A DNA stretch of 64,000 nucleotides from Paraconexibacter antarcticus (GCF_024220175.1 NZ_CP098502.1:2294001-2358000); one strand, 5' to 3'. Shown: positions 1-64,000, counted from the stretch's first letter. Notes: generated from the letters alone by a model not told the origin. Translations and numbers: made by a program.

Positions 1-274
1 CGGCGCGAGCGTACGGCGCCCGGCCGCCGGCGGGGGTGATCGCGTCGACGTTGGCGACCTGACCGACGCGGATGCCGGCGATGCGCACGTCGTTGGTCGC
101 CGCGAGCTTCGCGGCGTTCGGCACGTTGACGGTGATCGTGTAGGTGCTCTGCAGCGGCAGGCTGCGGTTGGCGTTGTATGCCACGTACACGATGACCGCA
201 ATAGCGATCGTCATGGCCAGCCCGATGGTGGGGAGCAGCCCGGTTCGGGTGGGTCGGCGAATGCGGGCGCTCAT
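1..274 (-). CDS. MCE family lipid-transport protein (3' end cut by window edge)
   Basis: About 91 N-terminal residues of an MCE (MlaD-type) substrate-binding protein. A short cytoplasmic Arg-rich N-terminus is followed by one membrane-spanning anchor (about residues 12-30) and the start of the MCE beta-barrel fold, with the typical stretch DVRIAGIRVGQV near residue 70. The ATG at 274-272 overlaps the TGA of the upstream MCE gene (276-274), so translation is coupled and it is the fifth gene visible in the minus-strand mce operon. The family shuttles lipids or steroids from the cell envelope to the YrbE permease. The C-terminal part lies outside the window, so substrate class and length cannot be judged. 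Confidence 0.85.
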   Translation of the reverse strand, partial: MSARIRRPTRTGLLPTIGLAMTIAIAVIVYVAYNANRSLPLQSTYTITVNVPNAAKLAATNDVRIAGIRVGQVANVDAITPAGGRAPYARA

Positions 275-1629
275 CACTTCAGCAAGAGGTCGAGGAGGGC
301 CTTGATGCGCTCGGGGTGCTGCTTGGCAAGCTGCTCCATCTGCGTGCTGCGAAGCACCGGGGCGCCGGGCTCGAGCACGGTTCCGAGGCGCTGCGGGCCG
401 ACGCTCGGGGCGTTCGCCGGGATCGTGCCGCCGCCGGGGGCGGAGTAGGCCTGGCTGCAGCCCTTGGTGGCAAGGTTCAGCAGGCAGTTGGCCCAGACGT
501 TGATGAGGACCGCGACGAAGTGCGAGGTGCTGTCGTAGCCGCCGGACATCGCGGCCATCTGGTAGAAGAATTTCATCACGTTCTCGGTCCCGCCCTGCTT
601 GGTCATGCTGTCGACCAGCAACGCGACCTGACGGGCGGCGGGCTGCAGGCTGGCCGCCAGGTCACTGAGGTGGCCGAACACCGGTGTCGCTGCACGTAGG
701 TCGGTTCGGCCCTTCTCGGTCACCGCGCCGATCCGCTTCACCGCGGGCTCGCCCTGCCGGGCGAACGGCACGATCGCGTGCGCGAAGGTGTTCAGGGCCG
801 GGGCGGCGGTCCGCAGCTCCCGCAGCAGCGGCGTGCCGGTCGCGGTGATGCGCCGCACCGACCGCAGGCCGCGGTCCACGGAAGCGAGCATCGGCGGCAG
901 GTCACGGACGGCGGCGGCGAGCGGCGCGGCGTGCCCCGCGGTCGTGCCGGCCACCGCGCCCGCGTTGGTGACAAACCGTGACACGTCATTCCGGCCGGCG
1001 GCAAGGCTCGCCAACACGGTGTCGGTCTGGCTGACGGCGTCGGCGATCTGCCGACGCTGATCGGCGAGCAGCGTCAGGGCCCGCCGCGCGTCGGTCAGGG
1101 CGGGGTTCGCGCGCCGCAGGATCGCGTTCAGGTCATCGCCACGGCCAGCGGTCGCGATGCCGAGCTCGTTGACGAGCGCGCCGATCTGCTTGTCGACCGG
1201 CAGCGAGAAGACGTTGATGACGTCCTGCAGCTCCACCGGGACCGTGGTGTGCTGGACGGGAACCGTGGGCGTGCCGCCGGGCCCGGCGGCCAGGGGCCGT
1301 GACGAGGAGCCTGGCGTGCATTCGACGAAGTTCTCGCTGATCAGGCCCTCTGGAAGGATCCGGCAGCTCGCGTCGCTGCGAAACGGGGCGAACCCGGCCT
1401 TGACCTTCAGCGTGATGCGGGCCTTGCGATCAGCGGTCAGCTTGACGTCGGTGACCGTGCCGACACGCACGCCGGCGATCTTCACGAGCTGGCCGGGGAC
1501 GATGCCCTTGGCGGTGTCGAAGACCGCGTTCACCCGGTAGCTGGACGAGTCGCCTGAGTGCAGCAGGGCGATGGCGGCGAGCACGACTCCGACGGCTGCG
1601 ACGGCGGCGGCGGGAAACGAGCGTCTCAC
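274..1629 (-). CDS. MCE family lipid/steroid import protein
   Basis: A 451-residue MCE protein. It has an N-terminal anchor helix (about residues 5-25), one MCE domain (about 30-110, with VKIAGVRVGTVTDVKL), a long predicted helical region, and a Cys-containing C-terminal part (ANCLLNLATKGC). I chose the GTG at 1629-1627, which overlaps the upstream TGA as GTGA. An ATG 63 bases further upstream lies inside the preceding gene and would add a non-membrane Arg-rich extension. Known family role: subunit of a needle-like complex carrying hydrophobic substrates to YrbE permeases. Actinobacterial mce operons usually hold about six MCE genes, so more probably lie left of the window. Confidence 0.85.
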   Translation of the reverse strand: MRRSFPAAAVAAVGVVLAAIALLHSGDSSSYRVNAVFDTAKGIVPGQLVKIAGVRVGTVTDVKLTADRKARITLKVKAGFAPFRSDASCRILPEGLISENFVECTPGSSSRPLAAGPGGTPTVPVQHTTVPVELQDVINVFSLPVDKQIGALVNELGIATAGRGDDLNAILRRANPALTDARRALTLLADQRRQIADAVSQTDTVLASLAAGRNDVSRFVTNAGAVAGTTAGHAAPLAAAVRDLPPMLASVDRGLRSVRRITATGTPLLRELRTAAPALNTFAHAIVPFARQGEPAVKRIGAVTEKGRTDLRAATPVFGHLSDLAASLQPAARQVALLVDSMTKQGGTENVMKFFYQMAAMSGGYDSTSHFVAVLINVWANCLLNLATKGCSQAYSAPGGGTIPANAPSVGPQRLGTVLEPGAPVLRSTQMEQLAKQHPERIKALLDLLLK

Positions 1630-2996
1630 GGGATGTTCACGCTCGCCGGGATGCTGTCGCGCGGGTCGCAGAGCGACGCGTCGGGGATCCACGGGTTGGA
1701 GTGGTCGGGTGCCGGGGGTGCGGCCGAGCCCGGGCAGGGAGCGAGCAGGTGCGTGCGGGCGTTCAGCAGCCCCGGGACGGTCGGGAACTTCGTCAGTAGC
1801 TCACTCGCCAGCCCGGACACCTCGGTCTGGCCGTTGACCTCGAAGCTCAGCCGCGCGTAGTGGCCGGAGCGGTTGTAGCTCGACGACAGCAGGCCGGCCA
1901 GGCCGTTGGTCACGCCGAGCAGGAAGTCCGGCGCGTAGTAGCGCAGCCCGCGCAGGATCGGCCGCAGCCCCTCCGCCGCCGGCGCGACCGCGCGCAGGGC
2001 CGCGACGCCCGGCTGCTCCAGCTGCGGCAGCCCGCGCAGCGAGCGGCGCAGCGCAGGGAGTTGCCCGATGAGATCGCGCACGGCCGGCCGCGCGCCGAGG
2101 AGGGCGGGGGCGGCTTCAGTGGCGACGGCGCGCAGCGGCCCGGCGGCCGCCGGCACGGCACGCAGCGTCGGTCGCAAGGCCTGCACGGCGACCGAGGTAC
2201 GCCGCAAGGTGCCCCGCGCCTGCTGCAGGACCGCGGGCGCGCGGTGCAGCGCGTCGCCGAGGGGATCACGGACCTGGGCGAGCGCTGTGAACGTCCGCGC
2301 GGCATTGACGACGGCGCCGTCCAGCTCGGACGGCTGGGCGGCCACCGCCCGGGAGGCGAGCGCGCCGGTGTGGATCAAGCGCGCGAGGGCGCCGCGGTCG
2401 AACGCCAGTTCCTGCAGCACCTTCTGCACCTCGCCCATCGCGGGATCGAGCTTCCCGAGCATCGAGTGGAAGTAGCGCGAGCCCGAGCCCGCGAAGACCT
2501 GCGAGCTGTGGTCGATCAGCGCGGCCACATCACGCCGCTGGTCGGGCCCGAACGTGTCCAGCAGCGCGTCGAGGTCGACGATCCCAGTCGTCTGCGACGC
2601 GGGCAGGACACTGCCGTCGGCAATCTCCGGGGCGGAGGGGGGCGCGAGCGTCAGGTCGACGAAGCGGCTGGCCACGCCCGCCTGGCCGACCGCCCGGATG
2701 CTCGCACGGGTGCCCTGGTGCAGCGGCGTGATCGACCCGTCGCTGATCGAGAGCCTGACGTCGGCCTCCCCGTTGGGGGTGAGGGTGATGTCCCTGATCG
2801 TGCCGACCTTGCGGCCGGCAACCTGGACGTCGTTGCCCTTGATGAGCTGGCCCGCGTTCGCGAACCGTGCGTGGATCGTGTAGCCGCCACCTGACCCGAT
2901 CAGGACCCATAGCAGCACCGCGGCCCCGACCACGAACGCTCCGGCCCCGGCGAACGCCCGCCGCTTGCGCATGATCTGCTCGCGCATTGCCGTCAT
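1626..2996 (-). CDS. MCE family lipid/steroid import protein (first of the MCE genes)
   Basis: A 456-residue MCE protein directly behind the two permease genes. It has an N-terminal membrane helix (about residues 15-35), an MCE domain (about 38-120, with VQVAGRKVGTIRDI), and a long helical stretch rich in Ala/Leu/Arg up to about residue 330. The C-terminal segment carries two cysteines (LAPCPGS and SLCDPRDS). Its ATG (2996-2994) overlaps the stop of the permease gene as ATGA. A nearby alternative start (MREQ, 9 bases downstream) is possible. The position agrees with the standard yrbEA-yrbEB-mceA order. The substrate is unknown; the P450 operon next door suggests an oxidisable hydrophobic compound. 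Confidence 0.85.
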   Translation of the reverse strand: MTAMREQIMRKRRAFAGAGAFVVGAAVLLWVLIGSGGGYTIHARFANAGQLIKGNDVQVAGRKVGTIRDITLTPNGEADVRLSISDGSITPLHQGTRASIRAVGQAGVASRFVDLTLAPPSAPEIADGSVLPASQTTGIVDLDALLDTFGPDQRRDVAALIDHSSQVFAGSGSRYFHSMLGKLDPAMGEVQKVLQELAFDRGALARLIHTGALASRAVAAQPSELDGAVVNAARTFTALAQVRDPLGDALHRAPAVLQQARGTLRRTSVAVQALRPTLRAVPAAAGPLRAVATEAAPALLGARPAVRDLIGQLPALRRSLRGLPQLEQPGVAALRAVAPAAEGLRPILRGLRYYAPDFLLGVTNGLAGLLSSSYNRSGHYARLSFEVNGQTEVSGLASELLTKFPTVPGLLNARTHLLAPCPGSAAPPAPDHSNPWIPDASLCDPRDSIPASVNIP

Positions 2997-3802
2997 CCGC
3001 CGATCGGCAGGTGGGAGTTGCCGCCCCAGAAGAGCTGGGTGGTGAGGATGCCGATCAGGTGGATCCCCAGCAGGTTGACGACCATCGCCCGGGCCGTGGC
3101 GCGGCCGACCTCGACCGGGCCGCCGCGCACGCGGAAGCCGTAATAGCAGCCGACGAGGACCACGAAGGTCCCCATGAGAATGCCCTTGACCTCGGAGAAG
3201 AACCAGTCATCGACGCTCTGAAACTTCCAGAAGAGCTCGAAGTAGCCGCCGGACGATGCCTGCGCGACCTGAAGCACGACGGCGATGAACGACCCGACGA
3301 AGCAGACCAGGACCGCGATCGCGTACAGGAACGGCAACACGAGCCACGTCGCCAGGACCCGCGTGGAGCACAGGAAGGCCATCGAGTCCAGGCCCATGAC
3401 GTCGAGCGCGTCGATCTCCTCCGAGATGCTCATCGTCCCAAGCTCGGCCACATAGCCGGTGCTGACCTTCGCGGCCATCATGTACGCGAAGGCGTACGGT
3501 GCGATTTCGCGCAGGTCGGAGATCGCGGTGAAGGCGCCGGCCGCCGCGGGGGCCCCGACCAGGCGGCCGGCGTAGGAGGCCTCGATGCCCACGACCAGGC
3601 CGAACATGAACGCCATCCCGATGACGATGATCGCCGAGCCGCTGACGAGGATGTAGGCCTGCCGGACGACCTCGCCGCTGTACAACCGCAGCGCCCGCCC
3701 CACCCCGCGGACGGTCCGCCCGAAGAACTCAGCACCTTCGCCGAACGCGAGCGCGCCGCTGCGCAGGGCTTCGCGGGCGGCGAGGCGAGGCTGCGTGCTC
3801 AT
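2993..3802 (-). CDS. YrbE/MlaE-type permease, second subunit
   Basis: A 269-residue integral membrane protein of the MlaE/YrbE permease family. It has about five to six hydrophobic segments and the conserved cytoplasmic stretch TMSISEEIDALDVMGLD, which contacts the MCE ATPase in this family. The start MSTQPRL follows the upstream permease with an ATGA overlap (stop 3801-3799). A longer open frame runs upstream, but it simply overlaps the neighbouring permease in another frame. Together with the upstream permease it should form the heterodimeric inner-membrane channel. No MCE-associated ATPase (Mkl) gene is visible here; in actinobacteria it is commonly encoded elsewhere. Confidence 0.9.
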   Translation of the reverse strand: MSTQPRLAAREALRSGALAFGEGAEFFGRTVRGVGRALRLYSGEVVRQAYILVSGSAIIVIGMAFMFGLVVGIEASYAGRLVGAPAAAGAFTAISDLREIAPYAFAYMMAAKVSTGYVAELGTMSISEEIDALDVMGLDSMAFLCSTRVLATWLVLPFLYAIAVLVCFVGSFIAVVLQVAQASSGGYFELFWKFQSVDDWFFSEVKGILMGTFVVLVGCYYGFRVRGGPVEVGRATARAMVVNLLGIHLIGILTTQLFWGGNSHLPIGG

Positions 3803-4659
3803 CGAACCTCCGAAAGCACCGGGTGGGTGGCCAGCAGCAACTGCGAGAAGACGTAGTCGATCGCGCCGATCAGCAGAAACGCGATGACGACCGACTGGTT
3901 CACCGCTCGGCCCACGCCTTCGGCGCCCCCGGAGGCCTTGATGCCCTTGTAACAGCAAACGACGGCGATGACCGCGCCGTAAATCGCTGACTTCGCGAAC
4001 GACGCGCCGAGCTCCAGCGGCGTCGCGTTCGAGATGAACGTCGAGAAGAACGGCGCCAGCGGCTGGTGATGCTGGATCACGACAAGCGTCGCTCCCGCCA
4101 TCCCGGCCAGCAGCGCCCAGATGTCGAAGACGACCGACAGCAGCATCAGCGCGAACAGCCGCGGGACGACGAGGCTCTTGATCGGATCCACCCCGAGCAC
4201 CCGCAGGGCGTCGGTCTCCTCCCGGACCTCGCGGGCGCCAAGGTCGGCGCAGATCGCCGTGCCGGCGACCCCGGCAAGCACGATCGCGGTGACGAGCGGC
4301 GCGAAGACCCGCAAGACGATCAGGACGTACAGGGTGCCGAGCCGGTCCAGCGCGCCGAGCAGCCCGAGGAACCCCGAGGCCTGCACACCGGCGGGGCCGA
4401 ACGACAGTGCAAAGGAGGTGACGATCAGCGGCATCCAGCAAATTCGAACGATGAACGAGACTTGCGCAGCGAACTCCCCGCCGTAGGAGAACGGCGGGCG
4501 CAGCCCCCGCGAGATGGCCTGCCCGGCGAGCTGACCCATCCCGCCGAGCTGGGTGAAGAACCCCGAGCCCCCCCAGCCCCGGGCCGCGCCGGAGACCGGC
4601 ACGACGGGCCGCGGAGGCCGAGGCTTGCGCGAGCCGCTCCGAACCGTGACGTCGCTCAT
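3799..4659 (-). CDS. YrbE/MlaE-type permease, first subunit
   Basis: A 286-residue MlaE/YrbE family permease. A Pro/Arg/Gly-rich cytoplasmic N-terminus (about 1-50) is followed by several membrane segments and the family motif EVREETDALRVLGVDPIKSL, which matches the ATPase-coupling helix. I chose the ATG at 4659 because a purine-rich ribosome site (GAGAGGG) lies about 6 bases upstream; an ATG 27 bases further upstream has none. It is the first gene of the mce operon and is transcribed away from the P450 operon across a 274-base intergenic region holding two palindromes. Confidence 0.9.
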   Translation of the reverse strand: MSDVTVRSGSRKPRPPRPVVPVSGAARGWGGSGFFTQLGGMGQLAGQAISRGLRPPFSYGGEFAAQVSFIVRICWMPLIVTSFALSFGPAGVQASGFLGLLGALDRLGTLYVLIVLRVFAPLVTAIVLAGVAGTAICADLGAREVREETDALRVLGVDPIKSLVVPRLFALMLLSVVFDIWALLAGMAGATLVVIQHHQPLAPFFSTFISNATPLELGASFAKSAIYGAVIAVVCCYKGIKASGGAEGVGRAVNQSVVIAFLLIGAIDYVFSQLLLATHPVLSEVR

Positions 4660-4806
4660 CGCGCCCTCTCCCCAGGGGCCGGACACTGCGGCCGGTCCGT
4701 GACGACGGGAGGGGGAGGTGATTGGAAGTGGGTGGTCTGCATCGGGTCCGTCCGGTGTCCTTCAGAGCCTGGGGCCGATACTCGTCGACCGCGTCCGCAC
4801 AAGTCA

Positions 4807-4820
4807 AGTAGGTACCTACT
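4807..4820. promoter_or_regulatory. Perfect 14-base palindrome, likely TetR-type operator
   Basis: AGTAGGTACCTACT is a perfect palindrome in the divergent region between the mce operon (starts at 4659, minus) and the P450 operon (starts at 4934, plus). The 274-base region otherwise holds no gene. Size, symmetry and position fit a repressor operator controlling one or both operons. Which TetR protein binds is not shown; the nearest full TetR genes are at 12.6 and 14.0 kb. Confidence 0.55.
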
Positions 4821-4889
4821 CCGGAAGCCCTTTCCACCGATCGGGTTGCGCGGGCGCGGTCTCCGAGTTAGTGTGGAAGCTAGTGTAGG

Positions 4890-4901
4890 GAGTACTTACT
4901 C
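4890..4901. promoter_or_regulatory. Inverted repeat GAGTA-CT-TACTC ahead of the P450 operon
   Basis: An inverted repeat with 5-base arms (GAGTA/TACTC) and a 2-base spacer, about 32 bases upstream of the P450 ATG. The same GAGTA...TACTC arms recur with a 7-base spacer between the MMPL and thioesterase genes (12066-12082). This hints at related operators, although short arms like these can recur by chance. Confidence 0.4.
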
Positions 4902-4933
4902 ACCTGTTTGCGACCGCCCCTTGCGGAGGCCAT

Positions 4934-6277
4934 ATGAGCACCACCGTCCCATCGATCAGCACCCGCCCCCGGTTGGCCTCGACGTCGACCATGCCTGCCA
5001 TTCGCGAACCCGCGTGGGCGCAGACGGTGCGGTTCGCCGCCCGTCCCGACCTGTTCATGGAGCGCTACCACGAGCGCTTCGGCGACGTGTTCCGGGCGAA
5101 GATCCGCGGCTTTGGTACCGGCCGCAACGTCTTCGTGGCAGATCCTCGGATGATCGAGCAGGTCTTCAAGGGCAGCCCCTCCGCGCTGCGCCTCGGTGAG
5201 ATGGCCGGCATCGCGGTGGAGCCGATCGCGGGGCCGACGGCGCTGCTGAACCTCGACGAGGATGCCCACCTGAAGCGGCGTAAGCTCGTCCTGCCGCCGT
5301 TCCACGGTGAGCGGATGCTCAAGTACACGAGCATCACCGCCGAAGCGGCCGACCGCTCGCTGCGGACGTGGCCGACCGACCAGGCGTTCGCGATGCGCCC
5401 GCACATGGCGAACATCACCACGGAAGTCGTGATGCGCGCAGTCTTCGGCGTCGAGGACGGCAAGCGCCAGCACGAGCTCAGTCACGCGGTCCTCAACCTC
5501 ATCGGCACCGATCTGCTCGGCACGCTCACGCTCACGTTCCCGCAGCTGCGCCGCAACTTCGGCGCCTCCCGCGGCTGGACGAAGATCCAGCACAACAAGG
5601 AGATCGCCGACCGCCTCGTATACGAGGAGATCCGCGCGCGCCGATCGGCTCCCGACCTCGCCGACCGCGAGGACATCCTCTCGATGCTCCTGCAGACCGA
5701 GCTCTCCGATGCGGACATCCACGACAACCTCCTCGAGATGCTCGTCGCCGGCCACGAGACGACGGCGACCGCCCTGTCCTGGGCGTTCGACCTCATCCTC
5801 CACGAGCCCGCCGTCCTGCGGCGGCTGCAGGACGAGCTCGCGGCCGGCGACGAGAGCTACCTCACCGCCGTGGTCCAAGAGGTGCTGCGGCTGCGCCCCG
5901 TGGTCGTCACCGCGCAGCGGGTCATTCGGCAGCCGATCGAGCTCGGCGACTACCACTTCGCCCCCGGCATCACCCTGTTCTGCTCGATCTGGATGGTCAA
6001 CCGCCGTCCCGACCTCTACGAGGACCCGCTGAGATTCCACCCCGAGCGGTTCCTCGACACCCGGCCGGGCACGTACGAGTGGATCCCGTTCGGTGGCGGC
6101 GTGCGCCGCTGCATCGGCGCGAACTTCGCGCCGATGGAGATGCGCACCGTCATCAAGCACGTCCTGACCCACGCCACGCTCGAGGCCGCCTCGCCCGCGC
6201 TCGAGAAGCCCCGCAACAAGGTCGTGCTCATGGCCCCGAAGAACGGCACGATGGTCATCAGCAGGGGCCGGTCATGA
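4934..6277 (+). CDS. Cytochrome P450
   Basis: A 447-residue soluble cytochrome P450. Visible hallmarks are the I-helix oxygen-activation motif AGHETT (E275-T276), the K-helix ExxR (E316/R319), PERF, and the heme loop FGGGVRRCIG with C393 as the thiolate ligand. The ATG has a strong GGAGG site 4 bases upstream. It heads an operon with an SDR and an alpha/beta hydrolase, each overlapping by 4 bases. The broad family type (class I-style bacterial P450 with a CYP102/110-like I-helix) does not reveal the substrate. Next to an mce importer, a lipid, terpenoid or steroid-like compound is plausible. No ferredoxin gene lies nearby. Confidence 0.95.
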   Translation: MSTTVPSISTRPRLASTSTMPAIREPAWAQTVRFAARPDLFMERYHERFGDVFRAKIRGFGTGRNVFVADPRMIEQVFKGSPSALRLGEMAGIAVEPIAGPTALLNLDEDAHLKRRKLVLPPFHGERMLKYTSITAEAADRSLRTWPTDQAFAMRPHMANITTEVVMRAVFGVEDGKRQHELSHAVLNLIGTDLLGTLTLTFPQLRRNFGASRGWTKIQHNKEIADRLVYEEIRARRSAPDLADREDILSMLLQTELSDADIHDNLLEMLVAGHETTATALSWAFDLILHEPAVLRRLQDELAAGDESYLTAVVQEVLRLRPVVVTAQRVIRQPIELGDYHFAPGITLFCSIWMVNRRPDLYEDPLRFHPERFLDTRPGTYEWIPFGGGVRRCIGANFAPMEMRTVIKHVLTHATLEAASPALEKPRNKVVLMAPKNGTMVISRGRS

Positions 6278-7158
6278 GCTGGGATCCGCAGGGTCGGACC
6301 GTCGTGGTGACCGGGGCGGCCCGCGGCATCGGCGCCGCCGCCGCGCGCAGCCTCCACGCGCGGGGCATGAACGTCGTGCTCGCCGGCCTGGAGCCCGAGC
6401 TGCTCGAGCAGCGGGCCGCGGAGATCGGGCCACGCACGCTGGTCGCCGAGTGCGACGTCACCAGTGCCGAGCAGCTCGACGCCACGGTGCTCGCGACCCT
6501 CGAGCGGTTCGGTGCGATCGACGCCGTCGTCGCCAACGCCGGGGTCAACGCCGTCGGCACCATGCGCGGCACCACCGCCGACGTCTGGGAGCGCGTCGTG
6601 GAGATCAACCTGCTCGGTGTCGTGCGCACCGTCCGGGCCGTCCTGCCCCACATCGTCGCCCGGCAGGGATACATCCTCCCGGTCTCATCGCTCGCCGGGG
6701 CGATGCCGCTCGCGCTCGGAACGCACTACACCGCCGCCAAGCACGGGGTCAACGGCTTCGCCCAAGCGCTGCGCGCGGAGCTCGCCTGCGACGGCGTGGC
6801 CGTCGGCTGCGCCTACTTCGGCGCGATCGACACCGACCTGCTCCGCGACTCCTCAGCCGACCCGGCGACCGCCGCGATGATCGCCGGACTCCCCGCCGCG
6901 ATCACACGCCCGATCCCCGTCTCCCGCGCCGGGGAGGTCATCGCCCGAGGCGTCGCCGGACGGTCGCGACGGGTGTTCGCCCCCCGCTGGATCCTCCCGA
7001 TGCTGCTCGCGCCGGGCGTCTTCCTGCCGCTCGCCGAACGAGCCGGGGCGGCCGCGACCGCCGCCGCCGTCAAGGTCGCCGACGACCGGGCCCGTGCCGG
7101 GCACGCCGGCGTCTCGACCTTCGTGCAGACTCACGACCAGAGCGCGGCAGCGCGATGA
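6274..7158 (+). CDS. Short-chain dehydrogenase/reductase
   Basis: A 294-residue classical SDR. It has the N-terminal Rossmann motif TGAARGIG (about residues 14-21), the NAG motif (VVANAG), a catalytic Ser (VSSLAG) and the YxxxK pair (HYTAAKHG). The C-terminal 60 residues beyond the usual 250-residue core include a hydrophobic stretch (RWILPMLLAPGVFLPLA), often seen in SDRs acting on membrane-borne lipids. The ATG overlaps the P450 stop. It probably oxidises an alcohol made or released by the operon, or reduces the corresponding carbonyl. The exact substrate cannot be read from sequence. Confidence 0.93.
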   Translation: MSWDPQGRTVVVTGAARGIGAAAARSLHARGMNVVLAGLEPELLEQRAAEIGPRTLVAECDVTSAEQLDATVLATLERFGAIDAVVANAGVNAVGTMRGTTADVWERVVEINLLGVVRTVRAVLPHIVARQGYILPVSSLAGAMPLALGTHYTAAKHGVNGFAQALRAELACDGVAVGCAYFGAIDTDLLRDSSADPATAAMIAGLPAAITRPIPVSRAGEVIARGVAGRSRRVFAPRWILPMLLAPGVFLPLAERAGAAATAAAVKVADDRARAGHAGVSTFVQTHDQSAAAR

Positions 7159-8156
7159 GGCGACGCACGATGCAGGTCCCGCCACCGCTGCTGCGGGCCG
7201 GCCTCCGCGCCGCCCGGCCGGTGATCCTCTCGCCCCGGATCTCGCTCGCGACGACACGGCGCCTCGTGGACGCGCTCACCCGCGTGCGCGCCCCGCGCGG
7301 TACCCGCTGCGAGCGAACGCAGATCGGCGGGGTCGCCTGCGAGCAGGCCACGCCCCCCACGGCCACCGACGGCCGGATCCTCCTGTACCTCCACGGCGGC
7401 GGCTACGCGCTCGGCAGCGCCCGCGCGTACCGCGGCTTCGCCGCCCAGCTCGCCCAGCGGGTCGGGGCCGTCGCCGTCGTCCCCGACTACCCGCTCGCGC
7501 CCGAGCACCCCTTCCCCGCGGCGCTCGACGACGTCCTCACCGTCTACCGCGGGCTGCTGCAATCCGGTTACGACCCCGGCCGCATCATCCTCGCCGGCGA
7601 CTCCGCCGGCGGCGGACTCTCGCTCGCGCTGGCGATGTCCCTCCGCGAGCAGGGCCTGCCCCAACCGGCGGTGATCGGCCTGATCTGCCCATGGCTCGAC
7701 CTCGCCGCCGACGCCGCGCGCACCCGGGTCGCCCTCCGTGACCCCCTCATCGTGCCGAGCATCGTCACCGAATGGGTCGACCCCTACCTCGGCGGCCGGG
7801 CCGCGACCGACCCGCTGATCTCGCCCGTCCTCGGCGACCTCTCCGGGCTGCCCCCGATCGTCGTGCACTCCGCCGGCGACGACCCGCTGGCCGTCGACGT
7901 CGACGCGCTCGTCGCCGCGGTGGGCGCCCACCCGGGCGGGCGGATCGAACACACCCGCTACTCCCGGCGCTGGCACGTCTTCCACCTCCAGATCGGCCTG
8001 CTCGCCGACGCCGCGGTCGCTGTCGACGATCTGGCCGACGCGCTGCGCCGGCACGCTGGACGGAAGAAACGAGACGCTACCGCCACAGACGGGGTATCCG
8101 CGCTGCATGTCGCCTTGAGGCCACCGCATCCGCCCCGGCGGCGCCAACCGACCTGA
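7155..8156 (+). CDS. Alpha/beta hydrolase, hormone-sensitive-lipase (GDXG) type
   Basis: A 333-residue esterase/lipase of the HSL family. It has the oxyanion motif HGGGYALGS, the nucleophile elbow GDSAGGGL, a late catalytic Asp (SAGDDPLAVD) and a His near the C-terminus (RWHVFHL). The start ATG overlaps the SDR stop as ATGA, and this is the last gene of the operon. The final 40 residues after the core are Arg/Pro-rich and look unlike family members, so the native stop may have been lost. Its likely role is hydrolysis of an ester intermediate or an acyl-steroid/terpenoid ester. Confidence 0.9.
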   Translation: MRRRTMQVPPPLLRAGLRAARPVILSPRISLATTRRLVDALTRVRAPRGTRCERTQIGGVACEQATPPTATDGRILLYLHGGGYALGSARAYRGFAAQLAQRVGAVAVVPDYPLAPEHPFPAALDDVLTVYRGLLQSGYDPGRIILAGDSAGGGLSLALAMSLREQGLPQPAVIGLICPWLDLAADAARTRVALRDPLIVPSIVTEWVDPYLGGRAATDPLISPVLGDLSGLPPIVVHSAGDDPLAVDVDALVAAVGAHPGGRIEHTRYSRRWHVFHLQIGLLADAAVAVDDLADALRRHAGRKKRDATATDGVSALHVALRPPHPPRRRQPT

Positions 8157-8255
8157 GAGCAGGAACTGCGGGATCAGGACGAGCGGGATGACCCAGCGTC
8201 TGTCCTCGCGCTGGTGGTGATTCCGCGGTTCCACGTCGCTTTACAGGGGCTTCTC

Positions 8256-9802
8256 TCAGGCGACGGCTGACGGCTCGCGCAGATCTGCTTCATGCGGCGT
8301 CGACGCCCCTGGGGGCTCAGCGGCATCTTTCGGTGGCGCCCAGAGCGCGGCGAGGATGCCGGCGGCGAGCATGATGAAGACCATGACCAGCGAGGTGTGC
8401 TGCGTGGCGTGCACGTAGGAGTCCCGCGCTTTGTCGGCCAGGGCCTGCCCGCTGGGGCCCAGGCGGCTTGCGACCTGGAGCGCGCCGGCGGCCGATCCGC
8501 GGCTGGCGTCGCGGGCGGGGGCGGGGAGCTTGTCGGTGATGGCGAGCATGTCGGAGGTGTATTTGCCGGACAGCAGTCCGCCGAAGAGCGCGACGCCGAG
8601 CGAGGTGCCGAGTTCGCGGGTGGTGTGGTTGACGGAGGCGGCGACGCCTTGTTTGGCCTCGGAGACGTTGCTGATGATCGCCTGGGTGCAGGGGACCATC
8701 GCCATGCCGAGCCCGAGGCCGATCGGCAGCGTGGCGGCGAACAGGACCCAGACCGGTCCGGCGCTGCCGATCCCGAGGAGGATGAGGAACCCGAGGGCGT
8801 TGAAGATGCAGCCAGCGCAGACGATGACGCGTAGGCCGAAGCGGCGGGTCAGGCGTCCGGCGTAGATCGTGATCGGGATCAGCGTGAACGCGGTCGCCGA
8901 CATCGGTAGCGACGCGGCCAGCGCGGTGTCGCCGAGCACGACCTGCTGGTAGGGGATGATCAGGAACGCGAGGCCGTAGACGCTGGCAAAGCACATCATG
9001 ACGGTGAACGACGCGACCGCGAAGGAGCGGTTGGCGAACAGCCGCACGTCCAGCAGCGGGTAGCGGCGGCGCAGCTGAATCGCGGCGAAGGCGCCGCCGG
9101 CGAGCACGCCGAGGCTCAGCAGGCCGATGATCTTCGGGTCGCTCCAGCCGTCCAGGCCGGCCTGGATGAACGCGGCGACCAGGGCGCTGACGCAGATGAG
9201 TGCGGCCAGGGCGCCCCAGACGTCGATCGGTGGCTGGTCCTCGTCGCGCGAGGACGGCAGCGTCGGGGAGACGGCGAGCACGATCGCGGCGCCGGCGAGG
9301 ATGCTCCAGAAGGCCGAGCGCCAGGAGAAGAACTCAAGCAGGATCGCCGCCACGAGGCCGCCGAGCACGCCGGCGAGGGAGAACGCGGCGGTCCAGATGC
9401 TCACGCCGGCATCGCGCATGTCCATGGGCAGGGTGCTGGTGATCAGCGACAGGGTCGAGGGGAGGATCAGCGCGGCGCCGACGCCGAGCGCGGCGCGGGC
9501 GCCGATCAGGGCGTTGGGGGTGTCGACGAACTGCAGCGCGACGGCGGAGGCGGCGAAGATCCCGAGGCCGGCGATCATCACGCCGCGGCGGCCGAAGCGA
9601 TCGCCGAGGGCGCCGGCGGGGAGCAGGAGGCCGGCCATCGCGAGGGTGTAGACGTCGATGATCCAGGTCAGCTCGGTCTGACTTGCCCCGATCTCGCGGG
9701 CGATCTGTGGCCCGGCGATGTAGAGCGTGGTGATCGACGCGACGACAAGTCCGACCGACGCGCAGAGGATGCCGAGGACCCAGTAGGCGCGGGACGTGAC
9801 AT
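8256..9802 (-). CDS. MFS efflux transporter (DHA2-like) with an apparent 5' frameshift
   Basis: A major facilitator of the 14-helix DHA2 (EmrB/QacA) type. The motif-A loop LGDRFGRRG follows the second helix, and many hydrophobic segments extend to the C-terminus. The homologous reading frame continues upstream of 9638 through an obvious first helix (YWVLGILCASVGLVVAS, then WIIDVYTLAMAG), but it meets the MMPL stop TGA (9809-9807) without any ATG, GTG or TTG. The natural-looking starts (ATG at 9802 and at 9814, the latter overlapping that stop) are in another frame; adding one base near 9786-9790 would join them. So the gene is either mutated, mis-sequenced or initiated at a non-standard codon. 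Confidence 0.8.
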
Positions 9803-9806
9803 CTGC

Positions 9807-12053
9807 TCAGGCATGAACGGCGACCTCCGGCTGGTTGGGCTTCTGGGTGCCGGGCGCGACGGCGCCGGGTTGCCGGTGGGAGAGGCTGAACTTCGGCAGC
9901 AGTCGTCCGAGCCAGTGGGGCTGATGCCAGGCGCGGGGGCCGGCGATGCTGATCAGGGCGGGGAGGAGCAGCAGCCGGACCAGGAAGGCGTCGAGCAGGA
10001 CGGCGACGCCGAGCACGACGCCCATCTCCTTCGCGGGGACGGCGGGGGAGAAGGCGAAGGAGCCGAAGACGCCGAGCATCGCGGCGACGGCCGCGACGAT
10101 CACCGGTCCGGAGCGGCCCATGCCGTGAACGACGGCGGTGCGGGCGTCCCGGGTCTCATCCCAGCGCTCGCGGGCGGAGGAGATGAAGAACACGGTGTAG
10201 TCCATCGCGATCGCGAAGATCATCGCGCTGAAGAACACCGGCACCCAGAAGTCGATGAAGCCCTGGGACTGAAATCCCAGCAGACCGGTGAGGTGTCCGT
10301 CCTGGAAGACGTGGACGGTGATCCCGAGCGCGGCCGCCGTGGACAACACGCTGGTGAGCGTTCCGGCGAGCGCGATCAGCGGCGCCTGCACGGCGATCAG
10401 CAGCAGGATCGAGCCGAGCACGAGGATCATCCCCAGGACGAGCGGGGCCTTGTTGGTCATCGCCCGCTGCAGATCGTGCAGCTCGGCGGGGGCGTGGCCA
10501 ACCAGTGCGTCTGGCGGGAGTTCGGCGCGGAGCCGATCGATCTGGGTTCCGGCCGCCCGGCTGTCGGGTGCCACCCGGAGCGCGGCCTGCAGCAGAACGT
10601 GATCGGTGCCCGGCGTCGTCGGGAGCGGGCGCACGCCGACCAGGTCGCGGTCGGCGCGCATGACCGCCTCCGCGCGGGCGCCGTCCCCTGCGGGTGCGGC
10701 GACGGTGACCGGCGCGATGCCCGACACGCCGAACGCGTGGTTGACCAGTTGCGCGCCCTGGCGGGCCGGCGCGTCATCGGGCAGGATCGCGTCGCCGGGA
10801 ATGCCGATCCGCAGATGGCCGAGCGGGAGCGCCAGCACGACGAGCACAAGGATCGCCGCGGCGGCCAGCGGCCGCGGGTGGCGCCAGACGAACGCCCCCC
10901 ATCGGGTCATCAGCCCGTCACCGTCGGCGCGGGCGCCGCGCTGGTTCTGGCGGCGGCGCCAGGGCGTCGCGCCGGCGTCGATCCGCGGCCCGAGCCGGGC
11001 CATCAGCATCGGCATCAGCGTGAACATCACCGTCAAGACGAGGGTGACGGAGAGCATGATCGCGAGGCTGATCGCTCGAGGCATCGGGCTGGGGATCAGG
11101 AAGCACACCCCGATCGCCAGGAACACGGTCGTGCCCGAGAACGCGATCGCGCGACCGGCGGTATCCATCGTGACCGCCGCCGCCAGGGCGGGATCAGCGT
11201 GTTCTCGCAGGGCCTCGCGGAAGCGCATGACGATGAACAGCGCGTAGTCGATGCCGAGCGCCATCGTGAAGATCAGCGTGAACGTCAGCGCCCACAGGGA
11301 GATGTCGAACAGGTGGGTGAGGATTGTCAGGGTGCCGCCGGTCACGGCTAGGCCGATGACGGTGATCAGCAGCGGCAGGCCGCCGGCCATCAGCGACCCG
11401 AACGCCAGGGCGAGGACCAGCAGCGTGATCGGCAGCGCGTAGGTCTCCGAGTGCAGCGTGGCGTCGCGGTTGTCCTTGTTGAAGTCCGCCCACTGCGCCG
11501 AGAGCCCAGACAGGTAGGCCCGGTAGCGCGGGCCGGCGACCTTCGGCACCTGGCCGCGGAGGCGGTCGGCGGCGCGGATCATCTCCTTCGGGCTCGCGCC
11601 GGCGCCCGCGGTGACGATCACGGTGCGCCCGTCGGCCGATATGAGTCCGGCCTTCTGCGGCCCGACCGTGCCGCGGACGGCCTTATCGCCGCCGAGCAGG
11701 CGCGATTCGGCGCGAGCAGCGCGCCGGAAGGCCGGGTCCTCGGCATACGGCCGGGCGCCGTGCATGACCACGCTCAGCGCCGAGCTGGAGGCCAGCGGAT
11801 CGGCCGTCTGCACAACGTCGCGGGCTTTCACCGAGTCCGAGCCCGTCGCCCACATCCCCGACCCGGCCAGCGAATGCTCAAGCTGCGGCAGGAACGCGCC
11901 CAAACCGGCCACCACAACGAACCACACGACTGCGGTACGCCGTGCGTGGGTGGCCGACGCGTACGCCAGCCGGCCGAGCGGACCGAGCGCGGACGCCGCC
12001 GCGGCGGATGGATCTTTGGTGGCGGACGTCGGCATGTCCCAAGCAAACCACAT
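9807..12053 (-). CDS. MMPL/RND-type lipid exporter
   Basis: A 748-residue MMPL transporter made of two repeats. Each repeat has a helix, a large extracytoplasmic domain (about 60-200 and 420-510) and a bundle of five helices. The proton-relay Asp-Tyr pairs are visible as GIDYALF and AMDYTVF, as in MmpL3-type proteins. Two starts are possible: ATG at 12053 or ATG at 12035 (MPTSATK), neither with a clear ribosome site. The gene diverges from the thioesterase/TetR operon and is followed by an MFS pump, which suggests a TetR-controlled efflux or lipid-export module. Confidence 0.92.
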   Translation of the reverse strand: MWFAWDMPTSATKDPSAAAASALGPLGRLAYASATHARRTAVVWFVVVAGLGAFLPQLEHSLAGSGMWATGSDSVKARDVVQTADPLASSSALSVVMHGARPYAEDPAFRRAARAESRLLGGDKAVRGTVGPQKAGLISADGRTVIVTAGAGASPKEMIRAADRLRGQVPKVAGPRYRAYLSGLSAQWADFNKDNRDATLHSETYALPITLLVLALAFGSLMAGGLPLLITVIGLAVTGGTLTILTHLFDISLWALTFTLIFTMALGIDYALFIVMRFREALREHADPALAAAVTMDTAGRAIAFSGTTVFLAIGVCFLIPSPMPRAISLAIMLSVTLVLTVMFTLMPMLMARLGPRIDAGATPWRRRQNQRGARADGDGLMTRWGAFVWRHPRPLAAAAILVLVVLALPLGHLRIGIPGDAILPDDAPARQGAQLVNHAFGVSGIAPVTVAAPAGDGARAEAVMRADRDLVGVRPLPTTPGTDHVLLQAALRVAPDSRAAGTQIDRLRAELPPDALVGHAPAELHDLQRAMTNKAPLVLGMILVLGSILLLIAVQAPLIALAGTLTSVLSTAAALGITVHVFQDGHLTGLLGFQSQGFIDFWVPVFFSAMIFAIAMDYTVFFISSARERWDETRDARTAVVHGMGRSGPVIVAAVAAMLGVFGSFAFSPAVPAKEMGVVLGVAVLLDAFLVRLLLLPALISIAGPRAWHQPHWLGRLLPKFSLSHRQPGAVAPGTQKPNQPEVAVHA

Positions 12054-12065
12054 TTTGCACCGAAC

Positions 12066-12092
12066 GAGTAAGAAAACTACTCCGATCGGTAC
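12066..12092. promoter_or_regulatory. Divergent operator region: GAGTA/TACTC repeat overlapping CCGATCGG palindrome
   Basis: Between the MMPL gene (minus, start near 12053) and the thioesterase gene (plus, start 12130), GAGTA and TACTC form an inverted repeat (12066-12082). It overlaps the perfect 8-base palindrome CCGATCGG (12082-12089), which is followed by TAC. The string CCGATCGG close to a GTAC also occurs upstream of the GAF-like gene at 13964-13971. The arrangement fits a TetR operator for both transcription units; the TetR gene at 12591 is the obvious candidate regulator. Confidence 0.5.
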
Positions 12093-12129
12093 GTTATGCT
12101 GGTGGCGTGGATGCTGAACGGGAGAGCTT

Positions 12130-12594
12130 GTGGCGCGCCTGAGGATCGAGGAGCGCTATGACGACGCGATGGCCGAGAGCATGCTCGCCATCAGCAACGA
12201 GATGCCGGGGCTGCCCGAGTTCCTGGGTGTGCGGTTGCTGCGCTTCGCTGCGGGACGGCTCTGGTCTGAGGCGGACCTCACCGGCCAGGTGCCGACGCCG
12301 TCGGGGAACGTGCACGGAGGGGTCGTCGCCGCGATCCTGGACCACATCACCGGCGCGGTGGTCTACCCGTTGATCCCGGACGGGCATTGGGGGGCGACGA
12401 CTGAGCTGAAGCTCAACTACATCGCGCCCGTCGCGGCGGGATTGCTGCAGGCCGACGCGACGGTCCTGGCGATCACCAACCGCAGCGCGGTCGTGCGGGC
12501 GGAGGCCTACATGGACGGCAGGCTCGTCGCCGCCGCCCAGGGCACGATCGCGATCGTCGCCCCGCGCGCGGTGACCGACCGAGCGGCGGCATGA
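12130..12594 (+). CDS. PaaI-type hotdog thioesterase
   Basis: A 154-residue single hotdog-domain protein with the signature NVHGGVVAAILDH (about residues 59-71), typical of acyl-CoA thioesterases of the PaaI/YdiI kind, and the beta-strand region TTELKLNYIAPV. It starts at GTG 12130, behind GGGAGAG. It would release CoA from a small or aromatic acyl-CoA, or proofread a catabolic pathway. Its stop overlaps the ATG of the next gene (TetR), so it shares the regulator's operon. Confidence 0.88.
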   Translation: MARLRIEERYDDAMAESMLAISNEMPGLPEFLGVRLLRFAAGRLWSEADLTGQVPTPSGNVHGGVVAAILDHITGAVVYPLIPDGHWGATTELKLNYIAPVAAGLLQADATVLAITNRSAVVRAEAYMDGRLVAAAQGTIAIVAPRAVTDRAAA

Positions 12595-13202
12595 GCACGG
12601 GCAAGCACCTGACCGCCAAGGGCCAGCGAACGGCCGCCCGGGTCCTGGAAGCGGCGACCACCGTGCTGGCACGCGACGGGTTCGGCGGCGCGACGCTGGG
12701 CCGGATCGCGGAGGAAGCAGGCCTGGACAAGCGCAACGTCCTCTACTACTACGACACCCGCGAGGCGCTGCTGGTACGCGTGGTCCAGACCGTCGGCGAG
12801 CGCGTCGCCGGACACATCGAGGAGACCGTCGGCGAGATCGACACCCCCGAAGCGCTCGCCGACGCACTCGTCGAAGCGATGTGGTCGGGGATCACCTCCG
12901 CGCCCGAGCTCGCGCGCTCCTACTTCGCCCTGATCGGCGGCGGCGCCGGCACCCCCGAGGTTGAAGCGGCCCTGCGAGGGCTCAAAGACGCCTACGAGCG
13001 GCTCATCTCCCGGCAGCTGCAGTCGATCAGCCACACCCGGTGGCGGCTGCGCGACGACCTTCCGGGCATGGTCACGCTGACCCTCGCGGTGTTCCGCGGT
13101 CTGCTGCTGGAGTGGACGGAGACCGGCGACACCGCGGCTAGCGCGGCAAGCCTGCAGCGGCTGAAGCGCTCGATCGCCGCCGAATACGTCCAGCTCGGGT
13201 AG
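12591..13202 (+). CDS. TetR family regulator
   Basis: A 203-residue TetR regulator. The N-terminal helix-turn-helix (about residues 10-55, GFGGATLGRIAEEAGLDKRNVLYYYDTREALL) is followed by an all-helical ligand domain. It is translationally coupled to the thioesterase gene (ATGA). It closely resembles the TetR at 13979-14614 in the DNA-binding part, where TVLARDGFGGATLGRIA is shared exactly, so both may recognise the same CCGATCGG-containing sites. Confidence 0.93.
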   Translation: MSTGKHLTAKGQRTAARVLEAATTVLARDGFGGATLGRIAEEAGLDKRNVLYYYDTREALLVRVVQTVGERVAGHIEETVGEIDTPEALADALVEAMWSGITSAPELARSYFALIGGGAGTPEVEAALRGLKDAYERLISRQLQSISHTRWRLRDDLPGMVTLTLAVFRGLLLEWTETGDTAASAASLQRLKRSIAAEYVQLG

Positions 13203-13278
13203 GGCCCAGCCAGAACGGCGCTCCGGCGGGAGCGATGTGCAGCCCATGAGTGTCGGCTCGGCCGCGGACCTCGCTGGA

Positions 13279-13938
13279 CTATGCGAGGGCAGTGGCTCGT
13301 AGTGGCGAATCGGTGTGGTGGTTCAGCGGCGGCTGGGTGTCGGTGAGGTCGGTGAAGAAGCTCTGACGGATGCGGGCGATTGCCGTGGAGGTGAGGTCGG
13401 CGATCTGCTGCGCGAACGGGCGGTCGGCGCGCGGTGTGGTGGTGGAGCCTCGGTCGAGAACGAGCAGTGCGATGACCGCGTCGTCGAGCCTGATGCGGCC
13501 GATGACCGGTGCCGTGAGGTCCAGGCGCCGTCGCAGCATGTGCTCCAGGGGATCCGGCGCGCTCGGATCGCGATGGCGCTCGATCGCCCTGACCACGCTG
13601 GCATCGAGGATGATCGGGGCGATCCGGAGCTGCCGGGTGACGCGCTCGCTGACCGGCGACGGGTTGGTGAGCAGGCCGGTATGAGCGCTGAGGCGCTCGG
13701 CGTCGACCGCAACGATGACCCCACACGCGCCCGGGCCCGGGCGGCGCGCGGCGGCAAGGGCGAGGTCGTAGACCTCGGCGAGCGACGTCGCACGCCGTTG
13801 ACGATGCTTCAACGTGTGAAGGGCGGCGGACTGCTCGCGGCTTCGCACGGTCGTTCGGCATGCCTCAAGGTCACCGCGCACAGACCGGCCGGCGCTGGCC
13901 GCAGGCAGTGCCTGCTGGAGTCGCCCTGTTCCGCTCAT
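13279..13938 (-). CDS. GAF-like cytoplasmic protein of unknown function
   Basis: A 219-residue protein. After an Arg-rich helical N-terminus (about 1-50) comes a region whose pattern (SLAEVYDLALAAARR, CGVIVAVDAERL, PVIGRIRLDDAVIALLVLD) resembles a GAF-type sensor fold. No DNA-binding or enzymatic domain is visible. It lies 40 bases downstream of a TetR gene on the same strand, with a palindrome-bearing promoter in between. A role as small-ligand sensor or regulator partner is possible, but this is inference. Confidence 0.6.
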   Translation of the reverse strand: MSGTGRLQQALPAASAGRSVRGDLEACRTTVRSREQSAALHTLKHRQRRATSLAEVYDLALAAARRPGPGACGVIVAVDAERLSAHTGLLTNPSPVSERVTRQLRIAPIILDASVVRAIERHRDPSAPDPLEHMLRRRLDLTAPVIGRIRLDDAVIALLVLDRGSTTTPRADRPFAQQIADLTSTAIARIRQSFFTDLTDTQPPLNHHTDSPLRATALA

Positions 13939-13947
13939 GGGGCGACC

Positions 13948-13975
13948 GTACCAGTCTTTGTATCCGATCGGGTAC
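13948..13975. promoter_or_regulatory. Operator-like GTACC...GGTAC repeat containing CCGATCGG
   Basis: In the 40-base gap upstream of the GAF-like gene, GTACC (13948-13952) and GGTAC (13971-13975) are inverted repeats. Inside them lies the perfect palindrome CCGATCGG (13964-13971). The core shared with the MMPL/thioesterase intergenic site suggests a common TetR-family regulator. Confidence 0.45.
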
Positions 13976-13978
13976 TTT

Positions 13979-14614
13979 TTATTCGTAGGGGTGGAACTGG
14001 GCTGCCATCAGCGCCTTGAACTGGTCGAGGCCGCCTTCGGTGAGCGCCGATTCGCCCTCTTCCAGCCACTGCAGGAGGTATCCGCGAAGGAGCGCGAAGA
14101 GCGCCGAGGCGGAGACGTGCAGGTCACCGCGGAGTGTCCATCCGGCGGCCTGTAGGGCGAGGAGTTGCTCGCGGATGAGGGTGCGGTAGAGATCCTTGAT
14201 GGTGTTCAGCGCATCGTCGACCTCGCCCGCTTCGACGTCGCCGGCGACGAGCGCGAAGTAGGCGCGGACGAGTTGCGGGTCGGACGTCACCCCGTCCCAC
14301 GTGGTGCTCACGATCGCGTCGAGCAGCGCGCGCGGGTCCTCGGGGTGGGGGGTGGTCTGACGGACGGTCTCGGCGATGCGCGCCCCGAGGTCGTGGACGA
14401 CCTTGACCAGCAGCCGCTCGCGCGTGCCGAAGTAGTAGAGGACGCTGCGTTTCTCCGCTGAGGCTTCTGCGGCGATGCGTCCGAGCGTGGCGCCGCCAAA
14501 GCCGTCACGCGCCAGCACCGTTGTGGCGGCCTGCAGGATCGACGCCGCTCGCCGGTCGCCCTTCGGCGTCAGGCGCGGCGGCGACTGGTGCGGGGATCCG
14601 GTCTGCGGTGTCAC
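13979..14614 (-). CDS. TetR family regulator
   Basis: A 211-residue TetR protein starting at GTG 14614. A Pro/Ser-rich leader is followed by the helix-turn-helix (about residues 20-65; GFGGATLGRIAAEASAEKRSVLYYFGTRERLL) and a helical effector domain. It is a paralogue of the 12591-13202 regulator, with near-identical recognition helices. It lies upstream of the GAF-like gene and downstream of a truncated MFS gene on the same strand, which may have been its target before the scar at 15.1 kb. Confidence 0.92.
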   Translation of the reverse strand: MTPQTGSPHQSPPRLTPKGDRRAASILQAATTVLARDGFGGATLGRIAAEASAEKRSVLYYFGTRERLLVKVVHDLGARIAETVRQTTPHPEDPRALLDAIVSTTWDGVTSDPQLVRAYFALVAGDVEAGEVDDALNTIKDLYRTLIREQLLALQAAGWTLRGDLHVSASALFALLRGYLLQWLEEGESALTEGGLDQFKALMAAQFHPYE

Positions 14615-14653
14615 CGGGTCAACGCTACCCGCCTGCGCGACGGGGCCATGGGG

Positions 14654-15094
14654 TCAAGCGGCGGTCGCGAGGCCCTGCTCGGTCGACGGATGTCGGGGCG
14701 CGGACGTCGGCGTGGCACGGACGAGGACCGCCGCGAGGACCGCGCCAACGGCGGCGATCGCGCTACCGGCCAAGAACACGTGATGCAGCGCGTCGGCGTA
14801 CGCCACGGACGCGGCCTCCGCAGATCCGGTGCCCGGCGTCGACGTCGTGCTCAGCGCGTGGTCGAAGATGGCCCCCATCGCCGCGACACCGGTGGCGACC
14901 CCGACCTGGCGGAAGGTGGAGTTCATGCCCGTGGCTGTGGCGGCCTGCGCCGGGGGCGCCACCGCCAGGGTGACCGCGGCCACCGTCGGGTTGGCCAGCC
15001 CGAAGCCCAGGCCGCAGAGCACCAGTCCGGGGAGGGCGATCGTCCAGCTGGAGCCGGCATCGAGCATCGTCATCTGCAGCAGCCCGACCTGAGC
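14654..15094 (-). pseudogene. C-terminal fragment of an MFS transporter
   Basis: About 145 residues corresponding to the last three to four helices of a 14-helix MFS pump. The readable frame begins at about 15094 (REVGTAQVGLLQ), runs into LDAGSSW and GLGFGLANPTVAA, and ends with a normal C-terminus. The N-terminal two thirds are missing; the homology stops abruptly near 15095, where unrelated DNA begins. It is a remnant of an efflux gene next to its TetR, broken by insertion or deletion. Confidence 0.75.
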
Positions 15095-15166
15095 TGTCCC
15101 GACTTCACGGAGACTTTTCAGTTAGGGATGCCCTCTTCTTGAAGGGAGAGGGGGTAAGCCGTTCCA

Positions 15167-16360
15167 TCATCGCGTAGAGGGGAGTCCTTGCGCTCGGCCG
15201 CGCCATCCACGGTCGAGCATCTCGGGGGTGGAGTAGCGAGGTCCGCCGAGGTGCCGGCGACGCTGTCCGTCGTCGAGACGGACGGTGGTCTGGGGCGAGG
15301 CGACCCAACGGTCGGCGAGGGTCTCAAGGCGGTTGACGGGTGCGCCTTCGCGGTGTGCGGCCGCCCATTCGCGGAGCACGTCGCGGCGGTCAAAGGTGCT
15401 CATCTGCCTTGTCACCCCGTGCGGCGAGCTGAGCTCCTCGGCGACGGCGGCGAGGTCGGGGGCGACTGGGCGGCCCGCCGCGCGGGCGTTGAGGACGGCG
15501 GCTAGTTCGTCGCGTCCGAATCCGGCTTCGGCGGCGCGGGCTTCCCAGTCGTCTCGGAGGTGGCCGATCGGGACGTCGTACTCCTTCGCTCGCCGCGTTT
15601 CTAGGACGGCGATCTGGGCGGACTTGGCGGAGCGACCACCGTGCTTGGCCATGTGGGCGCGGACCTCTTCGCTGCGCCGGGAGAAGACCCGGCGGACGTC
15701 CTCGTCGATGCCCTTGATCTCCGCGACGCCGTTGTGGACCGGTTCCCATTCCACGCCGACGGTGGCGGTGATGTGGTGGCGGAGGGCGGCTTGGTAGAGG
15801 AAGCCGGCGGTGCGTCCGTGGGCGTAAAGCGCGCGGCCGTCGAGAGCGGTCGCGCGGCCTTCGGCGGTGACCTCGTTGACGATGACCGAGTGGGTATGCA
15901 GCTGCGGGTCCCCGGCCCGGGAAGAGCGGTGGCGGAACGTCGCGATCGTGAGCGCGTCGCCCTGCACGTGACGGTGGCCGTCGACGTCACGGCGCGTCCA
16001 CGCGGCGTGCCGCTCGATGTACCCAAGCGCCTCCTCGACCGCCGCGTCGTGGGCCTCGCGTACCAGTTCGGCGACCTCGACGTCGCTCACGGCGAAGAGG
16101 ACGGAGACGGACTTCGGTGCGGAGAACGTCAGGTCGAATCCGAGGAGCTTGCGCTTGCTGCCCGCGGGTGGGGTGAGCGCGGTGATGAAGTCCTCTTCGT
16201 CGACTTCGCCGTCCAGGCCGCGGTCGTGTGCGCCTTTGCCGGTCCAGGTGCCTTTGGCTTCGCCTTGGCCGGTGTAGTAGTCCTCGCGGCCCTGGGCGAC
16301 CGAGCGGGTGTAGTAGGTGGGGTCTGCGTCGCCGCCGCCGACCTTGCCGATGGAGAGCAT
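15167..16360 (-). pseudogene. MobF/TrwC-type relaxase, N-terminal domain only
   Basis: A 397-codon frame holding the relaxase (HUH endonuclease) domain of a conjugative MobF protein. It has tyrosines Y16-Y17 and Y28-Y29 (DPTYYT, DYYTGQG), the metal-binding histidines H144, H155 and H157 (DPQLHTHSVIVNE), and SAPKSVSVLFA. Full proteins continue with a roughly 600-residue helicase after a GPRYSTPE motif. Here that motif (about residue 375) is followed by unrelated residues and a stop, so the helicase is absent. It is a relic of an integrative conjugative element; nicking activity alone might survive. Confidence 0.85.
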
Positions 16361-16405
16361 GTAGGTCTAGGCGTGCGTGAGACCAAACACCCCAGGGTCG
16401 ATTCG

Positions 16406-16422
16406 CATTTCCAATGCAAATG
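16406..16422. repeat. Inverted repeat CATTT-N7-AAATG upstream of the relaxase
   Basis: An AT-rich inverted repeat, overlapped by a second one (GCATT/AATGC, 16405-16417), lies about 45 bases upstream of the relaxase start in otherwise very GC-rich DNA. It could be an operator or part of a transfer origin, since oriT often lies next to mob genes. No nic site can be recognised. Confidence 0.35.
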
Positions 16423-16440
16423 TGTGCGGGTCCTGACGGC

Positions 16441-16560
16441 TCATGCCGCCGGGACCTCGGGGTGGGGGTCAGGAGTCGGGCTGCTGGACGGTGCGGCGAT
16501 CGACTCGACCACGAGCTCTTCCTCGGAGTAGGAGAACCACACCCGCTCCTCCTCGCACAT
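16441..16560 (-). CDS. Small acidic ORF (39 residues) upstream of the relaxase
   Basis: An ATG-started frame of 39 residues. The acidic N-terminus (MCEEERVWFSYSEEEL) is followed by a Pro/Ser-rich tail ending PEVPAA. It is in the same direction as the relaxase, 81 bases ahead of it, and begins exactly where the IS630 transposase homology stops. The composition looks protein-like rather than random. I do not recognise it; it may be an accessory gene of the lost conjugative element, or only the start of a truncated gene. Confidence 0.4.
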   Translation of the reverse strand: MCEEERVWFSYSEEELVVESIAAPSSSPTPDPHPEVPAA

Positions 16561-17509
16561 TGCGAACTGAGCGATGAGCTGAGCGCTGCAGCAGCTTGCG
16601 GGTCAGCTCGGCAAACCAGCGCTCGACGAGGTTGATCCAGCTGCTGCTGGTCGGGGTGAAGTGCAGCACGAACCGGGGGTGCGCTTTGAGCCAGCGCTGG
16701 ATTGCCGGGGTCTTGTGCGTGCTGCTGTTGTCGAGGACCAGGTGCACGTCCAGGTCGGCCGGGACGGCCTTGTCGATGCGCTGAAGGAACTTCTTGAACT
16801 CGACGGCGCGGTGGCGCTGGTGCAGTGCGCTGATGACCTGCCCGCTTCTCACGTCCAGCGCGGCGTAGAGGCTTGAGGTCCCGAAGCGCTTGTAGTCGTG
16901 GGTCACGCGCTCAGGGGTCCCGGGGCGCATCGGCAGGATCGGGGCGGTGCGGTCCAGTGCCTGGATCTGGGACTTCTCATCAACGCACAGCACGACAGCT
17001 CTTTCGGGCGGGTTGAGGTAGAGGCCGACGACGTCGTGGACCTTGTCGACGAACAACGGATCCTTGGACAGCTTCCACTTCTCCTGGCGGTGCGGCTGCA
17101 ACCCGTACGCGTGCCAGATCCGCAGGACCGCGTTCTGCGTCAGGCCGGCCTCCTTGGCCATCGACCGCGTCGACCAGTGCGTGGCGTCCTTGGGCGTGGA
17201 CTCCAAAGTCTTGACCACCACCGCCTCCACATCCTCATCGGTGATCGTCCGCGGGCGCCCCGGACGCGGCTCATCCAGCAGCCCGTCCACGCGCCGCTCG
17301 ACAAACCTGTTGCGCCACCGCGTGACCGTCGGCCGGCTCACACGCAACCGCTGCGCGATCTCCGTGTTCGTCCGCCCGGCCGCCGCCTCCAACACGATCT
17401 GTGAGCGCTGCGCCAACCCCCGGGCGCTCTTGCGGCGCCGCGCGAAGCCCTCCAGAACGGCGCGCTCCTGGTCGGTCAACACGATCTCACGGGCGGCAGC
17501 GATAGGCAT
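16469..17509 (-). pseudogene. IS630-family transposase with foreign C-terminus
   Basis: A helix-turn-helix N-terminus (TEIAQRLRVSRPTVTRWRNRF) precedes the DDE catalytic core: Asp in CVDEKSQIQALDR, Asp in LVLDNSSTHK and Glu in NLVERWFAEL. Homology to the family ends at about AHRSV (near 16557). The remaining 30 residues, RNVRGGAGV onward, read through an unrelated sequence that carries the small acidic ORF in another frame. About 40 to 50 residues of the native C-terminus are missing. ATG 17509 is the best start; the frame also extends 24 bases upstream to a TTG. Confidence 0.8.
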
Positions 17510-17555
17510 GAAGTATCCATGCCCCCGCTGCAACAGAACTAATCAATCAGGACAC
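16557..17555 (-). mobile_element. IS630-family insertion sequence, 3'-truncated
   Basis: The right end is clear. On the minus strand the element begins GTGTCCTGATTGATTAG immediately after a TA dinucleotide (17556-17557), the usual IS630 target. The transposase C-terminus is lost near 16557, and no matching left end was found, so only about 1.0 kb remains. The TA target lies in the stop codon of the TetR gene at 17555. Confidence 0.75.
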
Positions 17556-18223
17556 TAGGTGGCGCTTGTCTTGACGCCTGAGTCGACGGGTGGCTGGCTG
17601 ACGTAAGTCAACGCGGTCTGAACGGTTTTGATCGCGGTATGGAGTTCAGGGGTGTCGCCGTTCTCGAGGTAGTTGAGGATGAGCCCTTGCACGTTGGTGA
17701 GGATGAGGACCTCGAGGCTGGCGCGGTCCAGCAGAAGGGTGCGCCCGCGGCCGATGGCGTCGTCGATGAGGCCGCTGACGAGGTCGCGGAAGCGGGTGGA
17801 GATGTAGCGGGCGGCGCCGAGAAAGGCGGGGTTGGTGATCGACTCGGCCTGGAGGCCAAACCGGGCGACGAGGAGTGCGCGGTCGGTGGTGATCGCGGCC
17901 CAGAACGTCTCAAAGCCGCGCTCGACGATGTCGCTGGGGTCTTCGAGGCCCTGAACGGTGTCCTCGAGCTGTTTGATGAAGCGGCCGCCGACATGCTCGA
18001 CGACGCGCCCGAACAGTCCCTCGCGCGAGTCGTAGTAGTAGATGACGGCGCGCTTGTTCAGGCCGGCCTCGTCGGCCACGCGTTGCAGTGAGGTGGCGGC
18101 GAAGCCGTCGCGAGCGGGGCAGCGCAGAGCGGCTTCGAGGATCGCGGTGGCTCGCTGTTGGCCTTTGCTTGTGAGATCGCTCGGTAGCCAGCCCAGACCT
18201 CCGCGGCCACAGCGCGCGGCCAC
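17555..18223 (-). CDS. TetR family regulator, copy A
   Basis: A 222-codon TetR gene. Its helix-turn-helix (GFAATSLQRVADEAGLNKRAVIYYYDSREGLF) and ligand domain are intact. It shares a 391-base stretch (17686-18076) with no difference to copy B at 30.7-31.2 kb, whereas the flanks differ. Its TAG stop is completed by the TA target and first base of an IS630 element. The GTG start at 18223 is tentative: an Arg/Gly-rich leader of about 16 residues precedes the conserved part. It diverges from a decayed acyl-CoA dehydrogenase, probably its former target. Confidence 0.85.
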   Translation of the reverse strand: MAARCGRGGLGWLPSDLTSKGQQRATAILEAALRCPARDGFAATSLQRVADEAGLNKRAVIYYYDSREGLFGRVVEHVGGRFIKQLEDTVQGLEDPSDIVERGFETFWAAITTDRALLVARFGLQAESITNPAFLGAARYISTRFRDLVSGLIDDAIGRGRTLLLDRASLEVLILTNVQGLILNYLENGDTPELHTAIKTVQTALTYVSQPPVDSGVKTSAT

Positions 18224-18270
18224 GCACGCCCGGAGTGAACGATCATTCGCGTGAGCGGACCGGAGGAGCC

Positions 18271-18700
18271 ATGGACTTCAGATCCAGCGAAGAGCAGCGC
18301 GGTTGGCAACAGCACTGCCACCGCTCCCGCCAGCGAGGCGATACGGCCGGTGGCCGCGCTGCACGCCCGCGAGCAGCACACCCCGTGGGAGGTCGTCCAT
18401 GAGGCGCGCCCATGGGGCGAAACGGTCTCGACACGCTCGACCGGATGGGCACCGATGAGTCCGGGAACATGAGCGCCATCTACGCGGAGGAGCGGCACTC
18501 GGGTGAGCGCGGCATCGCTCTCGCCATTGCCCGATCCGGCCTTCCGTCGGGCATAGCGTCATCCGGGTCGCCCGAGCAGATCGGTCGCTGGGTGCCCGAA
18601 TGCTACGGCGCGACGGGCGCGCAGCGTGTCGTCACGCACCTGCCGCCATCGCCCTCGCGTCGGCTGAGCCAGCCGCACCGCGTGGACGCCCTGCTTCGGC
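18271..18700 (+). pseudogene. Acyl-CoA dehydrogenase, multiply frameshifted remnant
   Basis: An excellent ribosome site (GGAGGAG, 18262-18268) precedes ATG 18271, which encodes MDFRSSEEQRGW, a typical acyl-CoA dehydrogenase N-terminus. The homology then jumps frame to AIRPVAALHAREQHTPWEVV, and jumps again to LDRMGTDESGNMSAIYAEE, GIALAIARSGLP and SPEQIGRWVPECYG. It may continue in a further frame (about 18640) with ALASAEPAA. At least three frameshifts and loss of the rest of the about 1.2 kb gene make it non-functional. Confidence 0.75.
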
Positions 18701-18709
18701 GGTCTTCTC

Positions 18710-19240
18710 TCAGGCGCGCGCGCGTGAACTGCCAGGCAGACGGTCAGCGATCCGGCCCAGACGTTCCGACGCGCCCTGCAATGGCTCCGCGGTGTCGGCG
18801 AGCCGCCCCGCTGCTTCGGTGAGGATGTCGACAGACGGAGCGATGCGCCCCAGGCTGGCGATGTCGCTCTCCAGGCGGCCTACGATTTCCAGTGCCGCGC
18901 CGAGCTGAGTCTCGAGGCCGGCGACCCGGTCGAGCACTTCGCCGATCACCGGGAGCCCGCCTTGGATGCGCTCGACAAGGTCGATGACCTTTCCCAGGCG
19001 ATCGTCGAGGCTCGCGATCCGGATCAGCGCTTGTTGCTCGATCCCGGCCAGCGCCGCCTCGAGTTCCGGGAGCCGCGCCGCAGCAGCGCCGACAACCGCC
19101 AGATGCTCGAGCCCTGCGTCCAGATCGACGGACTGGAACCGCTCGGCGGCTGCGGCGATGGTCTCGGCCGTCCGCGCCAGCGAGTGCAGGTCATCGAGGG
19201 CCCGAAAGAGCAGGCGGGGCGGAACCAGGAGCGGGTTCAT
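18710..19240 (-). CDS. Helical/coiled-coil protein of unknown function
   Basis: A 176-residue protein. After MNPLLVPPRLLFRALDDLHSLA the chain is a nearly continuous amphipathic helix pattern with heptad-like Leu/Ile/Ala spacing up to about residue 165 (ERFQSVDLDAG, LDDRLGKVIDLVERI, LGAALEIVGRLESDI), then a short basic tail. No enzyme or binding motif is visible. It resembles long apolipoprotein-like helical proteins found beside lipid-metabolism genes in actinobacteria, which would fit membrane or lipid association, but this is not shown. Confidence 0.65.
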   Translation of the reverse strand: MNPLLVPPRLLFRALDDLHSLARTAETIAAAAERFQSVDLDAGLEHLAVVGAAAARLPELEAALAGIEQQALIRIASLDDRLGKVIDLVERIQGGLPVIGEVLDRVAGLETQLGAALEIVGRLESDIASLGRIAPSVDILTEAAGRLADTAEPLQGASERLGRIADRLPGSSRARA

Positions 19241-19251
19241 CGCCGACTGAT

Positions 19252-19263
19252 GCTACATGTAGC
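19252..19263. promoter_or_regulatory. Perfect 12-base palindrome GCTACATGTAGC
   Basis: It lies 12 bases upstream of the coiled-coil gene start (minus strand) and about 330 bases upstream of the P450 gene on the other strand. A compact perfect palindrome at a divergent start suggests an operator. Confidence 0.4.
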
Positions 19264-19558
19264 GCTGCTGTGTAACAACACTAAAGACCTTGGCACGGGA
19301 GACGGGATGCGACTCCCACCCGAGCGCCGTCTCCCGCCTGGCGCTGGGGGCCCCCGTCACGCAGCGCTCCGGCCGGCGGATCTTGCGACCGTCGAGATCC
19401 TCATACCACGCGTCGAGCACGAACTCGCGCGAGTGCGTCGTCGAGGACGGTTGCCCCCGTACCGCCCGCCGAGTTCTCCGGCCTGCAGCCGCGACAGTGC
19501 GGGTGATGGGGCGGGATCGCCCTGTCGGCGTCAGATTCCTTCGGCCCAACATATCTAT

Positions 19559-19574
19559 CGCACCCATCGGTGCG
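19559..19574. promoter_or_regulatory. Inverted repeat CGCACC-N4-GGTGCG before the second P450
   Basis: Perfect 6-base arms with a 4-base spacer, 22 bases upstream of the P450 ATG at 19596, a typical operator position. The region 19264-19558 between this and the previous palindrome shows no convincing gene; open frames there are long only because of GC bias. Confidence 0.45.
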
Positions 19575-19595
19575 TTCTACGGTACCGTCACGGTC

Positions 19596-20822
19596 ATGGC
19601 TCCAGAATCGGACGACCCGAACGCAACACGGGTGATCGCTGAGGGCCACTGGCAGCAGGGGCCGCCGCACGAGCTCTTCAAGCGCCTGCGCGGCACGTGC
19701 CCTGTGCACTGGAGCGACGGCGTCGACGAGTACCCGACCGAGGCGGGCTATTGGTCGGTCACGAGGGCGGACGACGTCCACACCGTCAGCCGGGACTGGG
19801 AGACGTACTCATCGGCCAGCGGCATCACCGTCGTCTCCGACGCGGTGATGCCGGTCGAGCTGATCTCATCGATGTTCATCGGGATGGACCCGCCGAAGCA
19901 CGACCGGCTCAAGGCCCTTTTCCAGCGCGGGTTCACGCCCAAGCGCATCGCCGAACACGAGGACGAGATCCGCGCCATCGCTGTGGGCGTGCTTCAGGGC
20001 CTGGCGGACCGTGAGCGGTGCGATCTCGTGGCGGACGTCGCGCAGCCCGTCGTGTCGCGGGTGATCGGCAGCTTCATGGGTATCGCGCCGGAGGACGACG
20101 AACCGTGGGCGGTCCTGATGAACGCCATGGTCGCCTCGGGCGACCCCGACCTCAACCCCGAGGGGCCGGAGGCGATCATGCAGAGCCAGGTGCCGCTCAT
20201 CTTCGAGCGCTGCCAAGCGCTCATCGCCGCGCGCCGCGAGACTCCGGGCCAGGACCTCACAAGCGTCCTGGTCCACGCCGAGGTCGATGGCGAGAAGTTG
20301 GAGGAACACGAGATCGTCATGGGGTTCTTCCTCCTGATGGCTGCGGGCAACGACTCCACGAAGGCCACCTACACCAGCGCCATGCGCGCCTTGATGGAGA
20401 ACCCGGACCAGCGCGATCTGCTCCTGGCGGAACCCGAGCTCGTCCCGAGCGCCGTGGAGGAGGCTCTGCGGATGTTCCCGGCCTTCTCGCACTTCCGGCG
20501 CACGGCGACGAGGGACACCGTGCTCAGCGGCGTGCAGATCCGCAAGGGGGACAAGGTCGCGCTCTGGTACCCCTCCTCCAACCGCGACGAGACGCGCTAT
20601 AAGGACGCCGACCGCTTCGACGTGAGGCGCAACCCGGAGCACCAGGCGTTCGGTGCCGGGGGCCGGCACTTTTGCCTCGGAACCGCCCTCGCGCGCCTGG
20701 AGCTGCGAGTACTGCTCGAGGAGACCTTGGTGCATTTCCCAGCGATGGCGATCGACGGCGGCGTGACACACGTCCTCTCACCGTTCGCCAACCAGCTCAA
20801 GACCCTGCCGGTCCGTCTTTAG
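19596..20822 (+). CDS. Cytochrome P450
   Basis: A 408-residue bacterial class I P450. Visible motifs are the I-helix AGNDST (G251-T255, replacing the common AGxET), ExxR in EEALRMFP (E289/R292), and the heme loop FGAGGRHFCLG with Cys360. The pattern of the I-helix and heme loop resembles the CYP125/CYP142/CYP124-like group that oxidises sterol and isoprenoid side chains, but that is only a family-level hint. The frame is open for 300 bases upstream; the ATG at 19596 gives the normal length and follows an operator-like repeat. Confidence 0.95.
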   Translation: MAPESDDPNATRVIAEGHWQQGPPHELFKRLRGTCPVHWSDGVDEYPTEAGYWSVTRADDVHTVSRDWETYSSASGITVVSDAVMPVELISSMFIGMDPPKHDRLKALFQRGFTPKRIAEHEDEIRAIAVGVLQGLADRERCDLVADVAQPVVSRVIGSFMGIAPEDDEPWAVLMNAMVASGDPDLNPEGPEAIMQSQVPLIFERCQALIAARRETPGQDLTSVLVHAEVDGEKLEEHEIVMGFFLLMAAGNDSTKATYTSAMRALMENPDQRDLLLAEPELVPSAVEEALRMFPAFSHFRRTATRDTVLSGVQIRKGDKVALWYPSSNRDETRYKDADRFDVRRNPEHQAFGAGGRHFCLGTALARLELRVLLEETLVHFPAMAIDGGVTHVLSPFANQLKTLPVRL

Positions 20823-20884
20823 GCGTTCAGGCGCCGACCAGGCCATCGGGACGGCGCGGCCACGTCGCGGAGTTCGAGGGGCTA

Positions 20885-21073
20885 GGCGTCAGGCCGGCGG
20901 TCCGGCGCCCTCCAGCCGCCGCCCCAGAACGCCTCGACGTGCTCGTCGAGCTTGGAGCAAAGGCGGCTGACGCGGTCCTTGTCGACCTGAGTCGCGCGGC
21001 AGGTCGCCGTGCTCGCCGTCCGTCACACGCGCAGCGACATCGGGAGGGGTCATCATCCGGCTCTCGCCCATCG
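20885..21073 (-). pseudogene. IS256 (Mutator)-family transposase remnant
   Basis: The minus strand reads MTPPDVAARVTDGEHGDL, a Mutator-transposase N-terminus, then in another frame VDKDRVSRLCSKLDEHVEAF. The latter matches the conserved region about 150 residues further along in full transposases. A large internal deletion and a frameshift have fused the two, and the catalytic domain is gone. Confidence 0.6.
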
Positions 21074-21260
21074 TGGTGCTCCTCGTCGTCGACTCCTAAA
21101 AGAGCCGATGAGCTTGGACGTCACGGTGGTCGGACTGACGATCCGTGGGGCGTTTCCGGGGCGGGTCATCCTGTCCGCTATGTACCATCGTGTCCGCTAT
21201 GTCCAGCGTTTCCCGGTCATCCGGGGCGTCTGGGGACACGATGACCGCCCTGGCCAAGGA

Positions 21261-21301
21261 TGGTAAGGAAGGGGTCATCGGTTCGAATCCGATAGAGAGC
21301 T
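21261..21301 (+). pseudogene. 3' half of a tRNA-Thr(GGT), probable attachment-site copy
   Basis: The sequence reads as the 3' part of a threonine tRNA. TGGTAA corresponds to U33 and anticodon GGT (21261-21266), then come the 3' anticodon stem GGAAG, a variable region, a perfect T arm (ATCGG-TTCGAAT-CCGAT, 21277-21293) and a 7-base acceptor strand AGAGAGC. No complementary 5' half precedes it. Displaced tRNA 3' halves of this kind are left by tRNA-targeting integrases; an excisionase/integrase pair follows at 21.5 kb. Confidence 0.7.
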
Positions 21302-21311
21302 TCATCAGATT

Positions 21312-21335
21312 CCCCCGCACACGCGGGGGTTTCTT
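21312..21335 (+). terminator. Rho-independent terminator after the tRNA-Thr fragment
   Basis: CCCCCGC-ACAC-GCGGGGG followed by TTTCTT: a 7-bp GC stem, tetraloop and T-rich tail, 10 bases beyond the tRNA 3' end. It is probably the native tRNA terminator carried along with the 3' half. Confidence 0.75.
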
Positions 21336-21504
21336 GTTCCCGGGGTCCCGTTCAAATCCTCGACCGGCGCCTTACTGGGGCGTTTGTGGGGCGCTCGGCG
21401 CCCCGGAAGCGCCCCACAGACGACCCTTTCCCAGAACGACATTCGGGAGGGGGTGGTTTCCCGGCTGGCACGACAGAGCCTCAGAGCCCTCTGTCTTCTG
21501 CCAC

Positions 21505-21846
21505 GTGTCTGCCGAGCCCACAACACCGTTTGATGATCTGGAGCCGTCCGCGGTCCTGACGGCCCAGGAGGTCGCGGCCCGGCTGCGCGTCGACGCGCGG
21601 TCGGTGCGCCGAGCGGTCAGCCGGGGCGACCTGCCGGCCAGTCGCGCGTGCGGGCTGCGGATTCTTGCTGCCGATGCCGCAAGCTGGTGGCGATCGCGGC
21701 GTGTCAACGCGAACGCGGCGCCGGAGCTGCCGCTCGAGCTTCTGGCGACTGCGGACGCGGCGCGTCCGGTCCGGCGCAAGGCACGTCGTCGGTCGTCTTC
21801 GGCGGAACGCCTCCCGCTGCCTCCTCGGTCAGGAGGTGGGCGATGA
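21505..21846 (+). CDS. Excisionase-like helix-turn-helix protein
   Basis: A 113-residue protein starting at GTG 21505. A central winged-helix motif of the AlpA/Xis (MerR-like) kind, LTAQEVAARLRVDARSVRRAVSRGDLPASR, spans about residues 18-48 and is followed by LRILAADAASWW and a basic tail. Its stop overlaps the integrase ATG (ATGA), the standard xis-int arrangement. Such proteins bind attachment sites and direct excision. With the integrase broken it can act at most as a DNA-binding relic. Confidence 0.7.
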   Translation: MSAEPTTPFDDLEPSAVLTAQEVAARLRVDARSVRRAVSRGDLPASRACGLRILAADAASWWRSRRVNANAAPELPLELLATADAARPVRRKARRRSSSAERLPLPPRSGGGR

Positions 21847-22965
21847 CCCGTCGCACGTTGCCGCCCGGGGTGGAGCTGCGCCGGTACAGGCGCGGGGACG
21901 GCACGATCACCGAGACCTTCGCCGTCCGCTACGTGGAGGCGTCCGGTGCCCGGCCGCGACGGTCGTTCGACTCGCTCGAGGACGCGATGGACTTCCTGGC
22001 GAAGCGACGCAGCGCCAAGCGGTGGCGGCCCGAGGAGCTGCGCCAAGAGCAGGGCGGTCGCCAGACGCTCACCGAGTTCTTCGACGAGTGGTGGATGACT
22101 CACGGGGTCGTCCAGCTCAAGCGCTCGACGCTTGCGGTGTACCGCTGCCTCTGGGAAACGCACGCGCAGCCTCGGCTGGGCTCGCTACCGCTTCGTGACA
22201 TCGACGCCCGCAAGGTCGTCGCGTTCCGCGCACGAGCTGCTGGAAGCCGGCGTCGGGCGCCACTCGGTGGTGAAGACGCTGTCCATGCTGCAGCGCGTCT
22301 TCCGAGACGCCGTCGAGTACGGCGACGTGGCGTTCAACCCGTTCAAGGCCGTGCAGAAGCCGACCCCTGGGCCGTCGCGGGACGCCCAGCCGCTGACGCC
22401 TCTGGACGTCGAGCGCCTGGCCGACCACCTACGAGGTCGTGGGTATGAGATGTCGGCGGTGCTCGTGCGGCTGATGGCCTGCACCGGGCTGCGGCCGCAA
22501 GAGGCGCTTGCGCTGCACTGGTTCGCGGTTCGCGGTTCGCGAGAAGACGCTGCTCAGTCAAGTCGCCAATGCCGACGGAGAGCTCGATCGCCTCAAGAAC
22601 CGCAAGCGCTCGCGGGAGCGCAGCCGCACGGTCGACCTGAAGCCTGCGGTCCACGCAGACCTCGTCGCCTGGCGCGAGATGTGCGGGATGCCGGCGGACA
22701 GCCAGCTCGTCTTCCCGCATGAGACGCAGGGCGGGCTCTGGCGGGAAGAGCATTATCGGACGTGGCGACGCCGGATCTACGTCGTTTCTGCGGAGAACGT
22801 CGGGCTGGCCACCCCGCGCCCTTACGACCTGCGTCATACGGGGCATCGCTGCTGATCGCCGAGAAGAAGTTGTCGATCGTCGAGATCTCCGAGCAGATCG
22901 GTGACAAGACCTCCACGGTCCTCGACGTCTACAGCCATGTGATGAACAAATGGCGTCACCGCTGA
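21843..22965 (+). pseudogene. Tyrosine integrase with three frameshifts
   Basis: The parts of a phage-type integrase appear in order but in different frames. The N-terminal arm-binding region and SAM-like domain (MTRRTLPPGVELRRYRR to IDARKVVAF) run up to about 22230. The catalytic start is in a second frame (VVKTLSMLQRVFRDAVEYG, CTGLRPQEALALHW, with the first catalytic Arg). After about 22530 the frame changes again (DLKPAVHADL, PRPYDLRH), and after about 22845 once more (EISEQIGDKTSTVLDVYSHV, with the nucleophilic Tyr). Each step needs one or two bases, so it is either decayed or affected by sequencing error. Confidence 0.8.
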
Positions 22966-23037
22966 CAGGTCAACATCGACACCGAGATCCGGCGCGCCCG
23001 CAAGCGCGTCGGCTGATCGCCGAACACAGGAGACACG

Positions 23038-23302
23038 ATGGACAACGCTGAGTGGCAGGAGTTCGTGGAAGACCTGGTAGAGGCGAAGGCCTGCCTTGGC
23101 GAGGTATGGCGGTTGCTGGACGGGATCGAGGGTGCTGCCCCTGGAGTCGAGGAGGCGCTTCGGGTCGGCCCTGCCGGCCATCGACACGGTCTACGCGATC
23201 GAGCGTGAGAACCCAGCGCACATGGACGTCGTGTCGCCCGACGCGGTTGACCGCTTCTGGACGGTGCACCGCGCTCTTCGGGGCTTCGCCGTCGGGAGCT
23301 GA
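23038..23302 (+). pseudogene. Small unrecognised gene with one frameshift
   Basis: It has a good start (GGAGA site, ATG 23038) and reads MDNAEWQEFVEDLVEAKACLGEVWRL and on to GVEEALR, then continues in the +1 frame as ALPAIDTVYAIERENPAHMD to FAVGS and a stop. Joined, the product would be about 88 residues, acidic and helical. I do not recognise it. It lies between the integrase remnant and a displaced tRNA-Ser half, so it was probably cargo of the lost element. Confidence 0.5.
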
Positions 23303-23320
23303 TTCGCCGCTCTCGATGCA

Positions 23321-23382
23321 ACGGTCTCGCAAACCGTTGTGCGGTGTAAGCCGTACCCAGGGTTTGAATCCCTGTCTCTTGT
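23321..23382 (+). pseudogene. 3' portion of a class II tRNA (tRNA-Ser-like), probable attachment-site copy
   Basis: A perfect anticodon stem-loop ACGGT-CTCGCAA-ACCGT is followed by a long variable arm (GTGCGG-TGTAAG-CCGTAC) and a perfect T arm (CAGGG-TTTGAAT-CCCTG), then an acceptor-like strand. The long variable arm marks a Ser/Leu-type tRNA. The loop resembles serine CTCGAAA but has C for A at position 36, giving CGC. The upstream 40 bases cannot form the D arm and acceptor; they are the end of a coding frame. This looks like a second displaced tRNA 3' half. Confidence 0.6.
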
Positions 23383-23563
23383 CTCTCCGCTTTTTGCAGG
23401 GATTCTGCAGCCCTCAACACGGTACTCGAGCGGCGACGTATCGCCGCTCAGAACCGCTGAAGACCGCTGGAATCGGGGTACGACTACCCCAAGATTTCCC
23501 ACAGAGCCACCGTTTCGACGGCCCCCCGGACGGCCGATCGACGACGGCCGGCACCACTATGCG

Positions 23564-23586
23564 AAAGCCCTTGTTCAAGGGCTTTT
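23564..23586 (+). terminator. Hairpin AAAGCCCTTG/CAAGGGCTTT
   Basis: Ten-base complementary arms around a two-base centre, followed by TTTTGCG, form a terminator-like hairpin. The stretch 23383-23791 otherwise shows no supported gene. Confidence 0.45.
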
Positions 23587-23791
23587 GCGACCGAGACTCC
23601 GGCGCGTATCGTCCCCGTCGATCACCGGACCACGGTCCGAAAAAATGGAGCGGTGCTGAAGACCGTCGCAAGCGCCAGCCGTCGCAACACGGCCGCTGGG
23701 AAGCCGCCGAACAGACAGCGTGACAACCGGGCTGCCCGCAGAGCGCCGACGTTCGCGCTGCTGCTCTGCGAGGGCTACACAGCGGGACGCG

Positions 23792-24415
23792 TCAGGCGGG
23801 CTCCTCACCAAGGAACTGCGCTGCGGATTCCAGGAGGATCGGCCGCATCGCCCGCCACCGTGCGTCTACCTGGTCGCGCCCGGAGACCGGGATCGCCATG
23901 ACGAGGCCGCGAAAGAGCGATATGGCGATGTCGAGGAAGGCGAGAAAGCGTGGGTCGTCCGCGAATTCGGGGAAGAGCACCACGGCGGTGTTCACGAAGA
24001 TGCCGCTCAGGCGCTGCTCGAGCTCGCGCAGGGTCGCGGCGAGCTCGGGCTCGGACCACGCGGCGGCCCACAGCTGGGCGGCGGCGAGTGCGGGGGGTGA
24101 GCTGAGTTCGCGCCAGGCCTGGTCCAGGCCGGCGGCTCGCTGGTCGGGGCTGCGTAGCGCTGCAAGATCGATCTGCTCCAGCGCGTCGTCGGCGAGCCGG
24201 GAGGCCAGGTGCGTGACGGCCTCGATGAGGAGCGCTTCGCGCGTCTCGAAGTGGTGCATGAGCGTGCTCTGCGCGACGCCTGCGCGCTCGGCGATGTTGC
24301 GCGTGCTCAGGCCGCCCCAGCCGTCCTCGACCAGGCAGTCGCGGGTCGCGTCCAGCAGCGCGGTCCGCGTCGCGATGCGCTGCTGGGCCCGGGTCGGCCG
24401 TCGCGGTTGAGGCAC
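23792..24415 (-). CDS. TetR family regulator of the ABC1-kinase operon
   Basis: A 207-residue TetR protein. The helix-turn-helix is at about residues 10-55 (GWGGLSTRNIAERAGVAQSTLMHHFETREALL), with helical C-terminal domain features (SEPELAATLRELEQRL). I chose GTG 24415 because GGAG lies a suitable distance upstream; earlier in-frame starts lie inside or beyond the operator palindrome. It diverges from the six-gene operon starting at 24511, and an 18-base perfect palindrome sits between the two starts, so autoregulation and control of that operon are likely. Confidence 0.92.
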   Translation of the reverse strand: MPQPRRPTRAQQRIATRTALLDATRDCLVEDGWGGLSTRNIAERAGVAQSTLMHHFETREALLIEAVTHLASRLADDALEQIDLAALRSPDQRAAGLDQAWRELSSPPALAAAQLWAAAWSEPELAATLRELEQRLSGIFVNTAVVLFPEFADDPRFLAFLDIAISLFRGLVMAIPVSGRDQVDARWRAMRPILLESAAQFLGEEPA

Positions 24416-24430
24416 CGTTGTCTCCGTGTC

Positions 24431-24448
24431 ACCGATCACGTGATCGGT
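24431..24448. promoter_or_regulatory. Perfect 18-base palindrome, TetR operator
   Basis: ACCGATCACGTGATCGGT is fully self-complementary. It lies 16 bases upstream of the chosen TetR start and 62 bases upstream of the ABC1-kinase gene. It shares the CCGAT/ATCGG half-site with the operators at 12.08 and 13.96 kb, with 4 extra bases between the halves. Confidence 0.75.
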
Positions 24449-24510
24449 ATGGTACGGTCCGTCGTCGATCGAGTGAACGGCGAATCGCGTGATGATCGGG
24501 AGGATGGCAC

Positions 24511-25908
24511 GTGGCACGGGACGAAATCAAGGGGTCGAGGGTCCGCCGGGCCGCTCGCATGAGCGGCACGGCTGCCGGGGTCGCGGCGCGGGAGGGCGCC
24601 GCCCGGGCGCTCCTCGCGACGGGCTCCTCGGACGCACGGCGCAGCGCCGCCTCGCGGCAGCAGCTGAAGTCCGCGCAGGCGCTCGTCAAGCTCTTCAGCG
24701 GGATGCGCGGCGCTGCGATGAAGGTCGGACAGACGCTCAGCGCCGTTGACTTGGGAACGGTGCCGGAGGAGATCCGCCCCGAGTTCCAGGCGATCCTCGC
24801 GTCGCTGCAGCAGAGCGCGGAGCCCGTGTCGTTCCGGTCGATCGCGAAGGTCATCGAGGAGGACCTGGGCGAGCGCCTGGCCGACGTCTTCGCCGACATC
24901 GATCCCGAGCCGCTGGCCGCCGCGTCGATCGGCCAGGTCCACCGCGCGACCCTGCACGACGGCCGTGACGTCGTCGTGAAGGTGCAGTACCCCGGCATCG
25001 CCGAGGCGATCCACGCCGACATGCAGAATCTCCGCCTCGGGCTCAAGCTGCTGAGCGCCATCGCCCCCGGCATCGACACGGGGGCGATCGCCGGCGAGAT
25101 CCGTGAGCGCATCGCCGAAGAGCTCGACTACGAGCTGGAGGCGGCCAACCAACGCGCGATGGCACGCGCCTACCGCGGGCACCCGTTCGTCGTCGTGCCC
25201 GACGTTGTCACGAGCCTCTCCCGCGAACGCGTCATCGTCAGCGACTTCGTCGACGCTAAGCGCTTCGCCGAATTCAACGCCACGGCAACCCAAGAGCAAC
25301 GCAACCGGGCCGGCGAGATCATCGTCCGCTTCTACCTCAACGGGCCGATGCGCCACCGGCTGCTCAACGGCGATCCGCACCCGGGCAACGTGCTGTTCCT
25401 CGACGACGGTCGCGTGGCCTTCCTGGACTTTGGCTTCTTCAAGCACATGGGGGACGACGAGGTCCGCCACCTCGTGCAGACGACGCAGGCGACGTACGAG
25501 CGGGACGCCGACCGGCTGCTGGCGATCGTCGCCGAGCTCGGGTCGCTGCCTCCCGACCCTCGCCTGGCCGAGCCGTTCCTGGAGAACTACGAGGCGATCT
25601 TCGGCTGGCTGATGGTGGAGGAGCCGCGACGCGTCGACGTCACGCAGACGGCCGACATGATGCGCCGCTACACGCAGATGCGCGGGCAGGAGGGCCTTGA
25701 CCAGCTGACGCTCCCAGCCGAGCACTTCGTCCTCATGCGCGGGGTGATGCTCGTCATCGGTCTGCTCGGGCAGTTGCAGGCGCAGAACACGTGGTTCGAC
25801 GTCGCGCGTGAGTGGCTCTTCGGCGACGCCCCGGTGACCGAGCTCGGCCAGGCCGAGGAGACGTTTTTCGGGACGCGGCACACGTACACGACCGAGGTCG
25901 TCCGGTGA
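24511..25908 (+). CDS. ABC1/UbiB-family atypical kinase
   Basis: A 465-residue ADCK/UbiB-like protein. It has the family KxGQ motif (MKVGQTLS), the Ala-rich loop AAASIGQVH replacing the Gly-rich loop, the invariant Lys (VVVKVQYPG), DPHPGNVLF as catalytic loop and DFGFF as metal-binding motif. The C-terminus has hydrophobic helices. GTG 24511 follows GGGAGGA by 6 bases. Characterised relatives support ubiquinone or other prenyl-lipid metabolism by ATPase activity. It leads an operon of oxidoreductases and a hydrolase, so it may help extract or present a membrane-buried lipid substrate. That role is inference. Confidence 0.93.
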
Positions 25909-26711
25909 GCCGCGTGAAGGTCGAGGGCGCACGTGTCGTCATCAGCGGGGCCGGGAGCGGGATCGGCGCGGCGACCGCGGCACGCTTTGGCGCCGGCGGC
26001 GCGCACGTCATCGCCGTGGACATCGACGGGACGACCGCCGAGCACACCGCGCAGACCTGTCGTGGGGCCGGCGGCGCCGCGGACGCCTACGTGTGCGACG
26101 TGGCGGACGCCGCGGCGATGGTGAAGCTTGCGGAGGACATCGACCGTGACCACGGCCCCGTGGATGTGCTCGTCAACAACGCCGGCGTCGGCATCGCCGG
26201 GCCGTTCCTCGACGCCGACCTCGCCGACTGGCACTGGCTGCGGTCGATCAACCTGGACGGTGTCGCGCACGGCTGCCAAGCCTTCGGGCCGGGCATGGTG
26301 GCGCGTGGGCGCGGGCAGGTCGTGAACGTCGCGTCGGGCGCCGCGTACATCCCCAACCGGCACATGGCGGCGTACTGCGCGACGAAGGCGGCGGTCGTGA
26401 TGCTGTCGCAGTGCCTGCGCGCGGACTGGCGCGAGCACGGCGTCGGCGTCTCCGTCGTCTGCCCCGGCGTCATCGACACGCCGATCGCCTCGCGCACCCG
26501 CTACCGCGGGCGGATGGCGGAGCGGCAGGGCCGGCCCGAGAAGGCACTCGGCATGGGCCACTCGCCGGACCTCGTCGCCAAGGCGATCGTCGACTGCGTC
26601 AAGCGCAACCGGGACGTCGTCCCCGTCGGCTTCGAGTCGACCCTCGCATACAAGCTGTTGCGCGGCGCGCCGCAGCCGATCCAAGGCCTCGTGGCCCGCA
26701 CCGAGCTCTAG
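25905..26711 (+). CDS. Short-chain dehydrogenase/reductase
   Basis: A 268-residue classical SDR. It has the cofactor motif SGAGSGIG, the NNAG motif, a catalytic Ser (NVASGAAY) and YxxxK (YCATKAAV). GTG 25905 overlaps the kinase stop (GTGA). PGVIDTPI follows the active site as in many alcohol/sterol dehydrogenases. The tail after about residue 230 (VVPVGFESTLAYKLLRGAPQPI) resembles lipid-acting SDRs. It probably interconverts an alcohol and ketone in the operon's pathway, before or after the flavin monooxygenase step. Confidence 0.93.
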   Translation: MSRVKVEGARVVISGAGSGIGAATAARFGAGGAHVIAVDIDGTTAEHTAQTCRGAGGAADAYVCDVADAAAMVKLAEDIDRDHGPVDVLVNNAGVGIAGPFLDADLADWHWLRSINLDGVAHGCQAFGPGMVARGRGQVVNVASGAAYIPNRHMAAYCATKAAVVMLSQCLRADWREHGVGVSVVCPGVIDTPIASRTRYRGRMAERQGRPEKALGMGHSPDLVAKAIVDCVKRNRDVVPVGFESTLAYKLLRGAPQPIQGLVARTEL

Positions 26712-26720
26712 GAGCATCCG

Positions 26721-28187
26721 ATGACCAGCACCCACCATCGCCTCGTGATCATCGGCGCCGGCATCGCCGGCGTGGGCCTCGGCGTGAAGCTGCGCCAGGC
26801 CGGCATCGAGGACTTCGTGATCCTCGAGCGCAACGCCTCGGTCGGCGGCACCTGGTTCGAGCACACCTACCCCGGCTGCGGCTGCGACGTACCGGCGAAC
26901 CTCTACTCCTACTCCTTCGCGCGCAACCCGGGCTGGTCCCGGATGTTCCCGCCGCAGCAGGAGATCCTCGAGTACGTCCGCGACACCGCGGACGAATACG
27001 GCGTCACGCCGCACATCCGGTTCTCCACCGAGATGGAGCGCTCGGCCTGGGACGAGGCGGCCGGCCTGTGGCGGGTGCGCACGGCGGACGGCGACGAGCT
27101 GACCGCCGATCTGCTCATCAGCGCGATCGGCGCGACCGGGGAGCCCGACGAGCCGGAGATCGAGGGTCTGGCCGGCTTCACGGGCCGTCGCTTCCACTCC
27201 GCGCGGTGGGATCACGACCACGACCTGACCGGCGAGCGCGTGGCGGTCATCGGCACCGGCCCGGCGGCCGCGCAGTTCGTCCCGCGAATCCAGCCGCAGG
27301 TCGACCGCCTGCTCGTCTTCCAGCGCACCCCGCCGTGGGTCCTGCCGCACGTCGACCGGCCCGTGCCGCTGCCCGAGCGCCTGCTGTACCGCGCGCTGCC
27401 GGTGCTCCAGGACGTGCAGCGCAACGCGCTCTTCGCCGTCTACGAGTCGATGGGTGTCGGCTTCCGCGGGCAGACCGCGCTGATCGCGCCGGTCGAGGCG
27501 ATCGGTCGCGCGCACCTGCGCCGCCAGGTCAAGAACCCCGTGCTGCGGGCCAAGCTCACGCCGCACTACCGCTTCGGCTGCAAGCGCCCGATCCTGTCCA
27601 ACACGTACAACCCGGCCCTGGCCGCCGAGAACGCGACCGTCATCACCGAGCCCATCGCGAAGGTCGACGGGAACGCGGTCGTGACCACCGACGGCGCCCG
27701 CCACGAGGTCGACACGGTCATCACCGCCATCGGCTACAGGTACAGCCGCTCGCTGCTGGCCCACCGCATCGCCGGGCAGGACGGGCGCACGCTGGGCGAG
27801 GTCTGGAACCGCTCGCCGCGCGCCTACCTGGGGTCGTCGGTCCCGGGCTTTCCGAACATGTTCATCCTGCTCGGGCCCAACTCGATCGGCATCAACTCCG
27901 TCATCTTCTCGCTCGAGTCGCAGATGGCCTATGTCATGGACGCGCTGCGGACGATGGACCGGCGTAACGTGCGCCGGCTGGAGGTGCGAGCGGAGGCGCT
28001 GGAGGGCTTCGTTCGCGAGGTCGACCGCCGCAGCGAGGGCACCGTGTGGACGGCCGGCGGCTGCAAGGCGTACTACGTCGACGACACGGGCCGCAACTTC
28101 GGACTCTACCCGGGCTTCGCCGCGCACTTCCGCCGCCGCACCCGGCGCTTCGATCCCAAGCCCTACGTGCTGGAAACCGCGGCGTGA
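26721..28187 (+). CDS. Flavin-containing (Baeyer-Villiger type) monooxygenase
   Basis: A 488-residue FAD/NADPH monooxygenase. It has an FAD-binding GAGIAG near the N-terminus, GGTWFEHTYPGCGCDVPA, a fingerprint-like GFTGRRFHSARWD (cf. FxGxxxHxxxW) and the NADPH motif GTGPAAA. It is close in layout to mycobacterial MymA/EthA-like enzymes, which insert oxygen next to ketones or oxidise sulphur. It starts 9 bases after the SDR stop behind GGAG. An SDR making a ketone followed by this enzyme making an ester, followed by a hydrolase cleaving it, would be a coherent route. Confidence 0.92.
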   Translation: MTSTHHRLVIIGAGIAGVGLGVKLRQAGIEDFVILERNASVGGTWFEHTYPGCGCDVPANLYSYSFARNPGWSRMFPPQQEILEYVRDTADEYGVTPHIRFSTEMERSAWDEAAGLWRVRTADGDELTADLLISAIGATGEPDEPEIEGLAGFTGRRFHSARWDHDHDLTGERVAVIGTGPAAAQFVPRIQPQVDRLLVFQRTPPWVLPHVDRPVPLPERLLYRALPVLQDVQRNALFAVYESMGVGFRGQTALIAPVEAIGRAHLRRQVKNPVLRAKLTPHYRFGCKRPILSNTYNPALAAENATVITEPIAKVDGNAVVTTDGARHEVDTVITAIGYRYSRSLLAHRIAGQDGRTLGEVWNRSPRAYLGSSVPGFPNMFILLGPNSIGINSVIFSLESQMAYVMDALRTMDRRNVRRLEVRAEALEGFVREVDRRSEGTVWTAGGCKAYYVDDTGRNFGLYPGFAAHFRRRTRRFDPKPYVLETAA

Positions 28188-29272
28188 GCGCCCCCGCCAC
28201 CGCCGAGCTGGACCCCGTCGCGAGGGTGCTCTACCACGGCTCCGTCGTCGCCGACTACGGACTGCGCACCGGCCTGGCCTCGGTGCTCAGCGCAGCGATG
28301 CTGCCCGATGCGCTCCGGGACCGGTCCCGGGACGAACGTGGCGCGCTGGAGTTCTACGCCGAGGCGGCGTCGGCGAGGGACGCGCCGAGCGTCTTCGCCG
28401 CGCCCGCGCCGGTCCGTATGCGTGCCGAGGCGGGGCGGGGTCCCGGCGTTCCCGGTGGACGTGTGGAGCTGCTGCGCTTCGACAGCCCGTACGTCGCGCT
28501 GAACCCGCCGATGCGGCAGCGCTACGCCCGGCACGAGAACAACCGGACCGCCCGCGCGCAGCACTGGCGCCACGAGGACGGACCGCGGCAGACGCTCTGC
28601 GTGATCCACGGCTTCGGCGCTTCGCCGGCGTGGTTCAACACCGCGTTCTTCTCGTTGAAGCAGTTCTTCGCGGACGGGTGGGACATCCTGCTCTACACGC
28701 TGCCCTTCCACGGCTCGCGCCGGACGCGCAAGGTCGCCGTCAACGGGACGGATCTCTTCGCCCACGGCATGGCGCAGTTCAGCGAGGCGATCATCCACGC
28801 CGTCCACGATTTCCGCGCGTTCCTCGACCACCTGCAGGCGAGCGGCGCGCCGCGGATCGGCGTGACGGGGCTGTCACTCGGGGGCTATACCTCCGCGCTG
28901 CTGGCCGCCGTCGACGAGCGCCTGGACTTCGCGATCCCCAACGCGGCCGTGACGTGGCTGCCCCCGCTGCTGGACAGCTGGTTTCCCGCCAACATCAGCA
29001 CCGCGGTCGTGCGCCGGATCAACGGCGTCCCGGGCGAGCTGCTGGCGCAGGCCCTCGCGGTTCACAGCCCGCTGACCTACGCGCCGGTCGTGCCCAGGGA
29101 GCGGCTCATGGTGGTCGGCGGCCTCGGTGACCGGCTGGCGCCGCCCGAGCAGAGCCTGCTGCTGTGGGAGCACTGGGGGCGGCCGCAGCTGCGCTGGTTT
29201 CCCGGGAGCCACGTCATGCACTTCGGTCGCGACGAGTACCTCGCGGCGATGCGGGAGCTGATGGAGCGGTGA
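28184..29272 (+). CDS. Alpha/beta hydrolase (large-lid type)
   Basis: A 362-residue hydrolase. About 120 N-terminal residues lack a recognisable motif. They are followed by the alpha/beta core with CVIHGFGASP as oxyanion region, the nucleophile elbow GLSLGGY, a later Asp region (VVGGLGDRLAPPEQ) and a His near the end (GSHVMHF). GTG 28184 overlaps the monooxygenase stop. It is probably the esterase acting on the Baeyer-Villiger product. A similar order, with other intervening genes, occurs in mycobacterial mymA-type operons (family knowledge, not checked here). Confidence 0.88.
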   Translation: MSAPATAELDPVARVLYHGSVVADYGLRTGLASVLSAAMLPDALRDRSRDERGALEFYAEAASARDAPSVFAAPAPVRMRAEAGRGPGVPGGRVELLRFDSPYVALNPPMRQRYARHENNRTARAQHWRHEDGPRQTLCVIHGFGASPAWFNTAFFSLKQFFADGWDILLYTLPFHGSRRTRKVAVNGTDLFAHGMAQFSEAIIHAVHDFRAFLDHLQASGAPRIGVTGLSLGGYTSALLAAVDERLDFAIPNAAVTWLPPLLDSWFPANISTAVVRRINGVPGELLAQALAVHSPLTYAPVVPRERLMVVGGLGDRLAPPEQSLLLWEHWGRPQLRWFPGSHVMHFGRDEYLAAMRELMER

Positions 29273-29457
29273 TGGACCCGATCGACCTCCCGTCCGGGAT
29301 CAGGGCGCTGGGCCCGGACGCCGTCGCCCGCCTGCAGACCCTCGTCGGCCAGGCCGAGCAGCGGCAGGCCGACGAGGCCGAGGCAGCGCTCCAGACCGCG
29401 CTGCAGCTCGTTCCGTGGCCCGTGCGCGGCATCGTCCGCAAAGTGCTGCTGGGATGA
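29272..29457 (+). CDS. Small helical protein, 61 residues
   Basis: ATG 29272 overlaps the hydrolase stop, and its own stop overlaps the next start, so it is firmly part of the operon. The chain starts MDPIDLPSGIRALGPDAV, continues with an Ala/Glu/Gln-rich helix and ends with LVPWPVRGIVRKVLLG, a possible amphipathic membrane-contact helix. Function unknown. Confidence 0.75.
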   Translation: MDPIDLPSGIRALGPDAVARLQTLVGQAEQRQADEAEAALQTALQLVPWPVRGIVRKVLLG

Positions 29458-30461
29458 GCGACGCCCAGGCCCATCGGTCCGAGACGCTGCGTCTGGCGCG
29501 CGTGCTGGGCGTCGAGTCCGAGGAGCTCGCCTTCCTGCAGGACGCGCTGGTGGCGGATCTGGCGAAGGTCCGCGCTGCCGTCCTGGACCGGCTGCTGGAG
29601 CGCAGCCGCCAAGAGTTCGAGCGCGCGGTCGCGCTGGCGGACAAGATCCCGCGTGCCCTGGCGGCGATGCTCGCCCAGCGCGCGATGGGACCGGTCCTCG
29701 GCGGTCGCGCGTCGGCGCTGTTGAGCGCCGACATGGCCGCCGACCTCGCGGGCCGGCTGCCCGCGGAGTTCCTTGCAGACGTCGCCACGCACGTGGACCT
29801 GCGGCACGTCGGACCGCTCATCGGCGGCATCCCGACCGACACGATGGGCGGGGCCGGGCGCGTCCTGCGCGAGCGCGGGGAGTGGATCGTCCTGTCGGCC
29901 TTCGTTGGTGATGTGCCGGCCGCCAAGCTCGAGGTGTTGCTTGACCTCTTCGACGGCGAGGCGCTGCTGCGCGCGGGCTTCGTCATCGAGGACCTCGCCC
30001 GCTTGGACTCGGTCGTCGCGCTGCTGCCCGACCACCGCTTGGACGAGCTCTTCGTCACTGCCCAGGAGCAGGCGCTGTGGCGTGAGGCCATCTCGCTGGC
30101 CACGCACATCGGGCCCGAGCAGGCGCAACGTATCGTTGCCGTCATCGACCGTCTGCCGGACGCCTCTGTCGACGCGCTGCTGGTGGCTGCGGACGAGCAC
30201 GACCTCTGGGAGCAGGCGATCACCGTTGCCTGCCTCGTGCTCGACGATCCAGACGGCGGCAGCGCCATCATCGGCGGCTTTGCGCGCCTGGAACGGGCGC
30301 AGCAGGAGCGCGTTGGTGACGTCCTCAACGCCGACGGCGCCCTGCGCTCCCGCGCCGGCACGCTCATCGCTGCCGCGCCGCCGCACCTCCGAACGCGCCT
30401 TCGATCCCGAGGCAGCAGCGCTGCTCAGGGCCGGTTACCAGCCCCGCCCGTGAAGCGATAG
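29454..30461 (+). CDS. Alpha-helical repeat protein of unknown function
   Basis: A 335-residue soluble protein with no transmembrane segment. It contains two similar blocks near residues 185-225 and 230-275 (LPDHRLDELFVTAQEQALW and LPDASVDALLVAADEHDLW), which suggests HEAT/MgtE-N-like helical repeats. It is the last gene of the operon. After about residue 305 the frame turns Arg/Pro-rich. A neighbouring frame reads SERAFDPEAAALLRAGYQPRP and stops at 30453, a more natural-looking end, so a small frameshift near 30385 is possible. Function unknown; a scaffold role in the pathway is conceivable. Confidence 0.7.
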   Translation: MSDAQAHRSETLRLARVLGVESEELAFLQDALVADLAKVRAAVLDRLLERSRQEFERAVALADKIPRALAAMLAQRAMGPVLGGRASALLSADMAADLAGRLPAEFLADVATHVDLRHVGPLIGGIPTDTMGGAGRVLRERGEWIVLSAFVGDVPAAKLEVLLDLFDGEALLRAGFVIEDLARLDSVVALLPDHRLDELFVTAQEQALWREAISLATHIGPEQAQRIVAVIDRLPDASVDALLVAADEHDLWEQAITVACLVLDDPDGGSAIIGGFARLERAQQERVGDVLNADGALRSRAGTLIAAAPPHLRTRLRSRGSSAAQGRLPAPPVKR

Positions 30462-30635
30462 GTCTCCGCGTGTCCGTGTGCGACGCCAGATCCCTTGATC
30501 GCGATGTCGTGTCACCGGGCGCGGCCTCCAAGAGGCCAAGGTCGGGGCGACCGTCTCCACCGACCGATCGACAGGTCACCCCGGCCAGGGTCGCGAGCAC
30601 CATGGCCAGCAGCAAGAAGAACCATGTCCGACCTA

Positions 30636-31284
30636 CTAGGTTGCGCGTGGCTTGACGCCTGATTCCACGGGCGGCTGGCTGACGTAGGTCAAAGCGGACT
30701 GGACGGTCTTGATCGCGGTATGGAGTTCGGGGGTGGGTGTCGCCGTTCTCGAGGTAGTTCAGGATGAGGCCTTGCACGTTGGTGAGGATGAGGACCTCGA
30801 GGCTGGCGCGGTCCAGCAGAAGGGTGCGCCCGCGGCCGATGGCGTCGTCGATGAGGCCGCTGACGAGGTCGCGGAAGCGGGTGGAGATGTAGCGGGCGGC
30901 GCCGAGAAAGGCGGGGTTGGTGATCGACTCGGCCTGGAGGCCAAACCGGGCGACGAGGAGTGCGCGGTCGGTGGTGATCGCGGCCCAGAACGTCTCAAAG
31001 CCGCGCTCGACGATGTCGCTGGGGTCTTCGAGGCCCTGAACGGTGTCCTCGAGCTGTTTGATGAAGCGGCCGCCGACATGCTCGACGACGCGCCCGAACA
31101 GTCCCTCGCGCGAGTCGTAGTAGTAGATGACGGCGCGCTTGTTCAGGCCGGCCTCGTCGGCGACGCGTTGCAGTGAGGTGGCGGCGAAGCCGTCGCGGGC
31201 GAGGCAGCGCAGGGCGACGTCGAGGATTGCGGTGGCGCGCTGTTCGCCTTTGCGTGTGAGATCGCCGTCGGCCCGCATCGGCAT
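30636..31284 (-). pseudogene. TetR family regulator, copy B, frameshifted near its end
   Basis: The start is clear (MPMRADGDLTRKGEQR, ATG 31284), and the helix-turn-helix plus most of the ligand domain match copy A. Bases 30771-31161 are identical to 17686-18076. An extra 4 bases (a GGGT duplication at about 30730) shift the frame after NYLENGDT. The translated frame then runs through 30364 and into the neighbouring gene's DNA instead of ending at the ancestral TAG (30636-30638). The helical core is complete, so residual function is possible. It diverges from an MMPL fragment. Confidence 0.85.
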
Positions 31285-31379
31285 ACGCTAGTCGCGTCCC
31301 CGGCGGAGCGCACCTTTCGGTGCACAAAAAGCCACCATCAGGTACGTCTTGTCATGGGTGTTTCGGACAGGGCAGAGCG

Positions 31380-31710
31380 ATGACGCGCGCGGGGGCGTTC
31401 GCGATCGCGCGGCCGAAGCTACGATCGCGTTGTGGGCGGCGGTCACTTTGGTGCTGGTGGTGCAGGGGCTGAGCTTTGCGGCGCGGATCTCGCCGAGCTC
31501 GATCGAGGTGCCGGGCACGTCGAGTGAGAAGGCGCAGCAGGTCGCGGCGCGGTATTTCGGAATCGACGCGTCGATCTCAGTGCTTCTGGAGGGTCCGCGT
31601 GCGGATCTGGATCGGCAGGGGCGGCGGCTGGTGCGGCGGCTGCGGGTGCACAAGGACTATCGGGTGCTCTCACCGTGGGACCGCGGCGCGAAGATCCCTG
31701 AGCTGCGGGC
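31380..31710 (+). pseudogene. N-terminal fragment of an MMPL transporter
   Basis: ATG 31380 reads MTRAGAFAIARPK, a standard MMPL beginning. One missing base near 31419 then shifts the frame to ATIALWAAVTLVLVVQG, the first helix, and on through VPGTSSEKAQQVAARYFG and LSPWDRG of the first periplasmic domain, stopping at about IPELR. The other 600 residues are gone and unrelated sequence follows. It was probably the target of TetR copy B. Confidence 0.75.
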
Positions 31711-31746
31711 ACGTGAGGACGCGGCCCGGCTGCCGAGCCCGCACGC

Positions 31747-32211
31747 GTGGCCATCGCAGCCGCGCTGGCCGAACTGCCGCTGGGAGACATCGACCAGCTG
31801 ACGTCCGACGTGCTCGCGGCCGCCCAGCCGGGAGCGGCCGCGGATGCCGCGACGCCAATCCTCCGCGACGTGGTGACGCTTCTGACGAAGCTCACCCAAC
31901 AGGCGACGACCGGAGCCAAGGCGGCCCTGGCCGAGATGCCAATGAGCACCATCCCCGCATCTTTGGCCCAGCTGGTCCAACGCGCTCAAGCGGTGGTCAG
32001 CGATGCGGCCGGGGTCGTCTCGGGACTCCCAGCGGTCCAGGGCGTCGCGGTCGCCCCGCTGGCCGACGCGATCAACAGCTTGCTCGGCGTCTTCGCCGAC
32101 CGGGCGGCTTCCATGGTTCCTGCGGCGCCGGCCACGGCGCCAGCGCCGACTGGGGGTCTCTTCAGTCAGATCATCGGGCTGCTGACCCTCGGGCGCCCGA
32201 ACGGCGCCTGA
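31747..32211 (+). CDS. Ala-rich helical protein, probably the C-terminal part of a broken gene
   Basis: The open frame begins just after an in-frame stop at about 31706; GTG 31747 is only the first possible start. About 154 residues of amphipathic helices (LPLGDIDQLTSDVLAAAQPG, LRDVVTLLTKLTQQ) lead to a Pro/Ala-rich linker and a Gly/Leu-rich hydrophobic end (GGLFSQIIGLLTLG). I do not recognise a family. Because it abuts an MMPL fragment, it may be a fusion scar rather than a functional gene. Confidence 0.45.
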   Translation: MAIAAALAELPLGDIDQLTSDVLAAAQPGAAADAATPILRDVVTLLTKLTQQATTGAKAALAEMPMSTIPASLAQLVQRAQAVVSDAAGVVSGLPAVQGVAVAPLADAINSLLGVFADRAASMVPAAPATAPAPTGGLFSQIIGLLTLGRPNGA

Positions 32212-32301
32212 CGTCCTGTGGTGCCGGGGCCCGGGATCCGAACTTGTAAACCGCCCACGCCTACGCCTACGCCTATGGCGTGGGGCACGCAATGAGCTTC
32301 G

Positions 32302-33039
32302 CTACCCCCGGGGCGCCGGGCTCCGGCCGAGCCGGTCGGCCATGTCCGCGGGCAGTCCGTACGGCAGCGTCCGCTCGGCGTCGAGCGCCCGTCTGCGGGG
32401 CATTTCGGTGCTGTCACGCAAGAGGGCCTTGATGATCCTCAGCGCGTCGGCCGAGTTGGCGACGATCTCCGTTGTGAGCGCGGCGACCGTCTCGTCGAGG
32501 GCGTCGTCGACCGTAACTTGGTCGACGAGCCCGAGAGCGTGCGCCTCGGTTCCGGAAACGCGGCCGGCGGTGAACATCAGACGCTTTGCTGTCTGGACTC
32601 CGACCCGCTCCGGGAGCCGGACCGACATGCCCCACACCGGGACCAGGCCCCACGTCGCGTGGGTGTCGGCGAACCGGGACGATTCGGTCGCGACGAGCAG
32701 GTCGCACGCGAGCGCAAGCTCTAGACCGCCGGTGAGGCAGTGGCCGCGGATCGCCCCGATGACCGGTTGTGGCAGCCGCTCGACGGCATCGACGGCACGA
32801 CCCTCCGCTTGGGCGTCGTGGTCACCGTCGGAGATGGCTTCGAGGTCGTGCCCGGCGCAGAACGAGCGCCCCGCGCCCGTCAGCACGACACACGCGACCG
32901 ACGGGTCCGTGGCGATGGCGTCGACATGCTCGTGCAGGCGTCCGAGCACCTGCGGCGTGAGCGCGTTGAGCTTGTCGGGACGGTTGAGCGTCAGGGTCGC
33001 GACCCCTGCCTCGTCACGGCGGAGAACCAGGTCGTGCAT
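32302..33039 (-). CDS. Enoyl-CoA hydratase/isomerase (crotonase family)
   Basis: A 245-residue crotonase-fold protein. It has the oxyanion-hole segments GAGRSFCAGHDL (about 57-68) and IRGHCLTGGLELALACD (about 97-113). The second catalytic Glu region of true hydratases (NExG-like) is replaced around ATWGLVPVWGMSVRLP, so isomerase or another crotonase activity is possible. ATG 33039 was chosen over an upstream extension that would run through the operator. It diverges from a TetR gene across a 29-base palindrome and belongs to a beta-oxidation-like set with the acyl-CoA dehydrogenase at 33.7 kb. Confidence 0.9.
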   Translation of the reverse strand: MHDLVLRRDEAGVATLTLNRPDKLNALTPQVLGRLHEHVDAIATDPSVACVVLTGAGRSFCAGHDLEAISDGDHDAQAEGRAVDAVERLPQPVIGAIRGHCLTGGLELALACDLLVATESSRFADTHATWGLVPVWGMSVRLPERVGVQTAKRLMFTAGRVSGTEAHALGLVDQVTVDDALDETVAALTTEIVANSADALRIIKALLRDSTEMPRRRALDAERTLPYGLPADMADRLGRSPAPRG

Positions 33040-33045
33040 GTTCTG

Positions 33046-33074
33046 AGAAGATATCAAAAGTTCTGATAGCTTCT
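33046..33074. promoter_or_regulatory. Near-perfect 29-base operator palindrome between divergent genes
   Basis: Arms AGAAG-A-TATCA and TGATA-G-CTTCT are complementary at every arm base except the single linker, around a 7-base AAAGTTC centre. The element fills the 41-base gap between the crotonase gene (start 33039) and the TetR gene (start 33081), and is AT-rich against the GC background. It should overlap both promoters, giving autorepression and coregulation. Confidence 0.85.
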
Positions 33075-33080
33075 CAAAAG

Positions 33081-33710
33081 ATGCGACGGGCGACCCGCAG
33101 ACACGTTCCGGCCGATGTGCGGCGCGCCGAGATCCTGGAGGCATGTCGGCACCTGTTCGCCGAACGCCGTTATGTCGCGCTGTCCACCGCGGACATCGCC
33201 AGGGCCTCGGGGGTGAGCTGGTCGCTCGTCGCGCACTACTTCGGCGACAAGGCGGGCCTGTACCGAGCGGTCCTGGAAAGCATCGTCGAGTCGACGCGCG
33301 AGCCGGATCTGGCCCAGGACACCCTCGAGGAGCGCGTCACGGCCCTCGTCGAGCACGGGCTCACCACGATCGAACACAGCAGGTGCTCGTGGCTGGCGGT
33401 CATCGGGGGCACGGAAGCCGAGCACCCCGACGGCATCCAGGAGATCGTCGAGCGAGGACGTGAGCGGTCGGCCGACCTCGCGCTTGCCGCGCTCGGCAAG
33501 GCCGCGGCCGACCTCTCGGAAGACCACGCGCGGGCCGTTGCGCGCGCCGCCGTCGGCCTCATCGAAGCGGGTGCGCAGGAGTGGCTCGTGCGCCACCGCC
33601 TGACGCGCGATGACGCCGTCGCGTTTCTGACCGCCAGCGTCATCGCGCTCGCCGACGCGGCACAGCAGTCCCTCGATCGACGGGCACCCCTTGGCAACAT
33701 CGCTGCCTGA
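33081..33710 (+). CDS. TetR family regulator
   Basis: A 209-residue TetR protein. The helix-turn-helix at about residues 14-60 (YVALSTADIARASGVSWSLVAHYFGDKAGLY) is followed by a helical ligand domain. Its ATG lies only 7 bases after the operator with no ribosome site, so the mRNA may be leaderless. The following acyl-CoA dehydrogenase frame overlaps its 3' end. Likely effector: an acyl-CoA of the pathway (inference from neighbours). Confidence 0.93.
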   Translation: MRRATRRHVPADVRRAEILEACRHLFAERRYVALSTADIARASGVSWSLVAHYFGDKAGLYRAVLESIVESTREPDLAQDTLEERVTALVEHGLTTIEHSRCSWLAVIGGTEAEHPDGIQEIVERGRERSADLALAALGKAAADLSEDHARAVARAAVGLIEAGAQEWLVRHRLTRDDAVAFLTASVIALADAAQQSLDRRAPLGNIAA

Positions 33711-35511
33711 GCCCCAGACGACCGCCGCCGCGCTCTTGATGAGCGCCCGGGACCTGCGGTTCATGGTCAACGAGTGGCTCGACCTCGACGGCCTCGGCGA
33801 GCGTGAGCGGTATCGCGAGCACTCCCCATCGACGTTCGCGGACGTCCTGCAGCTCGCCGAGCGCATCGCGACCGAGCGCTTCGCGCCGCACGCACGACAA
33901 GCCGATCAGCAGGAGCCACAGCTGGAAGGAGACTCGGTCAAGCTCATCCCGGCGATCGGCGAAGCGCTCGCGGCCCATGCAAACGCAGGGTTCGTGGCGA
34001 TGTCGCTCGACGAAGAGGTCGGCGGCGCGCAGATGCCGCACCTGCTCGAGACGGCGTGTGCCTGCTGGTTCAACGCCGCGAACGTCGGCACGACCGTCTA
34101 CCACGGCCTCACCACCAGCGCCGCCCGGTTGCTGCTCACGTGCGGCTCCCCCGATCAGGTGCAGACTTGGGTTCCGCCCATGCTCGAGGGCCGGTTCCTG
34201 GGAACCATGTGCTTGTCCGAGACGGAGGCCGGCAGTTCGCTGGCCGACATCGCCACCCGGGCGGAGCCCCGACCCGATGGCACCTTCCGGCTGTTCGGCT
34301 CGAAGATGTGGATCGGGGCGGGAGAGCACACCATCGGCGAGAACATCGTGCACCTCGTCCTGGCCAAGTCCTCCGAGACGGCGGCCGGAACGGCCGGGAT
34401 CAGCCTGTTCATCGTGCCGAAGTGGCTCGTCGACGCCGAGGGACGACCCGGCGAGCGCAACGACGTCGTCGTCGCCGGCATCAACCACAAGATGGGCCAG
34501 CGCGGCACCGTCAACACGCTGCTGTCGTTCGGCGAGGGCGCTCACCTCCCGACCGGCGAGGCGGGCGCCGTCGGCTACCTCGTCGGCGAGCCGGGCCGCG
34601 GCCTGGCCGCGATGTTCCACATGATGAACGAGTCCCGGTTGGGCGTTGGTGCCGCCGCCGCCGCCATGGGCTACACCGCCTACCTGCGATCGCTGCAGTA
34701 CGCGCGGGAGCGACTTCAGGGCCGCGAGCTCGGCGTTCCGTCGACCTCGCCGCCCGTGCCGATCATTCGCCACGCCGACGTGCGCCGCATGCTGCTCAAG
34801 CAGAAGTCGTACGTCGAGGGCGGCCTCGCCCTCGTGCTGTTCGCAGCCCGGTTGCTTGACGACACGCTGACGTTGCCGACCGCACTGGAGCGCGAGCGCG
34901 CGCAGGTGCTGCTGGGAACGCTGACGTCGGTCGTCAAGAGCTGGCCCTCGCAGTGGGGCCTCGCCGCCAACGACCTGGCCATCCAGGTCTACGGGGGCTA
35001 CGGCTACGCCCGCGACTACGACGTGGAGCGTCTGTACCGCGACAACCGGGTCAGCTCGATCTACGAGGGCACCCACGGCATCCAGGCGCTGGACCTCCTC
35101 GGGCGTCAGGTGTTCAAGAACGACGGCGCCGGGTTGCGGGTCCTGCTCGAGGAGATCGAAAAGACCGTCGGTCGCGCACGAGCGTGCGGCGGGCTTGCGG
35201 GCGGACTCGCCTCCGAGCTCGAGACGGTCGCGGGCGAGCTCGAGGCCACGACGGCGACGCTGGCAGCGGCTCCCGACGTCGCCCTGGCGAACGCGACCCT
35301 CTACATGGAGGCGTTCGGGCACATCGTCGTCGCCTGGCTCTGGCTCGAGCAGGTCGCGGCCGCCCACGGCGGCGAAGGTGACTTCTACGAGGGCAAGCGC
35401 AACGCGGCGCGTTTCTTTTACACCCACGAGCTGCCGCGCGCGCAGACCGGCCTCGGCCTGCTGGCGCGCGGAGACCGCCTGGCGCTGGACACCCCCGAGG
35501 CGTGGCTCTAG
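33691..35511 (+). CDS. Acyl-CoA dehydrogenase, long FadE5-like type
   Basis: About 606 residues, longer than the 380-residue standard because of a C-terminal domain typical of FadE5-like enzymes. It has the FAD/substrate motifs MCLSETEAGSSLADI and MWIGAGEH, the catalytic Glu in SSIYEGTHGIQALDLLGR, and a terminal helical domain ending FFYTHELPRA. It oxidises acyl-CoA to enoyl-CoA in beta-oxidation and would feed the crotonase upstream. The frame opens with TTG 33691, overlapping the TetR stop; ATG 33739 (MSARDLRF) is an alternative, and neither has a strong ribosome site. Confidence 0.92.
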   Translation: MATSLPEPQTTAAALLMSARDLRFMVNEWLDLDGLGERERYREHSPSTFADVLQLAERIATERFAPHARQADQQEPQLEGDSVKLIPAIGEALAAHANAGFVAMSLDEEVGGAQMPHLLETACACWFNAANVGTTVYHGLTTSAARLLLTCGSPDQVQTWVPPMLEGRFLGTMCLSETEAGSSLADIATRAEPRPDGTFRLFGSKMWIGAGEHTIGENIVHLVLAKSSETAAGTAGISLFIVPKWLVDAEGRPGERNDVVVAGINHKMGQRGTVNTLLSFGEGAHLPTGEAGAVGYLVGEPGRGLAAMFHMMNESRLGVGAAAAAMGYTAYLRSLQYARERLQGRELGVPSTSPPVPIIRHADVRRMLLKQKSYVEGGLALVLFAARLLDDTLTLPTALERERAQVLLGTLTSVVKSWPSQWGLAANDLAIQVYGGYGYARDYDVERLYRDNRVSSIYEGTHGIQALDLLGRQVFKNDGAGLRVLLEEIEKTVGRARACGGLAGGLASELETVAGELEATTATLAAAPDVALANATLYMEAFGHIVVAWLWLEQVAAAHGGEGDFYEGKRNAARFFYTHELPRAQTGLGLLARGDRLALDTPEAWL

Positions 35512-35567
35512 TCGCCGTGGGACTCCGCCATCACAGAACCACCTGATCCTTCACAGAGGAGAGACGA

Positions 35568-37199
35568 GTGACCACGCACACCACGAGGGAGACCGGCGAC
35601 ATCGACGTGCTCGATGCGCTGGTCGTCGGGGCCGGCTTCAACGGCCTCTACCAACTCGACCGGCTCCGCGAACGGGGCTTCGCCGTCAAGGTGTGGGAGG
35701 AGGCCCCCGAGCTCGGGGGTGTCTGGTACTGGAACTGCTACCCGGGAGCACGGGTCGACTCCCCGGGCCGCATCTACCAGTACTCACGGCCCGACCTGCT
35801 GCAGGGGTGGAGCTTTGACGAGGCCTATCCCGGCCGCGAGGAACTGCGCAACTACTTCGCCTACGTTGACGGCAAGCTGGACCTGAGCCGGGACGTCACG
35901 TTCAACACTCGCGTCACCCGAGCCGAATTCGACGAGGACACGCGCCGGTGGACCGTCACCTCCGCCGGCGGGGACGTGGCGAGCGCGCGCTTCCTCATCA
36001 TGTGCACCGGGTTCGCGGCCAAGCCGTACATCCCGCAGATCGCGGGCCTGGAGGACTTCGCCGGGGAGCGCCACCACACCGCGCGTTGGCCGCAGGATGG
36101 CCTCGAACTCGCCGGCAAGCGCGTCGCGGTGATCGGCACGGGCGCCAGCGGTGTGCAGGTCATCCAGGAAGCCGGGAGTGTCGCCGAGCACCTCACGGTA
36201 TTCCAACGCACGCCCAACATCGCGATCCCGATGCGTCAACGCCGACTCGACGACGAGCAGCAGCGCGCGTTGCAGTCCGAGCTCCCCGAACGGATGGCCC
36301 GCCGTTCCAAGACGTTCGGAGGCGGTGACTTCGATTTCCTCCCCCGACCGGGGAGCGAGTTGACGTTCGATGAGCGGCAGGCCGAACTGACCAAGTTGTG
36401 GGAGATCGGCGGCTTCAGCTTCTGGCTGGGGAGCTTCTCGGACCTCATCGTCGACATGGACATTAACCGCGAGGTCTACGAGTTCTGGCGCGACCGCACC
36501 CGCGAGCGCATCGCCGACCCCGCGCTCGCCGAGAAGCTGGCCCCTTCCGTCCAACCGCACCCGTTCGGCGTGGTGCGTCCCTCGCTCGAGCAGTCGTACT
36601 ACGAGGTGTTCAACCGCGACAACGTGGCCCTCGTCGACGTCACTGAGACGCCGATCGAACGGATCACCGAGCACGGCGCCGTGACCAGCACCGGCGAGCA
36701 CCGCATCGACGTGCTGGTGCTCGCCACCGGCTTCGACGCCGTCACGGGCGGTCTCACGGCCATCGACATCCGCGGCACGTCCGGGGAGACCCTGGGCGAG
36801 AAGTGGGTCGAGGGCGTCAGCGCCCACCTGGGCATCGCCACCTCGGGTTTCCCGAACCTGCTGTTCCTCTACGGGCCCCAGAGCCCTGGTGCCTTCTGCA
36901 ACGGGCCCAGCTGCGCAGAACTGCAGGGCGACGCGATCGTAAACCTCCTCGAGAGCCTCAGGGACGACGGGCACACCCGTCTGGAGTCGACCGCCGAGGC
37001 CGACGAGGCCTGGCGGGGTCTCGTCCTAGGCATCGGTGAGCAGACCCTCTTCCGGCTGGCCACGACCGGCTGGTACGTCGGCGCGAACATCCCCGGCAAG
37101 AAGCAGGAACTCCTCCAGTTCGCCGGAGGCGTCCCCATGTACCTCGAGCAGGTGCAACAGTGCTCGACCCCCGACTACGCGGGATTCAAGGTGGCCTGA
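35568..37199 (+). CDS. Baeyer-Villiger monooxygenase (cyclohexanone/steroid monooxygenase-like)
   Basis: A 543-residue FAD/NADPH enzyme with two Rossmann motifs (VVGAGFNGLY; GTGASGVQ) around the Baeyer-Villiger fingerprint FAGERHHTARWP. It also has GGVWYWNCYPGARVDS, typical of cyclohexanone and cyclopentadecanone monooxygenases. GTG 35568 follows GGAGAG. It inserts an oxygen beside a ketone to form an ester or lactone. The alpha/beta hydrolase two bases downstream would open that ester or lactone. Confidence 0.94.
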   Translation: MTTHTTRETGDIDVLDALVVGAGFNGLYQLDRLRERGFAVKVWEEAPELGGVWYWNCYPGARVDSPGRIYQYSRPDLLQGWSFDEAYPGREELRNYFAYVDGKLDLSRDVTFNTRVTRAEFDEDTRRWTVTSAGGDVASARFLIMCTGFAAKPYIPQIAGLEDFAGERHHTARWPQDGLELAGKRVAVIGTGASGVQVIQEAGSVAEHLTVFQRTPNIAIPMRQRRLDDEQQRALQSELPERMARRSKTFGGGDFDFLPRPGSELTFDERQAELTKLWEIGGFSFWLGSFSDLIVDMDINREVYEFWRDRTRERIADPALAEKLAPSVQPHPFGVVRPSLEQSYYEVFNRDNVALVDVTETPIERITEHGAVTSTGEHRIDVLVLATGFDAVTGGLTAIDIRGTSGETLGEKWVEGVSAHLGIATSGFPNLLFLYGPQSPGAFCNGPSCAELQGDAIVNLLESLRDDGHTRLESTAEADEAWRGLVLGIGEQTLFRLATTGWYVGANIPGKKQELLQFAGGVPMYLEQVQQCSTPDYAGFKVA

Positions 37200-37201
37200 C
37201 G

Positions 37202-37996
37202 ATGCCGTATGTCAACGTGAACGGCCAGCGAATCGCTTACGGGGACACTGGATCGGGCGACGACGTGATCGTCTTCTCCCACGGCTTTTTCATGAGCCAG
37301 GCGATGTTCGCGCCGCAGGTCGCAGCTCTCGCGAACCGGTGGCGCTGCATCACGTGGGACGCCCGCGGCCACGGCGCGACCGAGGCGACCGACGATCCCT
37401 TCAGCTACTGGGACTCGGCAGCAGATCTTCTGGGCCTGCTCGATGCGCTCGGGATCGAAGAGGCCGTCCTCGCCGGGATGTCACAGGGCGGGTACGTCTC
37501 GCTTCGTGCCGCCCTCTCCGCGCCCGAACGCGTCAGGGCGCTCGTCCTGATCGACACGCAGTCCGGCCTCGACGCCGCCGAGAAGGCCGCGGGCTACGAC
37601 CAGCTCATCGACGCCTGGCTCTCGCCCGACGGCCCGCCGGCCGAGGTGCGCGAGACCCTCAGCACGATCATCATCGGAGCCGGCCACTCCGGCGGCGCAC
37701 GCTGGATCGACGAGGCCGCGTCGATCCCCGAAGCAACCGTCCGACAGATATACAGCACGCTGGCCACCCGCGACGACATCACCGAGCGCATCGGCGAGCT
37801 CACGATGCCGGCGCTGGTGGTGCACGGCTCCGATGACCTCGCCATCGGCGTCGACGAGGGGCGCGCGCTCGCCCAGAGGCTTCCCGCCGGTCGACTCGCG
37901 GTCATCGACGGGGCAGGTCACGCCGCGAACCTGACACATTCCGCGGCGGTCAACCTGGAGCTCGAGGCGTTCTTGACGGCGCAGGAGACGCCATAG
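37202..37996 (+). CDS. Alpha/beta hydrolase (lactonase/esterase-like)
   Basis: A 264-residue compact hydrolase. It has the oxyanion motif SHGFFMSQ, the nucleophile elbow GMSQGGY, an Asp in VHGSDDLAI, and a His in GAGHAANL. ATG 37202 lies two bases past the monooxygenase stop; a longer frame upstream overlaps that gene. Similar in size and motifs to 3-oxoadipate enol-lactonases. Paired with the Baeyer-Villiger enzyme, it most likely hydrolyses the lactone or ester product. Last gene of the cluster. Confidence 0.92.
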   Translation: MPYVNVNGQRIAYGDTGSGDDVIVFSHGFFMSQAMFAPQVAALANRWRCITWDARGHGATEATDDPFSYWDSAADLLGLLDALGIEEAVLAGMSQGGYVSLRAALSAPERVRALVLIDTQSGLDAAEKAAGYDQLIDAWLSPDGPPAEVRETLSTIIIGAGHSGGARWIDEAASIPEATVRQIYSTLATRDDITERIGELTMPALVVHGSDDLAIGVDEGRALAQRLPAGRLAVIDGAGHAANLTHSAAVNLELEAFLTAQETP

Positions 37997-38039
37997 GGCC
38001 GAGCCCCACCGAGGTGGTGCAGCGGTGCGTCTACGGCGG

Positions 38040-38118
38040 CGGGCCGCAGTTCGGGGGTTGGTGACCGCTTCGGTCTGGAGACCGAACCAGGCGACGAAGA
38101 GACCGCGATTCTCGGAAG
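38040..38118 (-). pseudogene. Short decayed fragment of the TetR copy A/B gene family
   Basis: The minus strand reads NRGLFVAWFGLQTEAVTNP, matching DRALLVARFGLQAESITNP of the two TetR copies; the DNA is recognisably similar for about 70 bases. The surrounding 37997-38247 region has no intact gene. It marks a third, older member of the duplicated regulator. Confidence 0.5.
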
Positions 38119-38250
38119 GGGTGCGGCCCCGAGAACCGCGAGAGCCTCGGCGTGTCGATCCGCTTCGGAGGTCGACCGCGTCCACGGCACTCACCCTCGA
38201 TCACCGCCACGGCGGCGCACCGGGATTCGTGCACGGTGGCCGCGGTCTTA

Positions 38251-39151
38251 GAAGGTCTTTCAAAATGAGGGCAGGCGCCGGAAGCAGAGGATCGCGCAGG
38301 CGAGGCTGAGGAAGGCCTCGTGGATCTCGGGGCGGCGTTCGTAGCGGATGCGTAGCCGGCGGAAGTTGTGTAGGTGCGCGAAGCCGCGTTCGACGACCCA
38401 GCGCTGACGACCGAGGCCGGAGCCGTGTGCGACGCCGCGGCGGGCGATCACGGGGGTGATTCCGCGGGCCCGGACCAGACGGCGGTGCTTGTCGTGGTCA
38501 TAGCCTCGGTCGGCGAGCACGACGTCGGGCTTTTGGCGTGGTCGGCCGACCTTGCCGGCGACCGGACGGGCGTGCAGATCCTCAAGCAGCGGGATCAGCT
38601 GAGTGACGTCGTTGCGGTTGCCGCCGGTCAGCGAGACGGCCAGGGGGATCCCGCCGGCGTCGACCAGGAGGTGGTGCTTTGAGCCGTTGCGCCCGCGATC
38701 TACTGGGGATGGCCCGGTGTGGAGCCCCCCAAAAGCGCACGCACATGAGAGCCGTCAACGGAGGCGCGAGACCAGTCGATCACGCCCGCGGCGTTGAGCT
38801 TGACCAGCAGCTTCTGGTACAGCGCCTCCCAGACGCCGGCCTGCTGCCAATCGCGAAGTCGTCGCCAGCACGTGACCCCGGAGCCGTAGCCATACTCGCG
38901 CGGCAGATCCGTCCACGCGATGCCGGTGTGCAGCACGTGCAGGATGCCGTTGAGGACCAGCCGGTCATCGATCGCCTTGCGGCCCGGGTGACGACGGCGA
39001 CGCACGCGGACGGGGATCAACGGCTCGATCTCCGCCCACAGCTCATCGCTGACTTCAAAGCGAGAGGGCACCTCCACGACCTCCAATCCTCGACGACACC
39101 GCCGACGGATTCCAGATCAGGAGACATAACCCTTCATTCCGAAACAGCTTC
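38251..39151 (-). mobile_element. IS5-family insertion sequence (901 bp, complete)
   Basis: The ends are imperfect inverted repeats of about 20 bases: left GAAGGTCTTTCAAAATGAGG and right, read inward, GAAGCTGTTTCGGAATGAAG. They are flanked by a TTA duplication (38248-38250 and 39152-39154). A TNA target of 3 bases fits the IS1031/IS427-like IS5 subgroups. The target lies directly at the outer end of the IS701 element, so this IS arrived second. Confidence 0.85.
38260..39086 (-). CDS. IS5-family transposase in two overlapping frames
   Basis: The first frame (38700-39086) holds the N-terminal DUF4096-like part (FEVSDELWAEIEPLIP) and the first catalytic region (VIDWSRASVDGSHVRALLGG). The second frame, -1 relative to it, continues TGPSPVDRGRNGSKHHLLVDA, then VVLADRGYDHDKHR (second Asp) and RWVVERGFAHLHNFRRL (catalytic Glu), and ends at 38260. 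The switch point CTTTTGGGGGG at about 38733 is a slippery run, consistent with programmed -1 frameshifting. That mechanism is known in this IS group but has not been demonstrated here. Confidence 0.85.
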
Positions 39152-39155
39152 TTAG

Positions 39156-40591
39156 TAGTGCTCCGTTAGGTTGTTGCAGGAGGTTATGGAGTCTTGGCGA
39201 ACTTCTTGTGCATGAGTTCGTCGGCGGGGCAGGTCAAGATCGGGTCGGTGGCCGGTCTCTCGGACAAGCAGCTGGCGCGGGTGCGGCCGCGGCTTGAGGC
39301 GTTCGCGGAGGACATGTTCGAGCCAATGGTGCGTCGCGATCAGCGGCGGTGGGGCGGCGTGTATCTGCGGGGGTTGATGCTCGATGGCAAGCGCAAGAGC
39401 ATCGAGCCGATGGCTGCCCGCCTGGAAGATGGCGATGAGCAGTGCTTGCAGCAGTTCGTCAACCAGTCGCCGTGGCGGTGGGAACCGGTGCGTAAGCGCT
39501 TGGCGGTCCGGCTCAGCGAGGCGATCGTGCCGGCGGCTTGGGTGATTGACGACACCGGCTTTCCGAAGTTCGGCGACAAGTCAGTCGGCGTGGCGCGCCA
39601 GTACTCCGGCGCTTTGGGGAAGGTCGGCAACTGCCAGATCGGGGTCTCGATCACCGCCGCCACCGTGCACGCGTCGTGCCCGATCGACTGGCGTCTGTTC
39701 CTGCCCGAGTCGTGGAACGAGGACCCGCGCCGCGCCGGCTGCAAAGTCCCCGACGACGTCGTGCATCGGCCGAAGTGGCAGCTCGCGTTGGACATGATCG
39801 ACGAGCTTCAGGCGTGGGGGCTGCAGGCTCCGCCGGTGCTCGGCGACGCCGCCTACGGTGACGTGACGGAGCTGCGCATCGGCCTGGAAGAGCGCGACAT
39901 CCGCTACGTGCTGGACGTCAAGGGCACCACGTCGGCGCTCCCGGCCAGCACCGAGCCGCAGACGCCGACCTACGCCGGCAAAGGACGGCCGCCCGCGCCG
40001 CGCTACCGCCGACCGTTCAGCAGCGTCGCGGCTTTGGCGGCCGAGGTCGGCGAGGACGCCTATCTGCGGATCTGCTGGCGCCAGGGCACCAAGGGCGAGC
40101 TGGCCTCGCGCTTCACCGCGATCCGCGTGAAGCTCTGCAACATCAAGCTGCGCAGCGCCCACGCAGACGGCAATCTGCCGGTCCGGTGGCTGCTGGCGGA
40201 GTGGCCCGAAGGCAAGAGCGCCCCGACCGACTTCTGGATCAGCGACCTCCCCGACGACACGCCGATCGCGGACCTCGTCGCGCTGGCGAAGCTGCGCTGG
40301 CGGATCGAGCAGGACTACCGCGAGCTCAAAGACGCCCTCGGCCTAGACCACTTCGAAGGCCGCTCCTGGCCCGGCTGGCACCACCACACAACCCTCGTCT
40401 CCGTCGCGCACGGCTTCCTGACCCTGGAACGACTGCGGCGACCTCAACGCCGGGCGGCCGCCTGACCTCACTGTTCGAGGTCGTTCGGGAGCTGCAAACG
40501 CTCTTGGCCTGCTGGCACGGGACATGCCCGACCTGCCGCAGACGGCTGCCGCCCGACACCCCCTACCTCAACGACACCTAACGGAGCACTA
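39156..40591 (+). mobile_element. IS701-family insertion sequence (1,436 bp)
   Basis: The terminal inverted repeats TAGTGCTCCGTTAGGT are identical at both ends for 16 bases. The element is flanked by TTAG on the left (39152-39155) and CTAG on the right (40592-40595); both fit the YTAR target, although not identical. The left flank is also the site of the IS5 insertion. Confidence 0.85.
39194..40465 (+). CDS. IS701-family transposase
   Basis: A 423-residue DDE transposase. The first catalytic Asp is in WVIDDTGFPKFGDKSVGVARQ, the second in VLGDAAYGDVTELR, and the Glu in LRWRIEQDYRELKDALGLDHFEGR. It starts at TTG 39194; an internal ATG at 39212 is an alternative. The stop after RPQRRAAA is followed in the next frame by SLFEVVRELQTLLACWHGTCPTC and a stop at 40581, which is the usual IS701 C-terminus. 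A one-base change has therefore cut about 38 residues, and activity may be reduced. Confidence 0.88.
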   Translation: MANFLCMSSSAGQVKIGSVAGLSDKQLARVRPRLEAFAEDMFEPMVRRDQRRWGGVYLRGLMLDGKRKSIEPMAARLEDGDEQCLQQFVNQSPWRWEPVRKRLAVRLSEAIVPAAWVIDDTGFPKFGDKSVGVARQYSGALGKVGNCQIGVSITAATVHASCPIDWRLFLPESWNEDPRRAGCKVPDDVVHRPKWQLALDMIDELQAWGLQAPPVLGDAAYGDVTELRIGLEERDIRYVLDVKGTTSALPASTEPQTPTYAGKGRPPAPRYRRPFSSVAALAAEVGEDAYLRICWRQGTKGELASRFTAIRVKLCNIKLRSAHADGNLPVRWLLAEWPEGKSAPTDFWISDLPDDTPIADLVALAKLRWRIEQDYRELKDALGLDHFEGRSWPGWHHHTTLVSVAHGFLTLERLRRPQRRAAA

Positions 40592-40661
40592 CTAGAACCC
40601 TGTGTTAATCGGCAAGAAGCCCTTGGTTAAGGGGTCGTTTCTGCGGTTCGCGACGGGTACG

Positions 40662-40674
40662 AGTGGTACTCGCA
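40662..40674. repeat. 13-base direct repeat AGTGGTACTCGCA (left copy)
   Basis: It lies 65 bases upstream of the integrase gene. The same 13 bases occur in the same orientation at 56688-56700, next to tRNA-Gly. It is a candidate attachment-site core for a 16-kb island, but repeats of this length are expected by chance in 64 kb, so position is the main support. Confidence 0.3.
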
Positions 40675-40690
40675 GATTTGTACGCTCGGA

Positions 40691-40713
40691 CTGAGGGTCG
40701 GGAGTCCGACCTC
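40691..40713 (+). other. tRNA-Gly 3'-end-like fragment before the integrase
   Basis: CTGAGGGTCGGGAGTCCGAC and the next three bases match the segment from the 3' anticodon stem through the T arm of the tRNA-Gly at 56782-56854, with two substitutions and one missing base. It is on the plus strand whereas the intact tRNA is on the minus strand, so the two do not form a simple attL/attR pair. Confidence 0.4.
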
Positions 40714-40738
40714 TTTTCAGCCCCTCGATCACGTCGCC

Positions 40739-42121
40739 ATGAAGCCCCGAGACCTTCCCGTGCCGGCCCTCTTCGTCGTCGAGACGAAGGACGGCTCGCC
40801 GGTCTGGGAGGCGAAGTGGCGCTCCAGCGGGGAGCAGGTCAAGCGCCGCCTCGGGCCGGCGTTGCTGCGGCGGCGCCCGGCCGACGATCGATCCGCCGGT
40901 GACGGCTGGCGGGCACGCTGGGAGGTCCCCGTCACGCGGAGCGGTCGACCGCAGCGCGGCAAGGACGGGACGCTCGGCGTCGACGAAGCCATCGCCCTCG
41001 CGGGCGAGCTCGTCGATCACGTCGAGGTGCAGCGTGCAGCTCAGCGCCGGGAGGCCGACCGCATCGCCGCCCTCGGCGGCCACGACCCGACGCTCGCCGA
41101 AGCCGCCGGGATCTGGCTCGACAACCGCGAGCGGGTCAAGGGGTTGCGCATCAGCACGCTGCGTGAGTACCGCTCGGTCGTGGACGTCCACCTCCTCACG
41201 TCGCCGCACCTGGCGGGCCCCATCGCCGGCATCACCACCGGGAAGGTCATCGACTGGCGCGACGAGCTCGACGCACGGCGCGACGAGGAGGGCGAGCGCA
41301 TCGTCTCCCGGCGGACGATCAACAAGGCCCGCATGGTCCTCCACCGCATCTTCGAGTTCGCCTGCCGTCCGATCGACCAGAAGGGCTATGGCCTGCTCCT
41401 GAACCCGGTCAAGCACTGCGAGCCGCTCGGGGAGGAGCCCGCGCCCGAACGCGAGCCGCTCACGCCCGGCGAGGTCATGCTCGTCGTCGGCGCCCTGCGA
41501 GCCGGCAGTCACCGCGCCGCGCGCGCCCGCGGGGGCGCGACCTCCCGCAAGCCCGAGGCGCAGGTCGAGCGCGACCGCGAGAGCGAGCAGGACGCCGCCA
41601 TGGTGATGCTGCTCGCGTTCTGCGGGCTGCGCGTGGGGGAGGCCGCGGCCCTCAGCTGGCGGCACATCGAGTTCGCCTCCTCCCGCCTGCGCATCGACCG
41701 CTCCTGGAATTCCACGAACCTCGTCGAGACCCCGACCAAGGCCGGCGAGGCCCGCTGGACCGTCGTCCCCGACCAGGTCGCCGCCGTCCTCGACGGTCTC
41801 TCGCGCCGCCCGTACTTCACCGGCCGCGACGACCTCGTCTTCTGCTCGGCGGTCGGCAAGCACGTCGACCTCCGCGCCTTCCGCCGCCGCTTCCGCGCCG
41901 CGTGCGAAGCCGCGGGGATCGACCGCCACATGCGCGTCCACGACCTCCGCCCCGGCGCGACCACCGACCTACGGAGCGTCTTCGACGCAGACGCCGTCCG
42001 CAAGCTCGTCGGACACAAGGACGCGCGGACCGCGCAGCGGTACGCGCACGCGCGCGATCAGTCGGACGCGGCGGCACGGTGGACGAAGTACCTCGACGAC
42101 ATGATCGGAGCGGGGGAGTGA
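40739..42121 (+). CDS. Tyrosine recombinase (integrase)
   Basis: A 460-residue phage-type integrase. The N-terminal region includes an AP2-like arm domain (WRSSGEQVKRRLGPA). It is followed by a SAM-like core-binding domain (about 120-230) and the catalytic domain: Arg in FCGLRVGEAAALSW, HxxR in MRVHDLRP, His in LVGHKD and Tyr in AQRYAHA. After HDLR the usual HT is PG, and the next helix looks shortened, so activity is likely but not certain. It lies just right of the IS701 element and is the first gene of the accessory region to 56.5 kb. Confidence 0.9.
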   Translation: MKPRDLPVPALFVVETKDGSPVWEAKWRSSGEQVKRRLGPALLRRRPADDRSAGDGWRARWEVPVTRSGRPQRGKDGTLGVDEAIALAGELVDHVEVQRAAQRREADRIAALGGHDPTLAEAAGIWLDNRERVKGLRISTLREYRSVVDVHLLTSPHLAGPIAGITTGKVIDWRDELDARRDEEGERIVSRRTINKARMVLHRIFEFACRPIDQKGYGLLLNPVKHCEPLGEEPAPEREPLTPGEVMLVVGALRAGSHRAARARGGATSRKPEAQVERDRESEQDAAMVMLLAFCGLRVGEAAALSWRHIEFASSRLRIDRSWNSTNLVETPTKAGEARWTVVPDQVAAVLDGLSRRPYFTGRDDLVFCSAVGKHVDLRAFRRRFRAACEAAGIDRHMRVHDLRPGATTDLRSVFDADAVRKLVGHKDARTAQRYAHARDQSDAAARWTKYLDDMIGAGE

Positions 42122-42340
42122 CGTTCACGACGTGGGTCCCGCCGCTTTGGACGAATCGACGGATACGGCGAGGTGATCCGAGCCTGGGACCGATGACCAC
42201 TCCCCTTGACACGCCACACTCAGGGGCCGCGCAGGCGATGTTCGACGCCGTCGACAAGTCCGCGAGGGCATTACGACGGTCGCGGAGCACGCGACGTTCG
42301 TCGATGCCGACGAGTTAGCCGCGGCATTTAGATCGCCCGT

Positions 42341-42356
42341 GCCGCGACGTCGCGGC
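42341..42356. repeat. Perfect 16-base palindrome at the end of the GH16 gene
   Basis: GCCGCGACGTCGCGGC is fully self-complementary and touches the stop codon of the GH16 gene. Together with the nearby arms CGCGGCA/TGCCGCG (42320-42346) it could act as a transcription terminator. The stretch 42122-42340 shows no supported gene. Confidence 0.4.
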
Positions 42357-43258
42357 TACTCCCAGACGCGGACGTAGTCGATGCTCGTGGTGGCGGGAAG
42401 CGGGGTGGTGGCGGGGTCGAAGGCGTTGGTGCCGATGCCGAGCGCCTGGGTGAGGGCGATGATGAACGGCTGGTCGAACGGCTGGGGCTTGATGAGCGGC
42501 GATGCCGGGTTCCAGTCGTCGATGAGGCATGTCTGACCGTCGTAGATGATCTTCAGCGTGCTCGTCGTCCACTCAACCGCGTAGGTGTGGAAGGCGGCGA
42601 GGTTTGAGATCAGGCACGAGGTGTTGGTGACGTTCGGGTCGAAGGCGGCCGCGTTGTAGTGGATGTAGGGGATCGCGCGGTCGGGGTACTGGCTGTAGGC
42701 CTCGGCGATGTCGATCTCGCCTGAGCCCGGCCAGGCACCGTACTTGTACGGGTCCACGGGCCACAGCCACATGGATTCCTGCAGCCCGGCGACGGTCGCG
42801 GCGGGGAGCTTGGCGCGGACCTCGAAGCGGCCGTAGGCCTGTCCGAAGCGGCCGTAGGTGGAGACCATGCCGCTGGTGTACTGCGTGGTGAAGTTCCCGT
42901 AGGGGTCGGTGCAGGTGAACGGCGCCGCCTCCTTGCGGGCGGTGAGGTTCAGCGTCCCGCCGGCGACGGAGATGTTGTTCGGGCTGTTGACGAAGCACGC
43001 GGTGAGGCCGCTCGTGTAGCCGCTGTTGGCCGTCTCCTGGGCGATCCACTTGGACCCGTCCAGGCTCGTCCCGCCGAACTCGTCGTCGAAGGTGCACGTC
43101 CACGCGCTGCCGCTGCTCTTGTAGATCGTCGTCCCGCAGGTCGGGGCGGACGGCTTGGTGGGCTTGCCGGCGGCCTGGGCGCTCGAGGGAGCGCCGGCCG
43201 TGGCCACGCCGGCGGCGAGCAGGAGGCACAGCGCGGAGCGGCGGAGCGAGAAGTTCAC
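42356..43258 (-). CDS. Secreted glycoside hydrolase family 16 enzyme
   Basis: A 300-residue exported protein. It has a signal peptide (basic NFSLRRS, hydrophobic core, cut near AQAAG at about residue 30), then a GH16 beta-jellyroll with the catalytic signature GSGEIDIAE (nucleophile E181, D183, acid/base E186), FDDEF near the start and IDYVRVWE at the end. GH16 enzymes cleave beta-1,3/1,4-glucans or galactans. GTG 43258 is the best start; a ribosome site is weak. It diverges from the c-di-GMP riboswitch operon, so extracellular glucan turnover could belong to the same surface programme. Confidence 0.9.
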   Translation of the reverse strand: MNFSLRRSALCLLLAAGVATAGAPSSAQAAGKPTKPSAPTCGTTIYKSSGSAWTCTFDDEFGGTSLDGSKWIAQETANSGYTSGLTACFVNSPNNISVAGGTLNLTARKEAAPFTCTDPYGNFTTQYTSGMVSTYGRFGQAYGRFEVRAKLPAATVAGLQESMWLWPVDPYKYGAWPGSGEIDIAEAYSQYPDRAIPYIHYNAAAFDPNVTNTSCLISNLAAFHTYAVEWTTSTLKIIYDGQTCLIDDWNPASPLIKPQPFDQPFIIALTQALGIGTNAFDPATTPLPATTSIDYVRVWE

Positions 43259-43603
43259 GGGTGGTCCATTCGGTTTGGTGCTGCGGGGATGTCCCGACGC
43301 GCACCGGAGGTGACGATCTGCTTGTTGGGGCTTCGGCACCGCCGGTCCCATCCTTGAGCGTGCGGCCGAGCGGGCGCCGGCACCGAGCGCGGTCCGGCGC
43401 CGCGCGCGCATCCCCTAAGGCGGGCATCTTGTCGGATTCGGATCCTCGCTCTGCAACTCCCGCTGCCGCATCTCGGTCGCCGTCCGCCTCCCGGCGCGGG
43501 GGACCGCACGGCGGCGTTCTGGACGTTCGTTTGATCTGGGAAGTTGGGGCTGACCGAGCCCAGCGGCCCGTGTTGTCTGGCTTAGAGGCTTGTCCTCGGA
43601 CCT
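43259..43603. other. Gene-free intergenic region upstream of riboswitch 1 and the GH16 gene
   Basis: 345 bases between the divergent GH16 gene and the first riboswitch. Open frames are GC-bias artefacts. The part belonging to the GH16 leader (minus strand, about 43300-43480) can fold extensively and might be a structured leader, but I could not assign it to a known riboswitch class. Confidence 0.4.
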
Positions 43604-43685
43604 ACCCGATCAAGGCAAACCCGTTGCGAGGCGGGGACGCAAAGCCAGGGGTCTTCCACGGACGGAAGGCCGCCCAGTTGCCCAG
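43604..43685 (+). promoter_or_regulatory. Class-I cyclic-di-GMP riboswitch (GEMM-I), copy 1
   Basis: Conserved blocks appear in order. GGCAAACC (43614-43621) is followed by a first stem capped by a GCGA (GNRA) tetraloop (CCGTT-GCGA-GGCGG, 43621-43634), then GGGGACGCAAAGCC (43633-43646), which holds the ligand-binding core. A second hairpin (GGTCTTCC/GGAAGGCC) and the closing GTTGCC complete it. AGGAGG and ATG 43695 of the secreted-protein gene follow immediately, so translation or transcription of that gene and the EAL gene behind it should respond to c-di-GMP. Confidence 0.9.
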
Positions 43686-43694
43686 GAGGCATCC

Positions 43695-44309
43695 ATGTAC
43701 CGCACGACGCTCACCACCATCGCCGCGACCCTCTCGGTCGCGCTCACGCCCGCCGCCGCGTTCGCGGCTGGGATCCCGGCCGGGTTCACCGCCGGCCCGC
43801 CCGCATTGGCCACGACCGCTGCGCCGTCGGGCACCCCGACCGCGACGAGCAACCCCGGTAGCGCGTACGTGCCGTCGGGCACGCCGACCGCCGACAACCA
43901 CCCGACCGGGACGAGCAACCCGGGTATGAGCCACAAGCCCGCCGGCACGCCGGGGCCGAACGCGTCGGCCTCGAGCAAGGCGAAGGCCTACGGCACCTAC
44001 TGCAAGGGTGAGAGCAAGCAGCCGGTCGACGGGCAGACCGGCACGCCGTTCAGCAAGTGCGTCACCGCCATGGCCAAGCTCGCCTCGGGCGTGACGAGCA
44101 ACCCCACCAGCGCCTGCAAGTCGCTGAGCAAGAAGCACGTCGCCGGTCAGCACGGGACCGCGTTCAGCCAGTGCGTGAAGGCCGCCGCGAAGCTCGCCAA
44201 GGATCAGGCCGTCACGACCCCGGACCCGAGCACCGACCCGGCGCCCGCGACCGACCCGACGACGGACCCGGCCCCGACGGACCCGACGACGGCCACGAGC
44301 CGCCGCTGA
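43695..44309 (+). CDS. Secreted Thr/Pro-rich protein with two Cys-pair repeats, c-di-GMP-riboswitch controlled
   Basis: A 204-residue exported protein with a signal peptide (MYRTTLTTIAATLSVALTPAAAFA). A Gly/Thr/Pro-rich segment follows with repeated SGTPTA- and TSNPG-like units (about 40-90), then two similar modules of about 35 residues each, with paired cysteines (TYCKGESKQPVDGQTGTPFS-KC and SACKSLSKKHVAGQHGTAFS-QC). A TDPTTDP-rich tail ends the chain. It has a perfect AGGAGG site. The modules could be disulphide-stabilised binding units of a surface or matrix protein. No known family recognised. Confidence 0.85.
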   Translation: MYRTTLTTIAATLSVALTPAAAFAAGIPAGFTAGPPALATTAAPSGTPTATSNPGSAYVPSGTPTADNHPTGTSNPGMSHKPAGTPGPNASASSKAKAYGTYCKGESKQPVDGQTGTPFSKCVTAMAKLASGVTSNPTSACKSLSKKHVAGQHGTAFSQCVKAAAKLAKDQAVTTPDPSTDPAPATDPTTDPAPTDPTTATSRR

Positions 44310-44380
44310 GCAACGGCCTGTCGGCGGCGACCCCCGAAGGGTCGCCGCCGATCGCCGTGCGGTTCAACTCCACCTACGCG

Positions 44381-45706
44381 ATGACGTCCAGCACCGACAT
44401 CACCGAGGGCCTCACGATCGCCTATCAGCCGATGGTCGATCTGCAGACCGGGCGACCGTGGGCGTACGAGGCGCTCCTGCGCCCAGAGTCGGCCTCGCCG
44501 TCCGCGTGGCTTGCGAAGGCCCGCCGCGAGGGCGCCGGCCCGGTGGCCGAGGCGCTGGCGATCACGCTGGCCCTCCGCGGCGGTCGGCCACCCGGCGGCG
44601 CGCTGCTGGCGGTCAACGTCAGCGCCTCAGCGTTGGCCTCCGACGCGGTGCAGCGGATGCTGCCTCGTGATCTGTCGGGGCTCATCCTGGAGATCACCGA
44701 GAACGAGCTCGTGCTGCACGGCTCCTCGATCCAGACCCACTTGGACGACCTCCGTGGCCGAGGAGCCTTGATCGCGGTCGACGACGCCGGCGCGGGGTAC
44801 GCGAGCCTCAGGCAGGTGATGCTGCTGCGCCCCGACATCATCAAGCTCGACCGCGAGCTCGTGTCCGGCGTGCACCTTGACCCGGCGAAGGTTGCGCTCA
44901 TCGAGGCCCTCAGCCGCTTCGCTGTGCGCACCGGCGCGATGCTCTGCGCCGAGGGCATCGAGCACGAGGACGAGCTCGCCACGCTCGCCGACCTCGACGT
45001 GCCGATCGGCCAGGGCTTCTACCTCGCCCGCCCCCACGCCCGGTGGCCGACCGTCGCGCCGATGGCCGCGCTGGCCTGCCGGGAGGGCCTGGCCTCGGCG
45101 CTGCGCCACGGCGACCGGCCGCTCGGCGACCACGTCCAGATCCTGCAGGAGGCGCTCGCCGCCCGGCTGAGCAACTGCACCTCCCTCGCAGACCTCAACG
45201 CTACCCTTCCCCAGCTGCAGCTGCTGCTGCAAGCCGACGGCCTGAGCATCTCCCGCCTCGAGGACCCGGGCGGGGACCCCTACCTGCAGACCTGCGCCGG
45301 GTCCGTCTGGGAGGACGAGCCCTGCTATCGCGTCGCCGACTACCCGACCACGGGCGCGTTGCTGCGGACCGGAGACGCCGCCCAGGTCCTGCGTGGGGAT
45401 ACCGGCGCCGACGAGCACGAGCTGCAACTGCTGCACACCAACGGCCTGGCCGCACTGATGATGATCCCGCTGCGCGCCTGCGGACAGGCCGTCGGGCTGC
45501 TTGAGGTCTTCAGCAGTGAGGACCGGCCCTGGACCCGCCAGCAGCTCACGCTCGCGCGCACGGTCGCGCACCATCTCGCCACGCTCCTGCGTCATCTCCC
45601 CGCTCACGCTCAGGCGCGAGCGGTCGGGCATTCCGGGCACCCCCGGCTGACCACCTTGCGGGCGCTTCCCGCCATCGCCGCAAACGACACGACCGGGAAG
45701 GCCTGA
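44381..45706 (+). CDS. EAL-domain c-di-GMP phosphodiesterase with C-terminal GAF-like domain
   Basis: A 441-residue protein. The EAL domain spans about residues 8-245: the signature YEALLRP (E30), VNVSAS (Asn), LEITENEL (Glu), VDDAGAGYASL (D134-D135), IIKLDREL (K155), CAEGIEHEDEL (Glu) and GQGFYLARP (Gln). All metal- and water-binding residues are present, so hydrolysis of c-di-GMP to pGpG is expected. Residues about 255-415 form a GAF-like sensor (LADLNATLPQLQLLLQADGLSI, LMMIPLRACGQAVGLLEVF). ATG 44381 or GTG 44357 could start it. It lies behind riboswitch 1, giving a ligand-degrading feedback loop. Confidence 0.92.
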   Translation: MTSSTDITEGLTIAYQPMVDLQTGRPWAYEALLRPESASPSAWLAKARREGAGPVAEALAITLALRGGRPPGGALLAVNVSASALASDAVQRMLPRDLSGLILEITENELVLHGSSIQTHLDDLRGRGALIAVDDAGAGYASLRQVMLLRPDIIKLDRELVSGVHLDPAKVALIEALSRFAVRTGAMLCAEGIEHEDELATLADLDVPIGQGFYLARPHARWPTVAPMAALACREGLASALRHGDRPLGDHVQILQEALAARLSNCTSLADLNATLPQLQLLLQADGLSISRLEDPGGDPYLQTCAGSVWEDEPCYRVADYPTTGALLRTGDAAQVLRGDTGADEHELQLLHTNGLAALMMIPLRACGQAVGLLEVFSSEDRPWTRQQLTLARTVAHHLATLLRHLPAHAQARAVGHSGHPRLTTLRALPAIAANDTTGKA

Positions 45707-45712
45707 CCCGCC

Positions 45713-45730
45713 GCCCGAGCCTGTTCGGGC
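45713..45730 (+). terminator. Hairpin GCCCGA/TTCGGGC after the EAL gene
   Basis: Arms of 6 to 7 bases (GCCCGA...TTCGGGC) around a 5-base loop, between the EAL stop and riboswitch 2. There is no T-tract, so it may be a weak terminator or processing point separating the two riboswitch units. Confidence 0.45.
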
Positions 45731-45739
45731 CCGTTGACA

Positions 45740-45816
45740 CCGACCAAAGGCAAACCCGTCGCGAGGCGGGGACGCAAAGCCAGGGACCTCACCACGGTGA
45801 GGCGGCCCAGCCGCTC
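45740..45816 (+). promoter_or_regulatory. Class-I cyclic-di-GMP riboswitch (GEMM-I), copy 2
   Basis: Same architecture as copy 1: GGCAAACC (45749-45756), a GCGA-capped stem (CCGTC-GCGA-GGCGG) and GGGGACGCAAAGCC (45768-45781), then a perfect hairpin CCTCACC-AC-GGTGAGG and a closing GGCCCAGCC. The core between the hairpins is identical to copy 1. The ATG of the first pilin-like gene (45817) follows directly, with no separate ribosome site, so ligand binding could mask or expose the start itself. Confidence 0.9.
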
Positions 45817-46449
45817 ATGACCCTCCACCCCCCTCCAGCCCCCCACCCTCCATCCACCCGCCGTCGTGATGAGGCCGGCTTCACGCTCGTCGAGCTCCTC
45901 GTCACGATGCTCGTCGGCGTGGTGATCCTCTTCGCCGTGCTGTCGCTGCTGGACGGCTCGGCCGTGCACGAACTCGCCGTGGCCGGAAGGGTTGCCGGGA
46001 CCGACGACGCTGACCAGACGATCGCCCGGATCGGCGACGACGTGCGCCAGAGCTTCGCTGTCGCCCCGTGGACCAGCAGCCCGACGACGCCGAGCGACAC
46101 GCTCGATCTGCAGGTGCTGACCCGCCAGTCGGACGGGGCGATCGCGCTTCACACGATCCGGTGGGACTGCGCCGCGCCCGCCGGTGCCGCGACGTGGGCA
46201 TGCGTACGACGTGACCTCACTGCCGGGACTGCCGACCAGCCGGCCCCGGGGCAGTTCACCGTCTCCGGGGTCAGCGCGTTCACCGTGCTCGCCCCCGTCA
46301 GCGGGGCCGGCGGGCTGCCGAGCGTCCGGGTGCGGCTGTCGGCGCCGATCGCCTCGCGGCCGGCCACCGTCGACTTCGACACGACGTTCGTGCCGCGCAA
46401 CTGCCAGACCATCCCGCTGACCGTCGGGAGTGACTGCCCATGGCCATGA
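45817..46449 (+). CDS. Type IV pilin-like protein 1 (PilW/PulJ-like)
   Basis: A 210-residue prepilin. After a Pro-rich basic leader (TLHPPPAPHPPSTRRRDEAG) the processing site G/FTLVELLV follows, with the canonical Glu at +5 and a roughly 20-residue hydrophobic helix. The rest is a beta-rich globular domain with cysteines (WDCAAPAGAATWAC; NCQTIPLTVGSDC). Prepilin peptidase would cut after Gly and the protein would join a pilus-like or secretion pseudopilus filament. First gene of a three-pilin operon directly controlled by riboswitch 2. Confidence 0.85.
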   Translation: MTLHPPPAPHPPSTRRRDEAGFTLVELLVTMLVGVVILFAVLSLLDGSAVHELAVAGRVAGTDDADQTIARIGDDVRQSFAVAPWTSSPTTPSDTLDLQVLTRQSDGAIALHTIRWDCAAPAGAATWACVRRDLTAGTADQPAPGQFTVSGVSAFTVLAPVSGAGGLPSVRVRLSAPIASRPATVDFDTTFVPRNCQTIPLTVGSDCPWP

Positions 46450-47798
46450 GACGCGTCCGGGGTGAGGCGGGGTTCGGGCTGATCGAGGTGCTCGTCTCGA
46501 TGCTCGTCCTCGGCCTCGGGATCCTCCCGGCCTACGAGGTGTTCACCCGCGGGCACCAGACCGCCGCGACCTCGCAGAACATCCAGATCGCCTCCGACGT
46601 GGGCACTGCGGCGATCGAGCAGCTCCGCGCCCGGCCGTGGTCGACGCTCAGCACCGCCGCCGTCCGCCACACCGCCCCGCCCGCCGATGCGGTGGATCCC
46701 GGCCGCGTGAGCAACGGCTCCTACACGTTCACCGACAGCACCGGCACCCAGGTCACCGAGCCGCTGGTGCCGTACTCCACGGACCCGACGGCACCGGCGG
46801 ATTACGAGCGCTTCGTGGTGCAGACCGACAAGGGTCCTCGGACGTTCGATGTGTGGCGCATTGTCAGTTACCGCCAGGAGAGCTGCCCGGTCCTTGACCT
46901 CAGCCGGCTCGCGGACACCATCACCAGCGTCCAGGCCGCGATCGCCGCGCTCACCGCCTCCAGCGGAACCCAGAACTTCCTCTACCAGCTCGTCGGGAGC
47001 ACCGGCACCGGCGGCCTCTTGGCGAAGATCGTGACCGACACCACCGGTGCGCAGGCCAAGCTCACCTCGACGGTGCTGGCCCTGCTCGGATCAACGCTCG
47101 GCGCCAAGACGCAGGCCGCGCTCAGCACGAGCCTGGATGCGATCCAGGGCGGGACGGCGCCACTGCAGACCGCGGTCGCCGGGCTGCGCAGCGCGCTCAC
47201 CAGCCTCTCAAGCGGCCTTGACCCGCTACGGCAGAAACTCACCGCGGGAACCACCACAGCGGGACTCACCGGCACGCGCGTTGATCTGTGCCAGCTCCCG
47301 GACAGCACCACCCTCCCGGACCTGCGCGACCTCGCCGCCATCAGCCAGGCGCTCCCGACCCTCACCACCCAGCTCGCCACCCTGACCTCGACCTCGACGA
47401 CGCTGGATCAGAAGGTCACCGACCTCTCGAGCTCGCTCGATAACGTGGTGCTCGGCGTGGCCGACAGCCTGCTGAGCACGATCTCCTCCCAGGACGACGC
47501 GGTCACCGCCGCGGCCGGCTCGGTCACGCTCAGCGGCAGCCTCGGCGTCAGCGCCGCCGACGGGCGCACCGTCACCGCGACCGTGAGCACCCAGACGAGC
47601 GTCGACCTCGGCACGCTCGCCAGCACCCAGACCGACCGCGCGAGCGCGCTGCTCGCCGTGCTGAACACCGGCAGCGCCCACAACACCGTGCGCGTCAGCA
47701 TCGCCGTCCGGCCCGTCTCAAGCAGCCCCGACATCGGGCCCCGCAACTACATCTGGCTGACCACCGTCATCACCAACCCCGACGCCCACCTGTTATGA
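46440..47798 (+). CDS. Type IV pilin-like protein 2 (PilV-like N-terminus, long repeat-rich body)
   Basis: A 452-residue prepilin with the site EAG/FGLIEVLVSMLVLGLGILP, then an unusually long body. About 150-250 is Ala/Thr/Leu/Ser-rich with heptad-like helices (LAKIVTDTTGAQAKLTSTVLALLG), and the later part is beta-like. The ATG lies 10 bases inside the previous gene's end. Ordinary PilV-type pilins are about 150-200 residues, so the extra 250 residues suggest a tip or adhesive function. Known members of this kind prime assembly; the role here is inferred. Confidence 0.8.
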   Translation: MAMRRVRGEAGFGLIEVLVSMLVLGLGILPAYEVFTRGHQTAATSQNIQIASDVGTAAIEQLRARPWSTLSTAAVRHTAPPADAVDPGRVSNGSYTFTDSTGTQVTEPLVPYSTDPTAPADYERFVVQTDKGPRTFDVWRIVSYRQESCPVLDLSRLADTITSVQAAIAALTASSGTQNFLYQLVGSTGTGGLLAKIVTDTTGAQAKLTSTVLALLGSTLGAKTQAALSTSLDAIQGGTAPLQTAVAGLRSALTSLSSGLDPLRQKLTAGTTTAGLTGTRVDLCQLPDSTTLPDLRDLAAISQALPTLTTQLATLTSTSTTLDQKVTDLSSSLDNVVLGVADSLLSTISSQDDAVTAAAGSVTLSGSLGVSAADGRTVTATVSTQTSVDLGTLASTQTDRASALLAVLNTGSAHNTVRVSIAVRPVSSSPDIGPRNYIWLTTVITNPDAHLL

Positions 47799-48523
47799 CC
47801 CGCAGGCCCACGTCCTCGAGCACTGATGCGGGGTTCACGATGGTCGCGACGATGATCGTCCTGTCGATCGTGCTGCTGCTCGCCGGGACCGCGATCGCCG
47901 TCGCCGTCTCCGGCCTGCAGCGAGCGACCCCCGCCCGCGACAGCGAGAAGGCCCAGGCCGCCGCCGATGCCGGCGCCGACATCGCCGGCTACCGCATGAG
48001 CAAGACCCTGATCGCCCCCGAGAGCGACGGCCTGCTCGGCCTCGCCACCGGCACGCTGCGCACCCTCGGCTGCGTCGGCGTGCAGATGAACGACGCCAGC
48101 ACCACCAGCATCCCCGCCCAGCCCGCCACCACCGCGACCGTCAGCACCCCGCTGGCCACCCTCAGCACCACCACCGCCGGGGTCCAGGTCGCGCCGATCT
48201 CCGCGGGCAACAACTTCTGCCAGATGACCACTGAGCAGCCCCTCTCCGACGGCGAGTCCTACCGCTACGCGATCTCCACCACGATCACCCTCCCCAGCAC
48301 CGTCGCCGCCTCCACGAGCATCCCGGCCGGGCAGCTGATCGTCCGGCAGGTCTCCGCGATCGGCCACGCCGGCCACACCTACCGGCGCGTGATCGTCTCC
48401 TACTGGCTGAACCTCAGCACCCCTACCCACCCGTTTGTGCGCCGCCACTACACCCGCTGCCCGCCGCTGCCCGCCGGCGCGACGGACCCCTTTGCCAGCT
48501 GCCCCACCAACCCGGGATACTGA
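47795..48523 (+). CDS. Type IV pilin-like protein 3 (PilX-like)
   Basis: A 242-residue protein with a prepilin-like N-terminus (TDAG/FTMVATMIVLSIVLLLAG, lacking the Glu at +5, as in PilX/GspK-like minor pilins), a helix with AQAAADAGADIAGYRM, and a Thr/Ser-rich C-terminal domain with cysteines (TLGCVG, NFCQMT, YTRCPPL, ASCPTN). ATGA overlap with gene 2. Absence of Glu5 is typical of tip-located minor pilins. The three genes look like a minor-pilin cluster whose assembly machinery (PilB/PilC/PilD-type) is not in this window. Confidence 0.8.
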   Translation: MTRRPTSSSTDAGFTMVATMIVLSIVLLLAGTAIAVAVSGLQRATPARDSEKAQAAADAGADIAGYRMSKTLIAPESDGLLGLATGTLRTLGCVGVQMNDASTTSIPAQPATTATVSTPLATLSTTTAGVQVAPISAGNNFCQMTTEQPLSDGESYRYAISTTITLPSTVAASTSIPAGQLIVRQVSAIGHAGHTYRRVIVSYWLNLSTPTHPFVRRHYTRCPPLPAGATDPFASCPTNPGY

Positions 48524-48596
48524 CCCCGATGCCGACCCGGCGCCTGCACTCGCGCGACTCGCCCCGTTCGGTGCAGATGCGGACTGACTTCAGCGC

Positions 48597-50195
48597 GTGC
48601 GGGGTGTTGTCGATACATGGGACGTGGCCGTGAGCCCACCACACACCCTCCCCTCGCCGACGGGCCTGCTCGCCCGGCGCCTACCCGTGCGCTCGAGCGC
48701 GGTCCGGGCGGACTGCACGCTGTTCTCGCAGGTCTACCGCGAGCACCATCAGGACCTGTACCGGTACATCCGCTCGATCCTCCGCGACCCGGCCGACGCC
48801 GAGGATGTCCTGCAGAGTGTGATGGTCAAGGCGATCGTCGCGCTCCAACAGGAGGACCGCGACTTCGAGCTGCGTCCGTGGCTGTTCCGGATCGCCCACA
48901 ACGAAGCGATCAACCGCATCCGCCAGCAGCGCCCGACGAGCGAACTGGACACCACACACGCCAGCAAGGGCCCGCCGACGAGCGACATGGTCGCCGACCG
49001 CGACCGCCTCAAGCAGCTCTGGAGCGACCTGACGCTGCTCCCCGACCGCCAGCGCCAGGCGCTCGTGCTGCGCGAGCTCAGCGGCCTCTCCCACCAGGAG
49101 ATCGCCAAGGTCCTGGACTGCGCCCCGACCGTGGTCAAGCAGACGATCTTCGAAGCCCGCACCGCCCTGGCCGAGCTCGCCGAAGGACGCGCGATGCAGT
49201 GCGATGAGATCCAGCGCAAGCTCTCCGACGGCGACGGCCGCGTCCGCCGCGGCCGGCGTATGCGCGGCCACCTCGCAAGCTGCTCCGCCTGCCGTCACTT
49301 CGACCTCGCGCTCACCGCACGGCCCCAGGAGCTCGGCGCCCTCTTCCCCGTTCTGCCCGTTGCCGCGAGCGCGGCGCTGCTCGGCCACCTCTTCCACACC
49401 GGCGGCGCCGCCGCCAAGGGCGGCGCCCTCACCGCCGGCGCCGGCGGGGCCGCCGGAACGACCAGCACCGTCGCCGCCGCCATCACCACCAAGATGGCCG
49501 TCCTGGCCGCGACGGGCGTCGCCGCCGCCGGGGCCACCGGCGTCGCGGTCCATCACCACGCCACGACCCACCCGGCGCCGCGGACGTCCATCAGCTCCAA
49601 CGGACCCGCCAACACGGCCGGGCACCGCGCCGCGACCTCCGGTCCTGCAGCCACGCCACCGGCGACCGCGGGGACGAGCCGCCGCGCAGCCTCCAGCCGC
49701 GCGTCCGGACCGACGACGGCCGGCGGCGACTCGACCCACAACATGCCGCAAGCGCACAACAGCGCGACGGGCGCCCCGTCGCAGACCACGGCCGCACATC
49801 AGCCCTCCGCGTCGCCGACGAGCGTCCCCGCCGCCCAGCGTCCCGCGCCGACGCGGATACGCCCGGTCACCGCGACACCTTCGGCGCCCGCCCCGACGAC
49901 CGTGACGCGCCCAAATACCGCGACACGTCCGCCGACGAGCACCGGAACGGCAGCAGCGCCGACGACGACCGCGCGTCCGCTCACCACCACAGGGCCGACC
50001 GCCGCACCGACGACACCCACAACCACCGCGCCCGTCCCGTCGTCATCCACAACCACAACGCCGACGGCATCTGCGAGCGCCCCGACCACCACTTCCACGA
50101 CCGCACCGACCACGCCCACCGTCCCGACCAGCGGCGGTGGCAGCGGCACAGCCCCTCGCTCCGGCCCCGGGGCCGGCGGCACCGCGGCCGGCTGA
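48597..50195 (+). CDS. ECF sigma factor fused to a zinc-binding anti-sigma-like and Pro/Thr-rich extracytoplasmic tail
   Basis: A 532-codon frame; true start uncertain (GTG 48597, 48624 or 48630). Sigma region 2 (HHQDLYRYIRSILRDPADAEDVLQS), region 4 (LLPDRQRQALVLRELSGLSHQEIAKVL and VKQTIFEARTALAEL), then a short zinc-finger-like anti-sigma motif (HLASCSAC), a membrane segment at about 290-310 (MAVLAATGVAAAGATGVAV), and about 200 residues of Pro/Thr/Ser/Ala-rich sequence expected outside the membrane. Fusion of sigma factor to membrane tail would let surface signals control transcription. It lies downstream of the pilin operon, whose genes may be targets. Confidence 0.85.
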   Translation: MRGVVDTWDVAVSPPHTLPSPTGLLARRLPVRSSAVRADCTLFSQVYREHHQDLYRYIRSILRDPADAEDVLQSVMVKAIVALQQEDRDFELRPWLFRIAHNEAINRIRQQRPTSELDTTHASKGPPTSDMVADRDRLKQLWSDLTLLPDRQRQALVLRELSGLSHQEIAKVLDCAPTVVKQTIFEARTALAELAEGRAMQCDEIQRKLSDGDGRVRRGRRMRGHLASCSACRHFDLALTARPQELGALFPVLPVAASAALLGHLFHTGGAAAKGGALTAGAGGAAGTTSTVAAAITTKMAVLAATGVAAAGATGVAVHHHATTHPAPRTSISSNGPANTAGHRAATSGPAATPPATAGTSRRAASSRASGPTTAGGDSTHNMPQAHNSATGAPSQTTAAHQPSASPTSVPAAQRPAPTRIRPVTATPSAPAPTTVTRPNTATRPPTSTGTAAAPTTTARPLTTTGPTAAPTTPTTTAPVPSSSTTTTPTASASAPTTTSTTAPTTPTVPTSGGGSGTAPRSGPGAGGTAAG

Positions 50196-50237
50196 CCGAG
50201 TCCGTCCGCACGGCGTCCCGACGCCCCCCGGGGCCGA

Positions 50238-51092
50238 TCAGGGCGCGAGCAACGTCACGTGCGCAGTAAACGTCTGCCCGCCGAGCACGACCACGACCCG
50301 GAAACGGATCCGCCCTACCCGGCGCAACGCGCGAAGCCCACTCCTGGCGAGCTTGGCCTTGGCCAGCACGTGGCCCGTCGAGGACGCAATGAACCGCACC
50401 GGGCCGACCCGGACTCGCCTGCGGACGGCGCCGACCCTCAGCTGCTTCACGCTGCGCAGCGCGAACGTCCCGCCGCTCGACGGCGTCGCCCTGAAGCGGT
50501 AGCGGAACCGGCCGTGAGCGGACACGCGCAAACGCCGCGGCGAGGAGGCGAACCCGGCCGTGGGCGAAGGGGTCGTGGTCGCGCCAGCGCCGCCGGTCGT
50601 CGTCGATCCACCGGTCGTGCTCGCCTGCCCGCCGGAGGTGGTGGTACTCGTCGTCGGCGAGGTCGTTGTGCTCGTGGTCGTCGTGCCCCCGGTCGACGTT
50701 GACGTGGTGCCAGTGCTCGTTGTCGTGGTGCTCGCCGCCTGCACGATGACCGTGCCGGTCATCCGCGGGTGGACCTCGCAGTAGAAGCCGAAACTCCCGG
50801 CACTCGCGAACGTCCGGTCGTACGTCCACGAGGAGCTCAGCGGCGTGACCGCCGCGGCCTCACCGTCGAAGCGCAGGTTGTGCGTGCCGTCATCGGTGTC
50901 GGAGAAGTGCACCGTGTCGCCCGCGGTGACGGTGACGGTGCTCGGACTCCAGGTGTTCGAGCTCGTCGCGCGAATGGTTGGCGTGGAGGCGAGCGCCGGC
51001 AGCACCGCGCAGGCAAACCCGAGCACCGCGACGACCACAAGCACCGGCCAGGACCGAAAGCGGCCGACGTCATCAGACCGAGAGAACGACAT
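50238..51092 (-). CDS. Secreted cupredoxin (plastocyanin-like) with Thr-rich linker
   Basis: A 284-residue exported protein. A signal peptide (about 14-36, WPVLVVVAVLGFACAVLPALA) is followed by a cupredoxin domain (about 38-118) with copper ligands H71 (DGTHNLRF), C105, H108 and M111 (YCEVHPRM). A low-complexity Thr/Ser/Gly linker (about 119-175) and a basic beta-rich C-terminal domain (about 180-284, RRLRVSAHGRFRYRFRA) follow. It would carry electrons or bind copper at the cell surface. No oxidase partner is adjacent. Confidence 0.88.
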   Translation of the reverse strand: MSFSRSDDVGRFRSWPVLVVVAVLGFACAVLPALASTPTIRATSSNTWSPSTVTVTAGDTVHFSDTDDGTHNLRFDGEAAAVTPLSSSWTYDRTFASAGSFGFYCEVHPRMTGTVIVQAASTTTTSTGTTSTSTGGTTTTSTTTSPTTSTTTSGGQASTTGGSTTTGGAGATTTPSPTAGFASSPRRLRVSAHGRFRYRFRATPSSGGTFALRSVKQLRVGAVRRRVRVGPVRFIASSTGHVLAKAKLARSGLRALRRVGRIRFRVVVVLGGQTFTAHVTLLAP

Positions 51093-51152
51093 ATCCCCTC
51101 AACAACGCCGAGCACCCAACGTTGGAAGGATTTCCCGCGATCAACAGGCGCC

Positions 51153-51180
51153 GGCGGTGCCCGGTACGCCGGGCGCCGCC
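51153..51180 (-). terminator. Strong GC hairpin downstream of the sedolisin gene
   Basis: A 12-bp stem (GGCGGTGCCCGG / CCGGGCGCCGCC with one G-T pair) closes a 4-base loop, TACG on the plus strand and CGTA on the minus. It lies 14 bases past the sedolisin stop in its transcription direction. No T-run, as is common for actinobacterial terminators. Confidence 0.6.
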
Positions 51181-51193
51181 GACACGGTCGGTG

Positions 51194-52366
51194 CTAGAAC
51201 GCGCCCACGCCGTTGGGGGTGCCGAGGCCGGTCGGGCCGTCGAAGCCGGTCGTCGCGGTGCAGAGGTAGCTCCCGCCGCAGGTGCCGTTGCTCCCCGAGG
51301 TCACGTCGAACAGATCGCTCGTGTGGAGGTACGGGTAGGAGCCGTCGCTGACCGTGTTGCCCGCGAGGGCGTACACCCCGGCGATCACGGGCGCCGACAC
51401 GCTCGTGCCGCCGAACACGAGCCAGCCACCCGATCCGCGGAAGGAGTCGTAGACCGCCACGCCGGTGTTGGGGTCGGCGACCGCCGAGACATCCGCGACC
51501 GTCCGCTTCGAGCAGCCGGTGTCCTTCTGCCACGAGGGCTTGGCGATGTACGCCGAGCAGCCGCTGCCGGCGCCCGACCAGGCCGTCTCGGCCCAGCCCC
51601 GGGTGCTCGCGGCCCGCTTCAGCGACGTGCCGCCGACGGCGGTGACGTACTGCGAGGCGGCGGGGAACTCCACGCCGTACCCGTTGTCACCCGAAGACAC
51701 CGTGACGGCGATCCCGGGGTGGTTGTAGTGGGACTGGTCGGTGACCTCGGAGGCGTACTCGCTGCCGCCGTAGCTGTTGGAGATCGTGGAGGCCCCAAGC
51801 GCCGCGGCGGTGTCGACCGCCGTGCTCAGGTTGGCGAAGCTGTTGGTCTTGGCCTCGACCAGCAGGATCTTGCAATTCGGGCAGACCGCCGACGCCATGT
51901 CCACGTCAAGCGAGATCTCCTGCGCCCACCCGCCGTCAGCACGGGGGTAGGAGCCCTGCACCCCGGCCTGGTTGACCTTCTTGAAGCAACCGTTTGCGGT
52001 CGTGCACGGCGACAGTCCGTACTGCGCGCGGTAGACCCCGAGGTCTGACTCGGCGTTCGGGTCGTCGTAGGCGTCGACGATCGCGATCGTCCGCCCCGCA
52101 CCCGCCGTGGCCGACGGCAGCACGTACGCGGCCTGCAGGTCGGCCGGCCCGTAGCCCGACGGCGTCGCGGTGGCCAGCGGCGCGCCCGACCCGTCGGTCA
52201 CGACCTGGGAATCGCAGTGCGCGAACCCGGCCGGCGCTCCGGGACAGACCGCCTTGTGCGCCACCCCCTGCGCCGACGGCGCCGCGACCGCGGCCGAGGC
52301 CGAGGCCAGGGAGAGGATGAGAGCGGCGACGGCCGTTCGGCCGGTACGACGAGCGGTGACGAACAT
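51194..52366 (-). CDS. Secreted sedolisin (S53) serine-carboxyl protease
   Basis: A 390-residue exported peptidase. A signal peptide (about 1-29) is followed almost directly by the S53 catalytic domain: Glu150 and Asp154 (GWAQEISLDVDMASA), the oxyanion/SSGDNGYG region, and the nucleophile Ser322 in GGTSVSAP. A Ca-site-like GYGPADL precedes. The pro-domain typical of family S53 is missing, and several cysteine pairs are present (PCTTANGC, CPNC). It fits the class of acid-active actinobacterial extracellular proteases. Whether it needs other processing is unclear. Confidence 0.9.
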   Translation of the reverse strand: MFVTARRTGRTAVAALILSLASASAAVAAPSAQGVAHKAVCPGAPAGFAHCDSQVVTDGSGAPLATATPSGYGPADLQAAYVLPSATAGAGRTIAIVDAYDDPNAESDLGVYRAQYGLSPCTTANGCFKKVNQAGVQGSYPRADGGWAQEISLDVDMASAVCPNCKILLVEAKTNSFANLSTAVDTAAALGASTISNSYGGSEYASEVTDQSHYNHPGIAVTVSSGDNGYGVEFPAASQYVTAVGGTSLKRAASTRGWAETAWSGAGSGCSAYIAKPSWQKDTGCSKRTVADVSAVADPNTGVAVYDSFRGSGGWLVFGGTSVSAPVIAGVYALAGNTVSDGSYPYLHTSDLFDVTSGSNGTCGGSYLCTATTGFDGPTGLGTPNGVGAF

Positions 52367-52501
52367 GTGAAGACCCCAGGGTGGAAGCTACGACGCAGGC
52401 CCAGCGACCTGGCTCTGACAGCCATCGGCAGAAACTGTGCTGGGCTTGAGCCCGCTGCCGGGGGCGTTGCCGACGCCGTGCGCGACGGCCCACCGCAGGG
52501 T

Positions 52502-52678
52502 CATGAGCGGCTCCGACGGCGCGGAGGTGCGGCGCACCGACCGGAGCCACTCATGTCCTCAGCCGCCGCTGAGAGGCAGGCGACCGCGCTTGCGGCGTAG
52601 CGGGGGTTGCCGCAGAGCGGTCGGTGCATCCAGGGGCGGCCGAACGGCCTTTACGTGCTCGCGCGGCCACCCAGGATC
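52502..52678. repeat. Segmental duplication, downstream flank copy 1
   Basis: The non-coding flank downstream of the secreted-protein gene at 52.7 kb is similar to 55656-55844, downstream of its paralogue. Shared strings include CGGAGCCACTC and CAGCCGCCGCTGAGAGGC, showing that gene and flank were duplicated together. The region 52367-52501 before it shows no gene. Confidence 0.65.
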
Positions 52679-53560
52679 TCAGCTTCCGGGCTTGCCGGTG
52701 GGGTGCGACGGCGGGGTCGGGCGGTCGTTGTGCATGGTGCGCGCGTCGGTGCGGGCGTGGGTGACGACGCTCGTGACGTAGCTGCGGATCGAGGCCGGCA
52801 TGCGGTCCGAGAAGCGGCTGAGGATATCCGCCAGCGTTCCGTGCTCGGCCGTGACCGCGTCGTAGGCCTTGGCCAACCCCGGCTTGGCCGCGTCCGGGGT
52901 GGACGAGGCGCTGAGCAGCTCCTTGAGCTTGTCGGCGGCCGTGGTCTGGCCGTTGACGTCGCTCTTGAGCGCCGTGGCAAGAACCTGCTTGTTCTCCGGG
53001 GTCACCGCGTCGCTGACCAGCGCCTTGGCGTCGGCGGTGATCTCACCGGAGCGATCGGTCGAGAGCGCCTGCACCGCGTGCGCAAGTCCCGTCTGCGCCT
53101 GCGGCGGTGCGGTGAGCGTGACCGCGGTGAGGACGGCGATCGCCTTGTCGCGGCCCTTGGTGTCCGTCAGCGCGGCCTGCGCGACCTTGCTCTGCACCGC
53201 GCCGTGCGTGCGCGGCAGCAGCTTGGCGAGCTTGACGATGTTGACGTCCTGCTGCTCTGCGACAGCGGCCTCCGCGTCGGCTGCGAGCGCGCGGTCGGCG
53301 GCCCCGGTCGACGCGTGACGCGCCTGGGCAGCGGCCGAGCGAGCCAGCCCCATCTCCTTGCGGCTGCTCGTGAACGCCGACGTGCCGCGGGTCACATCGC
53401 CGCCCTTGAACAGGCTCAGCGCATGGGTGAGCGCGCTGTCGGCCTTGCTGGTGTGGCTCATCGCGGCGTCAACGCCGGTCTGCACATCGGCGGCCGACGC
53501 CCCGGCCGGAACAGCGAGCGCCGCGACGGCGGCGACGGACATAAGAGATGACTTGCGCAT
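52679..53560 (-). CDS. Secreted helical protein (full-length member of a duplicated pair)
   Basis: A 293-residue exported protein. A signal peptide (MRKSSLMSVAAVAALAVPAGASAA) is followed by long Ala-rich helices, including ADVQTGVDAAMSHTSKADSAL, ALAADAEAAVAEQQDVNIVKLAKLL and ADILSRFSDRMPASIRSYVTSVV, and a Pro/His-rich tail. ATG 53560 has AAGGAGTG 7 bases upstream. No known domain recognised; it resembles the helical extracytoplasmic DUF proteins common in Solirubrobacterales-type genomes. A truncated paralogue lies at 55.8 kb. Confidence 0.8.
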   Translation of the reverse strand: MRKSSLMSVAAVAALAVPAGASAADVQTGVDAAMSHTSKADSALTHALSLFKGGDVTRGTSAFTSSRKEMGLARSAAAQARHASTGAADRALAADAEAAVAEQQDVNIVKLAKLLPRTHGAVQSKVAQAALTDTKGRDKAIAVLTAVTLTAPPQAQTGLAHAVQALSTDRSGEITADAKALVSDAVTPENKQVLATALKSDVNGQTTAADKLKELLSASSTPDAAKPGLAKAYDAVTAEHGTLADILSRFSDRMPASIRSYVTSVVTHARTDARTMHNDRPTPPSHPTGKPGS

Positions 53561-53960
53561 CTTCACTCCTTGACTTAGCACTGCAGGTTGACCCTTCTCA
53601 AGTAGTACAACGGGCCAAGAGCGGCAAGGTTGGGTAGACCGCTTGCCGCTGGACCGGGCGACCCTCGCCCGGCGATCCACGAGGCACCGGAGGGGTCCTC
53701 ACCTTTTGGCGGCCGGTGGTGTTGACGGGCTGGGCAGCCGAGCCGGAGCGGGGACCGCCCGGGGCCCGACGACGCACGAGATCTCGCGCACGGCCTTCCC
53801 CTCGCGTGCAGGCAGCCGGACCGGGCGTCGCCCGGCTTGAGGCAGATAGTTCTTCGCGAGCTCGGGCTGAAGCGATGGCGGGTTCGTGAGGGCGCGGTCG
53901 TCACCGGCTCGCATACGAGCACGCGGCGGAGCCGTCTCTACCTGGCTGAGAAGGCGGCTA

Positions 53961-54236
53961 CGTCAGGCTGCGCGCGTCGCCGCGCGAAGTGCTTCAGCGG
54001 CGACTGCGCTGACGTCGGTGTCCTTGGGTGCAGCGCGGAGCTCGAGCGCGCGGAGCGTCTCGCCGGCCATCGGGATGCGGCCGCTCGCCGGGTCGAAGAA
54101 ACGGACGAGGAGGTTCACCATCATTGCCTTGCCGACGCCGGTTGGCCCGACGATCGCGACCGTCTCACCCGCAGAACCGGTGGCCGGCCTTGTAGGAGAA
54201 GCTCAGACCCACGGCAGCAAATCGGATCGCACCTTC
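53961..54236 (-). pseudogene. ABC-exporter nucleotide-binding domain remnant
   Basis: The minus strand reads [19 protein letters not shown], then after a stop/frame change [30 protein letters not shown], the A-loop and Walker A region of an MsbA-like exporter. The Walker A GKS/T has become GKAM. It ends after about 75 residues; the signature and Walker B are gone. It begins within one base of the stop of the 54.2-55.2 kb gene. The stretch 53561-53960 shows no supported gene. Confidence 0.65.
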
Positions 54237-55164
54237 ATCGCGCGCGCAGGAGCACGGTGCGCCGTGCCGTCGCCGTCGTGCCGTCCAGGGTCCTCGCGCT
54301 GAGGGACACGCGGAGGGCCAGGTGGCCGCCGCGGGTCAGCGCACGGCGGGCACGCGCGTCCAGCGCGAGGCGCACCGTGAGCGTCGTGACGGGGACGTCG
54401 CGCCGAACTGCGGTCGCGACGGTGCGCCCGCGTCCATCCCGGATGCGCAGGCGCAGCGTGTCCAGCGGTCGCCGCACCGTGACACGGGCCCGTGCAGCCG
54501 AGCTCCCGGCCTGCGCGACGGTGAACGACGCGACCGCGGCGCCTGTTCCCCGCGCGCCGTTGCTCGAGGTGGACCCGGTACCGCCGATCGTGCCGGTGGC
54601 GCCGCTCGCAGTCCCGTTGTTGCCGCCGCCGCCGCCGCTGCCGCCGCTCGTGCCCGGGCCGGAACCAGTCGGCAGGGCCGGGGGCGGCGGGGGCGGCGCC
54701 AGGTCGTAGGAGATGGCGTAGGTCGGATCGTCGCCGCCCGAGTCCATCGCGATGACGTAGCGGCCCGCCTCCGGAAACGTCCAGTCGAACGTCTCCTCGG
54801 AGTAATCGTCGGTCACGGGGCCGCTACCGGCCCCGCTGCCCTCCCCACCGAGCTGCCCGCCGTCGAGGTCCAGCAGCGACGCGTACACCGGACAGCCGGT
54901 GAGGTCGAGGGAGAGACACGGCGAGACCGTGTTGCGTAGGTCGAACCGGTAGGTCGTCCCCGGCGTCGGGATGTCGAAGAGGAGGTAGTCCACGTCCGTC
55001 TCGCTGACAAACCGGCCGTCGTAGACCGTCCCGGGCCCGATCGGGCCGTAGCCCGTGGCGATCGTGTCCGCCGGGACGCCGCCAACATCTGCAGCAGCCA
55101 GCGCGCTGCTCGCGAGAAGGACAAGGACAGCGGATGCGCCCAGCAACCGCCGGGTCCCTCTCAT
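54235..55164 (-). CDS. Secreted PPC-like protein with Gly-rich linker
   Basis: A 309-residue exported protein. A signal peptide (MRGTRRLLGASAVLVLLASSALAAAD) is followed by a beta-rich domain resembling bacterial pre-peptidase C-terminal (PPC) modules (SETDVDYLLFDIPTPGTTYRFDL, FPEAGRYVIAMDSGGDD, about 40-155), then a Pro/Gly/Ser/Thr linker (about 156-205) and a C-terminal Arg-rich Ig-like domain. The second half (TLRLRIRDGRGRTVATAV) is similar in pattern to the C-terminal domain of the cupredoxin protein, a common actinobacterial surface module. Confidence 0.8.
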   Translation of the reverse strand: MRGTRRLLGASAVLVLLASSALAAADVGGVPADTIATGYGPIGPGTVYDGRFVSETDVDYLLFDIPTPGTTYRFDLRNTVSPCLSLDLTGCPVYASLLDLDGGQLGGEGSGAGSGPVTDDYSEETFDWTFPEAGRYVIAMDSGGDDPTYAISYDLAPPPPPPALPTGSGPGTSGGSGGGGGNNGTASGATGTIGGTGSTSSNGARGTGAAVASFTVAQAGSSAARARVTVRRPLDTLRLRIRDGRGRTVATAVRRDVPVTTLTVRLALDARARRALTRGGHLALRVSLSARTLDGTTATARRTVLLRAR

Positions 55165-55433
55165 ACGGCGCGGCCCGCCGGCACGGTCCGGAGCTCGCCC
55201 GGCACCCCGCGCCCTCGCGCGGGGCGCGGCATGACCGGGCCGGGTTGCAGAGCCCGAACCCGGGGTGCCAGCGGACTGCGCCGGACGGCGCGCACCACGA
55301 TCGTGACGGCCCCCAAGAGGACCGCGGCGCCGCCGCCGAGGATGACCAGCGGGATCAACACCGCCACACTGAGGCCCCAGATCACGAGCCGCAGGAGCTG
55401 CTGGAGGGAGGTCCGGCGCTGAAGAGAAAGCAT
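55161..55433 (-). CDS. Small membrane protein
   Basis: A 90-residue protein with one to two hydrophobic helices (LLRLVIWGLSVAVLIPLVILGGGAAVLLGAV, about residues 12-45), then a basic Pro/Arg/Gly-rich cytoplasmic tail. ATG 55433 chosen; the frame continues upstream for 72 bases with a weaker start. Its TGA overlaps the ATG of the PPC-like gene, so the two are translationally coupled and probably act together. Function unknown. The stretch 55434-55655 holds no supported gene. Confidence 0.65.
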   Translation of the reverse strand: MLSLQRRTSLQQLLRLVIWGLSVAVLIPLVILGGGAAVLLGAVTIVVRAVRRSPLAPRVRALQPGPVMPRPARGRGVPGELRTVPAGRAV

Positions 55434-55655
55434 CAACAAGGAGGGACGGTCAGGGGCACGTGCTGACAACGCACAACACCAGCAAAGGTTGGTCGTACAT
55501 CCCACGCGGGACGATCAGCCAGCTTCAAACGGGCGACTCGTCCCGCGGCAAGATATTCCGCACCGTCGGCAGGCTCGAGGAGGCTCGCCGGCACCAAGCC
55601 CCTCACGGCGAACGGCCCCGGAAAGCGGTGCGCATTCCTTGGGAACACACGGTCG

Positions 55656-55844
55656 CGAGCGGCCCCGCCGGCGGTGAGGTGCGGGGTGCCGGACGGAGCC
55701 ACTCGTGGCCACAGCCGCCGCTGAGAGGCGGGCGGCCGCGCTCGCGGCACTTCGGGGGATGCCGCGGAGCGATGGGTACATCCCAGGGGCCGGCCGGCCG
55801 GCCGGGCGACGGCGTGCGGTGCCCGGTCGGCCAGCCCGCGGACG
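55656..55844. repeat. Segmental duplication, downstream flank copy 2
   Basis: Counterpart of 52502-52678, lying downstream of the truncated paralogue. The spacing between the copies, about 3.15 kb, gives the size of the ancient tandem unit. Confidence 0.6.
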
Positions 55845-56511
55845 TCAGCTTCCGGGCCTGCCGGACGGATGCGACGGCGGGGTGGGGCGGTTCTCGTGCA
55901 TCGTGCGCGCGTCGGTGCGGGCGTGGGTGACGATGCTCGTCACGAAACTGCGGATCGAGGCGGGCATGCGGTCCGAGAAGCGGCTGAGGATGTCCGCGAG
56001 GGTGCCGTGCTCGGTGCTCACCGCGTCGTAGGCCTTGGACAGACCGGGCTTGGCCGCGTCCGGGGTGGACGACGCACCGAGTAGCTGCTTGAGCTTTGCG
56101 GCGGCCGTGGTCTGGCCGGTGATGTCGGCCTTGACCGCGGTGGCGAGCGTCTGCTTGTTGGCCGGCGTCACGGCGTCGCTCACCAGCGCCTTGGCGTCGG
56201 CAGTGACCTCCCTTGAGCGATCGGTGGAGAGCGCCTGCACAGCATGCGCCAGACCGGCCTGCGCCTGCGAAGGAGCCGCGAGCGCGACGGCGGCGAGGAC
56301 GGCGAGCGCCTTGTCGCGGCCGGTGGTGTCCGTCAGGGCGGTCTGCGCGACCTGGTTCTGCACCGTGCCGTGCGTGCGGGGGAGCAGCTTGGCGAGCTTC
56401 ACGATGTTTGCGTCCTGCTGCTCGGCGACGGCGGCCTGCGCCTCGGCGGCGAGGGCGCGGTCAGCGGGGGTGCTTGCGGCATGGCGGGCCTGGGCGGCGG
56501 CCGAGCGACCG
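55845..56511 (-). pseudogene. Truncated paralogue of the secreted helical protein
   Basis: The C-terminal 220 residues match the 52.7 kb protein closely (ADILSRFSDRMPASIRSFVTSIV against ADILSRFSDRMPASIRSYVTSVV). Homology is lost abruptly at RSAAAQARHA, near 56511, so signal peptide and first 75 residues are missing. The first in-frame ATG is internal only. At the break, a foreign frame on the opposite strand begins, so this is the edge of a rearrangement. Confidence 0.8.
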
Positions 56512-56596
56512 CCTGCTCCTGCGGCTCGCCCTCAGCGCCGTGATCGTCATCGGCGCCGTGATCCTCGCGGTCCGCGCCTCGCGCCGGCTCCGGTAG
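56512..56596 (+). pseudogene. 3' end of a beheaded membrane-protein gene
   Basis: About 28 codons reading RLLLRLALSAVIVIGAVILAVRASRRLR and stop: a single membrane helix with a positively charged tail, as at the C-terminus of many membrane proteins. Upstream DNA is the paralogue on the other strand, so only this end remains. It may be chromosomal sequence truncated by the island. The following 56597-56687 has no gene. Confidence 0.4.
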
Positions 56597-56687
56597 CCGA
56601 GCGCCACCGCTCGCCCCAGCGCCGTCGTCGCCCCCATCGCGGTACGCGAACGCACGCCATGACGCGCGCGTGTACGCCAGATCGCGA

Positions 56688-56700
56688 AGTGGTACTCGCA
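56688..56700. repeat. 13-base direct repeat AGTGGTACTCGCA (right copy)
   Basis: Same sequence and orientation as 40662-40674; followed at once by a near copy, GCGGTACTCGCAC. It lies 51 bases before the tRNA-Gly terminator. Candidate right end of the accessory region; tentative. Confidence 0.3.
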
Positions 56701-56750
56701 AGCGGTACTCGCACTCAAACCCGCCCGATCTACCCCACCTGGACCAAAAG

Positions 56751-56777
56751 AAAAGCCCCGCTTTTGCGGGGCTTTCC
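56751..56777 (-). terminator. Rho-independent terminator of tRNA-Gly
   Basis: On the minus strand AAAGCCCCGC-AAAA-GCGGGGCTTT followed by TCTTTT: a 10-bp stem with tetraloop and T-rich tail, directly after the tRNA 3' end. Confidence 0.9.
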
Positions 56778-56781
56778 TACA

Positions 56782-56854
56782 AGCGGGAGACGAGGCTCGA
56801 ACTCGCGACCCTCAGCTTGGGAAGCTGATGCTCTACCAACTGAGCTACTCCCGC
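56782..56854 (-). tRNA. tRNA-Gly (anticodon CCC)
   Basis: A complete 73-base cloverleaf: acceptor GCGGGAG/CTCCCGC, D arm with TAGCTCAGTTGGTAGAGCA, anticodon stem TCAGC/GCTGA with loop TTCCCAA (anticodon complement at 56819-56821), and T arm GCGAG-TTCGAGC-CTCGT, discriminator T. CCA is not encoded. It reads glycine GGG codons. Confidence 0.97.
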
Positions 56855-56866
56855 GTGGGGCGGATG

Positions 56867-58705
56867 CTAGCGCGCCGCGGCGGGACCCGCCTCACCGGTC
56901 TGGACCGCCCACAGGCCGGCGTAGCGGCCACCGGCGGCCACGAGCTCGTCGTGCGTCCCGGCCTCCACGACGCGGCCGGCCTCGAGGACGTGGATGCGGT
57001 CGGCGTGACGGACGGTGGAGAGGCGGTGGGCGATGACGATCGTCGTGCGGCCGTGGCTCACGGTCTGCAGCGAGCGCTGGATCGCGGCCTCGGTCTCGGT
57101 GTCGACGGCGGCGGTCGCCTCGTCGAGCAGGAGGACGGCGGGGTCGCGGAGGATGGCGCGCGCGAGGGAGAGGCGCTGGCGCTGGCCGCCGCTCATCCGC
57201 ATGCCACGCTCGCCGACGAGCGTGCCCAGTCCGTCCGGCAGCGCGGCGACGAACTCGAGCGCCTCGGCCGCGGCGAGCGCGCCGCGGACCTGCTCGTCGC
57301 TCGCGCCCGGGCGGCCGTAGCCGACGTTCTCGCGGATCGTGCCGCTGAAGAGGAAGACGTCCTGCGCGACGTACCCGAGCGCGCCCCGGAGCGACTCGAG
57401 CCGCAGCCGGGGGAGGGCGACGCCGTCGAGCGACACCGTCCCGCTCGTCGGATCCTCGAGCCGGAGCAGGAGCTTGACGAGCGTCGACTTCCCCGCCCCG
57501 GTCGGCCCGACGATCGCGTGGGTCTCGCCGGCGGGGACGTCGAGCGTGACGCCGCGCAGCACCTCGACCTCCCCGAGGGAGTGGTAGGAGAACCGCACGT
57601 CGTTTAGCCGCACCGCGCCCGCGACGGGCGTCGCCAGGGTCTCCTCGCCGCCGACGATCCGCGCGGGCACGTCGAGCAGGTCGAGGATCCGCCGCGTCGA
57701 CGCCATCCCGCGCTGGTAGAGGTCGAGGACCTCGCCGAGCTGCGTCAGCGGCCACAGCAGCCGCTGCGTCATGAACACGAGGACGCTGAACGCGCCGACC
57801 TCGAGGTGGCCGTCGAGCGCCGCCTTCCCGCCGACGACGAGCGTCGTCGTGAACCCGGCGAGGATCGCCATCCGGATGAGCGGGACGAACGCGCTCGAGA
57901 CGCGGATCGCCTCGCGGTTCGCGTCGCGGTAGGCGAGCGACGCGGCGCTGATCCGGGCGACCTCGCGGTCCTCCGCGGTGAACGACTTGATCGTCGCGAG
58001 CCCGGCGAGGTTGTTCGCCAGGACCGCCCCGACCGCGCCCGCCCGGTCGCGGACCGTCGCGTAGAGGGGCTCGAGCCGCCGCTGGAACGCGAGCGACCCG
58101 AACGCGATGACCGGGATGGGGAGGAACGCGAGCAGCGCGAGCAGGGGCGAGATGACGACGAACACGAGCCCGACGAGCACGACGTTCATCACCGTGAGGA
58201 TGAGGCGGTTCGCGCCGACGTCGAGGAAGCGCTCGAGCTGGTTGACGTCGTCGTTCAGGACCGCGAGCAGGTCGCCGGTCTCGCGGTCCTCGAGCGCCCC
58301 GAGCTCGAGCCGCTGCACGTGCGCGTAGGCGTCCATGCGCGCCTCGTGCTCGATCGTCTGCGCGAGCGATCGCCACCCGATGGCGGCGAGGTACTCGGTC
58401 ACCGACTCGAGGGCCCAGACGACGACGTTCACGAGCGCGAGCACGACGAGCTGGTGGAAGCGGTCGTCGACCCCGAAGACGCTCGACACGATCGACCCGC
58501 GGCCGCGGACCACGACGTCGACGGCCACGCCGATGAGCAGCTCCGGCGCGATGTCGAAGGCCTTGTTCGCGACGCTCCAGCCGGTGGAGACGAGGGCGGC
58601 GCGCCGGTGCCCGGACGCGTAGCGGATGAGCCGGCGCAGCGGTGGCGCCTCGGCCGCCGGGGCCGGGGCCGGGGCCGCCGCAGGCGGGGTGGGGGACACG
58701 TCGGT
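56867..58705 (-). CDS. ABC exporter, fused permease and ATPase (MsbA-like)
   Basis: About 612 residues from GTG 58705; the open frame continues 57 bases further without a membrane feature. A Pro/Ala-rich leader is followed by six membrane helices in two blocks (about 55-310), then the ATPase: Walker A GPTGAGKST, Q-loop VAQDVFLF, signature MSGGQRQR, Walker B AVLLLDEATAA and H-loop AHRLST. It acts as a homo- or heterodimer to export lipids, peptides or drugs. It stands alone between tRNA-Gly and an HNH gene. Confidence 0.93.
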   Translation of the reverse strand, partial: TDVSPTPPAAAPAPAPAAEAPPLRRLIRYASGHRRAALVSTGWSVANKAFDIAPELLIGVAVDVVVRGRGSIVSSVFGVDDRFHQLVVLALVNVVVWALESVTEYLAAIGWRSLAQTIEHEARMDAYAHVQRLELGALEDRETGDLLAVLNDDVNQLERFLDVGANRLILTVMNVVLVGLVFVVISPLLALLAFLPIPVIAFGSLAFQRRLEPLYATVRDRAGAVGAVLANNLAGLATIKSFTAEDREVARISAASLAYRDANREAIRVSSAFVPLIRMAILAGFTTTLVVGGKAALDGHLEVGAFSVLVFMTQRLLWPLTQLGEVLDLYQRGMASTRRILDLLDVPARIVGGEETLATPVAGAVRLNDVRFSYHSLGEVEVLRGVTLDVPAGETHAIVGPTGAGKSTLVKLLLRLEDPTSGTVSLDGVALPRLRLESLRGALGYVAQDVFLFSGTIRENVGYGRPGASDEQVRGALAAAEALEFVAALPDGLGTLVGERGMRMSGGQRQRLSLARAILRDPAVLLLDEATAAVDTETEAAIQRSLQTVSHGRTTIVIAHRLSTVRHADRIHVLEAGRVVEAGTHDELVAAGGRYAGLWAVQTGEAGPAAAR

Positions 58706-58780
58706 CACGGCGCGCAGTGTGGCAGCCGCGTCACGCCGCACTCCGCACGAACGCCTCGCCATCCGGGCGCCTCGCGCGCG

Positions 58781-59314
58781 TCACCCGACCGCCGCCCCCT
58801 TGCGCCGGTTGCAGTCGCCGCACAGCACCTGGAGGTTCTCGGCGGTCCCGGCACCGCCGAGGCTCACGGGGATGACGTGGTCGAACTGCAGCTCGAAGCG
58901 CGAGCCGCACTCGACGCAGGCTCCGCCGTCCCGCTCGAAGACGGCGACGCGCACGGCGCGGGGGATCGGCTCGCGGCGCCCGGGCGGCGGCGCGCCCTCA
59001 CGCGCGGCGGCGGCGTGCGCCCGCTCGAGCCGGCGCCGGTCGCGGGCCTCGCGCTCGCGCACGAGCGCGAGGACGTCGTCCGCCGACAGCCCCGACGCCT
59101 CCCGGTAGAAGCGCTCCTCGAAGAGCCAGTAGCGCCCGGCGCCGTCGTCGACGACGAGCACCGGCTCGGCCTGCGCGGCCGCGAGCAGGGCCCGGACCGC
59201 GGGCGTCCGCCACTCGGCCGCCGACGTGCGCGTCCCGACCTGCAGCCGCCAGCGCCGCCCGAGCGCGGTGCGGCGGTGGCAGACGATCTCGGCACCAGGG
59301 ACCTCTCGGAGCAT
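58781..59314 (-). CDS. HNH endonuclease-domain protein
   Basis: A 177-residue protein. The N-terminal 100 residues form an unassigned domain ([36 protein letters not shown]-like pattern). The C-terminal HNH domain is clear, with two CxxC zinc sites (CVECG and CGDCN) around [20 protein letters not shown]. It may cut DNA; a housekeeping or restriction-like role cannot be told apart from sequence. Confidence 0.88.
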
Positions 59315-59392
59315 CCCGCCGGTCTACCGTCGGGGCCCGACGGCACGCACGCATCCTTGCGGGCGCGCGCATCCTGCGGCGGTCCGCGCGCC

Positions 59393-59809
59393 TCAGGCTC
59401 CCGGCAGCGAGGACCCGGCGAAGAGGAAGAACCAGACGCCGAACACGATCATCGCGAGGGCGACGCTCACGACCATGACGACGTCGAGCACGGTGCGCGG
59501 GTGGCCCGCGTCGCGCTCACCCCGCATCGACCGGTGCCACGGAAGGGTGACGCGCACCTCGGGGGTCGTCCGGGTGACGCGCCCGTAGTACCGGTTGAGG
59601 CTGCCGAGGAGCTTCCCGACGACCATCATCGACGCCGGGATCGCGACGAGCAGCAGGACATACGGACCCATCGACGGCTGCGTCGACTTCTGCGACTGCG
59701 ACACGACGTAGATCCAGCCGAAGGGGATCCCGAGCCACATGAGGATGCTGCCGACCGCCATCACGGCGATGAGCGCGACCGCGAGAAGCCTGTTGTGCGT
59801 CCCCAGCAT
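59393..59809 (-). CDS. Small membrane protein, three to four helices
   Basis: A 138-residue integral membrane protein. Helices lie at about 8-30 (LLAVALIAVMAVGSILMWLG), 48-68 (YVLLLVAIPASMMVVGKLLG) and 112-132 (VVMVVSVALAMIVFGVWFF), with a basic loop (RYYGRVTRTTPEVRVTLPWHR) between. ATG 59809 gives a natural start; the longer frame upstream is only a GC artefact. Pattern conserved in actinobacteria, function unknown. Confidence 0.75.
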   Translation of the reverse strand: MLGTHNRLLAVALIAVMAVGSILMWLGIPFGWIYVVSQSQKSTQPSMGPYVLLLVAIPASMMVVGKLLGSLNRYYGRVTRTTPEVRVTLPWHRSMRGERDAGHPRTVLDVVMVVSVALAMIVFGVWFFLFAGSSLPGA

Positions 59810-59877
59810 CGGACAAATGTTACGGCATCGTCCAATGTCGTGCGACCGCCCCGCGGGGTCGCCGGAGGCGCCGGCGG

Positions 59878-60141
59878 CTACCAGGCCTGACGGGTGCCGC
59901 AGACCGGGCAGGCGACGCTCGTGGAGACCGCCGCCTCGAAGACCAGGCCGCACGTGCAGCCGTAGGTCGCGTTGTCGACGGGGCCGCCCGCCTCGCGCAT
60001 CCGCCGCTCGGGGGCGAGCGGATCGGTGCCGCGATTGCGGGGCGTCGGGGCCGGCGCGACCTGCGGGGCCGAGGCCGGCCGCGCGCGGGCGGATCCGCGG
60101 GCTCGTCGCTGGTCGGTGGCTCGGCTCAGTCGCATGCTCAC
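59878..60141 (-). CDS. Small zinc-ribbon protein
   Basis: An 87-residue protein starting at GTG 60141, which has GGGAG 5 bases upstream; ATG 60135 and 60153 are alternatives. The N-terminal half is Arg/Pro/Ala-rich and disordered. The C-terminal half carries a four-cysteine zinc ribbon (YGCTCGLVF and ACPVCGTRQ). It probably binds nucleic acid or a protein partner. Confidence 0.7.
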   Translation of the reverse strand: MSMRLSRATDQRRARGSARARPASAPQVAPAPTPRNRGTDPLAPERRMREAGGPVDNATYGCTCGLVFEAAVSTSVACPVCGTRQAW

Positions 60142-60312
60142 GTCGGCTCCCATCGGTCAGGACGCCGTGGCGCCCACGAAGTTTCTGTTCGACTGTTCGA
60201 CGACTAACCCTCTTCCTTGAAGCGCCGAGATGCCGAGCGGACGGACAGCCGACGGTCCGGGCGCATCCGCAGGCGCAACCCGGGCCTGCGTCTCGTAGAC
60301 TGAGGCGCGGTC

Positions 60313-60711
60313 ATGGATCCCGCTCGCAAACGCACAGCCCGCCTCGTCGTTGCGCTCACCGCGGCGGTCCTGCTCGCCGGGGCGCTCATCTACACGAGCT
60401 TCAGCGCCGGCGACCCGTCGGTGTCGCCCAGCCGCCTCGCGTCGTCCGCGGTGCCGGGCAAGAGCTACCAGGTGACCGGCAAGGTCGCCGACTGGCAGAA
60501 GAGCGGCTCCGTCCAGCACTTCGTCCTGCACGACCGCAAGGGCTCGGGCAGCGTGCCCGTCGTCTACAACGGCCCGGTCCCGGACCCGTTCCGCAACGGC
60601 CGCGAGGTCATCATCACCGTCCGCAAGGACGGCGGCGCGTTCGTCGGCGAGAAGGACTCGCTGATCACGAAGTGCCCGTCGAAGTACAACAACAAGGCCA
60701 CGCCGTCCTGA
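60313..60711 (+). CDS. ccmE: CcmE heme chaperone, CxxxY variant
   Basis: A 132-residue cytochrome c maturation protein with one N-terminal anchor (about 8-28, LVVALTAAVLLAGALIYTSF) and an OB-fold domain (SYQVTGKVADWQK, VPVVYNGPVPDPFRNGREVIITV). In ordinary CcmE the heme is bound by His in HxxxY; here the motif is CPSKY (C121 to Y125), the CxxxY form known from some deltaproteobacteria and archaea. It passes heme to CcmF, encoded 54 bases downstream. ATG 60313 gives the normal length. Confidence 0.92.
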   Translation: MDPARKRTARLVVALTAAVLLAGALIYTSFSAGDPSVSPSRLASSAVPGKSYQVTGKVADWQKSGSVQHFVLHDRKGSGSVPVVYNGPVPDPFRNGREVIITVRKDGGAFVGEKDSLITKCPSKYNNKATPS

Positions 60712-60765
60712 TGGACCGCGTCGCGCGCGGGGCCGCCGGCGCCCGCCGGCAGGAGGTCTGACGTC

Positions 60766-62997
60766 GTGGACAGCGCCACCCTCGGCCGCGCCTGCCTCAT
60801 CCTCGCCCTCGGCACCGCGCTCTACGGCGTCGGGTCGGGCGTCTACGCCGGGCGCACGCAGGACCGTGACTGGGCCGCGTCCGCGCGCCGGGCGGTCTAC
60901 GCGCTGAGCGCCCTCGCGACGATCGCGTTCCTGCTCCTCGAGCTCGCCTTCCTGCGCTCGGACTTCAGCTTCGCGACGGTCGCCTCGCACTCGTCGACGA
61001 CGACGCCGACCCTCTACAAGGCGGCGGCCGCCTGGTCCTCCCAGGAGGGCTCGCTCCTCCTGTGGCTCTGGCTGCTCTCGCTGTGGTCGAGCCTCGTGCT
61101 CTACCTCACGCGCCACCGCATGCGCGACGTGACGCCGTACGCGACGGCGGTCCTCTGCGTCTTCGGCGCGTTCTTCGCCGGCCTGCTCGTCTTCCTCGCC
61201 TCGCCGTTCGACACGCTCGCGTCGGTGCCGAGCGACGGCACCGGCCTGAGCCCGCTGCTGCGTCACCCGGCGATGATGATCCACCCCCCGATGCTCTACT
61301 CGGGGTACACGCTCTTCACGGTCCCGTTCGCGTTCGCGGTCGCCGCGCTGCTCGTCCGCCGGGTGGACGCCGAGTGGATCACGGCGACCCGCCGCTTCGC
61401 CCTCGCCGCATGGTTCTTCCTCGGCATCGGCATCGTCCTCGGCGCGCGCTGGTCCTACTCCGAGCTCGGCTGGGGCGGGTACTGGGCCTGGGACCCGGTC
61501 GAGAACGCCTCGCTGCTGCCGTGGCTCACCGGCACCGCCTTCCTCCACTCGCTCATGATCCAGGAGCGGCGGGGGATGCTGAAGATCTGGAACGCGTCGC
61601 TCATCCTCGCGACGGGGACGCTCGCGATCATGGGCACGTTCCTCGTCCGCTCCGGGATCCTCGACTCGATCCACGCCTTCGGCGCCTCGACGCTCGGCAC
61701 CCCGTTCGTCGTCTTCATCGCCGTCCTCATCTGCGGCTCGATCGGCCTCGTCGTCATGCGGCGCGACACCCTCCGCTCCGAGAACCGCCTCGACTCGCTG
61801 CTCTCGCGCGAGGCGGTGTTCATCGCGAACAACCTCGTGCTCGTCGGGCTCGCCTTCGTCACCTTCTGGGGGACGTTCTTCCCGCTCATCAGCGAGGCGG
61901 TCACCGGCACGAAGTCCGCCGTCGGCCCGCCGTGGTTCGACCGCTACACGGTGCCGCTCGGGCTCGCGCTCGTCCTGCTCAGCGGCATCGGGCCCGTCAT
62001 CGCCTGGCGCCGCGCAACCGCCGTCAACGCGCGCCGGAACTTCGTCGCGCCGGCGCTCGGGTCCGTCGCCGTCGTCGCGCTGCTCGCCGTCGTGACCGAC
62101 GCGGCGTCCCGCCCGAAGGCGCTGGGGATGTTCTTCTGCGCCGCCTTCGTGTTCATCACCGTGGGCCAGGAGTTCGCCCGGGGCGTGCGCGCGCGCCGGG
62201 CGATGGCGGGCGGCTCGATCCCCGGCGCGTTCGTGTCGATGATCGGCCGCAACCGCCGCCGCTACGGCGGCTACATCGCGCACGTCGGCTTCGCGACCGT
62301 GCTCGTCGGCGTCGCCGCCTCGTCGGCCTTCCAGCACGCGAAGGACGTCCAGCTGCTCCCCGGCCAGACCGCGCGCAACGGGGGCTACTCCTTCCACTAC
62401 GTGCGTGCGACGAGCCGCGTCGTGACGTCCGCCGGGCGCCTCGAGCGCATGGAGTTCGGCGCCGTCATCCGCGTCTCGAAGCAAGGCCGGTACGTCGCGA
62501 CGCTGCGGCCGAACCGCGGCTACTACCCGGTCAACTCGTCGTTCGCGCCGATCTCCTCGGCCTTCGACGGGGAGGCGACGAGCGAGGTCGGCCTGAAGGC
62601 GGGCCTCACGCGCGACCTCTGGATCGCCGTGCAGCCCGACCTCACGCCGCTGCGCACGTACATCGCCGGGCAGGAGCAGAAGATCGTCGGCGTCATGCAG
62701 GGCGTCGTGCAGAAGTTCCCGAACGTCAACACCGCGGTCATGCAGACCGTCGTCGGCCGGTTCGTCGCCCAGCGCCGCGCAGCGGTCTTCGCGGAGGTCG
62801 ACCGGCGCTACGTCGCGAACACGCCGGCGGCGAGCTTCCGCGTCATCGTCTCGCCGATGGTCATGTGGATCTGGATCGGCGCGATCATCACCTTCGGCGG
62901 CGGCCTCATCGCGATGTGGCCGGCACCCGACGGCGTGCGTCGCCGCGCCCGCGGCCGGTACGCGGCCCGGGTCGCCAAGGAGCTCGGTCGGGCGTAG
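60766..62997 (+). CDS. ccmF: CcmF heme lyase subunit for cytochrome c maturation
   Basis: A 743-residue polytopic membrane protein. It has the tryptophan-rich periplasmic heme-binding motif WGGYWAWDPVENASLLPW (about 238-255), the conserved His region HPAMMIHPPMLYSGY before it, and about 14 membrane segments. An extracytoplasmic domain (about 530-700) precedes the last helix. GTG 60766 follows AGGAGG by 9 bases. It receives heme from CcmE and attaches it to apocytochrome CxxCH. CcmA-D and CcmG/H are not in the window. Confidence 0.95.
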   Translation: MDSATLGRACLILALGTALYGVGSGVYAGRTQDRDWAASARRAVYALSALATIAFLLLELAFLRSDFSFATVASHSSTTTPTLYKAAAAWSSQEGSLLLWLWLLSLWSSLVLYLTRHRMRDVTPYATAVLCVFGAFFAGLLVFLASPFDTLASVPSDGTGLSPLLRHPAMMIHPPMLYSGYTLFTVPFAFAVAALLVRRVDAEWITATRRFALAAWFFLGIGIVLGARWSYSELGWGGYWAWDPVENASLLPWLTGTAFLHSLMIQERRGMLKIWNASLILATGTLAIMGTFLVRSGILDSIHAFGASTLGTPFVVFIAVLICGSIGLVVMRRDTLRSENRLDSLLSREAVFIANNLVLVGLAFVTFWGTFFPLISEAVTGTKSAVGPPWFDRYTVPLGLALVLLSGIGPVIAWRRATAVNARRNFVAPALGSVAVVALLAVVTDAASRPKALGMFFCAAFVFITVGQEFARGVRARRAMAGGSIPGAFVSMIGRNRRRYGGYIAHVGFATVLVGVAASSAFQHAKDVQLLPGQTARNGGYSFHYVRATSRVVTSAGRLERMEFGAVIRVSKQGRYVATLRPNRGYYPVNSSFAPISSAFDGEATSEVGLKAGLTRDLWIAVQPDLTPLRTYIAGQEQKIVGVMQGVVQKFPNVNTAVMQTVVGRFVAQRRAAVFAEVDRRYVANTPAASFRVIVSPMVMWIWIGAIITFGGGLIAMWPAPDGVRRRARGRYAARVAKELGRA

Positions 62998-63059
62998 CCG
63001 GTCGCCGGGTCGGTGCGGTCCTCCGCACCCCCGGCCCCGTCGCCCGGCCCTGAGGTCTC

Positions 63060-63377
63060 GTGGAACCCCTGCTCGTCATCGCGATCCTCGGCGTCGTCGT
63101 CTGGCTCGTCAGCGCGCCGATCCGCCACGCGCGCTCCGGCCGCGGGGAGGACCGCGTCGCGGTCGAGCGGGACGCGCTGCTCGCCGCGAAGGAGGCGAAG
63201 TACCGGGAGATCCGGGAGCTCGAGCTCGACCACCGCACGGGCAAGCTCTCCGACGAGGACTTCCGCATCCAGGACCGGGCACGCCGCGCGGAGGCGATCG
63301 AGATCCTCCACGCCCTGGACGCCCTCGGCGGGGACGACGACGAGGCCGCCGGGGACACGCCGCCCGCCGCGGACTGA
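63060..63377 (+). CDS. CcmI-like small membrane protein
   Basis: A 105-residue protein with an N-terminal membrane helix (LLVIAILGVVVWLVSAPI), then a charged helical region (EAKYREIRELELDHRTGKLSDEDF) typical of the N-terminal part of CcmI/CycH-like proteins; the TPR part is absent. GTG 63060 has GAGG upstream. Position behind ccmF supports a role in cytochrome c maturation, possibly anchoring apocytochrome. The acidic tail ends at 63377. Confidence 0.7.
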   Translation: MEPLLVIAILGVVVWLVSAPIRHARSGRGEDRVAVERDALLAAKEAKYREIRELELDHRTGKLSDEDFRIQDRARRAEAIEILHALDALGGDDDEAAGDTPPAAD

Positions 63378-63396
63378 CCGGCTACCATCCCCCTTC

Positions 63397-63630
63397 GTGG
63401 AAACGATCCTCTCCGTCATCCAGGTCGGCATCTCCGTGGCGCTGATCTTCCTGGTGCTCATGCACTCGGGCAAGGACGCCGGGCTCTCCGGGGCCTTCGG
63501 CGTCGGCACGGGGGCGGGGCCGCTCGGGGGCGGTTCGCTCGTCGAGCGCAACCTCAACCGCTGGACCGTCTTCTTCGCGGTGCTGTTCGTGATCAACACG
63601 ATCGTGCTGCTGAAGAAGCCCTGGGCCTGA
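63397..63630 (+). CDS. secG: Preprotein translocase subunit SecG
   Basis: A 77-residue protein with two hydrophobic helices (ILSVIQVGISVALIFLVLMHSGKDAG and WTVFFAVLFVINTIVLLKK) and the Gly-rich loop GLSGAFGVGTGAG between them, as in SecG. GTG 63397; the -10-like TACCAT lies about 12 bases upstream, so the message may be leaderless. It assists SecYE-mediated export. Confidence 0.92.
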   Translation: METILSVIQVGISVALIFLVLMHSGKDAGLSGAFGVGTGAGPLGGGSLVERNLNRWTVFFAVLFVINTIVLLKKPWA

Positions 63631-63669
63631 CCCGCGTCGGCGCCCCGAGCGCCCGGTAGGCTCGCCGGC

Positions 63670-64000
63670 ATGAGCGGCTACACGAAGAAGAACCTCCGCG
63701 AGCTCGAGGACGACGCCGCGAAGAACGGCATGGGCGAGGGGTTCTCCGCCCGGTTCGCGGCGGGTGCCCTGGAGTGCGAGGCGACCGGGTTCGCGCTCCA
63801 GACGCTCGCCCCGGGCGTCTCGGTGCCGTTCGCGCACCGCCACGACGAGGCCGAGGAGGTCTACGTCGTCATCGCCGGCAGCGGCACGATGATCGTCGGC
63901 GACGAGTCGATCCCGGTCACCGCGCTCGACGCGGTGCGGGTGAGCCCGAAGCTCACGCGCACGTTCGACGCGGGCGACGAGGGCCTCGAGTACCTCGTCT
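63670..64000 (+). CDS. Cupin-domain protein (cut by window edge)
   Basis: 110 N-terminal residues of a small cupin. After MSGYTKKNLRELEDDAAKNG comes the beta-barrel with the metal-binding motif FAHRHDEAEEVYVVIAGSG and the second cupin stretch VTALDAVRVSPKLTRTFDAG. It could be an isomerase, dioxygenase or binding protein. The C-terminus is outside the window. Confidence 0.85.
   Translation, partial: MSGYTKKNLRELEDDAAKNGMGEGFSARFAAGALECEATGFALQTLAPGVSVPFAHRHDEAEEVYVVIAGSGTMIVGDESIPVTALDAVRVSPKLTRTFDAGDEGLEYLV

Follow-up and report, generated by a model that had tools for sequence, protein, structure and literature searches.

Within the window, a 64-kb stretch of the Paraconexibacter antarcticus genome that was analysed as a whole, two c-di-GMP-I (GEMM-I) aptamers each lie directly 5′ of a surface or secretion gene and carry the ligand nucleotides typical of the class. 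The locus is best explained as two separate riboswitches within a c-di-GMP surface regulon of the Solirubrobacterales, and both are probably functional class I switches, one acting on a gene for a secreted protein and the other on prepilin-like genes. Aptamer 1 would control translation of the secreted repeat protein, whose Shine-Dalgarno sequence abuts the aptamer, and aptamer 2 would control a second minor-pilin set, the first start codon of which falls inside the 3′ strand of the P1 helix. An earlier note on this DNA had described the same arrangement; its observation is confirmed and its interpretation partly supported.

Rfam searches with gathering thresholds place aptamer 1 at 43604–43685 on the plus strand (RF01051, 58.7 bits, cut-off 35, E 6.5e-9) and aptamer 2 at 45740–45819 on the same strand, where RF03167 is the best model and RF01051 scores 52.9 bits in the whole-genome search, again above 35, which bears out the earlier proposal of GEMM-I aptamers at these two sites. 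The window contains the core GACGCAAAGCC, described before as identical in the two RNAs, at exactly two positions, 43636 and 45771 (shuffle mean 0.02), and the GNRA loop of the P2 stem is GCGA in both, again as described. In the alignment, both aptamers retain G, A and C at the positions equivalent to the ligand contacts G20, A47 and C92, which we take to be Vc2 numbering. The P1 helices are plausible and short, that of aptamer 2 being weak at about three pairs. There was no support for aptamer 2 having arisen by recent local duplication of aptamer 1, the two being 79% identical to each other against 81% to an aptamer from another genus.

GEMM-I was present in 36 of 61 genomes (the source genome and 60 relatives) and in 90 of 198 genomes from an even draw of the phylum, counts that are lower bounds, with stricter filters in searches of more than 40 genomes. 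Outside the source genome, 27 of 72 first genes 3′ of GEMM-I encode N_methyl pilins, four CAP proteins, three ice-binding proteins, one a GGDEF + EAL protein and one a flagellin, as judged from gene starts that were called by a simple script and are wrong in some cases. Other products include β-helix and glycosidase proteins, and many are secreted. The named relatives in this survey belong to the Solirubrobacterales and include the cultured Patulibacter minatonensis DSM 18081, in which an aptamer pair precedes two major pilins. Because the link between GEMM-I and pilins is common in the order, and GEMM-I itself is common in the phylum, the earlier claim that such an association is unusual for an actinobacterium fails.

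Aptamer 1 is followed by a gene (43695–44309, plus strand) encoding a protein with a signal peptide and two Cys repeats, for which no match was found in Pfam or NCBIfam. Its Shine-Dalgarno sequence, AGGAGG (43684–43689, plus strand), adjoins the aptamer. Of 232 genomes of the order, 46 encode a member of this protein family, and aptamer 1 and the secreted gene are a recurrent unit, because GEMM-I directly precedes relatives of this gene in three other genera (L162, L164 and L169). At the two of these loci that were read for layout, L162 and L164, the Shine-Dalgarno sequence likewise abuts the aptamer; at L163, GEMM-I stands one gene further upstream of the relative.

That both switches are translational OFF switches resembling Vc2 of Vibrio cholerae, itself a translational OFF switch working through P1 (PMC9262584), is a reading that we hold with slightly less than even confidence. 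Our best guess at the direction is that c-di-GMP binding would close P1 and so cover the Shine-Dalgarno sequence at aptamer 1 or the AUG at aptamer 2. For aptamer 1, this likeness to Vc2 is suggested by a duplex prediction in which CCUACC (43601–43606, plus strand), on the 5′ edge of the aptamer, is able to bind GGAGG (43685–43689) and may act as the anti-Shine-Dalgarno strand of a longer P1. At about two dozen loci, the aptamer ends within a few bases of the Shine-Dalgarno sequence, and the majority of these short-leader loci carry a C/U-rich stretch immediately 5′ of the aptamer that is able to pair with it. Across the short-leader loci, this extended P1 pairing showed no locus-specific covariation (p 0.81), the constant Shine-Dalgarno sequence leaving little to covary; within the pilin class, P1 pairing is supported (p 0.014). 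A consensus scan found neither a sigma-70-like promoter nor a U-tailed terminator.

The opposite direction, in which both riboswitches are ON and raise the secreted protein and the pilins at high c-di-GMP, is a serious possibility, albeit not the outcome that we expect. Ligand-free RNA would then pair the ligand-contact strand with the region around the Shine-Dalgarno sequence, which binding would free. In the MFE fold predicted for the aptamer 1 leader, part of the Shine-Dalgarno sequence lies in a hairpin, UGCC-CAGGA-GGCA, which would point to ON, and matching UUGCC/GGCAA complementarity is seen at several short-leader loci. Pili and adhesion are, moreover, usually promoted by c-di-GMP. In Geobacter, the pilM riboswitch, a GEMM-I RNA, turns ON in response to c-GAMP (PMC9262584). 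Most short-leader loci, however, have no such complement after the Shine-Dalgarno sequence, and it is the P1 side that bears the C/U-rich anti-Shine-Dalgarno strands. On balance we favour translational OFF switching through P1, with limited confidence.

The locus exists in three genomic copies, a triplication invisible to the reader who made the earlier note. Searching the whole genome with RF01051 returned ten hits, including three pairs with an identical 2135-base spacing, and two of the copies are nearly identical across about 9.6 kb when compared from stretches of the genome. Repeats of about 9 kb that differ so little are liable to misassembly. The window and copy B (L012) show about five base differences between 42352 and about 51.9 kb, past which they diverge sharply, and copy C (L011) is identical to the window from 43582 to about 45400 and roughly 3–14% divergent thereafter. 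The identical tract of copy C may reflect recent gene conversion, and the identity of aptamer 1 across all three copies is therefore uninformative on selection. Also in copy C, an IS701-family element ends 22 bases 5′ of aptamer 1. The edge regions of the duplicated block that were searched yielded no convincing direct repeats. As for the remaining four hits, one pair precedes two major pilins, with a prepilin peptidase-like gene nearby, another hit precedes a protein resembling the ice-binding-like proteins found behind GEMM-I in relatives, and the last precedes a secreted protein.

Between the two aptamers lies a gene (44357–45706, plus strand) whose product combines an EAL domain (PF00563, E 1.8e-38) with a GAF domain C-terminal to it (PF01590), the latter absent from the earlier note. 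The residues EALLR, N, EITE, DD, K, EGIE and QGF align with those of solved EAL phosphodiesterases (BlrP1, 2r6o), and the product, judged by this alignment, probably breaks down c-di-GMP. Whether aptamer 1 controls this gene deserves attention, since it is rare for a c-di-GMP riboswitch to control a c-di-GMP enzyme (PMC6366702). The earlier note had joined the secreted protein and the EAL protein in one unit, with the latter feeding back on the ligand that controls it. The genes are as it described, with the EAL catalytic residues complete; their shared control by aptamer 1, and with it the feedback, is doubtful, given the intervening stem-loop and EAL homologues without GEMM-I.

The stem-loop in question (44320–44352, plus strand) has 14 base pairs and a predicted energy of −37.5 kcal/mol, a value that none of 400 random windows reached. 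A stem of 9 bp or longer follows the stop codon within 60 bases in 12 of 20 secreted-family genes (window included), compared with 7% of random 60-mers. The stem-loop at 44320–44352 is a probable terminator or attenuator, at which the aptamer 1 transcript may end; because it has no U tail, the terminator role is one that we infer. Past the secreted gene, the earliest possible EAL start is the GTG at 44357, which has no clear Shine-Dalgarno sequence. A 6-bp hairpin 3′ of the EAL gene (45713–45730, plus strand) is unexceptional in GC-rich sequence (rank 0.39).

If aptamer 1 nevertheless governed a secreted-protein/EAL operon, which we think unlikely, the phosphodiesterase would be regulated by its own substrate, with an OFF switch giving positive and possibly bistable feedback and an ON switch negative feedback. 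The two genes do share a strand and are 47 bases apart, the EAL protein has complete catalytic residues, and the pair remains together in copy C, which has no pilins. In one other genome of the order (G052), a GGDEF-EAL gene lies about 200 bases past GEMM-I, with a 31-aa open frame between them. However, the intact pair of copy C falls mostly inside the tract identical among copies, where gene conversion may be recent, and the intergenic stem-loop is of a type often found at the end of secreted-family genes. For EAL homologues of up to 50% identity, a search of the flanks, which for most covered about 1.5 kb, found no GEMM-I, and at L162, L164 and L169 the secreted gene has GEMM-I with no EAL gene found nearby. 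Among the genomes searched, the neighbourhood of aptamer 1 and the secreted gene with an EAL gene was found here only.

Aptamer 2 precedes three genes on the plus strand, namely pil1 (45817–46449), encoding a PilW-like minor prepilin (N_methyl 27.0 bits), pil2 (46440–47798), encoding a PilV-like minor prepilin (N_methyl 25.3 bits; TIGR02523 PilV 45.3 bits, under its cut-off of 52.2), and pil3 (47795–48523), encoding a PilX-like prepilin candidate with a syntenic orthologue in the genome G014. The earlier description of three prepilin-like genes stands for pil1 and pil2, which exceed the N_methyl cut-off, and is weak for pil3 (15.0 against 21.2 bits). One clear orthologous set of the trio was found, in G014, at 47–54% identity and without GEMM-I. 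A wider spread of the operon was rejected, with only one clear pil2 orthologue among 232 genomes, and a scan of the named genomes for pil1 found nothing. The pairing of aptamer 2 with the trio was likewise seen here only, among the genomes searched. The sole in-frame ATG, GTG or TTG start of pil1 is the ATG overlapped by the 3′ end of aptamer 2, with no usable Shine-Dalgarno sequence.

This layout, unmatched at the other surveyed loci, speaks for reading aptamer 2 as a relic that folds and does not regulate pil1, transcription starting within or below it and pil1 being leaderless; so do the G014 pilin orthologues, which have no GEMM-I. We consider a relic clearly unlikely. Aptamer 2 scores well above its RF01051 cut-off with ligand nucleotides and GNRA loop intact, and among the genomic copies it has decayed solely in the one that lacks the pilins. 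Copy C has the pilins deleted (45889 joined to 48440), and its aptamer 2 has 9 of 80 bases changed, the GCGA loop having become GCAG, with loss of the GNRA motif. Decay beside deleted pilins is as expected if aptamer 2 serves the pilins, albeit in a single case.

Functional control by both aptamers could in principle be combined into a self-locking module, in which c-di-GMP would shut off its own phosphodiesterase through aptamer 1 and block minor-pilin translation through aptamer 2, with the AUG held in P1. We regard this as quite improbable; if true, it would be riboswitch-mediated positive feedback, borne in two nearly identical copies.

The suggestion that aptamer 2 is a genuine c-di-GMP-I-GGC variant and binds a different ligand, prompted by RF03167 being its best Rfam model (61.3 bits, 2.3 above the cut-off of 59), is barely credible and was rejected, since its core nucleotide is A. 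Within the binding core, GACGC[G/A]AAG is where the consensus lines of RF01051 and RF03167 part, and there aptamer 2 has the canonical A; presumably the name GGC refers to G replacing A at the A47 position. At the variant core position, 90 of 92 hits in the order survey read CGCA, and the other two, which the pattern caught one step early, likewise read CGCAAA. The L163 aptamer also has A there and yet receives the RF03167 label. We therefore count aptamer 2 among the ordinary class I aptamers, with c-di-GMP as its presumed ligand.

Compared with known systems, both aptamers share with Vc2 the aptamer family, the ligand nucleotides, a GNRA-capped P2 and likely translational control via P1, but here the Shine-Dalgarno sequence or AUG sits at the aptamer boundary itself and the targets are different. 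The major-pilin GEMM-I loci of the Solirubrobacterales (for example P. minatonensis DSM 18081, L183) are of the same class, in the same order and also before prepilin genes. They have leaders of 60–100 bases, a stronger P1 (GGUG/CACC) and an outer GCCAG/CUGGC helix, whereas aptamer 2 has none of the three and precedes minor pilins only. The pilM riboswitch of Geobacter metallireducens is likewise a GEMM-I family RNA governing type IV pilus genes, but it senses c-GAMP and acts by transcription termination, which sets it apart from this locus (PMC9262584). Tandem c-di-GMP-I riboswitches, of which 347 doublets have been reported (PMC9481103), also place two class I aptamers in one locus; here, in contrast, the aptamers are 2135 bases apart and each precedes its own gene, with no single shared leader.

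The locus is thus ordinary in kind, being one more member of a regulon common in the Solirubrobacterales. We found no paper on an order-wide c-di-GMP regulon of this group within the literature searched. The locus opens onto such a regulon, spanning major pilins, a second minor-pilin set and many secreted proteins, and served by two distinct leader architectures, which the cultured P. minatonensis DSM 18081 makes accessible to direct tests.

A block of approximately 9.6 kb, extending from position 42352 to ~51900 of the window and from a GH16 gene to sigma factor and cupredoxin genes, recurs nearly unchanged in copy B of the locus elsewhere in the genome (L012, G000:C1:4853001-4873000). The flanks of this block are, in part, diverged paralogues between the two loci, which suggests an origin by gene conversion or recent duplication. 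Alternatively, the near-identity of the two copies may be an assembly error.

Window positions 39194-42121, which adjoin the duplicated block, hold an IS701-family transposase and, after it, a tyrosine integrase. The third copy of the locus (L011, G000:C1:3405001-3425000, at 9366-13195 within L011) carries aptamer 1 with an IS701-family element directly upstream; its pilins are deleted and aptamer 2 is decaying.

Elsewhere in the survey, GEMM-I lies upstream of a flagellin-like gene (L071, in G033). At L105 in G052 it precedes an open frame of 31 aa, which has a good Shine-Dalgarno, and then a GGDEF-EAL gene, the survey's clearest candidate for a c-di-GMP enzyme behind GEMM-I.

Across the order's 29 major-pilin loci, L013 (8150-8370) among them, the GEMM-I leaders have GCCAG on the 5' side of the aptamer and CUGGC on its 3' side. 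The GCCAG is exact at 22 of these 29 loci versus 1 of 58 others, and exact CTGGC occurs at 21/29 versus 9/58. This enrichment suggests that the two motifs form an additional helix outside P1 in the major-pilin leaders.
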